Assembly (NCBI GenBank): GCA_001899635.1
Contig: MKVQ01000023.1
Location: 223,815 to 287,814, forward strand
DNA: 64,000 nucleotides
Direction of reading: 5' to 3'
DNA from: Myxococcales bacterium 68-20
GTDB taxonomy: Bacteria; Myxococcota_A; Polyangia; Polyangiales; Polyangiaceae
Shown here: positions 1-64,000 of the stretch, one piece after another
Layout of the letters: the number at the start of each line of letters is the position of its first letter
How positions within the stretch are numbered: position 1 is the stretch's first letter
Position numbers and translations under genes: made by a program
The notes under the pieces: model-generated
The model's input: only the letters and a program-made list of their open reading frames with translations
Database searches by the model: none
Told to the model about the DNA's origin: nothing

Positions 1-1
1 C

Positions 2-754
2 AAGGAGAGGCAGGCCCTCCAGATCGAGCTCGACGGACTGGCCAAGGGGTACCGCGCCACCGAGGCCGAGGCGAAGGCGTGCAAGGACGCGATGTCCGCG
101 GCGTCGTGCGCCGACGTCTTCTCGGGCGTCCCGCCGGAGCCGTGCCGGCTCCCAGGTGAGTTCGCCGACGGCGCGCCGTGCACCGGCGACGGACAGTGCG
201 CATCGCTGGCGTGCTACGTCGCGGACGACGCCATCTGCGGAACGTGCGGGAGACGCGTCCCCGAGGGCGCCGACTGCAGCGCGGCCAAGTGTGAGCTCGG
301 TCTCGATTGCAACCGCGCCAAGAAGTGCGTCAAGCTCGGCGCCGAGGGAGCTCCATGCGGCGGGCCGAGCGATCCCGAATGCGAGATCCTCCTCCACTGC
401 GGCGAGGGCAAGTGCGTCCGCGGCATCCCGAAGGGCGAACGCTGCCAGCTCCACGACGGCGCGATCCCGTGCGACTCGTTCAAAGGGCTCGTCTGCGTCC
501 CCACCACCGGCGACGACGGCACGTGCGAGGAGTACGCCATCGTCGGCGTCGGGGAGGCTTGCAGGGTCGTCAGCATCGCTCCTCCCCGGTTCGCCTTCTG
601 CGAGAACTCCGACTGCGTGAGGGACAAGTGCGTCCCGCGCATCCCCGACGGCGAGATCTGCGTGTCCACCGAGTTGGGCGGGATCGCCTGCCAGCAGCCG
701 GCGCACTGCCGCGAAGGCAAGTGCGTGCTCCGCGATCCGAGCAAGTGCCAGTGA
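2..754 (+). CDS. Cys-rich secreted protein, 3' part (5' end outside window)
   Basis: The reading frame is open from base 2 with no stop upstream of the first internal ATG at 92, so the gene begins before the window; 250 residues are visible. It carries many short Cys loops of the type GxxCxxDxQCxSxxCY, ending in DPSKCQ. The Cys spacing and the end (DPSxCx) match the complete lipoprotein at 46874-47920, which has a lipobox and about 100 residues before the corresponding region; that paralogy is why I treat this copy as truncated by the window. Probably a surface lipoprotein like its paralogue. The role is unknown; such Cys-rich myxobacterial proteins are often mislabelled by low-complexity database matches. 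The next gene, an SDR, starts 124 bp downstream and is probably independent. Confidence 0.75.
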   Translation, partial: KERQALQIELDGLAKGYRATEAEAKACKDAMSAASCADVFSGVPPEPCRLPGEFADGAPCTGDGQCASLACYVADDAICGTCGRRVPEGADCSAAKCELGLDCNRAKKCVKLGAEGAPCGGPSDPECEILLHCGEGKCVRGIPKGERCQLHDGAIPCDSFKGLVCVPTTGDDGTCEEYAIVGVGEACRVVSIAPPRFAFCENSDCVRDKCVPRIPDGEICVSTELGGIACQQPAHCREGKCVLRDPSKCQ

Positions 755-878
755 GCCCGCGCAGCGCTGCGACCGGGCGCGGCCATCGGCCATCTGCAGA
801 GCTAGTCCCAATCGAAAGGCGCCGCGCGAAGGGAGCTCACGGGTAGCTGGTCCCGATTTCGCGCTATCTGTCCGGGCC

Positions 879-1652
879 ATGAACACCGTGAACGCCATGA
901 AGCTCGAAGGGCAGCGAGTCCTCGTGACCGGTGCGACGTCCGGCATCGGCCGTGCGTGCGCGATGCGCCTCCATCGCGAGGGCGCGACCGTGCTGCTCGC
1001 CGGCCGCCGCCAGGACCGCCTCGACGCGCTGGTGAAGGAGCTCGGCGCTCGCTGCCACACGGCCGCGCTCGACATTCGCGACCACGAGGCCGTCGAAGCG
1101 CTCGCCCGCGCCGAGACCACCGGCGAGATCGACGTGCTCGTCAATTCGGCCGGTCTCGCGCTCGGCCTCGATCCGGTCCATCAAGCTTCGCTCGACGACT
1201 GGGACACGATGATCGACACGAACTGCAAGGGCCTCGTCCACGCGACGCGCGCCTTCGTGCCGGGGATGATCGCGCGGGGACGCGGCCATGTCGTGCACAT
1301 CGGGTCGGTGGCCGGGACGTATCCCTACCCGGCCGGTCACGTCTACGGTGCAACCAAGGCGTTCGTTCACCAGTTCTCGCAGGCGATGAAGAGCGACCTC
1401 GCCGGCACCGGCGTGCGCGTCACCTGCGTGGAGCCAGGGATGGTCGAGACCGAGTTCTCGGTCGTCCGGTTCCAGGGCAACGAGGATCGCGCAAAGAAGG
1501 TCTACGGAGGGATGACGCCACTCTCGCCCGACGACATCGCCGACATCGTCCATTTCGCCGTCACGCGCCCGGCGCACGTGAACCTCAACGTCATCGAGGT
1601 CATGCCGTCCGCGCAGGGCTTTGGTCCCTTCTTGGTCAAGCGCAGCCCCTGA
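879..1652 (+). CDS. SDR-family NAD(P)-dependent oxidoreductase (YdfG-like)
   Basis: 257 residues, the usual size for a classical short-chain dehydrogenase. The Rossmann glycine motif TGATSGIG is at residues 17-24 and NSAG follows near residue 88. The catalytic triad is visible as Ser143, Tyr156 and Lys160 (YGATK). The C-terminal part (PSDIADIV-like helix, then HVNLNVIEVMP) is typical of the YdfG/serine 3-dehydrogenase branch, whose members reduce 3-hydroxy acid or malonic-semialdehyde-type substrates with NADP in the cytoplasm; the substrate here cannot be fixed. Starts at ATG 879, with a second Met at residue 7. It stands alone: 124 bp from the upstream gene and 175 bp before the downstream lipoprotein. 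No regulatory signal was recognised. Confidence 0.9.
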   Translation: MNTVNAMKLEGQRVLVTGATSGIGRACAMRLHREGATVLLAGRRQDRLDALVKELGARCHTAALDIRDHEAVEALARAETTGEIDVLVNSAGLALGLDPVHQASLDDWDTMIDTNCKGLVHATRAFVPGMIARGRGHVVHIGSVAGTYPYPAGHVYGATKAFVHQFSQAMKSDLAGTGVRVTCVEPGMVETEFSVVRFQGNEDRAKKVYGGMTPLSPDDIADIVHFAVTRPAHVNLNVIEVMPSAQGFGPFLVKRSP

Positions 1653-1827
1653 GTCGCCGGATCGATCACCGCTCCAGCGCTCGCTGGATGCGACGGAGCG
1701 CGAGACGGTAGCCGCGCCAAGCTCGCTGCCCTGCTCCTCAGATCGTCGCGTTCGGTCGTGCGTAGGAACTTCGCCCCGGGGGTCGTGTCCCTCGGAGGGC
1801 GTGGAACCGACGAACGAGGTCCGAGGC

Positions 1828-4137
1828 ATGGCCGCGACGCGAATCCTCACGATTGTCTCACCGCTCCTGCTCGGAGCACTCCTCGCCGCGAGCTGTGCGG
1901 CCCCTTCGTCCGGGCCCGCACCGCGAGGGGGTTCGGCACGCACCTCCGGCGGGCCGGCCGTACCCGGCGCGGAGCCGACGACGACACGACCGCCCCACAA
2001 GCCCCGGCCCGCATACCCAGAGCGGCGCCCGCAGCTCGGGATCACGACGCCGCTCAAGGGAGAGCCCAGCGTCGCCGCCCTCTCCGAGGCCCGGCTGGTG
2101 GCGTCGAGCTGCGAGAAGGCCTCGAACGAGGACGTCCAGGCGCGGCTCGCGGAGATGCGCGCGGCAGTCGACGAGTCGTTCAAGGAATGGCACGACGCAC
2201 AGCCCGGCTGCTGGGCTGAGATGCGGGAGGAGTATCGCTGGCGGAAGGGCCAGGGCGGCGATGTGTTCAGCGGCTCAGGGCTCGGCCTGTCGGGGTTCGG
2301 CGGCGGAGGCGGCGGTATCGGCCACGGCAGCGGCACCGTCGCACGCGCCCCCGCGCCGGTGCCGTCAGCCAAGCCCTCGGCGAACGCGGCCGCTCCGAGG
2401 CCGATGAAAAAGGATGAAGCCGCGAAGGCGCGCACCTCCTCCGGCACCAACAACCAGGTCACCGGCGTCGACGAGGCGGACATCGTCAAGACCGACGGCC
2501 GCTACGTCTACCTGGCGGCGAATGGCGCCCTCCGCATCGTCGAGGCGCTGAAGCCGCGCATCGTGTCGACGACGAAGCTCGCTGGGACGACACGAGAGCT
2601 GTTCGTCGAGGGCGATCGCGCCGTCGTCTACACGTCGAGCGGACCGGTCGGCCGTCGATGCACGTACGGCTACGACTGTGCGTTCGGGGGCGACGGCACG
2701 TCGACCAAGATTCACGTCCTCGACATCACGAACCGGGCCGAGCCGAAGGTCGTGCGGGAGATGGACCTGTCCGGCTCGCTCATCGCCGCACGCCGAATCG
2801 GGAACGCGGTCCACACCGTCGTCAGTGACGGTGATACGCAACAGGCGTACGAGACGTGGCCGGACGGGCTCGACATGTGCGGCACGGTCGAGTCGACCGT
2901 GCGCGCGAGATTCGCGAAGCTCAAGGCCGAAAACGAGAAGCAGATCCGAGCGAAGGCGATCTCGTTCCCGACGCTGACGGAGAAGGGAAAGGCGCAGCCG
3001 CTGTGCAGCGCACTGCTCCGCACGCCGATCCGCGACGGCAAGGCGTTCACCACGCTCGTCTCGTTCGATCTGAACGATGACACCGTCGCTCCGACGAGCG
3101 CGACGCTCCAGAGCCGCCCGGGCGCGGTCTTCGCGTCGGAGGGCGCGCTCTACGTCTCGGTCGTGCACCAGAAGCCGGGCGCCGGGCGCTGGTACTCGTA
3201 CTACGCGCCGAGCGTGAGCGAGGTCAGCGAGATCCACAAGTTCAAGATCGGCGCGAGCCCGCGCGACACACGCTACATCGGCAGCGGCACGGTCCCCGGG
3301 CACGTGCTGAACCAGTTCGCGATGGACGAGTGGTACGGCTACCTCCGCGTCGCGACGACCAAGGGGCGCGTCCCTGATCCGAAGGTCGAGAGCGCCGTGT
3401 CGATCCTCGCCGAGACACAGAGCGGCAACCTCACGCGCGTTGGAGCGGCGGAGAAGCTGGCGCCCGGCGAGGACATCCGCGCCGTCCGCTTCGACGACGA
3501 TCGCGGCTACGTCGTCACGTTCAAGAAGACCGACCCGCTCTTCGTGCTCGACCTCTTCGAGCCCGCGCGGCCGCAGGTCCTCGGCGAGCTCAAGATCCCG
3601 GGCTTCTCGACGTACATCCATCGCATCGACCCGGAGCACCTCCTGTCGATCGGTTTCGATGCGAACGACCACGGAGACTTCGCCTACTTCGACGGCGTCA
3701 TCCTCCAGCTCTTCGACGTGAAGAACCCCACCGATCCGAGGCTGGTGCACAAGGAGAAGATCGGGACGCGCGGCTCGAGCTCGGAGGCAGCGACCGATCA
3801 CCTGGCGTTCAACTACTTCGCCAGCGAGGGCCTGCTCGCCGTGCCAATGACGATCTGCGACGGAGGCGGTGACGGCAGGAACGGCGATCAGCTCGCCTTC
3901 AGCGGCCTGCTCGTCTACGACGTCGACATCGAGCGCGGCTTCACCCGCCTCGGCGGGGTCGACCACGGCACGAAGGGCGTGAGCTGCAGCACCTGGTGGT
4001 CGAACGCCAACTCCGCGGTGAAGCGGAGCGTGTTCCTCGATGATCTCGTGTACTCGATCGCCACCGATCGCGTGAAGGTGCAACGGATGAACCGACTGGG
4101 GGTCGACGTCGCGGACCTCTCCCTGATCGAGCGCTGA
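1828..4137 (+). CDS. Secreted lipoprotein with C-terminal beta-propeller domain
   Basis: 769 residues from ATG 1828; this start puts a clean signal peptide (LLLGALLAASC, lipobox Cys near residue 22) at the N-terminus, whereas the frame is open further upstream without one. After a Pro/Arg-rich and Gly-rich linker, the stretch TGVDEADIVKTDGRYVY near residues 210-230 is the hallmark of the secreted beta-propeller family (Pfam Beta_propel, distantly WD40-like). The rest of the protein, to the C-terminus, is propeller. Probably an outer-membrane-anchored or periplasmic protein; members of the family have no established biochemical role. Convergent with the small lipoprotein gene at 4166, with only 28 bp between stops. 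Confidence 0.85.
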   Translation: MAATRILTIVSPLLLGALLAASCAAPSSGPAPRGGSARTSGGPAVPGAEPTTTRPPHKPRPAYPERRPQLGITTPLKGEPSVAALSEARLVASSCEKASNEDVQARLAEMRAAVDESFKEWHDAQPGCWAEMREEYRWRKGQGGDVFSGSGLGLSGFGGGGGGIGHGSGTVARAPAPVPSAKPSANAAAPRPMKKDEAAKARTSSGTNNQVTGVDEADIVKTDGRYVYLAANGALRIVEALKPRIVSTTKLAGTTRELFVEGDRAVVYTSSGPVGRRCTYGYDCAFGGDGTSTKIHVLDITNRAEPKVVREMDLSGSLIAARRIGNAVHTVVSDGDTQQAYETWPDGLDMCGTVESTVRARFAKLKAENEKQIRAKAISFPTLTEKGKAQPLCSALLRTPIRDGKAFTTLVSFDLNDDTVAPTSATLQSRPGAVFASEGALYVSVVHQKPGAGRWYSYYAPSVSEVSEIHKFKIGASPRDTRYIGSGTVPGHVLNQFAMDEWYGYLRVATTKGRVPDPKVESAVSILAETQSGNLTRVGAAEKLAPGEDIRAVRFDDDRGYVVTFKKTDPLFVLDLFEPARPQVLGELKIPGFSTYIHRIDPEHLLSIGFDANDHGDFAYFDGVILQLFDVKNPTDPRLVHKEKIGTRGSSSEAATDHLAFNYFASEGLLAVPMTICDGGGDGRNGDQLAFSGLLVYDVDIERGFTRLGGVDHGTKGVSCSTWWSNANSAVKRSVFLDDLVYSIATDRVKVQRMNRLGVDVADLSLIER

Positions 4138-4165
4138 TGCGAGCGAGCGCGCGATCGTCCCGCCG

Positions 4166-4597
4166 TCAACGGCAGCGATCGTCGCGCCCCGGCTGCACCA
4201 GGCAGGCTCCGCGCGCGCAGCGTACGAGCACGGTGTGCTCACCGCTCGCGGCGCAGCGATAGAGCACGTCGGGATCGCCATCGAGCTTGTCGCCGCCGCA
4301 GTACGAGCCTCCGGCGACGCAGGGCATCGGCGCTTTGCATGCCGCGTCCGTCGTCCGGCTCGCCGGGTCGGCGCAGCCGCCGCCACACTTCACGACGCGG
4401 GTGAAGCCGCCATCCTCGCAGCGCTCGAGCGTGAGACCGTCGCTCCCGCATACGAGCCTGCCTTCGGAGCACCCCGCCTCGACCGGTGCGTCGGTACCGG
4501 CATCGGCCGACTCGACGAAGGTGAAGTCGTAGCAGCCGAGCGCGGCGACGGAGACGAGCATGACGCCCGCGGGAGGTGTCGAACGTCTCGCCGCCAT
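4166..4597 (-). CDS. Small Cys-rich lipoprotein
   Basis: 143 residues starting at ATG 4597 (MAARRSTPP). A hydrophobic segment ends in SVAALGC, a good lipobox, so the mature protein starts near residue 21. The mature part has about 12 Cys residues in short loops (CGGGCADP, YRCAASGEH, VRCARGAC), suggesting a disulfide-stabilised extracytoplasmic domain. The frame extends upstream of 4597, but a longer N-terminus would bury the signal peptide. It is divergent from the FHA/sigma-54 activator gene (start 4684), with 86 bp between starts that must hold both promoters. No family is recognised; the function is unknown. Confidence 0.65.
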   Translation of the reverse strand: MAARRSTPPAGVMLVSVAALGCYDFTFVESADAGTDAPVEAGCSEGRLVCGSDGLTLERCEDGGFTRVVKCGGGCADPASRTTDAACKAPMPCVAGGSYCGGDKLDGDPDVLYRCAASGEHTVLVRCARGACLVQPGRDDRCR

Positions 4598-4683
4598 CGG
4601 TCGGCATCCTGCTGCACGCGCCGCCCTCGGGCAAGCTCGAGGTGCGTCTCGTCTCATCGCGAGATGCTACTGTCCGAGGCTCG

Positions 4684-6018
4684 ATGCCCGACGCCGGCCC
4701 GAAGACTCGTACCGTCGCGACCCACGGGGTGGTGGTGCCGCCGCTCCCCATTCGCATTCGCGTCGTCCGCGCGGCGAGGGCTGGGGCGCCGCTGCCGTCG
4801 TTCGAGCTGACCTCGGGGACGGCGTCCATCGGCGCGGCGTCGACGTGCGATCTGGTCCTCGACGACGCTGCCGTCTCGCGCCGCCATCTCGCGATCGAGC
4901 TCGTGCCCGAGGGCGTGCTCGTGCGCGATCTCGGAAGTCGGAACGGCACGTTCTACCTCTCCCAGCGCATCGAGCGGATGATCGCCTCGCCGGGCGTCGT
5001 CCTCGAGATCGGTGGCACCTCCGTTGCGATCGAGCTCGCGCCCGACGCCGTCTCCGGTGACGAGCCGCTCCGACTGGGCGGGTTCCGCGGAATGATCGGC
5101 GCATCGGCAGCGATGCGGACGCTGTTCGGGAAGATCGCGCGCCTCGACGGCTCGCTCCTGCCCCTCCTCGTCCTCGGCGAGACGGGCGTGGGCAAGGAGC
5201 TCGTCGCACGGGCACTGCACGAGGGCTCACGCGTCGCCGAGGGGCCGTTCGTCGCCATCAACTGCGGAGCGATCGCGCGCGAGCTCGTGGCGAGCACGCT
5301 ATTCGGTCATCGCAAGGGCGCGTTCACCGGTGCGACCGACACACGCCGCGGTGCGTTCGGCGCGGCCGACGGTGGCACGCTGTTCCTCGACGAGATCGGC
5401 GAGCTACCGCTCGACGTTCAGCCCATGCTCCTCCGCGCGCTCGAGACGGGAGAGGTGACGGCGCTCGGCGAGGACGTCGCGCGGAAGGTCTCCGTGCGCG
5501 TCATCGCCGCGACCCATCGTGACCTCCCTGCCGAAGCGCGCCGTGGCAACTTCCGCGAGGACCTCTACTACCGCATCGGCGCGCTCACGCTCCGGGTGCC
5601 ACCGCTGCGCGACCGCGCCGACGACATCCCGCTGCTCGCCGAGGCGATCGCCCGACAGGAAGGCGCGCCCGGGTTGCCGGCCGACGTGCTCGCCGCGCTC
5701 GGACGGCAAACCTACCCCGGAAACGTGCGCGAGCTCCGCAACGCCGTCCGGGCCTACGTCGCGCTCGGCGAGCTCGGCGACGCCATTGCCTCGGATGCGC
5801 CGCTCGACGGTGACGGAATCGACGCGGCGCTCGCGAGCGTGGTGCGTCTCGACCGACCGTTCCTCGAGCAGCGCGACGAGATCGCGAAGCGCTTCACGGC
5901 GATCTACGTCGAACGCCTGCTCCAGGAGGCAGGCGGAAACCAGACGGTAGCCGCGAAGATCGCCGGACTCGACCGCACCTACCTCGGCCGGCTGCTCGCG
6001 AAGCTCGGACATCGCTGA
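4684..6018 (+). CDS. FHA-domain sigma-54-dependent transcriptional activator
   Basis: 444 residues. An N-terminal FHA domain (roughly residues 30-110) has the phosphothreonine-binding signatures GAASTCDLVL, SRRH and GSRNGTF. The AAA+ sigma-54 activator core follows, with Walker A GETGVGKE near residue 165, GAFTGA near 212 for contact with sigma-54, and LFLDEIGEL (Walker B). A short Fis-type HTH closes the protein (GNQTVAAKIAGLDRTYL). FHA in place of a receiver domain is a myxobacterial hallmark and implies control by a Ser/Thr kinase; a candidate kinase lies 1 kb downstream at 7031, although partnership is inference. ATG 4684 (MPDAGPKT) is preferred over upstream in-frame ATG 4576, which would overlap the divergent lipoprotein start. 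Confidence 0.93.
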   Translation: MPDAGPKTRTVATHGVVVPPLPIRIRVVRAARAGAPLPSFELTSGTASIGAASTCDLVLDDAAVSRRHLAIELVPEGVLVRDLGSRNGTFYLSQRIERMIASPGVVLEIGGTSVAIELAPDAVSGDEPLRLGGFRGMIGASAAMRTLFGKIARLDGSLLPLLVLGETGVGKELVARALHEGSRVAEGPFVAINCGAIARELVASTLFGHRKGAFTGATDTRRGAFGAADGGTLFLDEIGELPLDVQPMLLRALETGEVTALGEDVARKVSVRVIAATHRDLPAEARRGNFREDLYYRIGALTLRVPPLRDRADDIPLLAEAIARQEGAPGLPADVLAALGRQTYPGNVRELRNAVRAYVALGELGDAIASDAPLDGDGIDAALASVVRLDRPFLEQRDEIAKRFTAIYVERLLQEAGGNQTVAAKIAGLDRTYLGRLLAKLGHR

Positions 6019-6089
6019 CGGGCGGCGCGTCCGCTTCGCACGCGAGGCAACGGCCGGAACGCGACTGGGGCGCGTCGCACGACCTTGGT

Positions 6090-7034
6090 ATGCTCGTCAC
6101 GGTGTCGTGTCGCCCGCTCGCCCGTTCGCTCGTCGGGATGGTGCTGCTCCTCGTGGGCACATCGGCTGCCGACGCCCGCGCGGCCGACGGTAAGGATGAC
6201 GTCACCGAGGCGCGCGCGGACTACGACGCGGCGGCCGCGGCCTACGACCGGAAGGACTACGCCACCGCGGCGGAACGCTTCGCGCGCGCCGACGAGCGCG
6301 TACCGAACCCGCGTGCGCTGCAGCTCGCGATGGCCGCCGCGCTGCAAGGCTCGGATCCGGCGCTCGCGATGAACCTCGTCGAGCGCAGCGAGGCCCGCGA
6401 ACGAGGATCTTTGACGACCGTCGCCGAGCTCGCGCGAAAGCTGCGTGAGCGCTTCGAGAACAGCGCGGCGCGTATCCGACTCGTATGCACCGCGACGTGC
6501 TCGGCGACGCTCGACGGCGTGACGATGCCGGCGGTCCCGCGCTGGGTCGCGCCCGGTCGTCACGTGGTCGCGTTCGACGCTACCGATGGCTCTCACGTCC
6601 AGCTCGCGCTCGAGCTCGCACCTGGACAGACGATCGACGTGCCCGTCGACTCCCCCGATACTGCGCGCACGTTCGACACGAGACGTGCCCCTCCGCAGGC
6701 GGCGGCGCCCGAGCGTCGGGGGATCGCCCCGGCGTTCTTCTGGGCGACGGCCGGTGCGACCGTCGCTTCCGCGGGCGTCGCCACGGTGTTCAGCGTCGTC
6801 CTCGAGCAACGGCACGATGCCTTCGTTCAGCGTCCCTCTGCCGAGACGGCCGCGGCGGGAGAGAGCGCACAGGCGCGCGTGCGCGTCGCGTGGACGGTGA
6901 CCGGTGCGCTCGCGGTGACGACCGGTGTGCTCGCATTGTTCACGGACTTCGGCGGCGCGCGCACGACGGGCGATCGTGGACCACGCGTTGCGTTCGGCCC
7001 CGGCGGTATCTCGTTCGCGGGACATTTCGAGTGA
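6090..7034 (+). CDS. TPR-like exported/membrane protein coupled to the kinase
   Basis: 314 residues with an N-terminal signal sequence (SLVGMVLLLVGTSAADARA). A TPR-like helical segment (residues about 40-110, YDRKDYATAAERFARAD) is followed by a beta-rich PEGA-like segment with a Cys pair (CTATCSATLDG). Two hydrophobic helices come near residues 215-235 and 270-290 (FFWATAGATVASAGVATVF). This architecture is common in Myxococcota next to Ser/Thr kinase genes. Its stop overlaps the GTG start of the kinase (GTGA at 7031-7034), so the two are almost certainly translationally coupled. It may be a periplasmic sensing or scaffolding partner of the kinase; that role is inferred from position only. 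Confidence 0.75.
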   Translation: MLVTVSCRPLARSLVGMVLLLVGTSAADARAADGKDDVTEARADYDAAAAAYDRKDYATAAERFARADERVPNPRALQLAMAAALQGSDPALAMNLVERSEARERGSLTTVAELARKLRERFENSAARIRLVCTATCSATLDGVTMPAVPRWVAPGRHVVAFDATDGSHVQLALELAPGQTIDVPVDSPDTARTFDTRRAPPQAAAPERRGIAPAFFWATAGATVASAGVATVFSVVLEQRHDAFVQRPSAETAAAGESAQARVRVAWTVTGALAVTTGVLALFTDFGGARTTGDRGPRVAFGPGGISFAGHFE

Positions 7035-8458
7035 ACGCGCCCGTCTCGAGCACGAAGTACGAGACCCTCGCGATCATCGGACAGGGCGGGATGGCGACCG
7101 TCGCCCTCGGGCGCATGCGCGGGGCGGCCGGCTTCTCCCGACTCGTCGCGATCAAGCGTGCACACGTGCATCTGCACGACGAGGCCGCGAGCATCCAGCA
7201 CGAGGCCGCGATCGTCGCACGCCTGCATCACCCGAACATCGTGCGCGTGCTCGACGTGGTCGAGGAGGGAGCCGAGCTCGTCCTCCTCCTCGACTACGTC
7301 GAAGGCGGCTCGCTGTCGGATCTCGTGCAACGTGTGGCCAACGTCGGGCTCGAGGCGCGGACGCGCACGCGCGCGTTCGTGCGTATCCTCGTCGACGTCG
7401 CGGCCGGCCTCGATGCGGCTCACCGCGTGACCGACGACGAGGGACGGAAGCTCGGGCTCGTGCATCGAGACGTCTCCCCGAGCAACGTCCTCGTCGGAAT
7501 CGACGGCATCGCGCGACTCACCGACTTCGGGATCGCGAAGGCGCTCGAGGCGGCGCACGATCGGACCGCTACCGGCCGCCTGAAGGGCAAGATCGCATAC
7601 ATGGCGCCGGAGTACGTCGAGTCACATCGTGCGGACGCGTACAGCGATCAGTTCTCGCTCGGCATCGTCGCATGGGAGGCGCTCGCCGGGACCCGCCTCT
7701 TCCGCGGCCCGACGGAGATCGAGACGCTCAAGCGCGTCGCCGCCGCGCGCATCCCGAGCCTCTCCGAGGCACGCCCCGAGCTCGCGCCGCTCGAGCCCGT
7801 GATCCTGCGAGCGCTCGCGCGCCTGCCGAGCGATCGGCACGCGAGCGCACAGGACTTCGGCGCCGCTCTCGAGGCGGCGGCGCGCAAGGCGGATCTCCTC
7901 GCGCCCCACGCAGAGGTCGCGCGGCTCGTCGAGACGTTGCTCGGCGACGAGATCGAGCGCCGTCGTGCGGCCGCACGCGGTGCCGGGAAGCCGAGCGCGA
8001 GCGTCGACGTACCGGCGGCGGCGCGTGACCTGATCCCGACCGGCTCGCTCGGCGCCCCACCTCGTGACGACCGCTCCGGCACGGAGACGGATCCGACCGT
8101 CGTCTCGATGCCCCACAGCAGGCCGATCCGACGCTCGCTGATCGGTGCGGCGATCGCGTTCGCGGCACTGCTCGCCGTCATCGTGGGCGTCCTCCGCCTT
8201 CGCGGAGCGGACGACGCCCCCGGGTCCTCCGCCGGATCCTCCTCCGCCGACGCGCCGCCGACCGAGGACGTCCCACCCGCGACCGAGCCCGTCTCGGAGA
8301 GTGCGAGCGAGCCGGGAGCGACCGAGCCGAGCACCCCCGAGCCGGCGGCGAGCGCGCCGGCGCCTGGTCCACGCCGGAGACCGCGAAAGCCCCGGGCTCC
8401 CGCGCCGTCGTCGTCACTCGTCCCGAACAAGGCGCCGCCGAACCCTTACCTGCGCTGA
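7031..8458 (+). CDS. Membrane-anchored Ser/Thr protein kinase (Pkn2/Hanks type)
   Basis: 475 residues. The kinase domain occupies about residues 10-280: Gly-rich loop GQGGMATVALG at 17-27, Lys42 in VAIK, catalytic HRD at 145-147 (HRDVSPSN) and DFG at 165-167. A transmembrane helix (about residues 370-392) separates it from a Pro/Glu/Ser-rich tail of about 80 residues that should be extracytoplasmic. GTG 7031 is used because it overlaps the upstream stop and places the Gly-rich loop at the usual distance from the N-terminus; the frame is open for 546 bp further upstream, but that stretch is antisense-like sequence of the preceding gene. Two tandem hairpins follow the stop. A link to the FHA activator at 4684 is plausible. 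Confidence 0.93.
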   Translation: MNAPVSSTKYETLAIIGQGGMATVALGRMRGAAGFSRLVAIKRAHVHLHDEAASIQHEAAIVARLHHPNIVRVLDVVEEGAELVLLLDYVEGGSLSDLVQRVANVGLEARTRTRAFVRILVDVAAGLDAAHRVTDDEGRKLGLVHRDVSPSNVLVGIDGIARLTDFGIAKALEAAHDRTATGRLKGKIAYMAPEYVESHRADAYSDQFSLGIVAWEALAGTRLFRGPTEIETLKRVAAARIPSLSEARPELAPLEPVILRALARLPSDRHASAQDFGAALEAAARKADLLAPHAEVARLVETLLGDEIERRRAAARGAGKPSASVDVPAAARDLIPTGSLGAPPRDDRSGTETDPTVVSMPHSRPIRRSLIGAAIAFAALLAVIVGVLRLRGADDAPGSSAGSSSADAPPTEDVPPATEPVSESASEPGATEPSTPEPAASAPAPGPRRRPRKPRAPAPSSSLVPNKAPPNPYLR

Positions 8459-8512
8459 GCCACCCGCCGGGTACGCTCACCGCGGAATCGTGCGGGACAG
8501 GCGGACGTCGCG

Positions 8513-8552
8513 AGCGGCTTCGCAGCCGCTATCGAGCGGCCACACGGCCGCT
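8513..8552 (+). terminator. Tandem hairpins after the kinase gene
   Basis: Two adjacent GC-rich hairpins: AGCGGC/GCCGCT (8513-8518 with 8525-8530) and AGCGGCC/GGCCGCT (8535-8541 with 8546-8552, loop ACAC). They lie 55 bp past the kinase stop and before the next start at 8651. There is no U-tract, so a rho-independent terminator is only probable. Confidence 0.5.
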
Positions 8553-8650
8553 GCCGGTTCCACGAAGAGCAGGCATTGCCGCCGTGACCGCTGATGCGGA
8601 GCGTTCGTGGCCAACCCCGCCGGTGGCACCAGCCATGCTTGAGAGAGCGC

Positions 8651-9349
8651 ATGGAAACGCGCCGCCTTCGCCTAGGCCTCTCGTTGATCTTCTCCGCCGC
8701 GATCGTCTCCGCGTTCGGCCTCACGGGGTGCAGCACGAACGCGAACGACGAGCATGCCATCGTCGATGGCGACGACTCCCACGGCGATCTCGATCCGACG
8801 CTCGAGACACCGAACGACGACCCGAACCTCGATGGCGAGGAAGGACTCGAACCGGCGGAAGAGGCAGCCGTCGAGCACGACGAAGCCTCTGAGGGGGAAG
8901 CCATCGAGGAGATCGACATCACCGAGCTCGACGAGGGCGCGTTGAAGCCTCTCGCCGCAACGAGGGTCGCTTCGCCGGTGCCTGGTCGCGGCGTCACCTA
9001 CCCGTACGGCGTCAGGAATCCACGTTATGCCGCCGGCTTCCACACCGGTCAGGACCATGCAGCGCCCACCGGCACGGCCGTGGTCGCGGTCCGGAACGGC
9101 AGGATCCGCTGGTCGAACGACAACGGCGGCGCCTACGGAAAGTGGATCGGTCTCGATGCCGACAACGGGCGCACGTACGTGTACTGCCACCTCTCCTCGC
9201 GCCGCTACAAGGCTGGCACGACGGTCAAGGCGGGCCAGCGCATCGGCCGTGTCGGCGCGACCGGGCGCGTGACCGGTCCGCACCTCCACTTCGAGGACCA
9301 CCCGAAGGGCCCGTTCCGCTACGCGCAGGTCCGCAAGCCGAAGTGGTGA
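8651..9349 (+). CDS. M23-family peptidase lipoprotein (copy 1)
   Basis: 232 residues from ATG 8651 (METRRLRLG). The signal sequence ends at the lipobox FGLTGC. An acidic linker rich in Asp/Glu (residues about 25-95) leads to a C-terminal M23 (LytM/lysostaphin-like) domain: HTGQDHAAPTGT supplies the first His and Asp zinc ligands and GPHLHFED the HxH motif. M23 enzymes cut peptide cross-links in peptidoglycan; some homologues are non-catalytic activators, but all metal ligands appear present here. It is followed 39 bp later by a close tandem paralogue. The acidic linker resembles the spacers of other myxobacterial outer-membrane lipoproteins. Confidence 0.88.
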   Translation: METRRLRLGLSLIFSAAIVSAFGLTGCSTNANDEHAIVDGDDSHGDLDPTLETPNDDPNLDGEEGLEPAEEAAVEHDEASEGEAIEEIDITELDEGALKPLAATRVASPVPGRGVTYPYGVRNPRYAAGFHTGQDHAAPTGTAVVAVRNGRIRWSNDNGGAYGKWIGLDADNGRTYVYCHLSSRRYKAGTTVKAGQRIGRVGATGRVTGPHLHFEDHPKGPFRYAQVRKPKW

Positions 9350-9388
9350 GCGATCACGCAACCTGCCCAACGCTACTGGTACCGCGCA

Positions 9389-10105
9389 GTGAAGAGGATT
9401 CGCACGATGCCCGCTCGCTCCCTCCGCTTCGGTCTCTCCTTCGTCCTTGCGTCGGCTCTCGTATCCGCGTTCGGAGTCGTTGCCTGCAACGAAGGCGATG
9501 ACACGCAGCCTCGTGCGCTGCGCGCCGGCGCGGACCATGACGACGGCGACGGCGATCTCGATCCGTCACAGCCGGCGCCGAACGACGATCCGAGCCTCGG
9601 CGGCGACACCGTCGACACGCAGGAGCCAACGACTCCCGAGCAGGATGACGAAGAGGAGCCCGCCGTCGATGCCGGCAGCGATGCCTCCATCGACGCGGGC
9701 ACGCCGCCCACGCCGGTGAGGGTGAAGTCGCCGGTGCCGGGCAAGGTCGTCACCTACCCGTACGGCGTGAAGAACAGCAGCTACGCTGCCGGCTATCACA
9801 CGGGTGAGGACTACGCCACGCCGACGGGCAGCATGGCCGTAGCCGTGCGCAGCGGGACGATCCGCTGGTCGAACGACAACGGCGGCGCGTACGGAAAGTG
9901 GATGGGGCTCGACGCCGACAATGGCCGCACGTACGTCTACTGCCACCTGTCGTCGCGCCTCTTCAAAGCGGGCGACAAGGTCGTCGCCGGGCAGCAGATC
10001 GCGAAGACGGGCGCGACCGGCAACGTGACCGGTCCGCACCTCCACTTCGAAGATCACCCCCTCGGTCCGTTCAAGTACGGGCAGGTTCGCAAGCCGCAGT
10101 GGTGA
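9389..10105 (+). CDS. M23-family peptidase lipoprotein (copy 2)
   Basis: 238 residues from GTG 9389; ATG 9407 is an equally usable start that still leaves a full signal peptide ending in GVVAC. The acidic Asp/Pro/Glu linker differs from copy 1, but the C-terminal M23 domain is nearly the same, including WSNDNGGAYGKW, DNGRTYVYCHLSSR and GPHLHFEDHP. The first metal-binding motif reads HTGEDYATPTGS. The sharp contrast between a diverged linker and a conserved catalytic domain fits a tandem gene duplication with purifying selection on the enzyme. The GCCGACGTCGGC palindrome about 20 bp past the stop could contribute to termination. Confidence 0.88.
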   Translation: MKRIRTMPARSLRFGLSFVLASALVSAFGVVACNEGDDTQPRALRAGADHDDGDGDLDPSQPAPNDDPSLGGDTVDTQEPTTPEQDDEEEPAVDAGSDASIDAGTPPTPVRVKSPVPGKVVTYPYGVKNSSYAAGYHTGEDYATPTGSMAVAVRSGTIRWSNDNGGAYGKWMGLDADNGRTYVYCHLSSRLFKAGDKVVAGQQIAKTGATGNVTGPHLHFEDHPLGPFKYGQVRKPQW

Positions 10106-10233
10106 CTCCACCAGCGCTCCTCGCGCCGACGTCGGCCGCCCGTTTGTTCGTCGAGCGACGAGCGCGACCGGAGAGGAGGCTTTTCGCGCCCGGACCGTGA
10201 CGTGACGGTCGAAGCGTTCTACCGTTTTGCGCG

Positions 10234-11040
10234 ATGAGGCTCATCGATTCTTCGAACGTCTTCGTCCGCGCGTTGCTCATGCTCGGAGTAGCCGGCGTCG
10301 CCGCCGGCTGCGGTGTCCCACAGAGCCAGTACGATGCGGCGATCGCCGACGCCGACAAGGCGAAGGCCAGCTGCAAAGCCGAGCTCGCAGAGGCCAGGAA
10401 GTCCGTCGACGAGCTGAAGACACAGCTCGCCGACCTCGAGGGCCGCGCAGGCGCCGCCGACGAGGCCACACGCCTCGAGCTCGAAGAGCTCCGCAAGCAG
10501 AAGGAGGCCGCCGAAGCGCGGCTGAAGCTGTTCGACGAGTTCCTCGCGAAGTTCCGGAAGATGATCGACGCGGGGAAGCTCGACATCACAGTGCGCCGCG
10601 GGCAGATCGTGCTCGCGCTCGGCACGGACATCCTGTTCGACACCGGCAAGACGGAGATCAAGGATGACGGCAAGGCGGCGCTCGCCGAGGTCGCCGACAC
10701 GCTGAAGAGCGTCTCGGGGCGCCGCTTCCAGGTGGCCGGTCACACGGACACGGTGCCGATCAAGACGAAGGAGTTCGCATCGAACTGGGAGCTCTCGACG
10801 GCCCGTGCGGTCGCGGTGGTGAAGCTGCTCGTCGAGAAGGGCGTGAAGCCCGATGCGGTATCGGCCGCCGGGTACGCCGAGTTCGATCCGGCGAACAGCA
10901 ACGCGAACGACAAGGGCCGGACGAAGAATCGCCGCATCGAGATCGTCGTCGTCCCGAACATCGAGGACCTCGTGAAGATGCCCGAGCTCAAGAAGCCGGC
11001 CTCGACCGCGAAGCCCAAGGACCAACCAAAGAAGCGCTGA
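10234..11040 (+). CDS. OmpA-family peptidoglycan-binding lipoprotein
   Basis: 268 residues. The N-terminal signal ends at the lipobox GVAAGC. Residues about 30-110 form a Lys/Glu/Ala-rich coiled coil (DELKTQLADLEGRAG), and the C-terminal half is an OmpA/MotB-type domain that binds peptidoglycan: GHTDTVPI, then NWELSTARAV and the NDKGRTKNRRIEIVV end are the family signatures. It probably tethers the outer membrane to the cell wall. The Pro/Lys-rich tail is typical. A single gene; 128 bp upstream separates it from the M23 pair, and the next gene (Nudix) is convergent. Closest in layout to Pal/OmpA-like lipoproteins with a coiled-coil spacer, so it is not called Pal itself. Confidence 0.9.
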   Translation: MRLIDSSNVFVRALLMLGVAGVAAGCGVPQSQYDAAIADADKAKASCKAELAEARKSVDELKTQLADLEGRAGAADEATRLELEELRKQKEAAEARLKLFDEFLAKFRKMIDAGKLDITVRRGQIVLALGTDILFDTGKTEIKDDGKAALAEVADTLKSVSGRRFQVAGHTDTVPIKTKEFASNWELSTARAVAVVKLLVEKGVKPDAVSAAGYAEFDPANSNANDKGRTKNRRIEIVVVPNIEDLVKMPELKKPASTAKPKDQPKKR

Positions 11041-11146
11041 CCCGCGCGCGACCGTCCGCCCGGGCACAACGCAGTGCCGCTCGGCTCACGTCGAATGCGC
11101 GCGGCGGTCCTCGTGCTGCGCGATCGATCGGGTCTCGACCCGAGCT

Positions 11147-11575
11147 TCAGCCGCGCGCGCGCTCGAGGAGCCGCGTGACCGCGGAGGCGATCGCCGGGTG
11201 CACGGCGAGGGCGTCGAGAGCTTCGCGCGTCGGGAGCCAGACGGCGCCGAGGTTGTAGTCGGCGTCGACGACCTTCGGGAGCGCGCCCGGCGGCTCTTCG
11301 GCGCTCGCGGCGAAGTAGTGGGTGATGCAGTCGTAGTCGACGCCGGCCCACGTGAACGGGTAGCGATCGACGAGTACGAGCGCGGGATCGACGCGCACGC
11401 GCACGCCGGTCTCTTCGAGCGTCTCGCGGCGCGCCGTCTCCGCCGGCGCCTCGTTCGGCTCGACGCCGCCGCCGGGTGGATAGAGCGCGGCGACGCCAGT
11501 GACCGGATCGCGAAGGCGCACGAGGAGGAGCTTACCTTCGGCTTCACACACGGCGGACGCTCGAACGCGCTGCAT
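11147..11575 (-). CDS. Nudix hydrolase
   Basis: 142 residues from ATG 11575 (MQRVRASAV). The Nudix box is intact: G-x5-E-x7-RE-x2-EE-x-G-V, read as GGGVEPNEAPAETARRET followed by LEETGV, at about residues 37-60. These residues coordinate the Mg2+ that drives hydrolysis of nucleoside diphosphates linked to another moiety. The substrate cannot be predicted. The frame is open upstream of 11575, but the added N-terminus would be an Arg/Ser-rich stretch unlike any Nudix protein. Its upstream region (11576-11937) is shared with the divergent UbiA-type gene. Its stop is 106 bp from the convergent OmpA-like gene. Confidence 0.85.
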   Translation of the reverse strand: MQRVRASAVCEAEGKLLLVRLRDPVTGVAALYPPGGGVEPNEAPAETARRETLEETGVRVRVDPALVLVDRYPFTWAGVDYDCITHYFAASAEEPPGALPKVVDADYNLGAVWLPTREALDALAVHPAIASAVTRLLERARG

Positions 11576-11937
11576 GATCGAACGCGAACATAGCGCACGC
11601 GCCGGGCTCGATGCGGGCGCATCGCGGCATGCCGTCGGCGACGGTCGCGCTCGGCCGGACGCAAGCGAGTGTCTAGATGACCGCGCCGTGGGCACGGCGG
11701 CAGACGTTGCATGTCAGGGCCCGCTCCTCGTCACGAGACATCGGAGAGCACCTGCCTCGCGCAACGGCTCGTTCCCGCGAAAGGCGCCCGGGTCGCGGTC
11801 CGCCGTTCTGGTCGAGTCGTTCGCCGAGCCCCCCGTGCGTGCGCACGCCCGCGCACGTGCGCAAACGGGGCTTCTTGCCTGCCGCGTCCGGCTTTTGCCC
11901 AACATTTCGAGTGGTCGGCTCTGGCACGACGGCTGCC
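11576..11937. other. 362-bp divergent intergenic region, no gene seen
   Basis: This region separates the Nudix gene (leftward) from the prenyltransferase gene (rightward). Frames are open through it on both strands, as expected at this base composition, but none shows a protein signature. It should hold both promoters. No operator or promoter was recognised with confidence. Confidence 0.5.
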
Positions 11938-12801
11938 ATGAGACGGGCCGTGCAAACCACGACAGTCGCCTTCGAGCACGCTGACCGGGGCCGCCCAGCG
12001 TTCGTCGAGCTCGTTCTTCCGACCGCGACGGCCGCGGGCGCGCTCGCTTTTCCGATCCTCGACGGAAGAGTCCCCTCTCTGGCGCTCGCCGCCGCTGCGT
12101 GGCTCTTCGTCTACGGCAGCTACGCGATCGATCGAATCTCCGAACGCGATCCCGCGAACCGCGCGAAAGGCACCGTGGTCGCGGCCCTCGCGCTGATCGC
12201 TTCGTTTGCGATCACCGGGGTGGCCGGCGGGCCTCGGTCCCTCACGCTGCTCCTCGTGTTTCCGCTCTCGGTCGCGCTGTACGGCACGCCGCTCGTGGCC
12301 TTGCTCGTGCCCGGTTCGCCGATCCGGCGCCTGAAGGACATTCCCTACTTCAAGAACTTCTACACAGCGTTCTTTTGGGGGCTGTTCGGCGTCTTCGCGG
12401 CGCTGTTCTCGGGGATCGACGAGATGGGAACGTGGCTCTTCGCGTTCCTCTTCTGCGCGATCCACGCCTTCGTCAACAACACGTATTGCGACGTGAAGGA
12501 CGTCGCGCGGGATCGTGCCGATGGCGTTCGCACGATCGTGGGCGCGCTCGGGATTCGTCGCACGCTCGTGCTCCTCCAGCTCGTCAACCTCGCAGGAGCG
12601 CTCGTCGTGGTCCCCTTCGTCGCGTTGGGGATCGTGCCCCGATGGGCGCTCGGTCTCTGTCTTTCCGGCATCCACGGTTTCGTAGTTCTTGCGGTCGCCG
12701 CACGTCCCGGAGCCGACCACGAGCGCCTCGCGCAGGTCGCGATGGACATCGGCTGGCTTGCCTGGACGCCCGTGCTCATCGCTTTCCGCTCCCTCGGCTG
12801 A
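11938..12801 (+). CDS. UbiA-superfamily prenyltransferase
   Basis: 287 residues with about eight hydrophobic helices. The two Asp-rich substrate motifs of UbiA enzymes are visible: YAIDRISERD near residues 61-70, and YCDVKDVARDRADG near residues 181-195, which bind the Mg2+-diphosphate of the prenyl donor. KDIPYFKNFYTA between them is a typical cytoplasmic loop. UbiA enzymes attach polyprenyl chains to aromatic or other acceptors in the membrane. The chosen start, ATG 11938 (MRRAVQTTT), places the first helix properly; the frame is open further upstream but Arg-rich. The gene is 56 bp upstream of the Pyr4/PaxB-like cyclase gene, and such a pair is the core of fungal meroterpenoid pathways. 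The acceptor and chain length are unknown. Confidence 0.85.
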   Translation: MRRAVQTTTVAFEHADRGRPAFVELVLPTATAAGALAFPILDGRVPSLALAAAAWLFVYGSYAIDRISERDPANRAKGTVVAALALIASFAITGVAGGPRSLTLLLVFPLSVALYGTPLVALLVPGSPIRRLKDIPYFKNFYTAFFWGLFGVFAALFSGIDEMGTWLFAFLFCAIHAFVNNTYCDVKDVARDRADGVRTIVGALGIRRTLVLLQLVNLAGALVVVPFVALGIVPRWALGLCLSGIHGFVVLAVAARPGADHERLAQVAMDIGWLAWTPVLIAFRSLG

Positions 12802-12843
12802 ACGAGCGAGCGCGCGCCCACTCACGAACACTCGCGTCGTACG

Positions 12844-12851
12844 AAAGGAAG
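12844..12851 (+). promoter_or_regulatory. Ribosome binding site for TTG-initiated cyclase
   Basis: AAAGGAAG sits 6 nt before TTG 12858 and decides the start of the cyclase gene: no ATG or GTG follows in frame before the first transmembrane helix would be lost. Confidence 0.6.
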
Positions 12852-12857
12852 ACTCCG

Positions 12858-13550
12858 TTGATCACTCTCACTGAGCTCGGTGCCGTCGCTTGCTGCCTCG
12901 GATGGTTGGCGTCGTACGTCCTCATGATCCGACAGACGCACGTCGATCAGGTCCCGGCGATGCCATTCATCCCGCTCTGCATCAACTTCGCATGGGAGCT
13001 CGTCTTCGGGTTCGTTCTGCCCGATCCGTCTCCGGTCGCGATGTGGATCGACCGCGCATGGTTCGCCGTCGACTGCGTCCTGCTGGTTCAGCTCCTACGC
13101 TACGGCCCGCGCGAGATGTCGTTGCCGGTTCCGCGCCGGTGGTACGCACCGGCCGCCTTCGCCGCGATCGGGCTCGCGATCGCGGGAATCTACACGTTCA
13201 CGCTCGACACCTCGGACTGGGGCGGCAAGTACACCGGGTGGGGAGATCAGGTAGTCAACTCCATCGCGTTCATGTGCCTGCTCGCCCGTCGTCGCAGCTC
13301 GCGCGGGCAGTCGCTCTACATCGTCCTCTTTCGCTCGCTCGGCACCCTGCCGCTGATCCCGTTCCAGCTGACCATCACGCCGAGCTCTCGCTTCGTACCG
13401 TTCGTTTGGGTCGCCTATCTCGCCCTCGACCTCGCGTACTGCGTCATGCTCTACCGGCAGTGCCGGGCCGAAGGACGAGACCCCTGGCGCCTGTTCGGTC
13501 GCGCCCCAGCGCGCGCCGAGCTATCGCTCGCCGCTCCAATCGCGGCGTAG
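12858..13550 (+). CDS. Pyr4/PaxB-like integral membrane terpene cyclase (putative)
   Basis: 230 residues, with seven predicted membrane helices; the fungal enzymes are about 240. The match to the fungal family (Pyr4 of pyripyropene, PaxB/AtmB of indole diterpenes) rests on blocks I recall from that family. They are LGWLASYVLMI (14-24), PLCINFAWELVF (39-50), a SSRGQSLY block followed by FRSLGTLP, and a final ALDLAYCVMLYRQ helix. Glu47 (of NFAWE) and Asp191 (of LDLAY) correspond to the acidic pair reported as essential in Pyr4 (E63/D218), which protonates the epoxide or olefin. The enzyme would fold a prenylated or epoxy-polyprenyl acceptor into a polycycle. The start is TTG 12858, after a good ribosome site. 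Paired with the UbiA gene upstream; a LuxR-type gene follows. Family confidence is good, product unknown. Confidence 0.75.
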   Translation: MITLTELGAVACCLGWLASYVLMIRQTHVDQVPAMPFIPLCINFAWELVFGFVLPDPSPVAMWIDRAWFAVDCVLLVQLLRYGPREMSLPVPRRWYAPAAFAAIGLAIAGIYTFTLDTSDWGGKYTGWGDQVVNSIAFMCLLARRRSSRGQSLYIVLFRSLGTLPLIPFQLTITPSSRFVPFVWVAYLALDLAYCVMLYRQCRAEGRDPWRLFGRAPARAELSLAAPIAA

Positions 13551-13617
13551 TCGCACCATCGCTGCCCTCTGCTCCTCCCCCGCTGCCGTAGCCCCCGCGA
13601 ACATGCGCTAAGAGACG

Positions 13618-14031
13618 GTGACGAGCTCCGCGCCGAGCTCGATGGCGCCGGCGCTGAAATGGAGCACCTCCACACTGAGCGCATGGCGGCACTGGTTCTT
13701 TGCGAGCCGGGATCGTTACGCGCTCGTCGTGGTCGAGTCCCCGGAGATTCAGCTCGACTCGATGCATGCTCGAACAGCCAGCACGTGGGGACTGACCGCG
13801 CGTCGAGAGAAGGTGTTTCGCCTCGTGCTCGAAGGATTGTCGAACAAGGAGATTGCGAACGCCCTCGGAATGCCCGCGCGGACGGTGGAGGTGCACACAC
13901 GCGCGCTGTTCGCGAAGGCCAACGTGGACAGCCGCGCGCGCCTCATCGCCAAGACGTGGAACCTGTACCGCCGGGGCGACGAGCAAGGCCTCGAGCTCGG
14001 GGCCGCATCTTCGAAGCAAGATCGCGGCTGA
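13618..14031 (+). CDS. LuxR/GerE-type HTH transcriptional regulator
   Basis: 137 residues from GTG 13618, the first start after an in-frame TAA at 13609. The C-terminal 60 residues are a GerE-type helix-turn-helix: LTARREKVFRLVLEGLSNKE, then a recognition helix TVEVHTRALFAKANV. The N-terminal 65 residues are not a receiver domain or an autoinducer-binding domain of normal size, so sensing, if any, is minimal or done by a partner. It lies 67 bp downstream of the terpene cyclase and on the same strand, so it may belong to that transcript and control the small pathway. It could instead be an independent single-domain regulator. Confidence 0.75.
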   Translation: MTSSAPSSMAPALKWSTSTLSAWRHWFFASRDRYALVVVESPEIQLDSMHARTASTWGLTARREKVFRLVLEGLSNKEIANALGMPARTVEVHTRALFAKANVDSRARLIAKTWNLYRRGDEQGLELGAASSKQDRG

Positions 14032-14119
14032 CCCTGGCGCAGGCGCGCGCTTCGAGCATGACGAAGCAATCACGCGTGTGCTTCTTCGCACCGAGACCGT
14101 CTAGACCGAGGCCTGTTGG

Positions 14120-15115
14120 CTACGGCTTCGGGGTGCGGAGGAGCAAGCGATCCTTGGCGACGGCCCAGTAGACATGCACGTCATCGATGGCGAGCGCGGC
14201 AGGCTCCCTCCGTCCTCCGACGATGGTTCGCGTCGATCCCGCCGCGACGTCGAACGCACGAACGCTGCACTGGCTGATGTCCGTCCAATAGAGATTCTTG
14301 CCATCGGCGGCAGCACCGAATGGCGTCGCGTCCGACGCCGCGATGCGCGTCGGACCGCCGTCCTTCGGAGAAAAGGTGAGCTCGAACGACACTGGGACGT
14401 AAACGTTCACGCGATCGGCGACGAGAGGGATGTTGGGAAAACGCTCGAGCGTCGCCACCGTCGCGGCCTCGCGCGTGGCGATCGTCACCGAACGGAGCGC
14501 CTTCGGTGACGCGGTCGCGAAGTAGAGTTTCTCGCGATCGGTGACCAGATTGGCGCTGAAGTCCGGGGCCGGAGCGAAGTCTTCCGGCTGCGCCGCGTCA
14601 TCGTCGAGCCGAAGCCGTCGGATCATGCCGGCAGGCTTGTTCACCCAGTAGAGGACCTTCGAGAGGCTCGTCGTCGCCGCTGCACCGCTCGCGATCGCGG
14701 AGGTGACGCTACCGTCCGCCACGAGATCGCCGGGTTCGGGCTCGTCGACGAGCTGCCGGACCTCGAGCGTCACCTTGTCGAGGCGCCAGATGCCGGTCCG
14801 GCGTGTCCCGTCGACCGCTGTCCCCGTGAAGTACACGTGGCGGGCGTCGACGCTCAGTCGTCCGATCGAGGCGCGCAGGATCCGGCGCGCGTCTCCGCCT
14901 GCCTTCGGGATGCGAACGAGGTTCGGCGTGTCGACCGCGTAGAGATCGGTCTCGTCGAGCGCGAGCGCGCGCGCATTGACGTCGGCGACGACGACCTCGG
15001 CCGGGGCCCCGATCTTCGCCGGCTGATCAGCGCAGCGAGCAGGCGCCCGCTCGGCAGGCTCAGAGCAATCGAGCAGACCGAAGAACGGCAGAAGAAGAAG
15101 CCCCCGATGCCCCAT
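14120..15115 (-). CDS. Beta-propeller-like lipoprotein
   Basis: 331 residues with a short signal sequence (LLLLPFFGLLDC; Cys near residue 17). The mature part repeats blocks of the type LDETDLYAVDTPNLVRIPKAGG and DGKNLYWTDISQCSVRAFD, that is, strands ending in LY(W/F)xT or VYW followed by a basic residue plus Gly-Gly. The spacing of about 40-50 residues suggests a six- or seven-bladed propeller. Many myxobacterial secreted proteins look like this; no enzymatic motif is visible. It is convergent with the LuxR-type gene and has 292 bp of upstream region before the divergent envelope protein gene at 15408. Function unknown. Confidence 0.7.
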   Translation of the reverse strand: MGHRGLLLLPFFGLLDCSEPAERAPARCADQPAKIGAPAEVVVADVNARALALDETDLYAVDTPNLVRIPKAGGDARRILRASIGRLSVDARHVYFTGTAVDGTRRTGIWRLDKVTLEVRQLVDEPEPGDLVADGSVTSAIASGAAATTSLSKVLYWVNKPAGMIRRLRLDDDAAQPEDFAPAPDFSANLVTDREKLYFATASPKALRSVTIATREAATVATLERFPNIPLVADRVNVYVPVSFELTFSPKDGGPTRIAASDATPFGAAADGKNLYWTDISQCSVRAFDVAAGSTRTIVGGRREPAALAIDDVHVYWAVAKDRLLLRTPKP

Positions 15116-15407
15116 CCAACCCGATGTTACCGCGCGCAGATGGGAACCGAGAACACACCGCGAACGGCGAGCCCATTCTTCGATCCATGGCCTTCGTCGT
15201 GATCGCCTCGAGCATGGCCGAGCTCTTTCGAGAGCTGGCCGAGAACAGCATGTCGCTCAAAGCCGTCCTTTCGGAGGAGTGCTGACCTCTGTTCGGCCTC
15301 CGCGAGCGCGCGCAGCCGCGCGGGGATCCTCCTTCAGCCGGTCACGCGCAGACGGGCTCGTGTTCCGGCTCGCGACCGACAGCCCCCATGAATTAGCATC
15401 CCGAACA

Positions 15408-16439
15408 ATGAGGTGCCCGAGGGGCACGACACCGTGGAGCGCCAAGCTGGGATCAATCCTGCGCTGCGGGGCGACGCTCGCCTGCCTGCTCGTTGCTCTT
15501 CCGGCTCATGCGACCTCGCGGGGGCCGGAGCCTGTCGCGCTCCGCTATTCTGCGCCCGAAGGTTGCCCCACCGCCGACGCCTTTCGTGAGCTCGTTCGAC
15601 ACCGCGGATCGCACACCGTCCTCGCGGATGAGAGCGAGCGCATCGTCGACGTGAAGATCGAGACCACCTCGGCGCACGCTCGCGCCACCGTCGTCCTGCC
15701 GAGCGATGATGGGAGCGTCGACATGCGCGCAGTCGACGGCCCCGACTGTTCGAGCGTGACGGACGCAGCCGCACTCCTCGTCGCGCTCTACCTCGATGCC
15801 CAGACCGGCTCGCTCGACGCCCCGCCGGAAGAGCGGCCCTCCGTTTCCCACCCGCAGCCGGCGCCACACGCCGAGCGGCCTCCAGGCACCGTCGTTCGGC
15901 GAAGTCGGTGGCGTGTCGCCGGCGAGCTCGGGATGCATGCGGCGATCGCGTCGGGCCTCGCGCCCACCATCGCGTACGGTGAGTGGCTGTTCCTCGGCAT
16001 CCTCGTGCGACCCGCCCCGCAAGCGTTGCCGCTGCTCTCCCCGTCGCTTCGACTCGGAGTGTCGACGATGCGAAGCGATCGCTTCGATCAGGGAGCTCAT
16101 GCTCGGCTTCACGCCGTGCAGCTCGCGTTCTGTCCGATCGCGATTCCGCTCTCGACCGTCGCCCTCCGGCCCTGCGCTCTCGGCAGCGCCGGCGGCTACT
16201 CGATCTCGGCGGCCTCCACGACGCGCTCCGGCGAGGTCGACCGGCCGTGGAGAACGTGGGGCGCGGGCGCGCGTGCCGAATGGACCACGCCGCTGTCCGA
16301 CGCCGTGCGCATCGAGCTCGAGATCGACGCGATCGCGCCCATCGTCCGCGATCGCTTCTATCGGGATACGACCGCGATCCACCACACACCACGCACGCTC
16401 GTGTCCGGCGCGATCGGGATCGCGGTTCGCTGGCCGTGA
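15408..16439 (+). CDS. Exported envelope protein, module A (paralogue of 48155-49342)
   Basis: 343 residues from ATG 15408. A signal peptide (LACLLVALPAHATS) is followed by a first domain opening with the Tyr-Ser-Ala-Pro motif (LRYSAPEGCPTADAF). That domain holds a conserved Cys pair (CPT and DCSSV), a Pro-rich linker and a C-terminal beta-rich region of about 180 residues with the alternating pattern of an outer-membrane barrel. The same architecture occurs in the protein at 48155-49342 (RIAYSAPPSCPDGQ), and both genes lie beside an ECF sigma factor and a TPR protein. It probably acts as an outer-membrane or periplasmic component of the sigma-controlled envelope module. It is convergent with the TPR gene 16442; stops are 2 bp apart. 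Confidence 0.7.
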   Translation: MRCPRGTTPWSAKLGSILRCGATLACLLVALPAHATSRGPEPVALRYSAPEGCPTADAFRELVRHRGSHTVLADESERIVDVKIETTSAHARATVVLPSDDGSVDMRAVDGPDCSSVTDAAALLVALYLDAQTGSLDAPPEERPSVSHPQPAPHAERPPGTVVRRSRWRVAGELGMHAAIASGLAPTIAYGEWLFLGILVRPAPQALPLLSPSLRLGVSTMRSDRFDQGAHARLHAVQLAFCPIAIPLSTVALRPCALGSAGGYSISAASTTRSGEVDRPWRTWGAGARAEWTTPLSDAVRIELEIDAIAPIVRDRFYRDTTAIHHTPRTLVSGAIGIAVRWP

Positions 16440-16441
16440 GC

Positions 16442-17359
16442 CTACTTCGCGTGGGCGGCGCTCTGGAGAAGGCTCCTCATGCGTCCCACGTACGCGCCGC
16501 CCTGCCCCTTTGCCAGGAAGTCCTCGCCGATCCTTCGCGCGGCGGCCTCGTCTCCGGCCGCGAGCAGCGCTTCGACGCGGAGGAGCGTCGCCTCCGGCGC
16601 AAGGACGCCCGCTGGAAACCTTCGTTCGTAGTCGGCGAGCGCATTCTGGGCGCCCGTCGTATCGCCTGCGCGGAGCGCGCGGCGGGCGCGGTCGAGCGCC
16701 GCGACCTCCTCGGCGAGTAGGTTTGCCGTCGGCGCGTCCGGTCTCGTCTCCGGCGCCGGGGTCGACGAGCCGATGGCGTGCACCGGGGGTCGCGTCGCCG
16801 ACGACGAAGCCACCGAAGGAAGCGCCGCCACCGAAACGACCGGTGTGCGCTCGCGCTCGTCGGCTTCGGGTGACGAGGGCGCCGGCGCGGCGGTCGCCGT
16901 CCCGGGTGCAGGAACCGCCTTCGCGACGTCGGGGACCACGGAAGGATCATCGCCCCTCGCCGGCGCGGCGGTCGCCGTCACCGGTGCAGGAGCCGCCTCG
17001 GGGCTCACGGAAGGATCGTCGGCGGTCGCCGCCGCGGACGCAGGAGCCGCGGCCCCCCACACCTCCTCGGGCGCCGGCGAATCGCTCGATACGCGCGAGA
17101 AGAGGAGCCCACCGACGATCAGTGTCACGCCGAGCGAGCTCCAGCCGATCCAGCTCCAGTGCGAGCGAGTCGCCCCTCGCCCCGCTGCACGTGCGACCTC
17201 GGCAGGTTTCGCGCGACCACTTTCGAAGAGCGCGATCGCCCGCGCCCGCGCAGCAGCCGGAGGCGTCGAGGTTGCGGCTCGCAGCAGGGCGATCTCGGCA
17301 CCGTCGCCGGCACCGTCGAGGAGGCGCACCGGCTCCGTCACGCTCGCACGCTCCTTCAT
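16442..17359 (-). CDS. Membrane TPR protein, putative anti-sigma partner (module A)
   Basis: 305 residues. A short cytoplasmic N-terminus is followed by one transmembrane helix (about residues 68-89, WIGWSSLGVTLIVGGLLF). Then comes a long low-complexity Ala/Pro/Thr/Ser stretch (about 90-225) and a C-terminal TPR-like domain with DRARRALRAGDTTGAQNALADY and a repeat of the LEALLAAGDEAAARR type. Its start overlaps the end of the ECF sigma gene (17356-17359), so the two are coupled. An anti-sigma factor normally lies in this position; the N-terminus could fill that role, although no zinc-binding or RseA-like motif is visible. The paralogue at 49992-50783 has the same layout. Function inferred from position. 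Confidence 0.65.
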   Translation of the reverse strand: MKERASVTEPVRLLDGAGDGAEIALLRAATSTPPAAARARAIALFESGRAKPAEVARAAGRGATRSHWSWIGWSSLGVTLIVGGLLFSRVSSDSPAPEEVWGAAAPASAAATADDPSVSPEAAPAPVTATAAPARGDDPSVVPDVAKAVPAPGTATAAPAPSSPEADERERTPVVSVAALPSVASSSATRPPVHAIGSSTPAPETRPDAPTANLLAEEVAALDRARRALRAGDTTGAQNALADYERRFPAGVLAPEATLLRVEALLAAGDEAAARRIGEDFLAKGQGGAYVGRMRSLLQSAAHAK

Positions 17360-18042
17360 TGCTCTTCCTCCAACCGTCGCGAGCTTGCTCGTCGAATCGT
17401 GTCCTCGCGGCGGACCAGACGCCGAAACTCGTCGCGAGCGCGGCTCAGGCGAGAAGCCACGGTTCCCTCCGGGACGCCGAGCAGGTCCGCGACCTCGGGT
17501 ACGGAGAGGCGTTCGAGCTCGTAGAGGACGAAGACCTCGCGAAGCTTGTGCGGCATCTCTCCGAGAATGCGCTCGATCCGCTCGCGCTCGCTCTTTCGAT
17601 GAGCGAGCTCCTCCGGTGTGGGAGACGGATCGACGGCCTCCAACGGCTCTCCCGCGACGAGAGGTCGGGTAGCGCGCGCGTAACGGAGCTTATGGACCAC
17701 GCGGAGGGTGATGCCGAAGACGAACGAGCGCTCCCTCCCCGGCTCGATCGCGTCGAGCCGCTCGGCGACGATGAGGAAGACCTGCTGGACGGCGTCCTCG
17801 ATGTCGTTCGGACGCACCCCGAGGCGGCGTGCGAACTGCCAGGCGGCGTCGAAATTGAGCCGCACGATCTCCACCATCCGTTCCCTGGATGAAGGGCTAT
17901 GGGCCACGTGCGAAGCTCGCGTGGGGTCGCCGATGGAGGTCACCTCATGCTCCTCTCGTCTCGAGAGGAGCTTCGCGTCCGCATCGGAAGCAACGAGGGA
18001 CTGCACCAAGCCTCCTTCACCCTCAATCCGGAACCGCCCCAT
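17356..18042 (-). CDS. ECF-type sigma-70 factor (module A)
   Basis: 228 residues from ATG 18042; ATG 17877 would give a shorter 173-residue version that still holds all of the sigma domains. Region 2 is seen as NDIEDAVQQVFLIVAERL, and region 4 as LREVFVLYELERLSVPEV followed by DLLGVPEGTVASRLSRAR. The domains match the ECF paralogue at 49405-49995, including the AIEPGRER/VIEPGKER linker. The factor should redirect RNA polymerase in response to an envelope signal. It is coupled to the TPR gene 16442 and divergent from the lipoprotein cassette beginning at 18114, only 71 bp away, making that cassette a plausible target. Confidence 0.88.
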   Translation of the reverse strand: MGRFRIEGEGGLVQSLVASDADAKLLSRREEHEVTSIGDPTRASHVAHSPSSRERMVEIVRLNFDAAWQFARRLGVRPNDIEDAVQQVFLIVAERLDAIEPGRERSFVFGITLRVVHKLRYARATRPLVAGEPLEAVDPSPTPEELAHRKSERERIERILGEMPHKLREVFVLYELERLSVPEVADLLGVPEGTVASRLSRARDEFRRLVRREDTIRRASSRRLEEEQ

Positions 18043-18044
18043 TT

Positions 18045-18085
18045 CCGATCGTGAAATCTTCGGCCGGCGAACAAATTTCGATCGG
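18045..18085. promoter_or_regulatory. Inverted repeat between sigma gene and cassette A
   Basis: CCGATCG at 18045-18051 and its complement CGATCGG at 18079-18085 face each other across 27 nt, in the 71-bp gap between divergent starts (18042 and 18114). Short AT-rich stretches (GAAAT, AAATTTC) flank the inner sides. The layout fits an operator or an overlapping promoter pair. No such repeat was found upstream of cassette B. Confidence 0.35.
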
Positions 18086-18113
18086 CGGCGGGGGGCATCC
18101 GGATAGAGCGACC

Positions 18114-19331
18114 ATGGGTGACAGGCAAAGAGCGCGACCGTGGCGCCTCGGCGTCCTTGGGGGCGCGCTGGCCATCGTAGCGGCGTGTGCCGAAAGCAAG
18201 AACGTCCTGGTCGTTGCTGGCGACGATCCAGGCGTCGACGGTGGCGCGCAGACCTTCGCTCCTTCCCCGTCCGTGGATGGCGGCGACGCGGCGGTCGTCG
18301 CTCCGCCTGAGCTTCCCCTCTGCATCGGCACGGAGTGCCCGGCGCCGTGGGCGACATGCCCCTCGGAAGACCGAGCGACGTACGCGTGTGGCACGGACCT
18401 GAGTCGCGATCCGGACAACTGCGGCGCGTGCGGAAACAAGTGTCTCGAGTACCGGCCGACGCACATGACGTCCCGATGCGTGGATGGCGCCTGCGAGCTC
18501 GAATGCATGAGCCCGCCGTTCTCGCTCGAAGGCGACTTCGACTGGCGGAACTGCAACGGTCTCGTCGACGACGGGTGCGAGGTCGACCTCCTCTCCGATC
18601 CGAAAAACTGCGGCGCATGCGGCAACGCCTGCGCGCCCGGCGTGTTCTGCTCAGGCGGCCAATGCGGGTGCCCATCGGGCCTCGTCGACTGCGGAGGGTC
18701 GTGTGTCGACCCGATGAACGACGACAACAATTGCGGCGGCTGCAACAACCGGTGCGCACCGCCGGCGGATGCATGCAGGCCGATGCCGCCGCGCGCCTAC
18801 TACGGCTGCCGCGCCGGCGCGTGCGGAGCGCTGAAGTGCCAGGTCCCCTCGGCGGACTGCAACAACGACCTCGACCAGTGCGGAGGAGACGGCTGCGAGC
18901 TCGATCGGCTCGGCACTCGGGACAACTGCGGCGGCTGCGGGATCAAGTGCGCCCCCGGCCTCGACTGCATCGACGAAGGCAACGGGCCCGAATGCGGTGT
19001 CCCGTGCGTGAAGGCAGGCAAGGTCCTCTGCGGAGTCGAGTGCACCGATCTCCTCAACAACCCGAATCACTGCGGCGGGTGCGGAGCCGCATGCAGAGCG
19101 GCCGGCCCCAATCAGGCGCGTCTGTGCACCAAAGGCATCTGCACCTACGAGTGCATGCCGGGCTTCGCCGACTGCAACGACGATCCCACCGACGGGTGCG
19201 AGACGAACCTCAGCATCCATCCGGCGCACTGCGGTGCTTGCGGCAATGCGTGCGATCTCGCCGCCGGGCAGCCGTGCGTCGAGGGTCAATGCCTGATGGT
19301 CGCGTGTGATGGAGGAGTGACCGCAAAATGA
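18114..19331 (+). CDS. Cassette A gene 1: CGxCG-repeat lipoprotein
   Basis: 405 residues from ATG 18114. The signal sequence ends in IVAAC (lipobox, near residue 24). The mature protein carries about six modules of the form (D/N)NCGxCGxxC (DNCGACGNKC, KNCGACGNAC, NNCGGCNNRC, DNCGGCGIKC and so on), each a small disulfide-bonded loop, and over 40 Cys in total. The last 60 residues (ADCNDDPTDGCETN, then CGACGNACDLAAGQPC) are almost identical in cassette B gene 1. Databases often label such proteins 'tryptophan synthase alpha chain'; no such fold is present. Surface exposure and protein-protein contact are the likely role. Overlaps cassette A gene 2 by ATGA at 19328. Confidence 0.85.
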   Translation: MGDRQRARPWRLGVLGGALAIVAACAESKNVLVVAGDDPGVDGGAQTFAPSPSVDGGDAAVVAPPELPLCIGTECPAPWATCPSEDRATYACGTDLSRDPDNCGACGNKCLEYRPTHMTSRCVDGACELECMSPPFSLEGDFDWRNCNGLVDDGCEVDLLSDPKNCGACGNACAPGVFCSGGQCGCPSGLVDCGGSCVDPMNDDNNCGGCNNRCAPPADACRPMPPRAYYGCRAGACGALKCQVPSADCNNDLDQCGGDGCELDRLGTRDNCGGCGIKCAPGLDCIDEGNGPECGVPCVKAGKVLCGVECTDLLNNPNHCGGCGAACRAAGPNQARLCTKGICTYECMPGFADCNDDPTDGCETNLSIHPAHCGACGNACDLAAGQPCVEGQCLMVACDGGVTAK

Positions 19332-20545
19332 AGCCGTATCGTCGCCACGCCATCGCGACGGCCGTGAGCCTCGTGCCGTTCGCGATCGTTCCATCGACGC
19401 TCGCGAGCTGTGCCTCGGACGAAGACGGGAATGACCGCGTTCACGTCGAGTCGTCGATCGCGCCCGAGGGCGGCGCCGATGCCAGCCTCGAAGCTGCCGT
19501 CGAGGTCCCGATCGACGGAGGTTGTGACGCGTCCGATCCGAAGTGCGTGACCACCCCCATCTCTTGCGAGGAGGCCTCGTGGTGCCCTGTGCCCACCGGC
19601 CTGAGCCCGCTCCACGTGCTCGCGGCCGTGTGGGGATCGGCCAAGGACGACGTCTGGGCGTCCGGGTCCGGCGGGACGATCCTCCACTGGGACGGGACGA
19701 AGTGGGCCCCCACGCCGACGTCCGAGCCGGTGAAACACACGTTCCGCGCGATATGGGGCAGCAGCGGGCGGGACGTGTGGATCGCGAGCGCGACGGACAT
19801 GGTCTTTCACTCCAACGGCTTCGCGAACGGAGCGGCAACGTGGGTCCGCGCGCCGAACGCGACGGGAGAGGAAAGCACGAGGCCGATCTTCGCTGCGTGG
19901 GGCACACCGGGCGGCCCAGTGCGCTTCGGTGGCCGCGGCCACGTCGTCTACGACTTCATGGGCGACAAGACGCTGTTCAACCAGTTCGTCGCAAGGCCGA
20001 ACGGCGACGGCGGAGTCGACTGGTCGATCGAGCGCGGTACCGCGACGATCACGGGAATGTGGGGATCGTCGGCGGACGATCTCTGGCTCGTCGGCGACAA
20101 CAGCGAGAACGTGACCTGGCAGCTCGGCTGGTCGATGCGCGGCACCCGTACGGCGAAGGGCACCTTCGCCTGGGTCGAGCTCGACACTCAGGCGAGCGGC
20201 GTCCTCGAGGCCGTGTGGGGAAGCTCGGCAAGCGACGTGTGGGCCGTCGGTGACAAGGGAACGATCCGTCACATCGCGGCCGGCGACACACAATGGGAGA
20301 TCGTCACGTCGCCGACGAAGGAGCCGTTGCACGGGCTCTGGGGCTCATCCCCGAACGACGTGTGGGCAGTCGGTGACTCGGGGACGATCCTCCACTGGGA
20401 CGGCGCGACGTGGTCGCCGTCGGTGGCGGCGCTTCCGGTCAACAAGAAGAAGCCTCATCTCTACGGCATCTGGGGCAGCGGCCCCGACGATGTTTGGATC
20501 GTCGGTGACGGCATCGCGCTGCATCACACCGGAGGTACGAAATGA
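19328..20545 (+). CDS. Cassette A gene 2: WG-repeat propeller lipoprotein
   Basis: 405 residues. The signal peptide ends in STLASC. About seven repeats start with WG(S/T) and contain DVWAVGDxGTIxH or variants: WGSAKDDVWASGSGG, WGSSGRDVWIA, WGSSADDLWLVGD, WGSSASDVWAVGD, WGSSPNDVWAVGD, WGSGPDDVWIVGD, plus a degenerate third (WGTPGGPVRFGG). Spacing of about 45-60 residues fits a seven-bladed beta-propeller. Its N-terminal Asp/Glu-rich linker is followed by SWCPVPTGLSPL, shared with cassette B gene 2. Start ATG 19328 overlaps the upstream stop by 4 nt, and its own stop overlaps the next start at 20542. Probably a surface lipoprotein; ligand unknown. Confidence 0.85.
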   Translation: MKPYRRHAIATAVSLVPFAIVPSTLASCASDEDGNDRVHVESSIAPEGGADASLEAAVEVPIDGGCDASDPKCVTTPISCEEASWCPVPTGLSPLHVLAAVWGSAKDDVWASGSGGTILHWDGTKWAPTPTSEPVKHTFRAIWGSSGRDVWIASATDMVFHSNGFANGAATWVRAPNATGEESTRPIFAAWGTPGGPVRFGGRGHVVYDFMGDKTLFNQFVARPNGDGGVDWSIERGTATITGMWGSSADDLWLVGDNSENVTWQLGWSMRGTRTAKGTFAWVELDTQASGVLEAVWGSSASDVWAVGDKGTIRHIAAGDTQWEIVTSPTKEPLHGLWGSSPNDVWAVGDSGTILHWDGATWSPSVAALPVNKKKPHLYGIWGSGPDDVWIVGDGIALHHTGGTK

Positions 20546-21789
20546 AGCGCTCGCTCGGTGGCTTGCGCCTCCTCGCGCTCGTGCTCGGAACGGCAGCAGC
20601 CACCATGGTGGCCTGCGCAGATTCGGAGCCCGATACGAAGGGGCCGGCCCCTGCCGACACGGGAACGACCACTCTTCCCCCCGCATCGAGCGAGGCCGGA
20701 GCGGATGCGGACACGAACGCGGACGCAAGCATCGAGGCGGATGCCGCGCCGCGCGTCTGCTCCGACCACGGCTTCTGCCATACGGTGCTGCCGTCCGATC
20801 AGACCCTCGAGGGAGTATGGGGCGACGGCAAAGGCACCGTCTGGGCGGTCAGCACCGAGGGCAATGTCCTTCGCTGGGACGGAAGCGCTTGGCATGTGCA
20901 TGCATCGGGCCTCGGGCCTCTCCATGCGATCTGGGGGAGCGCTCCCACCGACTTCTGGATCGGTGGTGACGAGGGCCTGTTCCACGCGGGTGGCGCGACA
21001 CCGAGCGTGGTCGCGTTCAAACCGAGCGGCCCCACCGGTCGCGATCGCTACCGCATCCATTCGATCTGGGGTGCATCCGGGGACGACGTGTGGGCCGTGG
21101 GCGCGCGGCAAGGCGCCTTCGGTGGCCCGAACGGAACGGTCCTCCACTACACGGCGGACGCGGACGCGGGCACCGGGCCGACGTGGGTACTCGATCCGGC
21201 ATCCTCGAACGGCATCGCCTATTCGCGCGTGTGGGGCAGCCCCGCCAGCGGCGCATGGATCGCGGGAAGACGCCCCATGATGGGGCTCCCATTCGAAGAG
21301 GTCGCCGTGCTCCAGCGGAGCCCGGAAGCGAGCACGTTCTCGGAGGTGCCCCTTCCGGGCGATCCCGGCGACAGCCCGGACTTCGGCCGCATGTCGATGA
21401 TCCACGGCGCAGCGGCGACGTCGGACACGACGATGCTGCTCCTCGGTCGATCCGTCTCGACGTTGCCCGGCACGTGGCACGGCGCAAGCACCGACGGAGG
21501 CAAGACCTTCACGTGGACGTACGCGCGGGACGGCAGGATCGACGACCCCGCAATCAACGCCGTCTTCGGCACGGCTCCGGACGACGCGTGGGCCGTCGGC
21601 AACTTCGGACGCGTTCGCCACTGGGACGGCACGGACTGGTCTCCAGCAGCGATCACGTTGACGAAGTTGCCGGTGACCGCGCGCTTCCATTCGGTGTGGA
21701 GCGGAGGCCCGTCCGACGTGTGGCTCGTCGGCCAAGGGATGGCGCTCCGCTACGACCCCGCGATGCGGAAGGACGGAGGAACGAAGTGA
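20542..21789 (+). CDS. Cassette A gene 3: second WG-repeat propeller lipoprotein
   Basis: 415 residues with lipobox TMVAC. Mature start: acidic linker, then HGFCHTVLPSDQTLEGVWG. WG-type repeats: WGDGKGTVWAVST, WGSAPTDFWIGG, WGASGDDVWAVG, WGSPASGAWIAG, a fifth without WG (IHGAAATSDTTMLLLG), FGTAPDDAWAVGN and WSGGPSDVWLVGQ. That gives seven blades, with longer insertions than cassette A gene 2. The paralogue in cassette B (38280-39512) shares the FCHT opening, the GGxTFTWTY block and the ALRYD/ALHRD ending. Both stop and start overlap neighbours (ATGA at 20542, GTGA at 21786). Likely forms a heteromeric surface complex with its neighbours. Confidence 0.82.
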   Translation: MKRSLGGLRLLALVLGTAAATMVACADSEPDTKGPAPADTGTTTLPPASSEAGADADTNADASIEADAAPRVCSDHGFCHTVLPSDQTLEGVWGDGKGTVWAVSTEGNVLRWDGSAWHVHASGLGPLHAIWGSAPTDFWIGGDEGLFHAGGATPSVVAFKPSGPTGRDRYRIHSIWGASGDDVWAVGARQGAFGGPNGTVLHYTADADAGTGPTWVLDPASSNGIAYSRVWGSPASGAWIAGRRPMMGLPFEEVAVLQRSPEASTFSEVPLPGDPGDSPDFGRMSMIHGAAATSDTTMLLLGRSVSTLPGTWHGASTDGGKTFTWTYARDGRIDDPAINAVFGTAPDDAWAVGNFGRVRHWDGTDWSPAAITLTKLPVTARFHSVWSGGPSDVWLVGQGMALRYDPAMRKDGGTK

Positions 21790-23273
21790 GCACCTCTCGG
21801 GTACGAATCCGCTCGTCGAACGAGCACAGCGCACGACGAGCCATCGCGTCGAAGGTCGTCCTCTCGGTGGGGACGCTTCCCGTCGCGGCCCTTCTCGCTG
21901 CCGCATGTGGCGACGACCCACCGCGCGCCGTCTTCACCGAGCCGGACGGGACGGCGCAGGTCAACCTTCCCAGCTCCGGCGATGCCTCGATCTCACCAGA
22001 AGACGCCGGCGCGGAGCCCGACGCGCGTGGCCCGTTCGATCCGACCGACGAGCCGATCACCTGCACGAATACGCCGTGCGCCACGCAGCTCGTTGCCGGC
22101 AGCGATCACTTCTGCGCACGAATGAGCGACGGCACCGTTCGGTGTTGGGGTGACGACGCCTTCGGGGCGCTCGGACGTGGCGACGCTCCGATGGCACCGG
22201 GCGGCGACGCGAGCGCGCCAGCAGCCGTGGTCGGACTCGATGCCGTGACGCAGATCAGCGCGGCAGGCTCGACGACCTGCGCGCGCACCGAGGACGGCGG
22301 CGTGCTCTGCTGGGGAGACAATCGCCGCGCCGTGCTCGGCCTTGCTGTCGGTAGACCGGTTGCGGATCAGGCTCCCCACCCGACGCCGATGCCCGTCGCG
22401 CTCGACGCGCCTGCCTCTCGCGTCGACGTCGGTCCCGCAACGGCGTGTGCTCTCCTCGAGTCGCGCAAGCTTGCGTGCTGGGGCAGAGACGATCAAGAGC
22501 AGCTCGCTCGGGACGAGAGCCGGACCGGCCTCGATTCGTGGAACCCGGTTCGAGGCCCCGGGATCGCCGCCCTCGACCCTCTGGAGGTGACGCGCACGAC
22601 GGCGGGTAGCTTCACCGCCTTCGGTCTGGACGCCACCGGCGACCTCTGGAACTGGGGCGGGCTCGCAGCAGAAGCGGGCGTCCTCGCCGGCCGCGTCTCG
22701 TCGATCAGCCCCGATCGCACGCCGAGGCGCGTCGCGTTGCTCTCGAAGGTGACGAGCTTCGCCGCGACCGCTTCGGTCGACCCACCGTGGAACCCGGTAT
22801 GGGAGCCCGGCGAACCGATGCCCGAACGGCCAAAGCAACGCGCGCATGCGTGTGCCATCTCGAACGGAGAGGTCTACTGCTGGGGCCGCAGTTACACGAG
22901 TGCACTCTGCACAGGATTGCCGGACAGCGAGGTCCGTCCACGCCTGGCGCCGTTCACTGCGAAGACGTGGCCCCAGCAGATCGCGACCGGCGACGAGATC
23001 ACGTGTGTGCGCGCGACCGACGGCAGCATCCACTGCTGCGGGAGCGACGATCGCGGACGTCTCGGCACGGGGAGCGTGGGCGTCCTGTCGAAGGTCTTCA
23101 CGAAGGCCAGCGCGTTTACTGGTCACGCCGTCCAGGTTGCCGCGAGCAGCCGCGCCGTCTGCGCCCTCGTCCAGGGCGGAACAGTCGAGTGCTGGGGCAG
23201 CAACGAGAAAGGCGAGCTCGGCACGAAGCCCGATGTCTCGCCACACCCTGCTCCGTCCCCCATCCTTCTCTAG
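21786..23273 (+). CDS. Cassette A gene 4: RCC1-like propeller lipoprotein
   Basis: 495 residues from GTG 21786, whose overlap with the upstream stop fixes the start; the frame is open for hundreds of bases further upstream but lacks a signal peptide. Signal ends in LLAAAC. The mature part has seven RCC1-type blades of the form (F/T/A)CAxxxDGxVxCWGxxxxGxLG, with a Cys pair linking most blades (FCARMSDGTVRCWGDD, TCARTEDGGVLCWGD, ACAISNGEVYCWGRS). Blade 4 lacks both Cys (AFGLDATGDLWNWG), and blade 6 reads CCG. The same two exceptions occur in the cassette B paralogue. RCC1 propellers bind proteins or act as scaffolds; no nuclear-type function applies here. Confidence 0.88.
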   Translation: MSTSRVRIRSSNEHSARRAIASKVVLSVGTLPVAALLAAACGDDPPRAVFTEPDGTAQVNLPSSGDASISPEDAGAEPDARGPFDPTDEPITCTNTPCATQLVAGSDHFCARMSDGTVRCWGDDAFGALGRGDAPMAPGGDASAPAAVVGLDAVTQISAAGSTTCARTEDGGVLCWGDNRRAVLGLAVGRPVADQAPHPTPMPVALDAPASRVDVGPATACALLESRKLACWGRDDQEQLARDESRTGLDSWNPVRGPGIAALDPLEVTRTTAGSFTAFGLDATGDLWNWGGLAAEAGVLAGRVSSISPDRTPRRVALLSKVTSFAATASVDPPWNPVWEPGEPMPERPKQRAHACAISNGEVYCWGRSYTSALCTGLPDSEVRPRLAPFTAKTWPQQIATGDEITCVRATDGSIHCCGSDDRGRLGTGSVGVLSKVFTKASAFTGHAVQVAASSRAVCALVQGGTVECWGSNEKGELGTKPDVSPHPAPSPILL

Positions 23274-23284
23274 CCCGAAAATCC

Positions 23285-25096
23285 ATGTCGCACGCAGCAT
23301 CGGTTCTCTCTTTCATCCTCGTCTCGACCGGTCTCGTCGTGGTCGCACTCGGCGCGTGCGGCACCGATCGGCACGGCTATGTGGAATCACCTCCGCTCGT
23401 GCAAGACGACGCCGCCGCGTTGGATGCGTCCCCTGCCTGTGGCTTCCGGTGCTCGCGCGATCTCAAGAAGGTGCTCTCCGGCTGCGATGGTGAGGAAGGC
23501 ACTGTCGTGGCCGAGTGCGGAGTCGGTCAGGGTTGCGGTGTCGACAGGTGCATCGATGCCTGCCAGAGCGCCGAGCTCTCGAAGGGCTCGGTCGGCTGTT
23601 CGTTCTGGACGTTGCCGGCCGACGACGGGAAGTTCGGCCCGGGCGCGTGTTTCGCGGCGATGGTCGCGAACACGTGGGACGTACCGGTGCATCTGACCGC
23701 CGACTACGGCAGCGATCCGCTCGACATCTCGAAGTCGATCTACACGGTGAGCCGCACGGTCGGCGAAGAGCCCGCGTACACGCAGCTCGCAGGCGCGCTG
23801 CCGCCCGGCCAGGTCGCGGTCGTGTTCCTCGCGCAGGCCGAAGAGCGAGCCAGCACGACGGCGACGGCGTGCCCGACGGGCACCGTCCCGGCGCTGAAGG
23901 TGGATCCCATCCGCCACGGCACGACCAAGACGCGCGCATTCCACCTCAAAGCGGACGCACCGGTCGCGGCGTACTCGATCTTCCCATACGGGGGAGCCGC
24001 CAGCGCCTACCCCACGGCGACTCTCCTTCTCCCCGTATCGTCGTGGGACAAGAGCTACATCGCCGTGACGGCAGCGAAGTTCGGCGAGCCCCAGGCCTCG
24101 GCAGTCGAGCGACGCACGCTCCAGATCGTGGCGAACGAGGACGACACGACCGTCTCGATGCGGCCGAACGTGGACATCTCTCCCGGCGACGACGTCGCGC
24201 AGGGCCTCGCCGGCGAAGTGGTGGAGTGGAAGCTCTCCCGCGGGCAGGTCCTGCAGATCACGCAGCAGAATGCGCCGTCGGGCAGCCCGATCGTGGCGAA
24301 CAAACCGATCGGAATGTTCGGCGGTTCACCGTGTGCGTTCATCCCGTCCGGCCTTCACTATTGCGATCTCACCCAGCAGCAGATCGCCCCGTTCTCGCAG
24401 TGGGGAACGTCGTATGCGCTGGTGCCTTATCTCTCCCGAATCCAATCGGTAACGGGCTCGAGCCGTGAGACGGTGGCGTGGAGCTTCGTCGGGGCTGTCG
24501 ACGGCACCGTCCTCACCTACGACCCCGCGAAGCCGCCCGGCGCGCCCGAGACGCTCGCCGCGGGCGAGGTCGCGACCTTCATGACCGACGCCTTGATGCT
24601 CGTGAAGAGCCAGGACGCAAAGCACCCCTTCCACGCCGCGGTCTACATGACCGGCTCGACGTCCGGCGGCGGAACCCCCGGCCGAGGCCGTACGCTCGGA
24701 GATCCGGACTTCGTGAACATCGTCCCGACCGAGCAGTTCCTCGATCGGTACGTCTTCTTCACCGACTTCACCTATCCGGAGACATCGCTCACGATCGTGC
24801 GGCGGAAGACGGCGAGCGGCTTCGCGCCGGTGAAGCTCGATTGCGGCGGAGAGATCACGGGGTTCACGCCGCTCGGGGACGGCGGAGAGTACGAGCTCGC
24901 ATGGGTACGTCTCACGTCGGGCTTCGCTCCCCAGCAGCTCGGCGGCGGAACGTGCGGCTATGGCCGCCACGAAGCCACGAGCGACGGCCCGTTCTCGGTC
25001 ACGGTCTGGGGCTGGGCCAAGGACGCGAGCTACGGCTACGCAGGCGGGATGGGCAGCCGCCCGATCAACGAGGCGCCGCCTCCCACGGTAAAGTAG
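23285..25096 (+). CDS. Cassette A gene 5: IgGFc-binding-type lipoprotein
   Basis: 603 residues from ATG 23285, 11 bp after the upstream stop. Signal ends in VALGAC. A short Cys-rich head (ACGFRCSRDLKKVLSGCDG, GVGQGCGVDRC) leads to a large domain resembling the IgGFc-binding family found in mucin-like and bacterial surface proteins: SVGCSFW, TRAFHLKADAPVAAYSIFPY, LLLPVSSWDKSYI and VGAVDGTVLTY are diagnostic blocks. The C-terminus is GYGGMGSRPINEAP-like. The paralogue at 40946-42790 aligns throughout. The family name reflects a sequence domain, not proven antibody binding in this organism. Likely adhesion or ligand recognition at the surface, as the distal member of the cassette. Confidence 0.88.
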   Translation: MSHAASVLSFILVSTGLVVVALGACGTDRHGYVESPPLVQDDAAALDASPACGFRCSRDLKKVLSGCDGEEGTVVAECGVGQGCGVDRCIDACQSAELSKGSVGCSFWTLPADDGKFGPGACFAAMVANTWDVPVHLTADYGSDPLDISKSIYTVSRTVGEEPAYTQLAGALPPGQVAVVFLAQAEERASTTATACPTGTVPALKVDPIRHGTTKTRAFHLKADAPVAAYSIFPYGGAASAYPTATLLLPVSSWDKSYIAVTAAKFGEPQASAVERRTLQIVANEDDTTVSMRPNVDISPGDDVAQGLAGEVVEWKLSRGQVLQITQQNAPSGSPIVANKPIGMFGGSPCAFIPSGLHYCDLTQQQIAPFSQWGTSYALVPYLSRIQSVTGSSRETVAWSFVGAVDGTVLTYDPAKPPGAPETLAAGEVATFMTDALMLVKSQDAKHPFHAAVYMTGSTSGGGTPGRGRTLGDPDFVNIVPTEQFLDRYVFFTDFTYPETSLTIVRRKTASGFAPVKLDCGGEITGFTPLGDGGEYELAWVRLTSGFAPQQLGGGTCGYGRHEATSDGPFSVTVWGWAKDASYGYAGGMGSRPINEAPPPTVK

Positions 25097-25269
25097 AAGC
25101 GCGAGAAGCCGATCCCGAGCTCTTCGAGCGACGGCATCACGTCCCTCGCCGGCGCACGATGCCAGAGCGACTCCTGACCTCGAGCGGAGGCGAGAGTCTC
25201 TGCCCGAGCCAATGCCGTTCGGCGCGCGTCTTGCTCGGAGTCGACTATCCCCATTCGGGAGTGCCGAGG

Positions 25270-25959
25270 ATGCCGCTCGCCGTACCGCGCCACCGCGTGA
25301 TCGTCTTCGACGTCAACGAAACGCTCCTCGACATCACCGTGCTCGAGCCGCTGTTCGCGCTTCTGTTCGGCGCCCCGTGCGTGATGCGGCGATGGTTCGC
25401 GGAGCTGGTTCTCTATTCGGAGGCCTTCACGTTGAGCGGTCGCTACCGCGACTTCGTCGACATTGGCGTCGCCGTATTGAAGATGCTGGCCTCGATCCAC
25501 GCGGTGCCCTTGAGCACGCGCGACGAGGCTCAGCTCGCAGATACGATGCGACGGTTGCCGCCCCATCGCGACGTCGAGCCGGCACTGGCCATGCTCGGAG
25601 ACGCGGGCTTCAGGTTGGTGACCCTCACGAACTCGCCACCTTGTGCAGGCAAGAGCCCACTCGACAACGCCGGGCTGGGGCATCGCTTCGAGCGACAATT
25701 CTCGGTCGACACCGTGAGGCGCTTCAAACCATCGCCGGACGCCTACGACCTCGTCGCACGCGAGCTCGGCGTCGAACGGGCAACGCTCAGGCTCGTCGCC
25801 GCCCATCCTTGGGATACGCTCGGCGCGACGGCAGCAGGCTGCGCAGCCGCGCTGGTCACGCGTCCGGGAAATGCGGTGCTTCCAATCGGCCCGCAGCCGG
25901 ACGTTCTCGGGCCCGATCTCTTGACCGTCGCCGAGAAGATCGTCGCCGCGGATTCCTGA
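25270..25959 (+). CDS. Haloacid dehalogenase type II (HAD superfamily)
   Basis: 229 residues. HAD motif I is FDVNETLLD (nucleophile Asp14). Motif II is TNS (LVTLTNSPP), motif III the Lys of RRFKPSPDAY, and the C-terminal VAAHPWDTLGA matches the SNAWDxxGA segment of L-2-haloacid dehalogenases, so the type II subfamily is the best call. The reaction would be hydrolytic dehalogenation or a related phosphatase-like hydrolysis; the substrate is uncertain. ATG 25270 (MPLAVPRHRV) is chosen; GTG 25261 adds three residues. The frame is open far upstream only because it runs through the end of the previous gene. It lies 173 bp after cassette A and precedes a decayed oxidoreductase. Confidence 0.85.
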   Translation: MPLAVPRHRVIVFDVNETLLDITVLEPLFALLFGAPCVMRRWFAELVLYSEAFTLSGRYRDFVDIGVAVLKMLASIHAVPLSTRDEAQLADTMRRLPPHRDVEPALAMLGDAGFRLVTLTNSPPCAGKSPLDNAGLGHRFERQFSVDTVRRFKPSPDAYDLVARELGVERATLRLVAAHPWDTLGATAAGCAAALVTRPGNAVLPIGPQPDVLGPDLLTVAEKIVAADS

Positions 25960-26083
25960 GCTGGCCTCGGCCCAGGCGAGAACCATCTTGGCGCTTCCCC
26001 GGCCTCGTCTGGGAGCTCAGCGGCGACTCGCGTTCTCGTCCGCGTCATCGACACTGGCGCACTTGGTGCTTGGTTCGGACAGC

Positions 26084-26507
26084 ATGCGCGCGATCGTCAT
26101 CGAGAAGTTCGGCGGGCCGGACTGCCTCGTCTACGAGGAGCTGCCAGAGCCTGAGGCCATCGCCGGGCAGGTCGTCATCGAGATCAAGGCATTCGGTATC
26201 AACCACGCCGAGATGCACATGCGCCGCGGCGAGTGGGCTCGGTGGCCTGGCACCGATCGCCAACTTCACCCCGCTGGTTCAGATGGCGAGCGGCGTGTAT
26301 CTGACGTTCTTCGGCAGCTTCGTTTTCGGGACCCCAGGCTTTCCGCTCTCGGACGTCCCGCTCCAGAGCATAGCGAAGGACGTCGCCGCAGGCCGCCTCG
26401 CTGCCAAGCCATCGCGGGTCGTCAAGTTCGAGGAGATCCAGGAGGCGCATCGCGTGATGGAGGCCAACGAGGCCAAGGGGAAGATGGTGGCCGTGGTGAG
26501 TGCCTGA
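26084..26507 (+). pseudogene. Decayed zinc-type alcohol dehydrogenase/quinone oxidoreductase
   Basis: The first 58 codons from ATG 26084 (MRAIVIEKFGGPDCLVYEEL, then VIEIKAFGINHAEMHMRRGEW) are the N-terminal GroES-like part of a medium-chain reductase. Immediately afterwards the frame changes, and the sequence continues with the end of such a protein (ANFTPLVQMASGVYLTFFGS, then VVKFEEIQEAHRVMEANEAK and GKMVAVVSA) in another frame up to 26507. About 200 codons carrying the nucleotide-binding Rossmann fold and the catalytic middle are missing. The junction is near 26232-26250. The gene therefore has an internal deletion plus a frameshift and cannot make an active enzyme. Confidence 0.8.
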
Positions 26508-26617
26508 CGGAACGGCCTGAGGAGCCGTGCTGCTGCGGCGTCTGCGACGCTGAGCTTGCGCTGGCTCCGACGTTGCTACGGACCTTGCGGCCGACTTCAG
26601 GCCAGCGGAGGTGATCG

Positions 26618-27145
26618 ATGAAGCCGGCAGCCGTAGCCATTCCCAAGCACGACGACACGTTGGAACAAGGGAAATACGGTCCAATCTGGCCGCGGACTCC
26701 CGCATGCTACGGCTTCACGATCATCGCCAAGGTCAAGCCGGGAAGAGCGGAAGCGATCCGCAGCTACGGCGGCAGGCTCGCCAAGGCGCTCGAGGCCGAG
26801 CCCGATCTGCTCGCACCGCTCAAGCTCCACTATCTCCGCTGGGTGCTCTTCGATGACGACACCCGGTTCATGTACCAGGGGATCTTCGACACCGACTTCG
26901 ACAAGTACACGGAAGACGCCGTCGCGCTGTTCAAGAAGGCCGGCGTCGATACCGTCTTCGAGAACCTCGAAGACTTCCCCGCGGACTGGAAGACGAATTC
27001 GGAGGCGTTCATCAAGTTCGTGCGCGCGCACCAGTGCCCGAGCTTCATCGAATACGGGGAGTACCCCTACGTCACCGCCGACGAGATCAAGAAGGCGCTG
27101 AAGCTCAAAGAAGCCTTCTCGGCGATGCTCGAACAGATGCAGTGA
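26618..27145 (+). CDS. Conserved hypothetical protein, DyP operon gene 1
   Basis: 175 residues, cytoplasmic (no signal or membrane helix). Recognisable blocks are YGFTIIAKVKPGRAEAIRSYG, which suggests a ferredoxin-like/ABM-type fold, and a later FDTDFDKYTEDAVALFKKAG helix. No catalytic motif was recognised. A GGAGG ribosome site precedes ATG 26618. It is followed 18 bp later by the 335-residue unknown gene, which in turn overlaps the DyP peroxidase start, so the three are very likely one operon. A role in heme or peroxide chemistry is inference from this context; it might be a monooxygenase-like or accessory protein for the peroxidase. Confidence 0.7.
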   Translation: MKPAAVAIPKHDDTLEQGKYGPIWPRTPACYGFTIIAKVKPGRAEAIRSYGGRLAKALEAEPDLLAPLKLHYLRWVLFDDDTRFMYQGIFDTDFDKYTEDAVALFKKAGVDTVFENLEDFPADWKTNSEAFIKFVRAHQCPSFIEYGEYPYVTADEIKKALKLKEAFSAMLEQMQ

Positions 27146-27163
27146 TCGAGTCCGAGGGCTGCC

Positions 27164-28171
27164 ATGCAAGAGCCTGCTCGTGTCTACAACCAGAACCACG
27201 TCCCGCGGCCGTACGTCCGCGGTCGGAGGCGCGTCAGCGTCTACATCTCGTGGAGCTACCCCGGTGAGGTCAATCGGGACCTGACCATCATGGACAACCG
27301 GTTCTCGACGATGACCGAGGTGCGGCGCGCCCTCTGGCCTGCGTACGAATCGCCGCGGTTCGCCGATCCGCAGATGTTCCAGCAGGGCATCGCCGGCTCG
27401 CTCGAGCTGTTCTTCTGGGCATGGGCTCGCTTCCAGACCGTCATCGCCGAGACGACCGGTCATGCGGTGCCGGTCTTCCAGCGCGTCGATCAAGCCGGCT
27501 TCCGCTTACCGCTCGACGAGCGCGTGCTCGCCGACGCCGACACGCTGCTCGTATTCGGTCTGGATCTCGCGGAGGAGATTGCCTCCTCGGAGGAGATCGA
27601 GGCCGTTCGCGCGTTCCTCGAGCGGGAGGGCACGTGTCTCATCCTCGGTCCGCACCACGACGTCGGCGCATCGCCCGATCTCGAAGAGCGCGCGATGGAG
27701 TATGGGCACCACGGCGATCCGCTCGTGCCCCGCCAGCAACGATTCGCGCGCCACACGCGGTCGCTCATGCGCGGCCTCGGGATCCCGGTCGAGAACCGGT
27801 ATGGCCTCCGGCCGGCGGTGGTCGATGGGACGAATCGGATCGCGCCGCTGAGCGTCGCGAAGGACCTCGACACCCGCGGCTGGCTCGCAGGCGTCACGAC
27901 GTTCAACTTCCACATGCATCTGCCGCACTACGCTGTGATGGCCGAAGGCGAGAAGTCCGTCCACGTCCTCGCGCGACAGCCGATCGACACGTCGAGACCG
28001 CACCCGTTCACGCTCGCCGGGAATACCGAGCTCAATGCGCTCCTCTGGATGCCGCCGAGCGGGAAGCGAGCCGGCGACGTGCTCGTCGCCGATTCCACGA
28101 TCTTCAGCACCCTGTTCGGGGGCGACGAGAGCCTCGAGCGGTTCTGGAAGAACATCGCCAGCGCCGCGTGA
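27164..28171 (+). CDS. Unknown protein, DyP operon gene 2
   Basis: 335 residues, with no signal sequence or membrane helix. The middle (DTLLVFGLDLAEEIASSEEI, then EREGTCLILGPHHDVG) has the alternating pattern of a Rossmann-like or class I glutamine-amidotransferase-like fold; a catalytic Cys-His-Glu triad could not be recognised. The C-terminus contains HMHLPHYAVM and a GKRAGDVLVADSTIFS block. The stop overlaps the GTG start of the DyP gene (28168-28171). Likely a cytoplasmic partner of the peroxidase; the function cannot be named. Its 5' end starts 18 bp after gene 1 of the operon. Confidence 0.65.
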   Translation: MQEPARVYNQNHVPRPYVRGRRRVSVYISWSYPGEVNRDLTIMDNRFSTMTEVRRALWPAYESPRFADPQMFQQGIAGSLELFFWAWARFQTVIAETTGHAVPVFQRVDQAGFRLPLDERVLADADTLLVFGLDLAEEIASSEEIEAVRAFLEREGTCLILGPHHDVGASPDLEERAMEYGHHGDPLVPRQQRFARHTRSLMRGLGIPVENRYGLRPAVVDGTNRIAPLSVAKDLDTRGWLAGVTTFNFHMHLPHYAVMAEGEKSVHVLARQPIDTSRPHPFTLAGNTELNALLWMPPSGKRAGDVLVADSTIFSTLFGGDESLERFWKNIASAA

Positions 28172-29511
28172 GCATTGCCATGTGTCCCAACGGCGAAGGG
28201 CCTCTCCAGCTCGACGACATCCAGAGCGGGATCCTGCGTCCGCGCCCGTTCCCCTATGCCGCCACGTACCTCCTGCTCCGCATCGACGAGCGAGACGCGG
28301 GCAGAGAGCTCATGCGCCGCCTGAGCGGCCTCGTCGCGTCGGCCGCGGTCATCCAGAGTCCGGCCGGCGACGCCTGGCTGAGCGCGACGCTCACTTTCAC
28401 GGGGCTGCAGGCCCTCGGCGTGCCGCAGGCGTCGCTCGACAGCTTCCCGTGGGAGCTCCGACAAGGAATGGCGCGACGGGCGACTGCGCTCGGTGACGTC
28501 GGGGAGAGCAGCCCCGAGCACTGGGAGAAGCCGCTCGGAACGCCGGACGTCCACGTCGTGCTGACCGCGCTCGCGCCGAATCGGGAACGCCTCGGCTCCG
28601 AGCTCGCGCGCGCAGACGAAGCACTCCGGAACCTCTCCGGGCTCACCGTGATCTGGCGCCAGGACTGCTACGCGCCGGGCGACCAGAAGGAGCCGTTCGG
28701 GTACCGCGACGGCATCAGCCATCCCGCGATCGAAGGCAGCGGCATTCCGGGGACGAACCCACACGAGGTCCCCCTCCGCGCAGGAGAGTTCGTCCTGGGG
28801 TACCGCGACGAGCTGGGCGGGTTTCCCCCGATGCCTTTCCCGGACGCGCTCGGTCGCAACGGATCGTACGTCGCGTTTCGCAAGCTCCACCAGCGTGTGG
28901 CGGCATTCCGCCAGTACCTCCGCTCGAACGCCACCGGCCCGGAGGACGAGGAGCTCCTGGCAGCGAAGATGATGGGGCGCTGGCGGAGCGGAGCGCCGCT
29001 CGCACGATGTCCGTTGCACGACGATCCCGAGCTCGGAGCCGATCCGCGACGCAGCAACGACTTCCGCTTCGAGGACGACCCTACCGGCTACAAGACGCCC
29101 CCGGGCTCGCACATTCGACGGGCGAACCCGCGCGACGCTTCCGTCGCCGGTGTCGCCCGACTCCACCGGATGATCCGACGCGGCACGGTCTACGGTCCGC
29201 CGCTTCCGGAGGGCGACCTCGAAGACGACGGCGTCGATCGTGGCCTCATGTTCGCGTTCATCGGCGCGCACCTCGGGCGCCAGTTCGAGTTCGTGCAATC
29301 CGAGTGGATCAACGACGGCGTGTTCGCCGGGCTCGAGCACGCCAGGGATCCCATCGTCGGCTCGAATGCGGCCGGCGGGACGTTCTCCATCCCGCGCCGG
29401 CCGATCCCGAGGCGCGTCTCCGGTCTCCAGCGCTTCGTCGTCACACGAGGCGGCGAGTACGGCTTCATGCCCAGCTTGCGCGCCCTGCGCTGGCTCGCGG
29501 ACCTCCGCTGA
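28168..29511 (+). CDS. DyP-type heme peroxidase
   Basis: 447 residues from GTG 28168, overlapping the upstream stop; ATG 28180 (MCPNGEGP) four codons later is an alternative. The DyP signature GXXDG is present as GYRDGISHPAIEG near residues 176-188, carrying the catalytic Asp. The proximal heme His is probably in GSHIRRANPRD near residues 313-323. GELGRQFEFVQSEW-like sequence and GGEYGFMPSL at the C-terminus fit the family. There is no Tat or Sec signal, so the enzyme would be cytoplasmic. DyP enzymes oxidise dyes, phenolics or heme substrates with H2O2. The two genes upstream belong to the same operon. Confidence 0.9.
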   Translation: MSIAMCPNGEGPLQLDDIQSGILRPRPFPYAATYLLLRIDERDAGRELMRRLSGLVASAAVIQSPAGDAWLSATLTFTGLQALGVPQASLDSFPWELRQGMARRATALGDVGESSPEHWEKPLGTPDVHVVLTALAPNRERLGSELARADEALRNLSGLTVIWRQDCYAPGDQKEPFGYRDGISHPAIEGSGIPGTNPHEVPLRAGEFVLGYRDELGGFPPMPFPDALGRNGSYVAFRKLHQRVAAFRQYLRSNATGPEDEELLAAKMMGRWRSGAPLARCPLHDDPELGADPRRSNDFRFEDDPTGYKTPPGSHIRRANPRDASVAGVARLHRMIRRGTVYGPPLPEGDLEDDGVDRGLMFAFIGAHLGRQFEFVQSEWINDGVFAGLEHARDPIVGSNAAGGTFSIPRRPIPRRVSGLQRFVVTRGGEYGFMPSLRALRWLADLR

Positions 29512-29577
29512 TGCTGGCGCGCATGGCGGTCCGCACCACCGCCGAGCCCTCGAACGGCCGACGAGCCGAGCAGAAGC

Positions 29578-30576
29578 TTACAGCAGCGCGCTGCGCAGCT
29601 CTTCGGGGCTCTTCGGCGAGAGCATCCCAGGCGCCACGTCGAACACCGTCTTGCAGCCATGTTGCCCCAGCTGGTGCATGCGGTGCACGGCACGCGCATA
29701 GGCGACCAGCACGGCGGCAGTGAACTCCGGGTTGCTGTCGAGCTGCAGGCGATACTCGATGACTTGCTTGGAGTCGTCCGAGGTGTTGCCGCTGCGGATG
29801 ACGAAGCCGCCGTGGGGCATCGCCCCGTGGTCGCGCTTCAGCTCTTCGGCGGTGATGAAGGTGACCGTGGTGTCGTACTGGTCGAAGTAGTGCGGCATGT
29901 TCACGATCGCCTGGCGCACGGCATCGGCATCGGCGCCCGCTTCGAGCACGACGAAGCACTCACGCGTGTGCTTCTCGCGCGTGGACAGCTCGGGGCGCAA
30001 ACCGCTCCGCACCTTCTCCACGGCCTCGGGCACGGGGACGGTGTACTGCACGCCGCCGGCAACGCCGGGCACGCGGCGGATCGCGTCCGAATGGCCTTGG
30101 CTCAGGCCGTGCCCCCAGAAGGTGTACGTGGCGCCATCGGGCAGCAGCGCTTCGCCCATCACGCGATTGATCGAGAACATGCCGGGATCCCAGCCCGCCG
30201 AGATCAGGGCCGTGGTCTCCCCCGCTCGTGCAGCCGCATCGACCTTGGCGAAGTGCTCGGGAATGCGGGCGTGGGTGTCGAAGCTGTCCACCACGTTGAA
30301 GTGCGCGGCCAGCTCGGGTGCTTGGCGGGGCAGGTCGTCCTTCGAGCCTCCGCAGAGCACGAGCACGTCGATCTGCCCCTTGTGGTCGAGCAGACTCTCC
30401 ATCGTCAGAACGCGCGTTGCCGGGTCCAGCGCCTCGACCCGCGAGGGATCGCGGCGCGTGTAGATCCCCGTCAGCTTCATGTCGGGGTTCTTGCGGATCG
30501 CTGCTTCGACGCCACGGCCGAGATTGCCGTAGCCCACGATGCCGATGCGAATGGGAGTGCTCGTGTTCGAAGCCAT
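29578..30576 (-). CDS. ddh: meso-Diaminopimelate D-dehydrogenase
   Basis: 332 residues, within the family range of about 320-330. The N-terminal NADP site is GIVGYGNLGRGVEAAI (residues 11-26). The blocks LCGGSKDDLPRQAP, SAGWDPGMFSINR, TFWGHGLSQGHSDAIRR and HTRECFVVL are characteristic of Ddh (EC 1.4.1.16). The enzyme converts tetrahydrodipicolinate and ammonia directly to meso-DAP for lysine and cell-wall synthesis. Codon use differs from neighbours: over the last ~100 codons Leu is almost always CTG, whereas adjacent genes prefer CTC. Combined with its position next to a decayed gene, this suggests acquisition by horizontal transfer. The start is ATG 30576. Confidence 0.9.
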   Translation of the reverse strand: MASNTSTPIRIGIVGYGNLGRGVEAAIRKNPDMKLTGIYTRRDPSRVEALDPATRVLTMESLLDHKGQIDVLVLCGGSKDDLPRQAPELAAHFNVVDSFDTHARIPEHFAKVDAAARAGETTALISAGWDPGMFSINRVMGEALLPDGATYTFWGHGLSQGHSDAIRRVPGVAGGVQYTVPVPEAVEKVRSGLRPELSTREKHTRECFVVLEAGADADAVRQAIVNMPHYFDQYDTTVTFITAEELKRDHGAMPHGGFVIRSGNTSDDSKQVIEYRLQLDSNPEFTAAVLVAYARAVHRMHQLGQHGCKTVFDVAPGMLSPKSPEELRSALL

Positions 30577-30700
30577 GCTGCTCGTTGCCTTTCGTCGTCC
30601 GAGATGCCAACCGCACCGCAGGGCTCGACTCGTCGACCCTGGCCAGGCGGCGCGGCGATGGTCTGCGCATGCAGCCACAGGCGACCGCCTTTGCGCAAGG

Positions 30701-31400
30701 TCAGGAGAAACTGTCGAGCTCGTCGCGCGTGCTGACCTCGTCGTCCGAGACCATGAACTCACGGACGCCGTGCGGGTCAGCAGCTCGTCACCGGTCCGTT
30801 CGTCGAGCGCACGATAGGCAAACATGACGTGGGCGCGAGTCGGCTCCCCACGATTGGCTCGCTCGCTCACGGCTTCGTGGAGCAGCTGACTCGCGTTCGA
30901 CCCCAGTGCCGTGCGCAACACGTCATCGAACGGAAAAACACGGGCCATGATGCCGACGTCGACCATCGTAGGCGCGCGTTCGAGCGTACCGATCACGAAG
31001 AGCGCCGCCTCGGGCGGCGGCTCCACGAGCAGCAGGGCGTGCGCGGCCGCCCACGCGGACGGGACATCACCGGTAGCCACACGCTCGCGAAGCGGAAGCC
31101 GCGCGGCCCCCCGGCCCCGGCGAGTGCCGCGATGACCTTCTCGGCCGCCGCGGTGTACTTCTTCGTATGGAGGTACAAGTCGTCGAGCTTGGCGAGTTGC
31201 ACGAGGCTTTCGACGAGGGGCGGCGCGTTGCCTGCCGCGCCTGCCGAAGGCAGCTTCGACTTCGGCACGGGCGCGCTGTCCGGCGGCGCTTCGTCCTCGA
31301 CGACGAGTCGCTCGCGCGCGTCTTCGCCATGTTCGGCATCATCGGACGACTCGCTCGGGCCCGAGACAAGGATCGCACGGGGTGTCGAGACGACCGCTCG
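30701..31400 (-). pseudogene. Frameshifted gene of unknown function
   Basis: Three successive reading frames on the minus strand join into one sensible protein: LVESLVQLAKLDDLYLHTKK (about 31115-31400), then VPSAWAAAHALLLVEPPPEA and TMVDVGIMARVFPFDDVLRT (about 30790-31110), then REFMVSDDEVSTRDELDSFS and a stop at 30701. The first break coincides with a run of six C on the plus strand near 31106-31115; the second lies near 30770-30785. Two frameshifts suggest decay, although a sequencing error in the homopolymer could explain one of them. The protein family was not recognised. It lies directly upstream of the probably acquired ddh gene. Confidence 0.5.
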
Positions 31401-31617
31401 ACCTCAGCGGCAACGGTCGAGTGATGACCGAGGCGCTCGGCGCGAGCCGCCAATCCACAAGACTTTCACGCCCTTATAAAAAGATCGCCGGCCGTGTCGA
31501 TCGGCCCGGGGGTCATCCGTCGTGTCGGTAGGGCCGCCAGCAGGGGCCCGCACCGACCAACACCCGAACAATCGCTTGCGGCCCACGGCTGCGTGCGCTC
31601 ATCGCTAGGAATCCACC

Positions 31618-32355
31618 ATGCGCTTCATGATCATGCACAAGAACGATCCGCAGACCGAGGCCGGCCAGCCGCCGCCGATGGAGCTCGTCACCAAGATGGG
31701 CGCGTTCATCGGCGAGCACGCGAAGGCGGGAAGGCTCATCGACGGCGCCGGCCTGGGTGCCAGCAAGACGCGCACTCGTCTCGTCTTCCGCGACGGGCAC
31801 TGCACGGTGAAGCATGGCCCCTACCGCGGCGAGCACGAGCTCCCCGCAGCGACGCTCCTGCTCAAGGTCAAGACGCGTGAGGAAGCCATCGGCTGGGCGG
31901 AGCGCTACGGCAAGATCCTCGGCGACGGAGAGATCGAGCTCGGGAAGGTCAACGAGCCGTGGGACATCGGTCTGATGCCGCCGCCGGCGGACCCGCCGCT
32001 GCAGATCCTGCTCATCGAGAAGGCCGATGCCGCCACCGAGGGCGGAGGGCGCAGCGCGGCGCAGAAGGCGGCGCTCACCCGGCTCAAGACCGAGATGACC
32101 AAGGCCGGCGTGCTCCAGCGCTCGCTCCGACTCGAGTCGAGCGCCAAGGCAAAGCGCCTCGTGTTCACCAACAACGACCTGCAGATGATCGACGGGCCGT
32201 TCGCGGAGTCGAAGGAGCTGATCGGCGGCTTCGCGGTGCTGGAGCTGTCGGGGATGGACGAAGCGATCGAGCTGTGCCGGAACTACGCGGCGATCCTGGG
32301 AGGAACGCTGGAGATCGACGCCCGCCTCGTCGACCAGAGCGACGACGCGAACTGA
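31618..32355 (+). CDS. Tandem YCII/DGPF-domain protein
   Basis: 245 residues from ATG 31618. Two related alpha-beta domains are visible: the first begins MRFMIMHKND and ends near residue 110 (AERYGKILGDGEIEL); the second ends with the signature IDGPFAESKELIGGFAVLEL, and repeats the sequence pattern (ALTRLKTEMTKAGVLQRSLR). DGPF/YCII proteins of this type are often co-encoded with ECF sigma factors and have no settled biochemical role. No such sigma gene is adjacent here. Two hairpins follow the stop (32372-32446). An AT-rich TATAAA at 31475 could be a -10 element, but no convincing -35 is seen. Probably cytoplasmic and monocistronic. Confidence 0.8.
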   Translation: MRFMIMHKNDPQTEAGQPPPMELVTKMGAFIGEHAKAGRLIDGAGLGASKTRTRLVFRDGHCTVKHGPYRGEHELPAATLLLKVKTREEAIGWAERYGKILGDGEIELGKVNEPWDIGLMPPPADPPLQILLIEKADAATEGGGRSAAQKAALTRLKTEMTKAGVLQRSLRLESSAKAKRLVFTNNDLQMIDGPFAESKELIGGFAVLELSGMDEAIELCRNYAAILGGTLEIDARLVDQSDDAN

Positions 32356-32751
32356 GCGACGGCGCGCAGAAGACGACGGCCTCCATCCTCCTCGAGAGGA
32401 GCCCGTCGTCCTCCACCCGTGTGCGCGCACCGTAAAGTGCGCGCACCGCGAAGGGGCAACGTCGACGCGAGGGTCGACTCAAGGAACATGCGAGCGCTTC
32501 ACGAATCGGGCGGCCTCCTCGAGCGCCCGTTGCCCGCTCGGGTGATAGGCCGCGAGCATCGGCGGGTTGTGCGGCAAGCGCGAGCGCGCTGGCGACGCTG
32601 AGGGGCGTCGATCCCTCCACCGAGCACCGACTCGACGACGATCCGCACCACGCGATCCAGATCAGGGGTCCGAGAGCGCCGAGGACAGCCTCATTTCAGC
32701 GAGGGCGCACGGCCCCGGCGAACGGGTGCGACCTTTGCCTCTGTCCTGCGC
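32356..32751. other. 396-bp gap: hairpins and a possible gene scrap
   Basis: The first 90 bp hold the two hairpins described separately. On the minus strand at roughly 32490-32590 a short frame reads like a protein end (PPMLAAYHPSGQRALEEAA, then RFVKRSHVP and stop), with no coherent upstream extension; it may be a scrap of a lost gene. The remaining 160 bp before the glycosidase start show no further feature. Confidence 0.35.
32372..32446 (+). terminator. Two hairpins after the YCII-domain gene
   Basis: GACGACGG at 32372-32379 pairs with CCGTCGTC at 32403-32410, with an inner TCCTC/GAGGA stem. A second, perfect 10-bp stem GTGCGCGCAC (32421-32430 with 32437-32446, loop CGTAAA) follows. They begin 17 bp past the stop. 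No U-tract, so termination is inferred. Confidence 0.5.
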
Positions 32752-34440
32752 ATGCGCACGATCCTGAAGCTTGCCTTCCCGACGTTGGCCGCCGCGGCCG
32801 TGGCATGCGGCTCGGCCGCCGCCGACGAGACTGCCGAGGCGCCGCCCGTGGCCTCGGTCACGCCGGGCGAGCGCGGCGCCGACGATCCGACGACGAAGGC
32901 GCCGGCCGGAGAGGAGGGCGTCATCGGGACGTTTCCGAAGGGCTTCGCCTTCGGCACCGCGATCGCCGGCTTCCAGGTCGAGATGGGTTGCCCTTCCCTG
33001 CCAGCGGCGCTCTGCGAGGACCGCGGCTCGGACTGGTACCAGTACATCACCACGCCGCGCATCCTCGAAAACAATCTCCTCCACATGTCGAAGGACCCGC
33101 CGTCGGTGGGCCCGGGCTTCTTCGAGACCTACGCGGAGGACATCGCGCGCGCCGGTGGCAAGGGCGAGCGAGAGCTCGGCAGCCAGGTGCTGCGCATGAG
33201 CGTCGAGTGGAGCCGGCTCTTCCCGAAGCCGACCTTCGGCGTGTCGCGCTACGAGGACCTCCGCCGCCTGGCCGACGCCGACGCACTCCGCTTCTACCAC
33301 GACGTCTTCAAGCAGCTCCGCGCGCGCGGGATGCGCGCCTCGGTCACCGTCAACCACTACTCGCTGCCGCTCTGGATCCACGACGGCAACATGTGCAACG
33401 ACGGCGTCGTGCCCGGCTCCGGGATGTCGGCCTGCATCGCCGCGGGCAAGGCCGGATGGGCGGATCCGAACCGGTCGCGGATCGTCGACGAGATGGCCAA
33501 GTACGCCGGCTTCCTCGCGCGCGAGTTCGGCGGCGAGGTCGACGAATGGGCGACCCTGAACGAGCCGTTCTCCGCCGTCGTCGTCGCCGGCTACCTCGTG
33601 TCGACGGAGATGCGGAGCAACCCGCCCGGTCTCACCCACGCGTGGATGAACGTGGGCGCAGCCAAGACCGCCTACCTCGCGATGATCGAGGCGCACGCCC
33701 GCTCGTACGACGCGATCAAGGCCAACGACCTCGAAGACGCGGACGGCGACGGACGGCCCGCCGAGGTCGGCGTGGTCTACGCATTCACCAAGATCGTGCC
33801 GCTCACCGCCAACGACGCCGACGCGAAGGCCGCCGCGAACGCCGAGTACTTCTTCCACGACATGATGATGGACGGCTTCGCCTTCGGCAAAGTGGACGAG
33901 GGCTGGGACAAGGCCCCGAACGCGCGCACGGTGCGAGCGGACCTGGCGGACCGCCTCGACTGGCTCGGCGTCAACTACTACTTCGGCTTCGAGGCGCAGT
34001 CGTCGGTGGTGACGACGCTGCCGTTCATCTCCCCGCACATCGACTTCAACATGCTGCGCGAGTTCGACGGAGACGCACCGGGCGGGCTCTACGACGTGCT
34101 CTCCCGCGCGCGCCGCTTCGGAAAGCCCATGGTCGTGAGCGAGACCGGCTTCGTCCAGAACGACCAGCGGAAGGCGGCCGCCTGGACCGTCCGCACGCTC
34201 GAGGAGACACGCCGCGCGATCGACGACGGCATGGACGTGCGCGGCTATTACGCCTGGACGCTGATGGACAACTACGAGTGGAACCACGGCGGAGGCATGC
34301 GTATGGGACTCTACTCGGTCGACCCGAGCACAAAGGCGCGAAGCATCCGCGAGTCCGGCCGCGCCTTCGCCGAGATCGCAAAGGCGCGCGACATCCCCAA
34401 CGCGCTGTCGGCCAAGTACGCGGGCGTCTTCGTCCGTTGA
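32752..34440 (+). CDS. Glycoside hydrolase family 1 lipoprotein (beta-glycosidase)
   Basis: 562 residues. A signal sequence with lipobox AAVACG is followed by an acidic/Pro linker of about 35 residues and a complete GH1 barrel: GFAFGTAIAGFQVE at the start; TLNEP with acid/base Glu271; and VSETG with nucleophile Glu464. The family usually has TENG at the last site; SETG is a tolerated variant. Substrate-binding sites NHYSLPLWI and AWTLMDNYEW are present. The secreted, lipid-anchored form suggests sugar release from beta-glucosides or glycans at the cell surface. Start ATG 32752. Preceded by a gap of 396 bp and followed 98 bp later by an unknown gene. Confidence 0.9.
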   Translation: MRTILKLAFPTLAAAAVACGSAAADETAEAPPVASVTPGERGADDPTTKAPAGEEGVIGTFPKGFAFGTAIAGFQVEMGCPSLPAALCEDRGSDWYQYITTPRILENNLLHMSKDPPSVGPGFFETYAEDIARAGGKGERELGSQVLRMSVEWSRLFPKPTFGVSRYEDLRRLADADALRFYHDVFKQLRARGMRASVTVNHYSLPLWIHDGNMCNDGVVPGSGMSACIAAGKAGWADPNRSRIVDEMAKYAGFLAREFGGEVDEWATLNEPFSAVVVAGYLVSTEMRSNPPGLTHAWMNVGAAKTAYLAMIEAHARSYDAIKANDLEDADGDGRPAEVGVVYAFTKIVPLTANDADAKAAANAEYFFHDMMMDGFAFGKVDEGWDKAPNARTVRADLADRLDWLGVNYYFGFEAQSSVVTTLPFISPHIDFNMLREFDGDAPGGLYDVLSRARRFGKPMVVSETGFVQNDQRKAAAWTVRTLEETRRAIDDGMDVRGYYAWTLMDNYEWNHGGGMRMGLYSVDPSTKARSIRESGRAFAEIAKARDIPNALSAKYAGVFVR

Positions 34441-34538
34441 CGCATTCGCTGGGTAGCTCGGCCGACGGTCAACGGCTGCGTGGGCAGGCGAGCTCGTTGG
34501 GCCCCTCGCCGGTCCAGCGCTGGAGATAGACTCATCGG

Positions 34539-35348
34539 ATGACGGAAGCGGATCTCATCGGATCGCTGCTCCCGCTGCGTCCAGCGGAATGGCCTTCGAA
34601 GCTCGGACGGCTCACGGCGGAGGAGAGGGGCGAGCTTGCCGCCTTCCTTGTCCGAGAATGGGTCGAGGGCCGACTCGAGCCTCGCTTCCTTCCACCTCGC
34701 GCCTCGCGTGAGGCACTCACCTCGCTCCGCCGGCAGCTGGTCACCACGGTCGAGATGCTCGTGCCGTCGGCGGCCGAAGCTCTCTCGGTCGTGTGGAAAC
34801 TGAACGCGCTCGACGAGAACAGCGCCGGGCGATGGTGCTGGATCGAGCCCTGGTACCTGCTCGACCAGGACGAAGACCTCTTCTTGATGGACGCTCACTT
34901 CATCCTCCCTCTCCTCGAAGAGATCGGTCAAAACTGCCCGAAGCGCACGTACGCGATCGAGATCATCCTCCACGGTATTCGCGACAAGGTGCACGGCGCG
35001 CTCTTCGAGGGTCCGCTCCAGGTGCGCGAGACGATCGGGAAGTACCAGCGATTCGTCGAGCCCGCGCGGCGCACCCGTGCCGACGGAGTCGCGGATTACA
35101 TCGCGCGACTCGAGGAGCTCGCGCGCCCGCAAAAGGTCGATCGCGAAGGCGCGCGCGAACGGATCGCCGCCGTCTGGCGCTGCGCCCCTCCCGCACCCGA
35201 GCAGATCAAGCTCGAAGAAGAGGCCTCCGAGTGGCTCGCGCCCGTGTCCACCTCGGGCCGCGCGGAGTGGATCGTCATCAATCGTCATACCGGCGCGATG
35301 CAGGGGCGCTCCGAGGGTGATGAGCGGAGACGGCGAACGAAGCGCTGA
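34539..35348 (+). CDS. Conserved hypothetical protein
   Basis: 269 residues, probably cytoplasmic. It starts at ATG 34539 (MTEADLIGSL), 98 bp after the glycosidase. Recognisable parts are an all-alpha-looking centre with LEEIGQNCPKRTYAIEIILH and GPLQVRETIGKYQRFVEPAR, and a Lys/Arg-rich end (ERRRRTKR). No active-site or binding motif was recognised, and no paralogue was seen in the window. The composition and codon usage are normal for the region, so it appears to be a native gene. Downstream is a 449-bp gap before cassette B. Confidence 0.55.
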   Translation: MTEADLIGSLLPLRPAEWPSKLGRLTAEERGELAAFLVREWVEGRLEPRFLPPRASREALTSLRRQLVTTVEMLVPSAAEALSVVWKLNALDENSAGRWCWIEPWYLLDQDEDLFLMDAHFILPLLEEIGQNCPKRTYAIEIILHGIRDKVHGALFEGPLQVRETIGKYQRFVEPARRTRADGVADYIARLEELARPQKVDREGARERIAAVWRCAPPAPEQIKLEEEASEWLAPVSTSGRAEWIVINRHTGAMQGRSEGDERRRRTKR

Positions 35349-35797
35349 TCGCTGCACCGCACACGCAGCTCATCGAGCGCTTTCGTGGTCCCCGACGGAC
35401 GGTAGCTCCACGTCTCGAACGGCGGCGCCGGGCCCCGGCTCCAGCGCCGACCTCGAGGTCGTGCGCCTGCCCGCTATCGGCCGAGCTGGACCCCGGAGGT
35501 TGCCGCTCAGCTCACCGACACCGGCGCCTTCGCTCGACCCGGACCAAAAAGAGGCGGGCTACCTCCGTTTCGAGTGATCAATTCCGGAACGCCCAGGGAT
35601 GTGCCGGGTGTGACGGCAGCATCGACCTTGCGTCTCGACGATGTGCAGGGGCGCGGGCCCGGCGGTGAATGCCCCCGGTGTCCGAGCTGCCGTCGTGCCG
35701 GCGCGGTGCCACCACCGCGCGCGCAGACAGCATCGCCTTCGCGGGTCCGTGCAGCGACGCGACCGGTCTGACCCTCGAGCATCGACAGGAGCCTTCC
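35349..35797. other. 449-bp gap upstream of cassette B
   Basis: Short frames cross this region but none shows a signature or a plausible start. It must carry the promoter of cassette B. No sigma-type element, operator or repeat shared with the region upstream of cassette A was recognised. Confidence 0.45.
35787..35791 (+). promoter_or_regulatory. Ribosome binding site for TTG-initiated cassette B gene 1
   Basis: AGGAG lies 6 nt before TTG 35798. It decides the start, because an upstream ATG (35669) would give a long Arg-rich N-terminus instead of a signal peptide. Confidence 0.6.
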
Positions 35798-37030
35798 TTG
35801 GTCTTGCGGACGTTACGGGCGCTCTCGGTTCCACTGTTCATCGTCTGGGCATCGTCCTGGGGATGTGCGCAGCGCGATGTGCGCCTCGGCGAAACCGGCG
35901 AAGACGCGGGCGACGATCCGCGCTTCACGCCGATCCCGGGCGAAGGCGACGCGTCCACGGACGGCGCGAACGGCGACCCGCCGGTGAACGCCCTGATGTG
36001 CATCGGCACCGAGTGCCCGGAGGGCTTCGAAACGTGCCCCGGGTCGGGCGTCGGCTACAAGTGCGGCGTCGATCTCTCGCGTGATCCGAACAACTGCGGA
36101 ACGTGCGGGAACAAGTGCCTCTACTACGCGTCGTTGCACATGAACTCGCGTTGCGTAGACGGGCAATGCGAGCTCGAGTGCTACAACGACGTCAACCGCC
36201 CTGGCCAATTCGACATGCGGAATTGCAACGGGGCGGTCGATGACGGCTGCGAGGTCAACGTACTGTCGGACACGCAGAACTGCGGCGCCTGCGGGAAGCA
36301 ATGCGCGGCGGGAGACCCGTGCATCAAGGGCAGATGTGGATGCCCCGCCGGCTACGTTGCGTGCACGGGCGCCAACGGCAAGGTGAGCTGCGTCGATACG
36401 CAGACCGACGACTTCAATTGTGGCAGCTGCGGGCATGCCTGCACGACGACGCCTGCAGATGCGTGCAACCCGATGCCGCTCAACACGTACTACGGCTGCG
36501 GCGGCGGCGTTTGCGATCAGATCAAGTGCGGGGGAAGCTCCGCCGACTGCAACCAGGATCTCGGGACGCTCGGCTGCCAATCCGACGGATGCGAGGTCGC
36601 TGACCTCCGGACCGACCGCAACAACTGCGGCGGCTGCGGGATCAAGTGCGCCGCCAACGAGCAGTGCATCGACGAGGGCTACGGCTACGAGTGCGCCGTC
36701 CCGTGTGCGCGCTTCGGGATGACGAAGTGCAAGCAAGGCTGCTTCGACCTGCTCAACGATCCGAACGCCTGTGGTGGCTGCGAGAGTCGCTGCCGCAATG
36801 CCGGGCCGAACGAGGTGCGCTCCTGCAAGAAGGGGCTCTGCGCCTTCACGTGTCTGCCGGGCTTCGCCGACTGCAACGGTGACGAGAGCGACGGGTGCGA
36901 GGTGAACCTGAAGAACCACCCCGAGAGCTGCGGTGCCTGCGGCAATCGTTGTGACATCGCCGCCGGGCAGCCCTGCGTCGACGGCAAGTGCCTCATGGCC
37001 GAGTGTGACGGAGGCTTGCCGCCCCAATGA
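35798..37030 (+). CDS. Cassette B gene 1: CGxCG-repeat lipoprotein
   Basis: 410 residues from TTG 35798. The signal sequence ends in SSWGC (lipobox). The mature protein carries about six CGxCG modules in the same order as cassette A gene 1 (NNCGTCGNKC, QNCGACGKQC, FNCGSCGHAC, NNCGGCGIKC, NACGGCESRC, ESCGACGNRC), with nearly identical connecting blocks such as CNGAVDDGCEVNVLSD and the ending CDIAAGQPCVDGKCLMAECDGG. Its 3' end overlaps the start of gene 2 (ATGA at 37027). This is the first gene of the duplicate cassette. As for its paralogue, a structural surface role is likely and enzymatic activity unlikely. Confidence 0.85.
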   Translation: MVLRTLRALSVPLFIVWASSWGCAQRDVRLGETGEDAGDDPRFTPIPGEGDASTDGANGDPPVNALMCIGTECPEGFETCPGSGVGYKCGVDLSRDPNNCGTCGNKCLYYASLHMNSRCVDGQCELECYNDVNRPGQFDMRNCNGAVDDGCEVNVLSDTQNCGACGKQCAAGDPCIKGRCGCPAGYVACTGANGKVSCVDTQTDDFNCGSCGHACTTTPADACNPMPLNTYYGCGGGVCDQIKCGGSSADCNQDLGTLGCQSDGCEVADLRTDRNNCGGCGIKCAANEQCIDEGYGYECAVPCARFGMTKCKQGCFDLLNDPNACGGCESRCRNAGPNEVRSCKKGLCAFTCLPGFADCNGDESDGCEVNLKNHPESCGACGNRCDIAAGQPCVDGKCLMAECDGGLPPQ

Positions 37031-38280
37031 ATCCCATCAATCCGCCCGGAGGAGCGCCGCGCTTCCGACGGGACAAGATCATCCTCGGCGCTTCGGCGCT
37101 TCTGCTTGCTGCGATGGTCCCTTCGTTCGCGAGCTGCGCCGACAGCGAGCAGACCGAGGCGCCGTCGGAGGACGCATCGACGACGCTCGGCGAGACGAGC
37201 ATCGATGCCGGCTCGGACGCGGCCGCCGACGTCGAGGTCGATAGCGGGTGCTCTCCTTCCGATCCGAACTGCGTCAGCCACGTCCTGTCCTGCGACGAGG
37301 CCGCGTGGTGTCCCGTTCCCACGACGGTGAGCACGCTCTACTCGCTCACCGCCATCTGGGGCAGTAGCAAGAGCGACGTCTGGGCCGTCGGCTCGGGCGG
37401 CACGATCATCCACTACGACGGCACCGCGTGGAAGAAGACCCCCACCGATCCCGCCATCCTCAACACGTTCCGTGGTGTCTGGGGCTCGGGACCGAACGAC
37501 GTGTGGGTCGTCAGCATGACGGACGTCATCTTCCACACGACCGGCTTCGCGAACGGCACCGCCACGTGGACCCGCGAGCCCGGCCCCGGCGCGGCTCTTC
37601 CCGAACAGCGGACGGCCACCACCGTGTGGGGCACCAGCGCTGACGACGTACGCATCGGCTTCCTCCCTCGCTTCCTCTTCGACCCTGGCCCCGGGACCTA
37701 CAACCAGTGGGTCAAGACCGCGGAGCCCGACGGCGGCGCGAAGTGGAGCGTGTCCCGAGGAGATGGCTACATCCATGCCTTCTGGGGCACCGCGAACGAC
37801 CTCTGGTACGTCGCCGACAACAGCGAGGCGAACGGCTGGCAGCGCGGCATGACGGTCCATGGGACGCCGGGCGCAAGAGGCGAGATGGAGTGGGTGGCCG
37901 TCGAGAGCCAATCGACGTCGAGGCTCGAAGGGATCTGGGGCAGCGGACCGAACGACATTTGGGCCGTCGGCGACAACGGCACGATCCGTCACCTCGTGAA
38001 CGGGGCATCGCGCTGGGACATCGTCCCGTCGCCGACGACCGAGGCGCTCCACGGCATCTGGGGCAGCGGACCGAACGACGTCTGGGCCGTCGGCGACAAC
38101 GGCACGATCTTGCGTTTCGACGGAAGCAGCTGGAAGAAGTCGACCGCCGCCTTCGCCATTGGCAAGAAGCCGCGTCTCGCAGCCATCTGGGGCAGCGGAC
38201 CGAACGACGTCTGGATTGTCGGCGATGCCGTCGCGCTCCACTACACGGGGCCCAAGCCGGGCGTTCAGGAGACCGAGTGA
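37027..38280 (+). CDS. Cassette B gene 2: WG-repeat propeller lipoprotein
   Basis: 417 residues with lipobox SFASC. Seven repeats: WGSSKSDVWAVGSGG, WGSGPNDVWVVS, WGTSADDVRIGF, WGTANDLWYVADN, WGSGPNDIWAVGDNG, WGSGPNDVWAVGDNG, WGSGPNDVWIVGD. The third blade is degenerate in the same position as in cassette A gene 2, and the SWCPVPT-type opening (AWCPVPTTVSTL) is shared. This is good evidence that the two genes come from one duplication and keep a common architecture. Start overlaps the upstream stop; its stop overlaps the next ATG (TGATG at 38278-38282). Confidence 0.85.
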   Translation: MNPINPPGGAPRFRRDKIILGASALLLAAMVPSFASCADSEQTEAPSEDASTTLGETSIDAGSDAAADVEVDSGCSPSDPNCVSHVLSCDEAAWCPVPTTVSTLYSLTAIWGSSKSDVWAVGSGGTIIHYDGTAWKKTPTDPAILNTFRGVWGSGPNDVWVVSMTDVIFHTTGFANGTATWTREPGPGAALPEQRTATTVWGTSADDVRIGFLPRFLFDPGPGTYNQWVKTAEPDGGAKWSVSRGDGYIHAFWGTANDLWYVADNSEANGWQRGMTVHGTPGARGEMEWVAVESQSTSRLEGIWGSGPNDIWAVGDNGTIRHLVNGASRWDIVPSPTTEALHGIWGSGPNDVWAVGDNGTILRFDGSSWKKSTAAFAIGKKPRLAAIWGSGPNDVWIVGDAVALHYTGPKPGVQETE

Positions 38281-39512
38281 TGCGCTCACAGGTGAAGTCT
38301 GACCGGGTGGAGCTCGCGCTGCGTACGACGGCTCTCGCGACACTCGGTGTCGCCGCCGCCCTCGTGGCGTGCACCGTCTCTCCGGACCCGGACATCGGTC
38401 CGCGTCCGTCCGAGGACGGCGTGCAGGTCCCGACCACGGACGGCTCCATCCCGGATGCCGAGCCTGATGCCGATGCTGGTGGCGATGCGGAAGCCGGCCC
38501 GGCGAGCTCGTGTTCGGCGGAAGACTTCTGCCACACCGCCGTGCCCGCAGGGCAGACGCTGCGCGCGGGCTGGTCGGACGCCGCCGGGATCGCGTGGGCG
38601 ATCAGCAGCGAGGGCGCGATCCTTCGCTGGGACGGCACGACATGGTCCGTGCACGCGAGCGGTCTGGGTTCGCTCGTTTCGATTTGGGGCAGCGGTCCGA
38701 CGGAGATCTGGGTCGGTACGAGCAGCGGCCTCCTTCACGGCCAGGGCGCGAGCTCCGCGACGCTCACGTTCACCGCCGTCGCCAGCCTCCCCGGCGGCGA
38801 TGCGACGCCCATCTCCTCGATCTGGGGCACGGGCCCGGACGACGTCTGGGCGACCGGCCCCGCCGCGACGCCCGGATATCGCGGCCGCGTTCTCCACTAC
38901 ACCGGTCAGGCGAACGGTTGGTCGTTCGACGACGCGAGCGTCCAGCCGATCCAATACGCGCGCGTCTGGGGCTCCGCGACTAGCGGAGTGTGGCTGGCGG
39001 GCACCCGCAACAACTCGAAGAACATCCCGGAGCTCGCCGTGCGTCGCCGCGCTGTCGGCGCGAACGTCTTCACCGACGTCGCGCTTCCCGGCGATCCAGC
39101 CTACGAGCTCGACAACCCGTACGCGAAGCTGAACACGGTATGGGGCGTCTCGGGGAGCTCGGACGGCACGATGTGGATCGTCGGCGAGCAAGCGTTCGGG
39201 CTACCCGGGTACGTCCGCGGCGTGACGACCGACGGCGGTCAGACGTACACGTGGACGTACACGGCGCTCGACGCCAAGTCGGTCTTCCTTCCGAACGCCG
39301 TCTGGGGGATCTCGGCAAACGACGCCTGGCTAGGTGGTGACTTCGGTCGTCTGAGGCACTGGGACGGCGTCCGGTGGAAGCAGGCCTTCATCACCATCAC
39401 GAAGTATCCCGTCATCGATCCCTTCTACGGGGTTTGGGGACGAGGAACCGACGACCTGTGGATCGTCGGTGCCGGCATCGCCCTGCACCGAGATCTCTCG
39501 AAGCAGCCCTGA
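38280..39512 (+). CDS. Cassette B gene 3: second WG-repeat propeller lipoprotein
   Basis: 410 residues from ATG 38280, which overlaps the upstream stop by one base. The frame is open further 5' but only this start gives the signal peptide ending in ALVAC. The mature part begins with an acidic linker and EDFCHTAVPAGQTLRAGW. WG-type blades include WGSGPTEIWVGT, WGTGPDDVWATG, WGSATSGVWLAG, WGVSGSSDGTMWIVG, WGISANDAWLGGD and WGRGTDDLWIVGAG. Two regions with longer loops match cassette A gene 3 (GGQTYTWTYTALD, RVWGSATSGVWLAG). Gap to gene 4 is 6 bp. Probable part of the surface complex made by the cassette. Confidence 0.82.
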   Translation: MRSQVKSDRVELALRTTALATLGVAAALVACTVSPDPDIGPRPSEDGVQVPTTDGSIPDAEPDADAGGDAEAGPASSCSAEDFCHTAVPAGQTLRAGWSDAAGIAWAISSEGAILRWDGTTWSVHASGLGSLVSIWGSGPTEIWVGTSSGLLHGQGASSATLTFTAVASLPGGDATPISSIWGTGPDDVWATGPAATPGYRGRVLHYTGQANGWSFDDASVQPIQYARVWGSATSGVWLAGTRNNSKNIPELAVRRRAVGANVFTDVALPGDPAYELDNPYAKLNTVWGVSGSSDGTMWIVGEQAFGLPGYVRGVTTDGGQTYTWTYTALDAKSVFLPNAVWGISANDAWLGGDFGRLRHWDGVRWKQAFITITKYPVIDPFYGVWGRGTDDLWIVGAGIALHRDLSKQP

Positions 39513-39518
39513 AGCCTC

Positions 39519-40943
39519 ATGAAAGCTCGCATTCGAACCATCACGCTCGGATCCTCAGCGGCCGTCTCCATCGCCGCCGTCGTCGTCGCGTGCGCTGACG
39601 ACGCTGCCGTAACACGAGAGGCGTTCGACCCGCCCGACTCGGCGCCCGACGTCGTGCCGAACCTCCCGCCCCCTGGTACCGAGACCGACTCCGGCCTCGA
39701 GGCAGGACGCGAGCAGAGGCCACCGTTCGATCCGACGGACGAAGCGGTCGTCTGTGCGGGCGACGCCGGAGCGTGCGCGGTGCAGCTCGTCGCCGGCCGC
39801 AATCACTTTTGCGCCCGCATGAGCGACGGGACGGTCCGATGCTGGGGTGACCCGCGGTTCGGCGCGATCGGCGAAGCACCGGCCGACGGCGGCGCGGCGC
39901 TTCCGGTGCGCACCATCGGAACGCTCACCGGCGTGACGCAGCTCAGCGCCGGCGGCGCGACCACGTGCGCGCGCATCGACGACGGTACGGCGAGATGCTG
40001 GGGCAGCAACCAGTTCGGACAGCTGGCGCTCTCGCCGGACAGCACGAGCCCGTCATCGGACTCTCTCGATCATCCCGTGCCGTCGGAGGTGGCGGTGAGG
40101 GAGCCCATCGCACGCGTCGACGTCGGCCAGCGCATCGCATGCGCAGTGCTCACGTCGGGCAAGGTCATGTGCTGGGGCGAGAACTGGCAGCAGCAGATCC
40201 TCCAGCCGGGCTCGGCCGTCAGCGTACCCGTCGAGCTCGCGCTCGGCTCGTTCACGCTCACGAACGTGAGCATGGGAACCGCGACCTCGTTCGGGCTCAC
40301 GGCAGAAGGCGCCGTCACGAGCTGGGGAGCCCTCAACGGCAGGATGGGTCTCGTCGGCGGGCGCCTCGCGTCGGTCACTCCCGATGTGCGCCCCGCCCTG
40401 GTGGAACAGCTCCGCGACGTGACGAGCGTGGTCGCGTCGGCCACGCTCGAGAGAAACGAAGAAGGCCGATTGGGCACCGCGACGCCGCCCCCTCCTCCGC
40501 CCGGGGGTACTCCGCCCCATGCCCATGCCTGCGCGATCGCCGGTGGCGAGGTGTACTGCTGGGGCCGGAGCGATTTCGGTGCGCTATGCACTGGTCTCTT
40601 CGATGCCGAGCGTTTGCCGGCGCACGCTCCCATCACCGGCAAGGCCTGGCCTCAACAGCTCGCCGCAGGTGACGAATTCACGTGCGCGCGGATGACGGAC
40701 GGAACCATCCAGTGCTGCGGCGCCGATCATCGCGGTCGCCTCGGCAAGGGGTTCTCGCCGCTCTTCACGAAGGTCGAGTCCTTCGTGGGACACGCGGTGC
40801 AGGTCGCAACGAGCCACCGCGCGATCTGCGCGCTCGTCCAGGGTGGAACCGTCGAGTGCTGGGGAAGCAACCAGTACGGTGAGCTCGGTCAGGGGGCGCC
40901 CGACGAGGACACGCATCCCACGCCGTTGAAGGTCGTTTTCTAG
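39519..40943 (+). CDS. Cassette B gene 4: RCC1-like propeller lipoprotein
   Basis: 474 residues. Signal ends in VVVAC. Seven RCC1-type blades: FCARMSDGTVRCWGDP, TCARIDDGTARCWGSN, ACAVLTSGKVMCWGEN, SFGLTAEGAVTSWGAL (no Cys), ACAIAGGEVYCWGRS, TCARMTDGTIQCCGAD and ICALVQGGTVECWGSN. The order and the two odd blades (4 without Cys, 6 with CCG) are as in cassette A gene 4, although the linkers have changed. Six bases separate it from gene 3 and only 2 from gene 5, so translation is likely coupled. Function as a scaffold or binding platform is inferred. Confidence 0.88.
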   Translation: MKARIRTITLGSSAAVSIAAVVVACADDAAVTREAFDPPDSAPDVVPNLPPPGTETDSGLEAGREQRPPFDPTDEAVVCAGDAGACAVQLVAGRNHFCARMSDGTVRCWGDPRFGAIGEAPADGGAALPVRTIGTLTGVTQLSAGGATTCARIDDGTARCWGSNQFGQLALSPDSTSPSSDSLDHPVPSEVAVREPIARVDVGQRIACAVLTSGKVMCWGENWQQQILQPGSAVSVPVELALGSFTLTNVSMGTATSFGLTAEGAVTSWGALNGRMGLVGGRLASVTPDVRPALVEQLRDVTSVVASATLERNEEGRLGTATPPPPPPGGTPPHAHACAIAGGEVYCWGRSDFGALCTGLFDAERLPAHAPITGKAWPQQLAAGDEFTCARMTDGTIQCCGADHRGRLGKGFSPLFTKVESFVGHAVQVATSHRAICALVQGGTVECWGSNQYGELGQGAPDEDTHPTPLKVVF

Positions 40944-40945
40944 CC

Positions 40946-42790
40946 GTGAGGAAAGAGTCGATGACGATGCCATCCGTAGATCGTCCCATCCGCTTGTCTG
41001 CGCTCGCATTGGCGTCGATTCCGGTGCTCGTGTTCGTCGCCTGCTCCGGCGATCGGAACGAGTTCGAGAAGCCCCCCGAGGTCATCGCTCCCCCGGACGC
41101 GGCCACGCCCGACGCTCCGGTCTGCGGGTTTCGCTGCTCGCCCGACCTGAAGAAGGTCATGAAGGTCTGCGACGGGGTGGAGACCGTGGAGACCACCTGT
41201 GGTCCCGACCAGGGCTGCGGCGTCGGCAGGTGCGTCGACGCATGTGCGAGTGCGGAGCTGTCCAAGGGGTCGGTCGGCTGTTCGTTCTGGACCGTCCCGC
41301 CCGACGACGCCGCCTACAGCATGGGCTCGTGTTACGCCGCGATGATCACCAATACCTGGGATCGGCCGGTGACCCTCAGCGCCGGCTACGGCGGCGATCC
41401 CCTCGACATCTCGCAGTCCGTGTACACGGCGAAGCTGGTCGGCGATTCGCCGGTCTACACCCGCCTCGAGGGGCCGCTACCCAAGGGTGAGGTGGCGATC
41501 GTCTTCCTCTCCCAGGCCGAAACGTTGCTGGGGCCCGATCCGACGCCATGCCCGCATGACGTCGTGCCGGCGTTGCGTGCGGATCCGATCCGCCATGGGA
41601 CGTCGATCAATCGAGCGTTCAACATCAGGGCCGACGCGCCGGTCTCGGCGTATTCGATCTTCCCGTATGGTGGAGCGGACAGCTACGTTCCGACCGCGAC
41701 GCTCCTCTTGCCTGTCTCTTCGTGGGACATGAGGTACGTTGCCATCTCGGCGGGCAGGTACGGGGACGACGCCTCGGCGATCCGGCGGACCTTGCAGATC
41801 GTGGCGGACCAGGACGACACGCAGGTGTCGATGCGCCCGAACCAGGCCATCTTCGCCGGGCACGGGGTGAACGCCGGCGGCGAGGGCGAGATCCAGACAT
41901 GGACGCTGTCACGCGGACAGGTCCTGCAGATCAATCAACGACCCGAGCTCACCGGTAGCCCGATCTCCTCGAACAAGCCGGTCGCCGTCTTCGGTGGAGC
42001 GGAGTGCACGAAGATCCCGCAGTCGTTCATGGCTTGCGACCTGATGCAGCAGCAGATCCCCGCCTTCGCTCAGTGGGGAACCGAATACGCGCTCGTGCCC
42101 TACCGGTCGCGGATCGAGGACGTCACCGGCAAAGCCCGTGAGACCGTGCCGTGGATGTTCGTCGGCGCCGTCGACGGCACCGTCCTCACGTACGAGCCGG
42201 CGAGGCCGCCCGGCGCTCCCGACGCACTCGCGGCCGGACAGGTCGTGTACTTCATGACCGACGCCATCACCGTCGTGAAGAGCCAGGACTCCAAGCACCC
42301 GTTCTATGCGGCGGTGCACATGTCGAGCTCGAGCTACAGCGGCGATGTTCCTGGCGGCGGCGGTCCACAGCAAGGTGGGGGATGGAAGTCGGGCGATCCG
42401 GACTTCGTCAACGTCGTGCCGACGGACCAGTTCCTAGACCGCTACGTGTTCTTTGCGGATTACACGTTCCCGGACACGTCGCTCACGTTCGTCCGCCGGA
42501 AGACGCCGAGCGGCTTCATGCCCGTGGAGCTCGAGTGCGCGGGAGATATCTCCGGCTGGACCCCGCTCGGATCGAGCGGCGAATACGAATACACCTGGGT
42601 CGCCCTGACGAAGGGCTATGACCCGCAGACCTTCCCGAAAGGCAAGTGTGGGACCGGCCGTCACGAGGCCCACAGCGCGGGGCCGTTCTCCGTCACGGTA
42701 TGGGGCACCGGCATCGCCACGAGCTACGGCTACGCGGGTGGGATGGGTAGCAGGCCGATCAACGACGCCCCGCCGCCCGTCGTGCAGTAG
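40946..42790 (+). CDS. Cassette B gene 5: IgGFc-binding-type lipoprotein
   Basis: 614 residues from GTG 40946; ATG 40961 is another possible start and leaves the signal peptide (VLVFVACS) intact. After the Cys-rich head (VCGFRCSPDLKKVMKVCDG, DQGCGVGRC) the whole length aligns with cassette A gene 5, including SVGCSFWTV, NRAFNIRADAPVSAYSIFPY, LLLPVSSWDMRYV, VGAVDGTVLTYEPARPPGAP and the ending GYAGGMGSRPINDAP. It is the last gene of the cassette. A 251-bp gap then precedes a knottin-like lipoprotein that is not part of the duplicated unit. Likely a surface-exposed adhesin-like protein. Confidence 0.88.
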   Translation: MRKESMTMPSVDRPIRLSALALASIPVLVFVACSGDRNEFEKPPEVIAPPDAATPDAPVCGFRCSPDLKKVMKVCDGVETVETTCGPDQGCGVGRCVDACASAELSKGSVGCSFWTVPPDDAAYSMGSCYAAMITNTWDRPVTLSAGYGGDPLDISQSVYTAKLVGDSPVYTRLEGPLPKGEVAIVFLSQAETLLGPDPTPCPHDVVPALRADPIRHGTSINRAFNIRADAPVSAYSIFPYGGADSYVPTATLLLPVSSWDMRYVAISAGRYGDDASAIRRTLQIVADQDDTQVSMRPNQAIFAGHGVNAGGEGEIQTWTLSRGQVLQINQRPELTGSPISSNKPVAVFGGAECTKIPQSFMACDLMQQQIPAFAQWGTEYALVPYRSRIEDVTGKARETVPWMFVGAVDGTVLTYEPARPPGAPDALAAGQVVYFMTDAITVVKSQDSKHPFYAAVHMSSSSYSGDVPGGGGPQQGGGWKSGDPDFVNVVPTDQFLDRYVFFADYTFPDTSLTFVRRKTPSGFMPVELECAGDISGWTPLGSSGEYEYTWVALTKGYDPQTFPKGKCGTGRHEAHSAGPFSVTVWGTGIATSYGYAGGMGSRPINDAPPPVVQ

Positions 42791-43041
42791 TCGAAGGCTC
42801 CGATCGCGCCGGCGAACGGCGGGCACTGCTCGGCCCGTGACGCTTTCGTCAGAACGGAGTGATTTATCGTGATCACAATCGCGAGTTGCTGGGATTAGCG
42901 CGGTGCCCGGGAGCTGCGCGCCCGTCGGCGACGCACGGCCCGAGCTCGGGACGAATCCCGGCGTCCGCCGAACAACCCGAGCTCTCGGCGCTCTCGTCGT
43001 GAGTCTCGAGCTCCCTTTCTCTCTCCATTTGGGAGGTCATC

Positions 43042-44079
43042 GTGAAACGTGCCCCGAGAAGCCTGCTTGCAGGCCTCGCTCCGCTCATGTTCTTCGGGAT
43101 CATCGCAGCGTGCTCGTCGACGGATGGGACGGGGATCGAGGACATCCCCGAGACCGGTACGGACGGACGCGCCGACGGCAAGTCGGACGCGAAGCAGGAC
43201 GACTCGACCGACGACGCAAGCCCCGATCACAAGGCTCCCGACGACGGTGACGCCGGCGACGGCGGCGACGGCGGCGATCCCAACGATGGCGACGCGGGCG
43301 ACGGCGGCGATCCCAACGATGGCGACGCGGGCGACGGCGGCGACGCGGGCGATGCCGACGCCGCTCCGATGTGCCAGCAGGAGAGGCAGCCCTGCAACAA
43401 GACTGACAAGCTTTGCTGCGCTGGCCTCGAGTGCGGCGGCGGCGGTTTCGTTCTCGAGTGTCTCCCCGTCGCTCCCGCGTGCGTGAAGGAGAGCGGCGAC
43501 TGCAACAAGGACGACCTCTGCTGCGACGGCCTCACCTGCAACGCGGCGGGCACGTGCGAGGTCCCTGCTCCTGCATGTGTGAAGGAAAGCGGCGACTGCA
43601 ACAAGGACGACCTCTGCTGCGACGGCCTCACGTGCAACGCAGCCGGTAAGTGCGAGGTCCCCGCTCCTGCATGCGTGAAGGAGAGCGGTGACTGCGACAA
43701 GGACCGGCTCTGCTGCGACGGCCTCACGTGCAACGCAGCCGGCAAGTGCGAGGCCCCCGCTCCCATGTGCCGCGAGCTGGACGAGACCTGCAACAACGCC
43801 GACAAGCTTTGCTGCGACGGCCTCGAATGCGGCGGTGGCGGCTTCATCACCCACTGTGTCCCCATCCCGCCTGCATGCGTCAACGCGGGTGGAGACTGCG
43901 ACAAGGACCGGCTCTGCTGCGACGGCCTCACGTGCAACGCAGCCGGCAAGTGCGAGGTCCCCGCGCCCATGTGCCAGCAGGAGAGGCAGCCCTGCAACAA
44001 GACCGACAAGCTGTGCTGCGACGGCCTCAGGTGCGGCGGTGGCGGCTTCGTTCTCGAGTGCCTCCCCATCGCTCCTTGA
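43042..44079 (+). CDS. Lipoprotein with seven knottin-like modules
   Basis: 345 residues from GTG 43042 (GGGAGG ribosome site at 43031-43036). Lipobox IIAAC. A low-complexity Asp/Gly linker (residues about 40-110, with an 11-residue unit DPNDGDAGDGG repeated) precedes seven Cys modules, each with six Cys in the order C-x6-C-x5(6)-CC-x4-C-x5(8)-C. This spacing fits the inhibitor cystine-knot (knottin) consensus. Four modules are of the short type (CVKESGDCNKDDLCC) and three of the long type (CQQERQPCNKTDKLCC). Modules 2, 3 and 4 start 96 bp apart at 43480, 43576 and 43672. Probably a stable surface protein presenting several small binding knots; partner unknown. Confidence 0.8.
   Translation: MKRAPRSLLAGLAPLMFFGIIAACSSTDGTGIEDIPETGTDGRADGKSDAKQDDSTDDASPDHKAPDDGDAGDGGDGGDPNDGDAGDGGDPNDGDAGDGGDAGDADAAPMCQQERQPCNKTDKLCCAGLECGGGGFVLECLPVAPACVKESGDCNKDDLCCDGLTCNAAGTCEVPAPACVKESGDCNKDDLCCDGLTCNAAGKCEVPAPACVKESGDCDKDRLCCDGLTCNAAGKCEAPAPMCRELDETCNNADKLCCDGLECGGGGFITHCVPIPPACVNAGGDCDKDRLCCDGLTCNAAGKCEVPAPMCQQERQPCNKTDKLCCDGLRCGGGGFVLECLPIAP
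43276..43341 (+). repeat. 33-bp in-frame tandem repeat (Asp/Gly linker)
   Basis: Two copies of a 33-bp unit beginning at GAT 43276 and GAT 43309, encoding DPNDGDAGDGG, sit within a longer Asp/Gly-coding stretch (about 43240-43360). It forms the flexible acidic spacer of the knottin-like lipoprotein. Confidence 0.8.
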
Positions 44080-44117
44080 TGAGGAACGGCGCTCGAGTGC
44101 ACTGAGCCCGAACATCC

Positions 44118-44161
44118 GCGCACGTCCGCCGGGGCGAACAACGCCCCGGTGAGACGTGCGC
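44118..44161 (+). terminator. Nested hairpin after the knottin gene
   Basis: CCGGGGCG (44129-44136) and CGCCCCGG (44142-44149) form a perfect 8-bp stem with loop AACAA, nested inside an outer pair GCGCACGT (44118-44125) and ACGTGCGC (44154-44161). It begins 39 bp past the stop. A strong terminator candidate despite no U-tract. Confidence 0.55.
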
Positions 44162-44328
44162 CGCGAGCGCGGGCGTGAATCACGAGCAGCACGCTGCTGA
44201 TGGACGAGCGCCGTCCCGCCCGTACGTGAGCCGGACGGCGCTTCGCAGTTACGGCCTCGAGCTGGCGGCACATCCACGACGGTCGCGAGCGGAGCCGACG
44301 CCACTTCGGCTCGGACAGAGGGAATCGA

Positions 44329-45048
44329 TTACCGAGGCGGGCCGAGACCAGCCACGGCCAGCACCACGCAGACGACGAGCGTCGCGTACTCGATCACGGC
44401 GGTGACCCTCGCGGACAGACGCGAGTGAAGGCGACCACCGAGCGCGTTGCCCGCGAGGATCGCGAGCGCAATGACGAACGTCGGACCGACGAGCTCCCGC
44501 GAGAACAGCTCGAGCCCAGCGTAACCGGCGACCCGCCCGACGTGCGTGGCGACGGAGACGGCGCTCGACGTGGCGACGAACACTTTGCCCGTCAGGCCGG
44601 CCGAGAGAAGGACGGGCGCGACGAGCACACCGGCGCCGCCGGCCGTCCCGGTCATTGCCCCGACGACCGCTCCTGCCGGGACGAGCACGCTCTTCGGCAC
44701 CTGGAATCGCAGCCAGCCGAGCGCCCGCGCGATCGTCGCGGTCGTCGTCAGGATCAGGAGGACGCGGAGCGCCCAGGCGGGCATCACTCCCGCAAGCAAT
44801 CCCCCGACGACCGCACCGGGCAAGGCACCGGCGATGATCCGGACGGCGACGGGACGATCGATGTGAGCGCGCAGAACGAGCGACCGGTGGAGGTTGCCGA
44901 GCAGCAACGCGGGCGCCGTGATCGCGAGCGCGGCGTGCGGACCAACGACGGCCGCACATGCAACGAGGAGGAGCACGCCGCCCCCTTGCCCCGCCACCGT
45001 CGTCAGCACGCCCGCGCCGAGTCCGAGGAGGAGAAGCGCGAGCGTCAT
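44329..45048 (-). CDS. TauE/SafE-type (TSUP) membrane transporter
   Basis: 239 residues from ATG 45048 (MTLALLLLGLGAG). Seven or eight hydrophobic helices cover the whole protein. The opening GLGAGVLTTVAGQGGGVLLL, with its Gly-rich first half, and the second-half motif GAMTGTAGGAGVLVAPVLL, are the duplicated signatures of the TauE/SafE (TSUP) family, which exports or imports sulfite, sulfonates or other organic anions. The substrate is not predictable. The frame is open upstream of 45048 without improving the fit. It is convergent with the knottin gene and divergent from 45294; no operon partner. Confidence 0.85.
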   Translation of the reverse strand: MTLALLLLGLGAGVLTTVAGQGGGVLLLVACAAVVGPHAALAITAPALLLGNLHRSLVLRAHIDRPVAVRIIAGALPGAVVGGLLAGVMPAWALRVLLILTTTATIARALGWLRFQVPKSVLVPAGAVVGAMTGTAGGAGVLVAPVLLSAGLTGKVFVATSSAVSVATHVGRVAGYAGLELFSRELVGPTFVIALAILAGNALGGRLHSRLSARVTAVIEYATLVVCVVLAVAGLGPPR

Positions 45049-45293
45049 CGACGGGGACTCGAGCTCAGCCAGTACATCCTCTCGACTCGAGGATGCGCAG
45101 TACCACGTTCGGCGGATCCGGAAGGGCGGAACGCTCTCGTCACGAAGCACGGGACGCGGCGCGCGGCGCGAAATGGAACGCTCGCGCTTCGAACGGCACC
45201 GACATCAACCTACCAAAATGGCCGGACCGGCTGCCGCAGTGATCGTGGGCGAGTCTTCGCGGCGATTTGTGGAGGTGAAGAGGAGTGATCCCG

Positions 45294-46739
45294 ATGCGCC
45301 GAATGCTCCGTGTCTTGGCAATCATGCTCTGTGCACCTGCCGTCGTCATGTGCGCGACGACCCAGGAAATCGGGGATCCGAACGACCTCGATCTTCCGCC
45401 GAACGAGCCGCCGTCCCCGCCCCTCGTCGACAACGATGGCGGGCCCCCGCTCGTGAATCCGGACGGAGGCCAGCCGTGCACCGGCCTCCAGTGCAACGTG
45501 CCTACGTGCGCAGAAGGCACGACGACCACGATCTCGGGAACGGTCTACGCGCCGAACGGCAGGCTCCCTCTTCCCAACGTCGTCGTCTACATCCCCAACG
45601 CTCCCCTCGCGCCGCTCCCGCGTGGCGTCACGTGCGATCGCTGCGGAACGCTCGTCTCCGGCAATCCGATGGCTGCAGCGATCACCGACACGAAGGGCAA
45701 CTTCGTGTTGAAGGACGTGCCCGCCGGTGCGGACATCCCGCTGGTGATGCAGATCGGCAAGTGGCGTCGCAAGATCACGCTCCCGCAGGTCGACGCATGC
45801 AAAGCCAACCTCGCCGACCCCTCCGACACGGGGACCGACCCGAGCACGAAGTACAGCCTGATCACGCGCCTGCCGCGTAACCAGCAGGAGGGCGATCTGC
45901 CGAAGATCGCGGTCACGACCGGCGGCTGCGATCCGATCCCGTGTCTGATCCCGAAGCTCGGCCTCGATGCCACCGAGTTCGGCGGCGGTTTCAGCGCGAA
46001 GGCGGTCAACTTCTACGGCGGCGCCAACGGCGGCGGTCCGGGCAATCCCCCCAAGGCGGAGGTGGCGCTCTGGAAGGATCTCGAGAAGCTGAAGCAGTAC
46101 GACGTCGTGCTCCACTCGTGCGAGTGCGATGAGCACAACCAGAACAAGGGCGACCAGGTCTGGACGGCGATGAAGCAGTACGTCGACATGGGCGGGCGTC
46201 TCTTCACGACCGACTTCGGCTACACGTTCATCGAGGACGCGCCCGCTCCGTGGTCCCAGGTTGCGACGTGGGCGACGGACCATGACGGAGGATTCCCGCC
46301 GCCCATCCCGGGCGGTGACTATCCCATCAACCAAGGGTTCCCGAAGGGCAAGGCGCTCGCGGAGTGGCTCGACTACACGAACGGCACGACGACCCCCGGC
46401 ATGGTCAACCTGCCGACGGTCTACGGCAACGCGGTCGGCCTCGACACGAAACGCGCCACGCCCTGGGTCACGGAGCTCGCTGACGCCGGCGGCGCGCCCA
46501 AGATCTTCACGTTCAACTCGCCGGTCGACGTGGATGCCGACAAGCAGTGCGGACGTGTTGCGTTCGGCGACGCTCACATCTTCAGCCAGGTCGAGAACAA
46601 CGTGAGCAGCAACTTCCCGGCCGGTTGCCGGGAGCAGATGAACGATCGCGAGAAGGTGATCGCGTTCCTCTTCTACGATCTCACCGCCTGCGTGATCAGC
46701 GACCTGGTCCCGCCGGAGGCCCCGCCGATCGTGAAGTAG
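45294..46739 (+). CDS. Lipoprotein with carboxypeptidase-regulatory-like domain
   Basis: 481 residues from ATG 45294, preceded by AGGAG at 45281-45285; GTG 45285 adds three residues. Lipobox VVMCA. After an acidic/Pro linker and a CxLQCxVPxC element, TISGTVYAPNGRLPLPNVVVY and TDTKGNFVLKDVPAG form a beta-sandwich of the carboxypeptidase-regulatory-like type. The C-terminal half (YDVVLHSCECDEHN, QYVDMGGRLFTTDFGYTF) has the strand/loop pattern of a class I GATase-like or ThuA-like domain, without an obvious catalytic Cys-His pair. A terminator-like hairpin follows. The architecture suggests an exported ligand-binding or surface protein. Confidence 0.7.
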   Translation: MRRMLRVLAIMLCAPAVVMCATTQEIGDPNDLDLPPNEPPSPPLVDNDGGPPLVNPDGGQPCTGLQCNVPTCAEGTTTTISGTVYAPNGRLPLPNVVVYIPNAPLAPLPRGVTCDRCGTLVSGNPMAAAITDTKGNFVLKDVPAGADIPLVMQIGKWRRKITLPQVDACKANLADPSDTGTDPSTKYSLITRLPRNQQEGDLPKIAVTTGGCDPIPCLIPKLGLDATEFGGGFSAKAVNFYGGANGGGPGNPPKAEVALWKDLEKLKQYDVVLHSCECDEHNQNKGDQVWTAMKQYVDMGGRLFTTDFGYTFIEDAPAPWSQVATWATDHDGGFPPPIPGGDYPINQGFPKGKALAEWLDYTNGTTTPGMVNLPTVYGNAVGLDTKRATPWVTELADAGGAPKIFTFNSPVDVDADKQCGRVAFGDAHIFSQVENNVSSNFPAGCREQMNDREKVIAFLFYDLTACVISDLVPPEAPPIVK

Positions 46740-46780
46740 CGAGGCGTTGCCTCCATGCAGCTGGTCGGCTCAGGCCAGCA

Positions 46781-46819
46781 CCTCACCCCGGCGTTCACAG
46801 ATGGACGCCGGGGCTGAGG
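46781..46819 (+). terminator. Hairpin after gene 45294-46739
   Basis: CCTCACCCCGGCG (46781-46793) pairs with CGCCGGGGCTGAGG (46806-46819), with one bulged base and a 12-nt loop. It starts 41 bp past the stop and before the next start at 46874. Confidence 0.55.
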
Positions 46820-46873
46820 GTCACTCACGCTTCGAGCGGTAGTGCCCGCTCCCATCTTGCCCTGATCCATCGA

Positions 46874-47920
46874 ATGATGCGCCCACTCACAGCTTCCCTC
46901 GCCACGGGTACCTTCCTTCTCATCGCCCTCACCGGCTGCCCGGGCAGCGACGAGAGCGCGAGCCCATCCAGCACGGCGTGCTCCTCGTATTTCGACGCGC
47001 TCTCCGAGCGCAATGCGCGCTGCGCCTCGAGGGACATGAGCGCGACGTCGCGCGCTCGCTTCGAGCAGCTCTGCGAGAAGACACTCGCGGCACCGGGTGT
47101 CGTCGACGGCACCGCCGCGCTCGCACGATGCGCCGATGCGATGAAGTCGACGGACTGCGACAAGACTCCGGAATGTGAGGTCGATCCCGGAGAGCTCCCC
47201 GGCGGTACAGCCTGCGGTGTGGACGCCCAATGCCAGAGCGCCTCCTGCGTGAAGTCGGGCTCGGATGCCTGCGGAGTCTGCGCGCAACGCGCTCCCATCG
47301 GTGCTCCGTGCGACAGGCTCGAGTGCGTCGAGGGAAGTCGCTGCGTCCTCCTCCCCGGCAACGAAACCCAGTGCGTTGCGCTGACGATCCGCAAGGCCGG
47401 CGAGTCGTGCCTTGAAGAGACCTCCGCTTGCGACAAGGGCCTTCGGTGCGTCACCGACGAGAGCACGCCGTCGAAGGCGACGTGCGTCGCCTTCGGGCAA
47501 GAGGGAACCGCGTGCGAAGTGAGCTCCGAGTGCGCGGACGACCTCCGGTGCATCAGGCTCAAGTGCGCGGCGCCCCTCGCCGAGGACGTGCCGTGCATCA
47601 TCGTCCGAAACGAGTGCGAGGTCGGGCTCGCCTGCGACGGGACCGAACGAACCTGCAAGAAGGTCGTCAAGGTCAACATCGGTGAAGCGTGCGACGACTT
47701 GGCCCGCCGCTGCGCGCAGGGAACCTGCCTCGGTAGCTCGATCACGGGAGACGAACGTAACGCCGTCGTCAAGGCGGGTACATGTGCCGAGTCTCTCCCA
47801 GAGGGAGCCGCGTGCAAGGAGCGCGGCGCTCCCGGCTACGACCAGAGCCCGCCGTGCGAGGAGTTCACTGCTTGCATCGCGGGCAAGTGCACGGTGGCGG
47901 ACCCGTCGCAGTGCAAATGA
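46874..47920 (+). CDS. Cys-rich lipoprotein (full-length paralogue of 2-754)
   Basis: 348 residues from ATG 46874 (the next codon, 46877, is also ATG). Lipobox IALTGC. Residues about 35-100 form a helical segment (CSSYFDALSERNARCASRD). The C-terminal 250 residues carry Cys loops of the form GxxCxxDxQCxSxxC, closing with DPSQCK. The partial gene at 2-754 aligns from residue about 100 onward. A secreted, outer-membrane-anchored protein is indicated; function unknown. No neighbour overlaps: 134 bp from the hairpin-terminated upstream gene and 234 bp from module B. Confidence 0.75.
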   Translation: MMRPLTASLATGTFLLIALTGCPGSDESASPSSTACSSYFDALSERNARCASRDMSATSRARFEQLCEKTLAAPGVVDGTAALARCADAMKSTDCDKTPECEVDPGELPGGTACGVDAQCQSASCVKSGSDACGVCAQRAPIGAPCDRLECVEGSRCVLLPGNETQCVALTIRKAGESCLEETSACDKGLRCVTDESTPSKATCVAFGQEGTACEVSSECADDLRCIRLKCAAPLAEDVPCIIVRNECEVGLACDGTERTCKKVVKVNIGEACDDLARRCAQGTCLGSSITGDERNAVVKAGTCAESLPEGAACKERGAPGYDQSPPCEEFTACIAGKCTVADPSQCK

Positions 47921-48154
47921 CTCGACCCCAGGCGTAGCGCCAACGCGTGGCCGGCCTCACCTGAATGGGCACATTCGCCTGCGCTCCGACGGCGACGAGA
48001 TCCTCGCGTGAACCGCTTGCTCTCGTCGCATCGGTCGTGCGGTGCGTCTCGGCCTCGGCGTGAGGATCGGCGAAGAGTCCGCGCCAAGCTCTGCCGATGA
48101 TGCTGCGCCTCGCTCGCGGGGGCTAGCGGGCCCGGTGTGCGCGCGATAGCATCG

Positions 48155-49342
48155 ATGCGAGTGGGGTCCGCCCTGCATGCATCCGCGCTCCGCTGCGCAC
48201 GGCGATGGCCCGGTCGCTGCCCCACATTTGCGACGGGCGCCGCCCTCGCGCTGATGCTCCACGCGGAGCGCGCGACGGCGGAGGAGCCGGCTACCCCCGT
48301 CCGGATCGCGTACTCGGCGCCTCCGTCTTGCCCTGACGGACAAGTGCTCTTCGCGCACGTCCTGGCACGTACGGCACGGGCGCGGGCCGCCGCTCCGAAC
48401 GAGACGGCGCGTGAGCTCGCGGTCCGGGTGAACGCAACGAAGGGACGATTCTTCGGACGTCTGCTTGTTCCTGCAACGTCCGAAGGCGTGGGTCAGGCGC
48501 GCGAGGTCATGGACGAAAGCTGCGACGAGCTCGTCGAAGCGCTCGGCTTCTTCATCGCGCTCAGCATCGATCCGCATGCCACGGCCTTGCCGTCGACGAC
48601 GGTCCCCCCAGCTGCCCCGTCGCCGGCCCCGGCGGCGTCCGAGCCGGAGTCCGAGCCGAAGTCCGAGGACGCCTCAGACCCTCCCCCTCCCACGTCCGTC
48701 CCTCCCACGTCCGTCCCTCCGCCGCCCTCACCTGCCGCGACCTCGACGGTCACGTCGAGCACCAAGGTGGAGCCGCAGCCGCCCCGCTCCCGTCCGTGGA
48801 TCGAGCGTAAGGGGCCATGGCATTTCGGTTTCGGCGCGGGCGCGACGCTCGTGGGCGGTCTCGCGCCGAAGGTTCTGGTCGGCAGTCGCGGCTTCATCGA
48901 CCTCTCCCGGGAGCCAACCGGCGACTCCGTCTTCGCTCCCTTCTTCTCCGTGGGAGCGATCTCGACAGCGACGGCGACCGACATCACGCCGCTCGGTGGA
49001 ATCGCGATCCGCTGGCAAGCGCTCGTCGGGACGGCCTGCCCGGTCGAGGTTGCCCTCTCGAGCATCGCCGTCTTCCGCCCCTGCTCGTCGCTCGAGGCGG
49101 GCCAGTTGCGTGGCGAGGGCATCCACATCCGGAACGCTCGCCGGACCGAAGGCGAGTGGGTCGCGGTGGGGCTCTCCGGGCGCCTTTCGCTCACAGTGTG
49201 GTCGGCGCTCTTTCTCGAGGTCGAGCTTGGCGGCTCCGCGCCGATCCTCTGGCCACAGTTCCGCTACACGACGGGCATGACGGCCTTCGATACGGCAGCG
49301 CTCGGTGCCCGTACGAGCCTTACGCTCGCGCTTCGCCTTTAG
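48155..49342 (+). CDS. Exported envelope protein, module B (paralogue of 15408-16439)
   Basis: 395 residues from ATG 48155 (GTG 48137 adds six). A signal sequence ending near ERATAEE is followed by the shared opening RIAYSAPPSCPDGQVLF, an alpha/beta domain with a Cys pair, and a Pro/Ser/Glu-rich linker of about 80 residues. The C-terminal region is beta-rich and glycine-rich (WHFGFGAGATLVGGLAPK and TPLGGIAIRWQALVG), suggesting an outer-membrane barrel. Two tandem PPTSVPPTSV-type units are in the linker. The gene directly precedes an ECF sigma/TPR pair, as its paralogue is adjacent to one. Confidence 0.7.
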   Translation: MRVGSALHASALRCARRWPGRCPTFATGAALALMLHAERATAEEPATPVRIAYSAPPSCPDGQVLFAHVLARTARARAAAPNETARELAVRVNATKGRFFGRLLVPATSEGVGQAREVMDESCDELVEALGFFIALSIDPHATALPSTTVPPAAPSPAPAASEPESEPKSEDASDPPPPTSVPPTSVPPPPSPAATSTVTSSTKVEPQPPRSRPWIERKGPWHFGFGAGATLVGGLAPKVLVGSRGFIDLSREPTGDSVFAPFFSVGAISTATATDITPLGGIAIRWQALVGTACPVEVALSSIAVFRPCSSLEAGQLRGEGIHIRNARRTEGEWVAVGLSGRLSLTVWSALFLEVELGGSAPILWPQFRYTTGMTAFDTAALGARTSLTLALRL

Positions 49343-49404
49343 CGCCCGAAAAAAAGTATGCTCCGAGTGATCGTTTGGTACGGCTCCCGGCGATCTCCTT
49401 TGTT

Positions 49405-49995
49405 GTGACGGCGGCAGTCCAAGACGAAGAACTACCGCCGGCGCTACGTTCGTACCCGGTTGCGCGGGAAGATCGTCGCCTCGCTTCTCTCTTCGAGGAG
49501 CATGCGGCCTTCGTTGCACGTGCCCTTCGCCGTCTCGGCATCCCCGATCGCGACGTGGACGACGGGCTCCAGGAGGTTTTCCTCATCGCTCAATCCAAGC
49601 TCGATGTGATCGAGCCGGGAAAGGAGCGAGCCTTCCTCTTGGGCATCGCACGTCGTCGTGCCTCCACGCTGAGGCGGTCGCTCGACCGAGCGTCACGCCG
49701 CAGCGAGCACCCGCTCGAGTGGGTCGAGACCAGCACGGCCGCGCCCGACAGCAACGAACGTGCGGAGCAGGCGCATGCCCGCGCGATGCTCGATCAAATC
49801 CTCGATACGTTCCCCCCCGATCTGCGGACGGTGTTCGTGCTGCACGAGCTCGAAGAATTGGAGATCCCGGAAATCGCAGAGCTGCTCGGTATCCCGGTAG
49901 GTACCGGCGCCTCGCGACTACGTCGCGCCCGCGAGAAGTTCGAAGTCGAAGCGGAGCGCATGCGAGTCCGGCTCGCGCGCGAGAGGGAAGAATGA
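49405..49995 (+). CDS. ECF-type sigma-70 factor (module B)
   Basis: 196 residues from GTG 49405; TTG 49375 would add ten. Region 2: RDVDDGLQEVFLIAQSKL. Region 4: LRTVFVLHELEELEIPEI then LLGIPVGTGASRLRRARE. It is the clear paralogue of the sigma factor at 17356-18042, although the order here is envelope protein, sigma, TPR on one strand. The stop overlaps the start of the TPR gene (ATGA at 49992). The upstream gene ends 62 bp before. The likely regulon includes its own operon; a target among the lipoprotein genes upstream is possible but unshown. Confidence 0.88.
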   Translation: MTAAVQDEELPPALRSYPVAREDRRLASLFEEHAAFVARALRRLGIPDRDVDDGLQEVFLIAQSKLDVIEPGKERAFLLGIARRRASTLRRSLDRASRRSEHPLEWVETSTAAPDSNERAEQAHARAMLDQILDTFPPDLRTVFVLHELEELEIPEIAELLGIPVGTGASRLRRAREKFEVEAERMRVRLAREREE

Positions 49996-50783
49996 AGCGC
50001 TACCGGCATGACCCGAACGCGCCGAGCCACCTGCGAAAGCTGCTGGAGTCGGCTCGTGGGGACGACATCGGCGAAAACCGCCGGCGTTTGGTGGCGGAGC
50101 GGCTCGGCATCGCTTCGGCGGCAGCGGCTCCCTCGGACCCGAGCCGCAAGTCGTCGCCCCCCGGCACCAGAGCATCGCTATCCGTCGGCGGCGTCGTGCT
50201 GACGGCCATCGCTCTCATCGGCGGCACCACCACCTACGTCGCCATCAACCATCCGAGCCCTGCAGAGAGCCCGCCCGCGGCCGTATCGCTGACGGCCGCT
50301 CCCCCGTCGCCGACGTCAATCCTCGAACCGCCGACGTCGATCGTCGAGCCGCCGCCGGCGCCCGTCGCCGAGCCGCCGTCGATGCCATCAATGCCATCGA
50401 TGCACGTCGGAGCGCTCCGCGAGGCGCGGTCGGAACGCGCGCCGATCGCGAAGCCAAACCCGGTAGCCGAACCGGGCGCCGGACCGAAGGGTGGGACGGG
50501 GGACCTCCGGTTGGAGATCGCCGCCCTCGACGGCGTCCGTCGGGCGACCGAAGGCGGGCGACCGCGGGATGCGCTCACGCTCCTCGACGACTACGCGGCC
50601 AGGTTCCCCGCAGGCAAGCTTCGCGAAGAAGCGCTCGTACTTCGCATCGAAGCGCTCCACGCGAGCGGAGACGAGGCGGGCGCACAGAGGCTCGCGCAGC
50701 AGCTCCTCCGAAGCTCTCCCAATACGCCTTACGCCGCCCGCGTTCAGTCCGCTCTCGCCAAGGCTTCGCCGAAGAAGGAATGA
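49992..50783 (+). CDS. Membrane TPR protein, putative anti-sigma partner (module B)
   Basis: 263 residues. Cytoplasmic N-terminus (about 60 residues), one transmembrane helix (about residues 62-85, SLSVGGVVLTAIALIGG), a Pro-rich linker (85-140), then a TPR-type segment: DGVRRATEGGRPRDALTLLDDY and ALHASGDEAGAQRLAQQLL. The helix-turn-helix spacing and the AARFPAGKLREEALVLRIEAL block match the paralogue at 16442-17359. Coupled to the sigma gene by a 4-nt overlap. Its position argues for an anti-sigma or co-sensor role; no known anti-sigma domain is visible in the short N-terminus. Confidence 0.65.
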   Translation: MKRYRHDPNAPSHLRKLLESARGDDIGENRRRLVAERLGIASAAAAPSDPSRKSSPPGTRASLSVGGVVLTAIALIGGTTTYVAINHPSPAESPPAAVSLTAAPPSPTSILEPPTSIVEPPPAPVAEPPSMPSMPSMHVGALREARSERAPIAKPNPVAEPGAGPKGGTGDLRLEIAALDGVRRATEGGRPRDALTLLDDYAARFPAGKLREEALVLRIEALHASGDEAGAQRLAQQLLRSSPNTPYAARVQSALAKASPKKE

Positions 50784-50984
50784 GTCGAACGAGTCACCAG
50801 GGCTTCCGGTAGCCACTCTACCTGCTCGGCGTAGCGCGCGTTGTGCGCTCTGCACCTCACGCGCAGGGTAGATGGCATCGGCCCCACCCGAAAGCCGTGG
50901 CCCAGGCTTTTCGGATCGGTCCGTCGAAGCGCGTTCCTGGTGGGACTCGTCGCATGCCGATTCAGCCGGCCCCGGGCCCGAGAC

Positions 50985-51728
50985 TCAATAGACGTGGTCC
51001 GTGCACTCCATGTGGAGGTCTTCACGCTCGACCGTCATCACGACCGTCGAGTGGGCCGGGGCCGTGGTCCATCGCACCGGAACACCGAAGGCGGTTTCCA
51101 GCGGGTCGCGGGGGACGCTCGGCATGTGGTTGCACGTTCGCTTCACGAGGACGGTGCGACTCTTCACGATCTTCGGACGTATCTCGACGACGACGAGCTC
51201 GCCGTTCCCGCCGCGCGCCATCAGACGCGGCGAGGCGAGGACCAGCCGCCCCGCTTGCCCGTCGCCCTTCGTCACGTCGAGCGCAGAGCCCACCTCGCGA
51301 CGACGGAAGAAGGCGCACGCTTCACCCGCGCGCGCGACGACGTACACCGGCGGCTTCGGCGGCTCGCCGCCTCTCGTCGCCTCGCCGATCTCGATCCGAA
51401 GCGGCGCGTCGTGCGGAAGCGCTCCAGCGTCCAACCGGTCGACGCCACGGACAGCATCTTGGCAGCGGATGTGCGCCGGCTCCTCGAGCGTCGCGAACCG
51501 CGCTTCTTCGTCGGGGCCGACGAGCGTGTAACCGCGCTTACCGAGCTCCTCGACGGCCTGGAGGTGACGTCGCTCGTTGCGTTCGCCGACCTCGGCCGCC
51601 AGCCGATCGAATGCGCTCTCCGACATCGCACCGGCGCAGCCGGCGAGCAGCACCGCGAACGCCGCGAGCGTCCACGCGCATCGCGAAGGCGCCGGAAGCG
51701 CGGGGACCAGCGTGTTCCTGAGATCCAT
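50985..51728 (-). CDS. Lipoprotein of unknown function
   Basis: 247 residues from ATG 51728 (MDLRNTLVPAL). Signal ends in VLLAGC. The mature part is a soluble domain with two Cys in RCQDAVRGVDRLD and CAFFRRREV, and a C-terminal segment ending HSTVVMTVEREDLHMECTDH. A remnant of a related gene lies at 62423-62533. No known family. The VOC gene at 51898 is divergent, with 169 bp between starts. The 201 bp at its 3' side separate it from module B, towards which it is convergent. Confidence 0.65.
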   Translation of the reverse strand: MDLRNTLVPALPAPSRCAWTLAAFAVLLAGCAGAMSESAFDRLAAEVGERNERRHLQAVEELGKRGYTLVGPDEEARFATLEEPAHIRCQDAVRGVDRLDAGALPHDAPLRIEIGEATRGGEPPKPPVYVVARAGEACAFFRRREVGSALDVTKGDGQAGRLVLASPRLMARGGNGELVVVEIRPKIVKSRTVLVKRTCNHMPSVPRDPLETAFGVPVRWTTAPAHSTVVMTVEREDLHMECTDHVY

Positions 51729-51897
51729 GCCCTTCGTCACGGCGACCCAACGCGCGAGCGAGACCGTCCTTACAGGCGTGCCGTCGTCCTCGAATACCAA
51801 AGCGCGCGGCGTGGAGCACACGGCTTTCGAGGGGCGCAACGTCCAGATCGGCTACCAGAAGCTGGCGTCGACCCCCGGCGTAGGAGAGATTCGGACG

Positions 51898-52605
51898 ATG
51901 TTCCGTCGCTATGTCCTTCGCGCCCTCGACGTCGACGAGGCGCGCGCGTTCTATCGCGAGGTTGCCGGCCTCGATTTCTCGGCGGCGCCGGAGAAATCGG
52001 GGATCGAAGTGTGGCCGCTTCACGAGCAAGCTCGCGCGCGCGGAGCTCCACCTCACTGGCTCGGCCAGCTCGCAGTCGTCGACGTCGAAGCGGCGGTGGG
52101 CCGCCTGCTCGAGCTCGGAGCCGAGCGTCTCGGCCCGACGGTCCGGGGGCGCGACGGCGCAGCCTTCGCGACGCTCCGCGATCCGCTCGGCGCGGTCGTC
52201 GGCGTACGCGAGAGCATGCCGCCGCCGGAGCGCACCCCCGTAGCATGGCACCACCTCAACACCCGTGACCTCGAGCGCGCCTGGACGGTCTACGCCGAGC
52301 TGTTCGGATGGCATCACACCGAAACCATGGAAGCTGCCGATCTCGAAGGCGGGCTTCGGATGTTCGCGTGGGATCGATCCGGGGAGACCGTCGGCAGCAT
52401 CGCGAACACGGCGCGGTTGCCGGGCGTTCACACCCATTGGCTCTTCTACTTCCCGGTCGCCGACCTCGAAGCATCGCTTGCGCTCGTGCGTGCGAAGGGA
52501 GGCAAGACGCTCGCGCCGGTCGTCCTTCCGAATGGCAATCGCCTCGCCCCATGCGATGATCCCCAGGGGGCTGCGTTCGGACTCTTCTCCAGCGCCCAGT
52601 CCTGA
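51898..52605 (+). CDS. Two-domain VOC/glyoxalase-like protein
   Basis: 235 residues from ATG 51898 (AGGAGA at 51882-51887). Two VOC-type beta-alpha-beta domains: domain 1 opens FRRYVLRALDVDEARAFYRE and domain 2 WHHLNTRDLERAWTVYAELF. Both end in DPLGAVVGV / DPQGAAFGLF-type strands. The family includes glyoxalases, dioxygenases and binding proteins; a complete metal-ligand set was not confirmed. Cytoplasmic and monocistronic. A stem-loop at 52741-52766 separates it from the convergent heme operon. Confidence 0.85.
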   Translation: MFRRYVLRALDVDEARAFYREVAGLDFSAAPEKSGIEVWPLHEQARARGAPPHWLGQLAVVDVEAAVGRLLELGAERLGPTVRGRDGAAFATLRDPLGAVVGVRESMPPPERTPVAWHHLNTRDLERAWTVYAELFGWHHTETMEAADLEGGLRMFAWDRSGETVGSIANTARLPGVHTHWLFYFPVADLEASLALVRAKGGKTLAPVVLPNGNRLAPCDDPQGAAFGLFSSAQS

Positions 52606-52740
52606 ACCAAACGGGCGATGCACCTCGACGGCGCGGCAGTGCTGGCGGCCGCACCGTGAGAAAGGATCGGGCGTCCTCAGTGCGTCGACGACCGCAACGG
52701 GGCAGTGATCGCCGCGGCGGCGCTTGATGGCGACTGCCTA

Positions 52741-52766
52741 GCCAGGTCCCCTCTCAGCAACCTGGC
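52741..52766. terminator. Hairpin between convergent genes
   Basis: GCCAGGT (52741-52747) pairs with ACCTGGC (52760-52766) over a 12-nt loop. It lies between the stops of the VOC gene and of hmuS and could serve as a bidirectional terminator. Confidence 0.4.
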
Positions 52767-52814
52767 GCGGGGCCGCCACCGCAAGCCGAGCGCCCGAGCC
52801 TACCGCCGTGTCGA

Positions 52815-53876
52815 TCAGACGCGCGCGTGCGAGGTGACGAGCGCGCGCCAGTCCTGGTTCTCCGCCTCACCGGTGTGACGCTCTCCGAAGAGCTGCGCGA
52901 TTTGCTCGCCGTCCTCGGTGTACAGCTCGAGCGCCGTCACGAAGCCGTCGACCGTGGGCTTGCGGACCACCCACGCGTTGGCGATGCGGGTCGTACGCAC
53001 GTGCAGGTTGAAGGCTGGATCCAGCACGTTGATCCAGTCTCCCATCGGCGCGACCCTGTGGACCGTCCCCGAGTAGATCTGGATGACACCGCAGTTGCCT
53101 ACGAACACCATGATGCGAAGGCCCTGGGCCGCAGCCGAGCGCAAGGTCTCGTCGAGGCTCTTCGGGGCGACCTGGTAGGCGAGCTCCTCGCCGACGAGCC
53201 GCAGCGCCTGGGTGCGCGTCACTCCGAAGGTCCGCAACATGCCGAAGAACTCGTGCGTATCCTTCAGTGCGCGCCACGCCGCGCGCAGCGCCTCGACATC
53301 GATGGCGTCGTCGGGCTTCGGCGTGACCACGGCGGCCGCGGGCTCGAAGCCCGTCACCATGCCCTGCTCGGGCGACGAGAACTCGCGTACCAGCGCGCCG
53401 AACGCGTCGAGATCGCTCTCAGGACGCAGGAAGATCTTGTGGATCGCCTGGCCTGTCTCGTCGAAGAACTGGAGGCTCGTCGACAAACCGCGCGGCGTCT
53501 CGTCACGCACGGCGAAGCCGTAGCGCCATCGGTTCGTGAAGATGCGGAGATCGAGCGAGCTCACGCTTTGCCCGACCGGGCCGAAGAACTCGATGTTGTC
53601 GTACACGCCCTCGACTTCGATGACGGCGTCGCGGTTGCGCGTGACGGCCTTGACGCGTCCGAGGCCCGGGAGCTTCGCGATGAGCGCCTTCCAATCACCC
53701 GCGAGTCGGGTCGCAGAAACCGCGCTACCGCCATCTCGCGCCGTGCCGCTCGCGCTCGACAAGAGCTGGCACTCGCGCACCCCCAGGCGCTCGGCGAGCT
53801 CGAGGCCATGAAGGCCCTTCTCGCTCGCGCGGAGCTCCATCCACGCCGCCTTCAATTCATCTGCACTTCGCATCAT
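52815..53876 (-). CDS. hmuS: HmuS/HemS-type heme-handling protein
   Basis: 353 residues, normal for the family, starting at the first of two adjacent ATG codons (53876), 7 nt after GGAGG. The protein is a tandem repeat of two related domains, each about 170 residues. Conserved blocks include AERLGVRECQLLSS, VYDNIEFFGPVGQSV, YGFAVRDETPRGLS, LQFFDETGQAIHKI, and, in the second half, GNCGVIQIYSGTVHRV and LDPAFNLHVRTTRI. HmuS binds and may degrade or sequester heme in the cytoplasm after uptake. It is the last gene of the seven-gene heme operon, 47 bp after hmuV. Confidence 0.92.
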   Translation of the reverse strand: MMRSADELKAAWMELRASEKGLHGLELAERLGVRECQLLSSASGTARDGGSAVSATRLAGDWKALIAKLPGLGRVKAVTRNRDAVIEVEGVYDNIEFFGPVGQSVSSLDLRIFTNRWRYGFAVRDETPRGLSTSLQFFDETGQAIHKIFLRPESDLDAFGALVREFSSPEQGMVTGFEPAAAVVTPKPDDAIDVEALRAAWRALKDTHEFFGMLRTFGVTRTQALRLVGEELAYQVAPKSLDETLRSAAAQGLRIMVFVGNCGVIQIYSGTVHRVAPMGDWINVLDPAFNLHVRTTRIANAWVVRKPTVDGFVTALELYTEDGEQIAQLFGERHTGEAENQDWRALVTSHARV

Positions 53877-53923
53877 CGAAAAGCCTCCATGCTGCTTCAC
53901 ACCAATCTCTGAGTCCGCACCCG

Positions 53924-54760
53924 CTAGGGAGCTGCGAGTGGCTCCCCCACCCCGCGCGAAGCGTCCGAACACTCCGAAGTCGTCGGCCCGAGTGTCACGA
54001 CGAGCGGACAAGAGAGCTCGGGGTGCGTCACGACGGCTGCTCGCACGTCGAAGACCTCCTCGAGCAGCTCCGCCGTGAGGATGTCCGCCGGAGCTCCCAG
54101 CGCCTTGAGCTTACCGCGGTGAAGAACGCCGATGCGATCGGCGTACTGAGCCGCGAGGTTCAAATCATGCAGTACGCATGCAACGGCGCAGCCCTCCGAG
54201 GCTAGCCGGCGGGCGCACCGCAGCGTGGCGTGCTGGTGAGCGAGGTCGAGGCTCGACGTCGGCTCGTCGAGGAGAAGCACACGCCTCTCCCCACCTTCCC
54301 AGATCTGGGCGAGCGCGCGGGAGGTCTGGACGCGCTGCCGCTCGCCGCCCGAGAGCGTCGGATACGAGCGGTCGGCGAGCTCGAGCGTGTCCGTGGCAGA
54401 CATCGAGAGCCGTGCGATGGCGCGGTCTCGTGACGGCTCTCGGCGCTCTTCATGCGGGAGCCGGCCGAGCAGCACGACGTCGTACGCCGAGAGCGGGAAC
54501 GCCAAGGCCGCGTCCTGCGGAAGGACTGCGCGCATCTTCGCGCGTTCTCGCGGCGACCATGACGACAGCAGCTTGCCGGCCATCGTCACCTCGCCGGAGG
54601 TCGGCGTGATCTCCCCGCTGAGGACCTTGAGCAGCGTCGACTTGCCGGCCCCGTTCGGCCCGACGAGCGCGAGCACCGAGCCCGCGGGCACCTCGATCGA
54701 AACGTCGTCGAGCGTCTTGGCACCGCCGACGTGACGCGTCACGTTTCGAGCGGTGATCAT
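53924..54760 (-). CDS. hmuV: Heme ABC transporter ATP-binding protein
   Basis: 278 residues. Walker A is GPNGAGKST (34-42), the signature LSGGERQR near 138-145, Walker B VLLLDEPTSS near 162-171 and the H-loop His of LHDLNLAAQ near 200. The protein energises uptake of heme through HmuU. Its start overlaps the end of hmuU by four bases (54757-54760), so translation is coupled. The order of the locus and the neighbouring HmuS and HmuT distinguish it from siderophore transporters, though the ATPase by itself does not. Confidence 0.92.
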   Translation of the reverse strand: MITARNVTRHVGGAKTLDDVSIEVPAGSVLALVGPNGAGKSTLLKVLSGEITPTSGEVTMAGKLLSSWSPRERAKMRAVLPQDAALAFPLSAYDVVLLGRLPHEERREPSRDRAIARLSMSATDTLELADRSYPTLSGGERQRVQTSRALAQIWEGGERRVLLLDEPTSSLDLAHQHATLRCARRLASEGCAVACVLHDLNLAAQYADRIGVLHRGKLKALGAPADILTAELLEEVFDVRAAVVTHPELSCPLVVTLGPTTSECSDASRGVGEPLAAP

Positions 54761-55854
54761 GCAAGCGACCTACGCTCGCGCACGAGAAGCGCGAGGAAGA
54801 AGGGAGTGCCGATCGCCGCGGTGACGAGACCGAGCGGCAGCTCCGCCGGAGAGACGATCGTGCGCGCAACCGCATCGGCGATCAGTAGCAAGGTCGCCCC
54901 CGCCAGCGCGGTGGCGGGCATGAGGATGCGATGTTTGGGCCCGAGCGCGAGGCGAAGCAGGTGTGGCACGACGAGCCCGACGAAGCCGATGATCCCCGCC
55001 GACGCCACGGACGCGCCGACGCCAAGCGCCACGAGCATGAAGACGATGCGCTTCGTTCGCTCGACCGACACGCCGAGGTGGCCTGCCTCGGCCTCACCGA
55101 GCAGGATCGCATCGAGCGACCGCGCGCAACGAGGGAGCACGAGCAGCGGGACGCTCAAGAACGGCGCGGCGCTCAGCACCGTCGTCCAAGTCGCGCCGCC
55201 GAGGCTACCGAGGTTCCAGAACGTGATGGTCCGGAGCTGCGCGTCGTTGGCCATGTAGACGCAGAAGCCCATGGCCGCCTGGCAGAGCGCGTTGACCGCG
55301 ATCCCCGCAAGCAACAGCATCGTGATGCTCGTCCGCCCTTCGAACCGAGCCATGCGCTCGATCGCGACCATGGAGACCATCGCGCCGGCGAACGCCGCGA
55401 ACGGAAGGACGAAGGGCATGACCGACGCCGACAGCACGTGGATGACGTGCGCGCCGAACACGATCGACGCCACGGCGCCGAGCGCAGAGCCGCTCGAGAT
55501 GCCGAGCAACGCCGGATCCGCCAAGGCGTTGCGAAAGAGCCCCTGCAACGCGACCCCCGAGAGCGCTAGCGTCGATCCGATCAGCATCCCGAGGACGAGC
55601 CGCGGCGCTCGGATCGCGAGGAGAACGGCATCGTTCTGAGCGTCTGCCGCGGAAGACGCGATGACGCCGAGCTTTCGGAACGGCATCCCGGCCACGAAGC
55701 CCGGGGACATCGGCACGCTTCCGATCGTCGCGCAGACGACGAGTGTGAGGACGAACAGCACGAGGAGGAGGGGCACGGCGAGGTCGTGTCGCAACGTCCG
55801 AGAGATGTGCTGGGAGCGCGCGACGCCCCATGTCGACGACTTCGCCGTCGTCAC
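54757..55854 (-). CDS. hmuU: Heme ABC transporter permease (FecCD family)
   Basis: 365 residues with about ten transmembrane helices. FecCD blocks are visible: RAPRLVLGMLIGSTLALSGV followed by ALQGLFRNALADPALLGISSG and, in the second half, GFVGLVVPHLLRLALGPKH, the loop that contacts the ATPase. The N-terminal 25 residues are basic and cytoplasmic. Both ends overlap neighbouring genes by four bases (ATGA with hmuT, GTGA-type with hmuV), typical of the operon. Carries heme from the periplasmic binding protein to the cytoplasm. Confidence 0.92.
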   Translation of the reverse strand: MTTAKSSTWGVARSQHISRTLRHDLAVPLLLVLFVLTLVVCATIGSVPMSPGFVAGMPFRKLGVIASSAADAQNDAVLLAIRAPRLVLGMLIGSTLALSGVALQGLFRNALADPALLGISSGSALGAVASIVFGAHVIHVLSASVMPFVLPFAAFAGAMVSMVAIERMARFEGRTSITMLLLAGIAVNALCQAAMGFCVYMANDAQLRTITFWNLGSLGGATWTTVLSAAPFLSVPLLVLPRCARSLDAILLGEAEAGHLGVSVERTKRIVFMLVALGVGASVASAGIIGFVGLVVPHLLRLALGPKHRILMPATALAGATLLLIADAVARTIVSPAELPLGLVTAAIGTPFFLALLVRERRSLA

Positions 55855-56804
55855 GGCGAGGCCGACGCGAGCTCGGGATGAAGCTTCTGCCCAAGCTCGA
55901 ACACCGCGAGGCCGGTACGCGGACCGAATCCGAGCATGAGCAGGTCGTCCATCGTGACGAAGCGCTTCGCCCGACCAGCCGGCGTTTCGCTGATGCCCGG
56001 CATCTTCGCCAGCCCGTCGACGCCGCCCACGCTCTCGAGTCCCCGCGACGGGATCAGCACGAAGTCGGGCGCGGCCTGCACGACGGCCTCCGCCGTCATC
56101 GGCTTCGATCCCTCGAAGACGTTCCCCACGTTCTCACCGCCGGCGAGCGCCACGATGTACTCCCCCGCGGTGCCCTTGCCGAGGACGTGCGCCGTCGCAG
56201 CCCCGCGTGCGTAGATCGCGAGCACCTTCGGGCGCGAGCTCCCCTTCTCGACGAGTGCCTGGGCGCGCGCGAGATCGCGCTCGAGCGCGCCGACGAGCGG
56301 CTCGCCATCGCGCGCGAGGAGCTTCGCGACCGCTCGGATGCGCTCCTTGCCCGCTTCGACCGTCGGATCGGCGGAGACGATCTCGACGCGGACGCCGGCG
56401 CTCCGAAGTTGCTCGAGCACCGCGGGCGGGCCGGCGTCCGCCGACGCGATGATCATCGTCGGACGGAGCGAGAGGATCCCCTCGGCCGCGAGGCTGCGCT
56501 GGTACCCCACCTTCGGAAGCGTCAGCGCTGCGTCCGGGAAGACACTCGACGTATCGACACCGACGACGTCGGCACCGGCTCCCAGCGCGTAGATGATCTC
56601 GGTGACCGGTCCGCCGACCGAGACGATGCGCGCGGGCGCGGCGGCGTCGGTCGCCGCGCTCGATCCCACGGCGCCCTTCGACTCCTTCGTATCGACGTCC
56701 CCCGGCGACGCCTTCTTGCATGCGCCGCACACGGCGACGAACGCGAGCAACAGCAGCGCGCAAACGAGACCGCGAAGAGTGGCAACAGAAGCCCGCATGG
56801 TCAT
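55851..56804 (-). CDS. hmuT: Heme-binding periplasmic lipoprotein
   Basis: 317 residues. Signal sequence with lipobox VCGAC, then a short Asp/Lys linker. The class III substrate-binding fold is indicated by RIVSVGGPVTEIIYALGAG at residues 60-78, VGYQRSLAAEGILSLRPT and FGPRTGLAVFELGQ at the end. HmuT delivers heme to HmuU/HmuV; the Tyr ligand often used by this family is probably in VGYQRS or IYALG. Four-base overlap with hmuU and a one-base gap after the preceding lipoprotein gene. Confidence 0.9.
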   Translation of the reverse strand: MTMRASVATLRGLVCALLLLAFVAVCGACKKASPGDVDTKESKGAVGSSAATDAAAPARIVSVGGPVTEIIYALGAGADVVGVDTSSVFPDAALTLPKVGYQRSLAAEGILSLRPTMIIASADAGPPAVLEQLRSAGVRVEIVSADPTVEAGKERIRAVAKLLARDGEPLVGALERDLARAQALVEKGSSRPKVLAIYARGAATAHVLGKGTAGEYIVALAGGENVGNVFEGSKPMTAEAVVQAAPDFVLIPSRGLESVGGVDGLAKMPGISETPAGRAKRFVTMDDLLMLGFGPRTGLAVFELGQKLHPELASASP

Positions 56805-56805
56805 C

Positions 56806-57600
56806 TCAGAGCGCTCCCGCCTTGAGGACGAAGCGGCCGCTGGCCTCGCCCGTGGTTCCGTCGGCCCGACCGAAATAGGTGACGAGCTGGACCTTGTACA
56901 TCTGCCCCGTCACGCCCTTGACCAGCCACGTGCCCGCCCTCGGAGACGTGTAGTGCGTCGCCTCCTCGTAGTCGTACCAGCCGTCGAAGCTCGTCTTGAC
57001 GGCCCCGGTCTCGTCGACCTGACGCTCGCACTGCTCGTCGAGGAAGACCTCCGTGTGGAAGGTCGCCGTCGACACATCCGCGCTCGTCACGGCATCGATC
57101 GCCTTGTCCGGGATGAACGCGGCCTCTCCTTGACCAGGCCCGCCCTGACCGCCGTTCGTGAAGATCGTCGTCCTCTTGAACGCGAGGTCCCACCCAGAGG
57201 AGGAAGCCGCGCTCTTGTCCGTCACTTCGACCTTCGCGTGCGTCGCAAGGCTCAGGTACACGCGCGGGTTCGACGCGGCCGCCGCCACGCCTCCGGCCGA
57301 CGCATCGACGAAGAGCGTCGTGATCCCGTCCCGGGTCTCGACGACGGAGACCGCTCCCGTCGATACCGAGTCGATCGGGCCGAGGAGCTGCTCGGCGGCT
57401 GCCGTGCAGTCCCCGTCGGGGTTCGTCGGGGCGGAGGAATCATTCCCATTGCCAGCGTCGTCGGTCGGGCCGGGCGCCACGTCCGCGCCCGCGTCGCCGC
57501 TACCTCCAGCGTTGGTGGATTCAGCGTCATCCGAGTCCGTGCAGGCCGCTGCGAGAACGACGAGGAATGGAACGGCAACGAGCGAAGGAAGCTTCGACAT
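56806..57600 (-). CDS. hmuY: HmuY-type heme-binding lipoprotein
   Basis: 264 residues from ATG 57600. Lipobox VLAAAC, then a long Asp/Ser/Gly-rich linker (about 25-75). The HmuY core is recognised by SSGWDLAFKRTTIFTNGG and by the FDGWYDYEEATHYTSPRAGT and WLVKGVTGQMYKVQLVTYFG blocks. In Porphyromonas HmuY is an outer-membrane heme-scavenging lipoprotein that passes heme to the TonB receptor; the same job is inferred here. The start is set by the signal peptide. One base separates its stop side from hmuT and two bases separate it from the paralogous gene upstream. Confidence 0.88.
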   Translation of the reverse strand: MSKLPSLVAVPFLVVLAAACTDSDDAESTNAGGSGDAGADVAPGPTDDAGNGNDSSAPTNPDGDCTAAAEQLLGPIDSVSTGAVSVVETRDGITTLFVDASAGGVAAAASNPRVYLSLATHAKVEVTDKSAASSSGWDLAFKRTTIFTNGGQGGPGQGEAAFIPDKAIDAVTSADVSTATFHTEVFLDEQCERQVDETGAVKTSFDGWYDYEEATHYTSPRAGTWLVKGVTGQMYKVQLVTYFGRADGTTGEASGRFVLKAGAL

Positions 57601-57602
57601 GG

Positions 57603-58769
57603 TCAACCTCGTACCGGCTTGATCTTCATCACGACGGTGCCGGGCGATGTCGTCGTGGGAGATTCGAATGATCGGAACCCGACCAAGAATTTCTGCTGCC
57701 CGCTCGCATCGACGACGAGCCACGTGGCGTAGGCCGGCGCGACGGGAGCGACGCTGCGATCGAGCCACGCCTCACCGAACACGCTCACGATGCGGTCCCC
57801 TCGGAAGACCTGACCGTCGAACGATGCGTGCGTCACTGCCTCGAAGCGCGCCCGCTCGCTCACATCGGTGCGAGCCATCACCTGCGCGACCGTCTCGCTC
57901 GCCGTCTCGCTCGCCGAGAGATCGACGGCGATCGTGCCTCGCGGTCCACCCATCTCGCCGTTGACGCCGACGTTCGACCTCCGGAAGCAAAGGCTCCAAT
58001 CGGTCGAAGCGGCGGCCTCGGCGGGGGTCAACATCGATCGCCGGCCGCTTCCCAGATTCAGGCAGTCGCTCGGCGCGGTCTCCGGCGCTTGCGCGCCGCC
58101 GGCCGTGCCGTCGACCCCGGTGAGGTCGACGACGGCTCCCGACGTGCCGTCCGCGAAGAGCTCGGCGTAGCGAAGCTTGTAGAGCGCAGCCACCGGCGCA
58201 CCGTCCCGCTCGCCGTAGTAGTTGATGACCTGCACCTTGAAGAGGCGGTCCGCGTCCTTGACGCCGTAGACGTGGTAGCGGCTCCAGAGGGCGTGCGTCG
58301 TCTCGTCGTACGCGTACCAGTCGAGGAACGCGCCTCCCGCCTTGTCCGCGGAGATGAACGGCACCGTCGGGGCGTCACTGCCGAGGAACGTGGCGGCGTC
58401 GAGAGGACCGAAGGCGCCTCCGGTTCCTTGTCCCGACACGCCGCTGTTGGTGACGACGTCGAAGCCCTCGAAGGCGAGGTCCCAGTCCAGCGATGAAGCC
58501 GGGGCACCGGTGACGGAGACGACGGAGGGATTGGCGAGCTTGACGAACACACGACCTGACGCCGGCACCGGCACGCGGAGCTCGGTGCCCGTATCGAAGA
58601 CGTCGACGTCGGAGCCGCCCCCGCCGTCGCTCCCCGGTGGAACGTCGGTCGGCCTCCCGTTCGGGCCCCCCGCCGGGTCGGCGCTGTCACTGCACGCCGA
58701 GAGCACGCTCAAACCCCATGAGCACAAAACGACCGAAAGGCTCAGACGAAGCACGACGGAACGCATCAC
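57603..58769 (-). CDS. Two-domain HmuY-type lipoprotein
   Basis: 388 residues. Signal ends in SVLSAC; a Gly/Asp/Pro linker follows. Two HmuY-like units occur in tandem. The first has SSLDWDLAFEGFDVVTNSGV and FLDWYAYDETTHALWSR; the second has STDWSLCFRRSNVGVNGEMG and AYATWLVVDASGQQKFLVGF. This internal duplication makes it larger than the single-domain protein encoded next to it. Presumably it captures heme at the cell surface. The start overlaps the end of the TonB receptor gene (58766-58769). Whether both domains bind heme is unknown. Confidence 0.85.
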   Translation of the reverse strand: MMRSVVLRLSLSVVLCSWGLSVLSACSDSADPAGGPNGRPTDVPPGSDGGGGSDVDVFDTGTELRVPVPASGRVFVKLANPSVVSVTGAPASSLDWDLAFEGFDVVTNSGVSGQGTGGAFGPLDAATFLGSDAPTVPFISADKAGGAFLDWYAYDETTHALWSRYHVYGVKDADRLFKVQVINYYGERDGAPVAALYKLRYAELFADGTSGAVVDLTGVDGTAGGAQAPETAPSDCLNLGSGRRSMLTPAEAAASTDWSLCFRRSNVGVNGEMGGPRGTIAVDLSASETASETVAQVMARTDVSERARFEAVTHASFDGQVFRGDRIVSVFGEAWLDRSVAPVAPAYATWLVVDASGQQKFLVGFRSFESPTTTSPGTVVMKIKPVRG

Positions 58770-60760
58770 TCCTCCTCCCAGGGAAACTCGGCGCGAATAC
58801 CGACGTAGAAAACTCGGCCGAACGGTGGGCGCAGATCGCCGATGCGGCCCGGCTCTTGATGGACGTCGACGAGATTGAGCACCCCGACATACGCCTCCGA
58901 CCTCGGCCAGATGGGCCGCGAGACGCGCAGATCGATCGACGAGTAGCCGGGCGAGCGCGTCGTCTCGTCGACGAACGCGTCGGTCACGACGCGCCAGCGT
59001 AGGTACCCCTGGATGTTCCAGAAGGCCGTGCCGCGAAGGGACGTGGTGACCGTGTGCGGAGGCCGGCCGCCGAGGGGGCGCCGGTTCACGTCATCGCGCG
59101 TGTAGAGATACGCGTAGCTCGCCTCGGCGTGGAAGCGGTCTCCGATCCGGTATCCCGCGTCCAGTTGCGCGCCCATCGTGCGCGCAGCTCCGAAGTTCTT
59201 GTACGTGTACGAGGTCACGCCGCCCGTTGCTTTCCCGGCGGAGAGATCGATTTCGATGAGGTCATCCACCCAGTTCGCGAAGCCGCTCGCGCGGATCTGC
59301 GCCCGTCCGTCTTGCCAACCGACGTCGCCGTTGATCCCCCAAGACGTCTCGGGCGAAAGCGACGGGTTGCCGTCGACGCGGTAGCCGTAGATCGAGTGAT
59401 CGAAGATGAAGCCGAGCTCCTTGGCGCTCGGTCCCCGGAAGCCTCGTCCGCCCGACGCGCGGACCTGGACGGTCTTGCTCACGCGCGACGACAGCGCGAG
59501 GCGAGGCGTGACGGCGGATCCGTAGCGCGTATGAAGCTCGCCGCGGACACCCGGCAAGAGCGTGAGCCAATCGCCCAAACGCCAACGCAGTTGGGCGTAG
59601 GCGGCCCCGCTCGCCAGGCTCTGCGAGTCGACTTCCGGGAGGTGCGTCGTCACGATCCCCTGCGAGGAGCTCTCCGACTTCGTCAGCTCCTGCCCGAAGC
59701 TCTCTGCCTCGAACCGCGCCCCGGCGACCCAGGTGCGCGGCCCGTCGGCGATCGTCGCGACGCCCTCCGCGCTATGCATGCGGTGGTGACGCTCGCGCAC
59801 CTCGTCGAGCGGCGAGTTGCGGCGATCTTTTGCCGAAACTCCGTCGATCCATTGCCTGCCGAGCGTGAACCGAAGGCTCGAGCCCCCGCCGAGCTGCATC
59901 GTCTCGATGACGTGCAGGGTGTAGCGGTTCGTCTCCTCAGGGAGGTCGACGATGTAGCGACCGAGGCCGGGCGTGACCGTCGACTCGACGCCGTCGAGAC
60001 GGTCACGGAGCCAGCGTCCGCGCACGCGCACGTCGATGCCCTTGGCGATCGAGGTGCCCGCGCGGATGCCGAGCATGCGGCGGTTGCTCTCCGGGATGCG
60101 TAGATCCGGCAGCCCCTCCGTCGCAACCATGCCGTCCTGGCGCGTGTAGTTGAGGTCGAGCCCGGCCCACGTCGCGCCCTTCCTGTACGCACCGTTTCCC
60201 TGGAGGACGAGGCCGCGGTAGCTCCGACCCTCGAGGCGTGCGCGCCCGCTCGGTCCCTCGAGGCGTGGCGGACCGGTCAGGATGTTGACGACGCCGCCGA
60301 TCGCGCTCGCCCCGTAGAGCGAGCTCGTGGGACCGGTCACGATCTCGATTCGATCGATGTCACCCGTCGGGATGTTCGCGAGGTCGATGGCGCCGCCCAC
60401 GTCGCCGACGACCCGCTCCCCGTCCTCGAGGACGAGCACGCGATCACGGTCGAAGCCCTGGATCTGGATCGCGCTGACGTTACCGAGGTAGCCGTACGCG
60501 CCCGGATTGACCTGCACGCCAGGCTGGGAGGAGAGCGCCTCGCCGACGTTGGTGGCACCACGTCGAATGGCTTCTTCTCCGGTTACGGTCTCCGTCTTCA
60601 CGGTCGCGCGCTGGGCAGACTCTGGCGTTCGGGTGCCGGTGACCACGACGTCTCGAGTCGTGTCACCGCGCGCCTGCGCACGCGCCTTTCGAGGCGACGA
60701 AGCCGAGATCAAAGACACGAACATGGCCATGAAGAGCGCCCGAGCGCCGCGAGGTCCCAT
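58766..60760 (-). CDS. TonB-dependent outer-membrane receptor (heme uptake)
   Basis: 664 residues from ATG 60760 (MGPRGARALF). Signal peptide to about residue 30 (RKARAQA). The TonB box region DVVVTGTRTPESA is followed by the plug (GATNVGEALSSQPGVQVNPG, IQIQGFDRDRVLVLEDG, GPTSSLYGASAIGGVVNIL). The rest is a 22-stranded barrel ending in FYVGIRAEFPWEEE; the terminal residues are unusual, since many such receptors end in Phe or Trp. It is the first gene of the heme operon, just downstream of a palindrome that looks like a Fur box. No FRAP/NPNL heme-receptor signature is obvious, so heme specificity rests mainly on the operon. Confidence 0.9.
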   Translation of the reverse strand: MGPRGARALFMAMFVSLISASSPRKARAQARGDTTRDVVVTGTRTPESAQRATVKTETVTGEEAIRRGATNVGEALSSQPGVQVNPGAYGYLGNVSAIQIQGFDRDRVLVLEDGERVVGDVGGAIDLANIPTGDIDRIEIVTGPTSSLYGASAIGGVVNILTGPPRLEGPSGRARLEGRSYRGLVLQGNGAYRKGATWAGLDLNYTRQDGMVATEGLPDLRIPESNRRMLGIRAGTSIAKGIDVRVRGRWLRDRLDGVESTVTPGLGRYIVDLPEETNRYTLHVIETMQLGGGSSLRFTLGRQWIDGVSAKDRRNSPLDEVRERHHRMHSAEGVATIADGPRTWVAGARFEAESFGQELTKSESSSQGIVTTHLPEVDSQSLASGAAYAQLRWRLGDWLTLLPGVRGELHTRYGSAVTPRLALSSRVSKTVQVRASGGRGFRGPSAKELGFIFDHSIYGYRVDGNPSLSPETSWGINGDVGWQDGRAQIRASGFANWVDDLIEIDLSAGKATGGVTSYTYKNFGAARTMGAQLDAGYRIGDRFHAEASYAYLYTRDDVNRRPLGGRPPHTVTTSLRGTAFWNIQGYLRWRVVTDAFVDETTRSPGYSSIDLRVSRPIWPRSEAYVGVLNLVDVHQEPGRIGDLRPPFGRVFYVGIRAEFPWEEE

Positions 60761-60767
60761 TAGATGA

Positions 60768-60788
60768 AAATGAAAACCATTTTCATTT
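60768..60788. promoter_or_regulatory. Fur-box-like palindrome
   Basis: A 9-3-9 inverted repeat, AAATGAAAA-CCA-TTTTCATTT, spans 60768-60788. It is AT-rich in a region of otherwise about 70% G+C and lies 8 nt upstream of the TonB receptor start. It resembles the Fur consensus (GATAATGATAATCATTATC) in size and symmetry. It should repress the heme operon when iron is plentiful. A weaker repeat at 60891-60905 (TGAATTTGACTTTCA) could serve the divergent lipoprotein. Confidence 0.65.
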
Positions 60789-60972
60789 ACAGCTCGCTTA
60801 CCGCAATCCAGCACCACCGTCAACAGCTCGCCTTCCGGCGCGCGCTCTGGGCTGGACACGCGCCCCACGCTCCGCCGACGTTGGCCTAAATGAATTTGAC
60901 TTTCAACATCAAATCCCCCACGGTCTGCCGAAACGCGCGGGGATGCCGGCGCAGAGAACGAGGGTGGTCGTG

Positions 60973-62409
60973 ATGGTTCGAGAGTCGTTGGTCGAAGAGC
61001 GGAAGAGTGGGCTGCGTGGTGTCGGTTCGCTGGCGCGCGCCGTTTCGGCAGGCGCCGCCGTGGTCGCGGCGTGTGCTCTCGTCGCGTGCAGCGACGACGA
61101 GGGCGGCGACTTGTCGAATGTGACCCCCGATTCCGGCGCCGCGAACAAGGACTCGGGGACGCCGCCGGGCACGGACGCAGGTGAGCCCGACGACGAAACG
61201 AAGGACGCGGGGCCGGACTCCGGTGACGTCGAGGAGCTCGATCCGACCTCGTGTCGGATCACGCCGACCGCGGGCAGCGGCGATACCGTCGTCGAGCTCT
61301 GCAAGCCCGCGCAGGGCGGTACCGTCAAGCACGTGACCATCGCCGGGCTGCAGACGCCGGCGGTGCACGCGTCGGCGTCTATCGTCTTCGGATTCGACGA
61401 GGCGCCCACCAGCGCCCAGGGCCCCATCGAGCCCGATCAATTCCGCGTCCTGTTCTACGGCGGCGGTTCGCCTGCTCCGCCGGCTCTGATCGGGGCGACG
61501 TTCGGCTCGTTCAGCGAGACGCTCGAGGGAAACGCATCCTTCTTGAACACGGCTCCGTCGACGGTCTGCTTCGACGTCCACGACGGCGGCACGACCACGG
61601 CTCCGTACTTCGCGCTCTGGGTCACTGGACAGAAGGGTGCCGACTGCGCAGACCGCTCCACCCTCACCGTGGCGAGCGCGTGGGGGATTCGCGCGAATTG
61701 GAAGGGCGCGACCGGCGCCATCGACAAGGCCGCCAAGGCGTTCTACCGCCAGGCCGCCGGGCTCCCGCTCCCCACGATCACCGTCTCCACGACGCCGGCG
61801 CTGACGGCCGATGCACTCGCGGCGGCCGTCGATTGCACCACGGCCTGGCAGACGAACACGGATTGGCAGGGCCTTTGCGCACCTGCCGCGGGTGCAGCTC
61901 GTCACGTCCGCATCGAAGGGGCCGCCACGACGGCAAACAACGGCTACTGGTATGCGGTGCTCGGCCAGGATCCGAACCCCGCGGGCCCCCCCGCTGTCGG
62001 AGCGGGCAAGCTCATCGTCACGGCGGGGCAGTCCAGCAGCGGCGCGTCGTGGACCTACTTCCGCTTCGGCGCCACGGCGGGCTCGAACTCGACCACGCAG
62101 TTCAATTACGCGACCGACGCCGAAGCGCCGCTCTACACGAGCGGTCCGACCACGGTGTGCTTCGATCTCGGGCAGTCCGGGGCGAATCAGCGCTTCGTGT
62201 TCTGGGCGACGGGGGCGAAGGGTGCAGACTGCACCAAGCGAACCACGCTCACCACGACGAGCGCGCTCTACGACAGCACGACGGACGCATCGACCGGCGC
62301 GATCTGGAGTGGGCTGCTCGCGACCGGGAAGCAGAACTTCATCAAGACGAACAACGCGACGGTCTCGCTCGTGAAGGCGGTCGTCTCGAGCGAACCCGCC
62401 GCGCTGTGA
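60973..62409 (+). CDS. Lipoprotein with internal repeat, divergent from heme operon
   Basis: 478 residues from ATG 60973; ATG 60943 would add ten residues, and both give the same lipobox ALVACS. After an Asp/Ser/Thr-rich linker come two similar halves: [14 protein letters not shown] with [16 protein letters not shown] in the first, and [14 protein letters not shown] with [16 protein letters not shown] in the second. Each unit has paired Cys. No known family was recognised. It is divergent from the TonB receptor gene, with 212 bp between starts, and the Fur-like palindrome lies between them, so iron control is plausible. Confidence 0.65.
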
Positions 62410-62422
62410 CCTGCGCGACTCG

Positions 62423-62533
62423 ATAGAAGTAGTCCGTACACTCGATGCGCTCGACCGTCATCACGATGGTCGAGCGCGGCAGCGTCCGGCGGACCGCAAG
62501 ATTCTCCAAGTCGGCACCGCGGCGCGCGGGCAT
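62423..62533 (-). pseudogene. Remnant of a 50985-51728-type lipoprotein gene
   Basis: About 37 codons read [20 protein letters not shown] then RIECTDYFY on the minus strand. They resemble the end of the lipoprotein at 50985-51728 (HSTVVMTVEREDLHMECTDH). No signal peptide or other part of the gene is seen upstream. It is probably what is left of a truncated paralogue between the convergent-side end of 60973-62409 and the AraC-type gene. Confidence 0.5.
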
Positions 62534-62608
62534 CGTCGGACCATGGGCTCACGAGAATCGTCCGTGCCGCCGCTGCAGAAGCGAAGGCGCCGGAGTAGAG
62601 TCAGCGGG

Positions 62609-63457
62609 ATGATGACGACGACGCTGCACGAAGGCTCTCTCCGCGTCGTCGACTATTGCTGCACCGCACGTCCCGGCGACCCATCCGTCGTCGAGGTGCA
62701 CCCGGACTTCTCGATCTCCTACGTACGGCGCGGAAGCTTCGGGTACCGGAGTCGTGGACGTTCGTTCGAGCTCGTGGCCGGGTCGCTGCTCGTCGGGCGA
62801 CGGGGCGACGAGTACGTCTGCACGCACGAACATCACGCGGGCGGCGACGAGTGCCTCTCGTTCGCGCTCACGCCCGAGATCGTGGACGAGATCGGTGGCC
62901 GTCCCGAGGTCTGGCAGGTGGGAAGCGTCCCGCCGCTGCCGGAGCTCATGCTCGTCGGCGAGATGGGGCAAGCCGCGGCGAACGGAGCAAGCGACGTCCG
63001 ACTCGACGAGGTCGGCCTCGAGATGGCGGCACGCTTCGTCGAGGTGGTATCCGGGCAGAAGAGAAGCCCCGTCGAGGCCAGCGCACGCGACCGCCGTCGT
63101 GCCGTCGAGGTGGCGCTCTGGCTCGACGAGCGCTCACACGAGCCGATCGATCTCGAGACGATCGCGAAGGAAGCAGGCTCGAGCCCGTTCCATTTCCTGC
63201 GCCTCTTCTCGAAAGTCCTCGGCGTCAGCCCGCACCAATACGTGGTTCGCTCCCGCCTGCGCCGTGCGGCCCGTCTCCTCCTGGAGGACACGCGGCCGAT
63301 CACCGAGATCGCGTTCGAGGTCGGCTTCGGCGACCTCTCGAACTTCGTGCGCACGTTCCGTCGTGCCGCCGGCGCCTCGCCGAGGAGCTTCCGCCGCGCA
63401 GCTCGAGGCGACCGCAAGTTCCGCCAAGATCGCGCCCTCGCTCGATCGCTAGGGTGA
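62609..63457 (+). CDS. AraC-family transcriptional regulator
   Basis: 282 residues from ATG 62609. The N-terminal 150 residues form a cupin-like sensing domain ([40 protein letters not shown]). The C-terminal 100 residues are the double helix-turn-helix: [33 protein letters not shown], and then [20 protein letters not shown]. The presence of ECxxC-like Cys and His residues in the sensor part may matter for ligand binding. The VOC gene follows after 41 bp, so the two are probably cotranscribed, and the VOC protein may act on the inducing compound. Confidence 0.9.
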
Positions 63458-63487
63458 CCTCCACATCGATTCCTCGTCGGGAATCGC

Positions 63488-63493
63488 AGGAGG
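63488..63493 (+). promoter_or_regulatory. Strong ribosome binding site of VOC gene
   Basis: AGGAGG lies 5 nt before ATG 63499 and fixes that start. Confidence 0.65.
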
Positions 63494-63498
63494 TCATC

Positions 63499-63861
63499 AT
63501 GTACGATCACATCGGGCTCACCGTGAAAGACATCGACGCAAGCGTCCGCTTCTACTCGGCGGTGCTCGCTCCGCTCGGCTACGAGCTCTGCTCGCGCGAT
63601 TCAACGAGCGCGGGCTTGGGACCGAAGGACGCGCCGGCGCTGTGGCTGTACCAGTCGGACAAGGCTCGGCCCGCAGCGACGCACATCGCCTTCAGCGCGG
63701 ACGCACGGAAGGCCGTCGATGGATTCCACGCAGCAGCCATCGAGACCGGCGGTCGCGACAACGGGCCGCCCGGCGTTCGCGCCGATTACGCGCCGACGTA
63801 CTACGCAGCGTTCGTCATCGATCCCGATGGCAACAACGTCGAGGTCGTCTGCAACGAGTAG
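63499..63861 (+). CDS. VOC-family protein (glyoxalase/bleomycin-resistance-like)
   Basis: 120 residues, a single VOC domain. It opens MYDHIGLTVKDIDASVRFYS and ends FVIDPDGNNVEVVCNE, the usual first and last strands; the His of DHIG and the final Glu are candidate metal ligands, with His in THIAFSA as the third. Such proteins act as lyases, dioxygenases or antibiotic-binding proteins. The AraC-type gene 41 bp upstream is its probable regulator. The remaining 139 bp of the window contain no recognisable gene. Confidence 0.88.
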   Translation: MYDHIGLTVKDIDASVRFYSAVLAPLGYELCSRDSTSAGLGPKDAPALWLYQSDKARPAATHIAFSADARKAVDGFHAAAIETGGRDNGPPGVRADYAPTYYAAFVIDPDGNNVEVVCNE

Positions 63862-64000
63862 TTGTCGGCGAAGGATGTGGCGGGCTGGGCTCGGGTTGCC
63901 GAGCTCGGCGTCCTTCGCAACGAACGGCGCGGCCCCCGAAGCAGCCGCGCCATCGCCCTTGGCGCTCTCGGATCGCCCTTGGCCGTTCCTTGGGCCACCT

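Follow-up and report, generated by a model that had tools for sequence, protein, structure and literature searches.

A UbiA-type prenyltransferase gene paired with a Pyr4-like terpene cyclase gene in a myxobacterium, and related pairs in other microbes

Described systems and layout of the locus

Fungal meroterpenoid clusters carry an FAD epoxidase and an acceptor synthase. In bacteria, the zigralone cluster (zig) of Micromonospora zingiberis encodes a UbiA-like protein (ZigC), which acts before a Pyr4-like cyclase (ZigF) for which protonation of a terminal alkene has been proposed; epoxidation by an FAD enzyme is the typical priming step, and in zig epoxidation is performed by the P450 ZigK (PMC13307353, JACS 2026). 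A profile HMM survey in the same study revealed 1107 bacterial Pyr4-like candidates, 264 of them with terpenoid genes nearby (PMC13307353). The cyclase DmtA1 protonates a C=C bond (residues Y33 and E60; excerpt of PMC6173783), and GroF cyclises linear hexaprenylguanidine (excerpt of PMC12105684).

We analysed a stretch of 64,000 nucleotides from Myxococcales bacterium 68-20 (the window), in which a UbiA-type gene directly precedes a Pyr4-like cyclase gene and a LuxR-type gene follows, as the original prediction had proposed (Table 1). The UbiA reading frame is open from 11677, upstream of the inferred start. The UbiA and cyclase genes are separated by 56 bp, and 67 bp lie between the cyclase gene and the LuxR-type gene. 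A receiver domain was absent from the nine families listed for the LuxR-type protein in the Pfam scan; this protein is a possible regulator of the pair.

Table 1. Coordinates of the genes, signal and catalytic codons of the window pair
Feature	Positions	Strand	Remarks
UbiA-superfamily prenyltransferase-like membrane protein, 287 aa	11938-12801	+	PF01040; start codon inferred
Likely ribosome-binding site of the cyclase gene, AGGAAG	12846-12851	+	Inferred from sequence, 6 bases before TTG
Pyr4-like transmembrane terpene cyclase, 230 aa, TTG start	12858-13550	+	PF25129
Tyr20 codon, counterpart of DmtA1 Tyr33	12915-12917	+	44/44 aligned homologues
Glu47 codon (predicted to donate the proton; corresponds to DmtA1 Glu60)	12996-12998	+	44/44 rows
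Asp191 codon (second of the conserved acids; corresponds to DmtA1 Asp214)	13428-13430	+	41/44 rows
LuxR-type (GerE) HTH protein, 137 aa	13618-14031	+	PF00196, E 2.1e-13

Compared by published description rather than by sequence, zig and the window locus have in common a bacterial UbiA-type prenyltransferase, a Pyr4-like cyclase and a proposed start by alkene protonation. However, zig is a large cluster with a polyprenyl synthase, five P450s, methyltransferases and a TPP enzyme, and its substrate bears the epoxide made by ZigK, whereas the window locus has only two enzymes and the HTH gene. The drimentine loci (dmt) resemble it in their few genes, in the conserved Glu, Asp and Tyr and in alkene protonation, but their prenyltransferase DmtC1 is phytoene-synthase-like, not UbiA, and the acceptor enzyme (a CDPS) is encoded in the locus (excerpt of PMC6173783). 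Fungal meroterpenoid cyclases of the Pyr4/PaxB type share the Pfam family and the acid pair of the window cyclase, which is also adjoined by a prenyltransferase, as in a fungal-type cluster. By contrast, neither the FAD-dependent epoxidase nor the acceptor synthase (e.g. a PKS) of the fungal clusters was recognised among the 13 Pfam-scanned neighbours of the window pair, 4 of which had no Pfam match.

The original prediction regarded a UbiA-coupled bacterial Pyr4-like cyclase as new; ZigC and ZigF are already published, and the window pair is consequently not the first of its kind in bacteria (PMC13307353). Among the matches listed in the literature search, which left most subscription papers outside its coverage, none dealt with myxobacterial or archaeal Pyr4-like cyclases.

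Family assignment and catalytic positions

The cyclase matched PF25129 (Pyr4-TMTC) with 106.8 bits against a cut-off of 27 (E 1.8e-30), and no other Pfam family matched at E up to 1. By family, its product is predicted to be a Pyr4-like transmembrane terpene cyclase. A sequence search for relatives of solved structure gave none with E up to 10. The motifs NFAWE, SSRGQS and LDLAY were all present, and the distance between Tyr20 and Glu47 (27 residues) is the same as between Y33 and E60 in DmtA1. The PF25129 match covers only residues 7-171, so that the assignment of Asp191 depends on the alignment of homologues: this residue is replaced by Asn in two of the 44 rows and by Gly in the Burkholderiales row, and it was present in all 19 rows of a smaller alignment. 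The identity, the motifs and the acid pair Glu47/Asp191 put forward for this protein in the original prediction were thus borne out, the two acids standing in the aligned catalytic positions (Table 1). The Glu86 column holds an acid in 22 of the 44 rows (17 Glu, 5 Asp). D94 and E133 of DmtA1 are unique to DmtA1-3 (excerpt of PMC6173783).

The UbiA reading frame matched PF01040 by a modest margin (39.7 bits, cut-off 34.2, E 4.5e-10). Its second Asp motif (Asp185 xx Asp188 xxx Asp192) was invariant in the seven aligned rows. The consensus of the first Asp-rich motif in UbiA proteins is NDxxDxxxD; here it takes the variant form Asp65 xxx Glu69 with the third Asp absent, and [DN][HK]xxD stands in the remaining six rows (by eye, in a gapped part of the alignment). 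This non-canonical first motif might alter PPi binding.

Recurrence of the pair in other genomes

The coupling to UbiA claimed for the window recurs at other loci, and the same genome encodes a second adjacent UbiA-cyclase pair (cyclases 39-40% identical, UbiAs 32% identical between the two). The gene directly after this second pair is hemC, in housekeeping-gene surroundings. A pair of the window type was also found in a Burkholderiales MAG, adjoined by a type 2 IPP isomerase (TIGR02151, 298.2 bits, cut-off 281.3); in this pair, Gly takes the place of Asp191 in the cyclase and the UbiA gene carries a frameshift. Among 199 genomes related to this MAG, the cyclase was found in one, the MAG itself.

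A related pair is present in an archaeal MAG. UbiA adjoins one of the five archaeal cyclase loci over the cut-off, and of the remaining four, three are on contigs shorter than 5 kb. Archaeal genome G507 encodes a 64% identical UbiA on a contig other than that of the cyclase, in G500 the UbiA is broken, and close UbiAs also occur in archaeal genomes without the cyclase. At the archaeal locus L082, a weak UbiA reading adjoins a broken cyclase.

UbiA and cyclase were inherited in a nearly congruent manner. The window pair, the second pair and the Burkholderiales pair form one clade in the UbiA tree (support 100/97) and a clade in the cyclase tree (94/61), in which the two copies of the myxobacterial genome group together (99/88). 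The UbiA tree includes 17 of the 20 background loci fetched (L091, L094 and L097 were lost) and omits the partial L153. The cyclase tree omits L074 and L075 (duplicates of L051 and L050), L072 (under the cut-off), the short fragments L067, L052/L076 and L020/L039 and the weak, broken archaeal matches L081 and L082. A Fisher value for the cyclase clade was set aside because the rows are related to one another.

The cyclase search gave matches in 14 of 193 sampled genomes, in 21 of 377 in an overlapping sample of the phylum and in none of 14 control genomes, and the matches are thus above chance. Within the phylum sample, UbiA was linked at 9 of 41 cyclase places; at the other 32 no link was seen in the stretches read (among the 21 new places, 1.5 kb each side at 7 and more at the rest). 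Under a rough chance model that assumes 7 UbiA genes per 9 Mb and a reach of 3 kb to either side, the probability of this linkage is about 1e-12, the places not being independent. Another related locus has the order polyprenyl synthase-UbiA-cyclase, and the UbiAs of L160, L161 and L162 were found by six-frame translation.

Proposed chemistry, rival readings and predicted fold

We infer, with a probability of roughly 0.6, that UbiA and cyclase form one membrane enzymatic module, in which UbiA would prenylate an acceptor made elsewhere and the cyclase would start ring closure by protonation. The UbiA-type protein would draw on the general pool for a C15 or C20 polyprenyl chain and transfer it to an acceptor that does not come from the neighbouring genes. 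Glu47 of the cyclase, aided by Tyr20 and Asp191, would then protonate the distal end of the chain, and a cation cascade would close the rings. Since neither pair of this genome has a recognised epoxidase beside it, the cyclase is slightly more likely to protonate a terminal alkene directly than to open an epoxide. Computation thus supports the family membership, the catalytic positions, the recurrent linkage and the near-congruent inheritance of the two genes, while catalysis, the order of the steps and the alkene substrate are predicted. The module is favoured by these results, by the second pair, by the IPP isomerase next to the Burkholderiales pair, by the locus with a polyprenyl synthase and by the precedents of ZigC/ZigF, DmtA1 and GroF; against it count the non-canonical first Asp motif of UbiA, the 32 cyclase places at which no linked UbiA was seen, the loose linkage in archaea, the Gly and the frameshift of the Burkholderiales pair and the oxidases near some related cyclases.

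A conventional meroterpenoid pathway split over the genome, in which an aromatic acceptor is prenylated by UbiA, the chain is epoxidised by an FAD enzyme or P450 encoded at another locus and the epoxide is opened by the cyclase, overlaps with the module just described and differs from it solely in the added oxidation step. Both routes, with the missing genes located elsewhere or with an olefin protonated directly, had been raised in the original prediction. FAD epoxidation as the typical priming step and the use of ZigK in zig speak for it (PMC13307353). An oxidation step is likely in some relatives, because P450s adjoin the UbiA-cyclase loci L029 (beside UbiA and cyclase) and L030 (beside the cyclase) and FAD monooxygenases (PF01494) lie near cyclases without UbiA at L023, L039 (a cyclase fragment) and L052 (a broken cyclase); a P450 also lies beside the cyclase of L119. 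However, the scanned neighbours of the window pair (13), the second pair (9) and the archaeal pair (three) included no recognised epoxidase or acceptor synthase, nor was one recognised beside the Burkholderiales pair (one neighbour scanned, the rest by eye), and we consider the split pathway a tentative, rather improbable alternative.

The cyclase might instead act on a general isoprenoid made or drawn on by UbiA (a quinone side chain, a polyprenol or another prenyl lipid), so that the product would be a lipid of the membrane rather than a secondary metabolite. The position of the second pair before hemC agrees with this, as do the five archaeal cyclase genomes, in whose short stretches no biosynthetic cluster was recognised; but the cyclase is rare and scattered, with 21 of the 377 genomes sampled having it, unlike a core lipid gene, and we consider a lipid product unlikely.

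A membrane histidine kinase is encoded at 4 of the 9 UbiA-linked cyclase loci and at 10 of the 16 UbiA loci fetched, and UbiA is next to the kinase gene at L103, L104, L106 and L107. By analogy with ComQXPA of Bacillus, UbiA, Pyr4-like cyclase and membrane histidine kinase could constitute a prokaryotic terpenoid signalling system, in which the enzymes would make a cyclised prenyl signal and the kinase (in the window, the LuxR-type protein) would read it; we regard this as doubtful, and a different purpose of the kinase is just as conceivable. The sensor part of this kinase had no match in the window genome, and under the signalling reading the window pair would represent a derived form that lacks the kinase. 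In the search of 377 genomes, the close matches to the sensor were the same 11 places used as query rows, with none further, and for that reason a statistical test of kinase-UbiA co-occurrence was dropped; seven remote matches had no UbiA within 1.5 kb. In the ComQXPA system of Bacillus, ComA is LuxR-type, and in the window a LuxR-type protein lies by the pair; homology is not claimed. In ComQXPA a prenyl-transferring enzyme adjoins the histidine kinase gene, as at L103, L104, L106 and L107, but the signal ComX is a peptide (excerpt of PMC4008528). No paper on UbiA with a histidine kinase was among the literature matches listed, most subscription papers being outside coverage. Should the linkage to the kinase prove functional, bacteria would have a terpenoid signalling system.

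The cyclase was modelled with AlphaFold2 from an input alignment of three rows (mean pLDDT 76, pTM 0.72), and seven long helices were predicted, the sixth of them broken. The best structural match was the KDEL receptor 6i6b (Z 13.2, 3.7 Å over 177 residues), and the top 16 matches all belonged to the KDEL receptor/SWEET/cystinosin (PQ-loop) superfamily, after which Z dropped from 7.9 to 6.4; helical bundles can reach such values by chance, and the model comes from a three-row alignment. Foldseek gave no match at E 0.001 or better. The model suggests that Pyr4-like cyclases may share the PQ-loop/SWEET fold, for which no publication was among the matches listed in the literature search. The original prediction had named placement in a PQ-loop family as evidence against a cyclase; at the sequence level such membership was rejected, Pyr4-TMTC being the only match, while the predicted fold does resemble PQ-loop proteins. 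That the seven-helix protein is a transporter-like PQ-loop protein with a UbiA neighbour by chance is very improbable despite these structural matches, as its sequence matches Pyr4-TMTC only, Glu47 and Tyr20 are invariant, the UbiA linkage recurs and a common fold says nothing on function.

The UbiA-cyclase pair of the window is the smallest prenyltransferase-cyclase unit found here outside a recognised biosynthetic cluster, and a pair so stripped down, recurring in distant microbes and adjoined by a sensor kinase in some relatives, seems to be undescribed. It occurs twice in one genome and again in Burkholderiales and archaeal MAGs, so that two genes would be enough to test which acceptor is used and whether an epoxide is required.

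The UbiA–cyclase pair of the window and its second copy

The original prediction of a Pyr4-type cyclase gene beside UbiA-type and LuxR-type genes was confirmed by Pfam (Pyr4-TMTC, PF25129; UbiA, PF01040; GerE), with 56 bp between the UbiA and cyclase ORFs and 67 bp between the cyclase and LuxR-type ORFs. The cyclase starts with TTG, six bases downstream of AGGAAG. Pyr4-TMTC was its sole Pfam family, and NCBIfam gave no family for it at E up to 1; the best NCBIfam match of the UbiA ORF was PRK13591 'prenyltransferase' (49.8 bits, far below the cut-off of 238). The 13 neighbours scanned encode NUDIX, OmpA, M23 peptidase, kinase, sigma-54 activator, SDR and other proteins; in one batch, 4/10 had no Pfam match at E 0.001.

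Coordinates of the window genes and of the kinase genes in related loci
Feature	Location	Strand	Assignment
UbiA-type ORF	11938-12801	+	Pfam UbiA, E 4.5e-10
Pyr4-like cyclase ORF	12858-13550	+	Pfam Pyr4-TMTC, E 1.8e-30
LuxR-type ORF	13618-14031	+	best Pfam family GerE, E 2.1e-13
Kinase	L103:6709-8013		membrane histidine kinase
Kinase	L104:3948-5366		membrane histidine kinase
Kinase	L106:6119-7501		membrane histidine kinase
Kinase	L107:4384-7566		membrane histidine kinase

Within this genome of 11.9 Mb (52 contigs), PF25129 occurs at two places and PF01040 at five; a UbiA gene lies directly upstream of each cyclase on the same strand. The second pair (locus L021, contig C3) is directly before hemC. 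No biosynthetic cluster was recognised among its nine scanned neighbours, which include hemC, uridine kinase, HD/receiver protein and hemA genes and two without Pfam match. This pair sits between hemA and hemC (L021:8357-19042).

Tyr20, Trp46, Glu47 and Asp191 were invariant among 19 homologues from the window genome and sampled relatives. Glu47 and Asp191 occupy the aligned catalytic positions, as predicted: in an alignment including Burkholderiales and archaea, Tyr20 and Glu47 were kept in 44/44 rows and Asp191 in 41/44 (Asn in L064 and L071, Gly in L050). The counterparts of Glu47, Asp191 and Tyr20 in the drimentine cyclase DmtA1 are E60, D214 and Y33, with the same spacing of 27 residues between Tyr and Glu; according to PMC6173783, E60A/Q and Y33A/F abolished activity, and D214A left a very low amount.

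AlphaFold2, given a three-row alignment (window, L050, L051), returned a best model of seven long helices (mean pLDDT 76, pTM 0.72) and four poorer ones (55-65). No Foldseek match reached E 0.001; the top 16 rows were KDEL receptor, SWEET and cystinosin chains (E 0.025-0.62). VIA-align, a second look at candidates taken from Foldseek itself, gave Z up to 13.2, with the 16 best rows all from this superfamily and the next at 6.4. The modest model suggests that the cyclase resembles this superfamily in fold, a likeness that shows no function.

Cyclase neighbourhoods in the phylum and beyond

PF25129 was present in 14/193 'relatives', 21/377 phylum genomes and 0/14 control genomes. Linked UbiA was found at 9 of the 41 cyclase places (20 plus 21 new) of the phylum sample, which may be a lower bound because seven places were covered for 1.5 kb only. 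UbiA is directly upstream on the same strand in the window, L021, L029, L030 and L105 (the last with a polyprenyl synthase), and adjoins the cyclase on the opposite strand in L106 and L107; in L103 and L104 the kinase gene alone separates the two. P450 genes adjoin the L029, L030 and L119 cyclases; a Rieske-P450 fusion protein adjoins the L030 pair (L030:7025-8806). Oxygenases of MpaB/latex-clearing type adjoin seven cyclases (L026, L028, L031, L033, L108, L111, L112; 7/7 tested by Pfam). A squalene/phytoene-synthase-like protein is near the L024 cyclase, and L023 and L039 encode aromatic-hydroxylase-type FAD monooxygenases. L039 also has two ketosynthases, in a type II PKS-like arrangement (L039:3619-14558), its cyclase being a fragment only (9749-9919).

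Two narrow peptide patterns, run against a collection of 84,980 species, hit three loci. L050, from a Burkholderiales MAG, combines a frameshifted UbiA gene with genes for the cyclase and type 2 IPP isomerase; in L051, from an 'uncultured archaeon' MAG, UbiA and cyclase are accompanied by a FilR1-type regulator; the third, in Chlorogloea, has a broken cyclase reading and a PF01494 FAD protein nearby (L052:1446-4342). Around the archaeon, 7/199 genomes matched, five over cut-off including its own. Among these five, UbiA adjoins the cyclase in L051 only; three of the other four matches are on contigs under 5 kb. Close archaeal UbiAs also occur unlinked and in cyclase-free genomes. The L051 cyclase and those of L077-L080 (L113-L116) are closely related, from five archaeal genomes, four without UbiA in the stretch covered.

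Shared inheritance and a kinase-linked lineage

In the cyclase tree (44 rows) the window grouped with L021 (99/88), joined by L050 (94/61), within an eight-row set (92/97; also L029, L053, L054, L060, L061) that has linked UbiA in 8/8 rows vs 3/36 others (L030, L051, L055). In the UbiA tree (60 rows) the window grouped with L050 (99/89), joined by L021 (100/97). Long branches were flagged in both trees. Window, L021 and L050 therefore form one clade in both, with a different inner order; the two genes show near-congruent inheritance. Kinase-linked UbiAs fall in a separate 16-row set, and a further set holds L029, L030 and L105; the pairings that involve other UbiA lineages probably had separate origins.

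The extra protein of L103, L104, L106 and L107 (two copies in L107) has HisKA and HATPase domains. Its N-terminal part (about 200 residues) matched no Pfam family over cut-off (4/4 tested) and has invariant Gly-Glu and Met-Ala-Pro positions; the window genome gave no match to this sensor part. Sixteen UbiA loci were chosen: the ten best outside the window genome, plus six at 1.8e-37 to 1.7e-32. The kinase is encoded in ten of them, next to UbiA except in L107, where the cyclase lies between; 4/10 also hold a cyclase. L151-L155 and L157 have UbiA and kinase without cyclase, in genomes outside the 21/377 with cyclase. UbiA is without kinase in L156, L158-L160, L162 and L161, which stops just past UbiA.

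Precedents and proposed reaction

The UbiA-type protein would transfer a prenyl group to an unlinked acceptor; Glu47 of the cyclase would act as proton donor, with ring closure following protonation. Published precedents are the zigralone prenyltransferase and cyclase ZigC/ZigF, for which alkene protonation was proposed (PMC13307353), DmtA1 (PMC6173783) and GroF (PMC12105684). In PMC13307353, 1107 candidates were narrowed to 264 by nearby terpenoid genes; the terms myxo, archae and histidine are absent from its main text, and its candidates may include the window pair or relatives of it. The identity, conserved residues and linkage of the pair stand, and its interpretation is supported in part: the proposed novelty as a bacterial system is not supported, the kind being already known from ZigC/ZigF. 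What seems new here is a minimal pair, without recognised cluster and kinase-linked in relatives.
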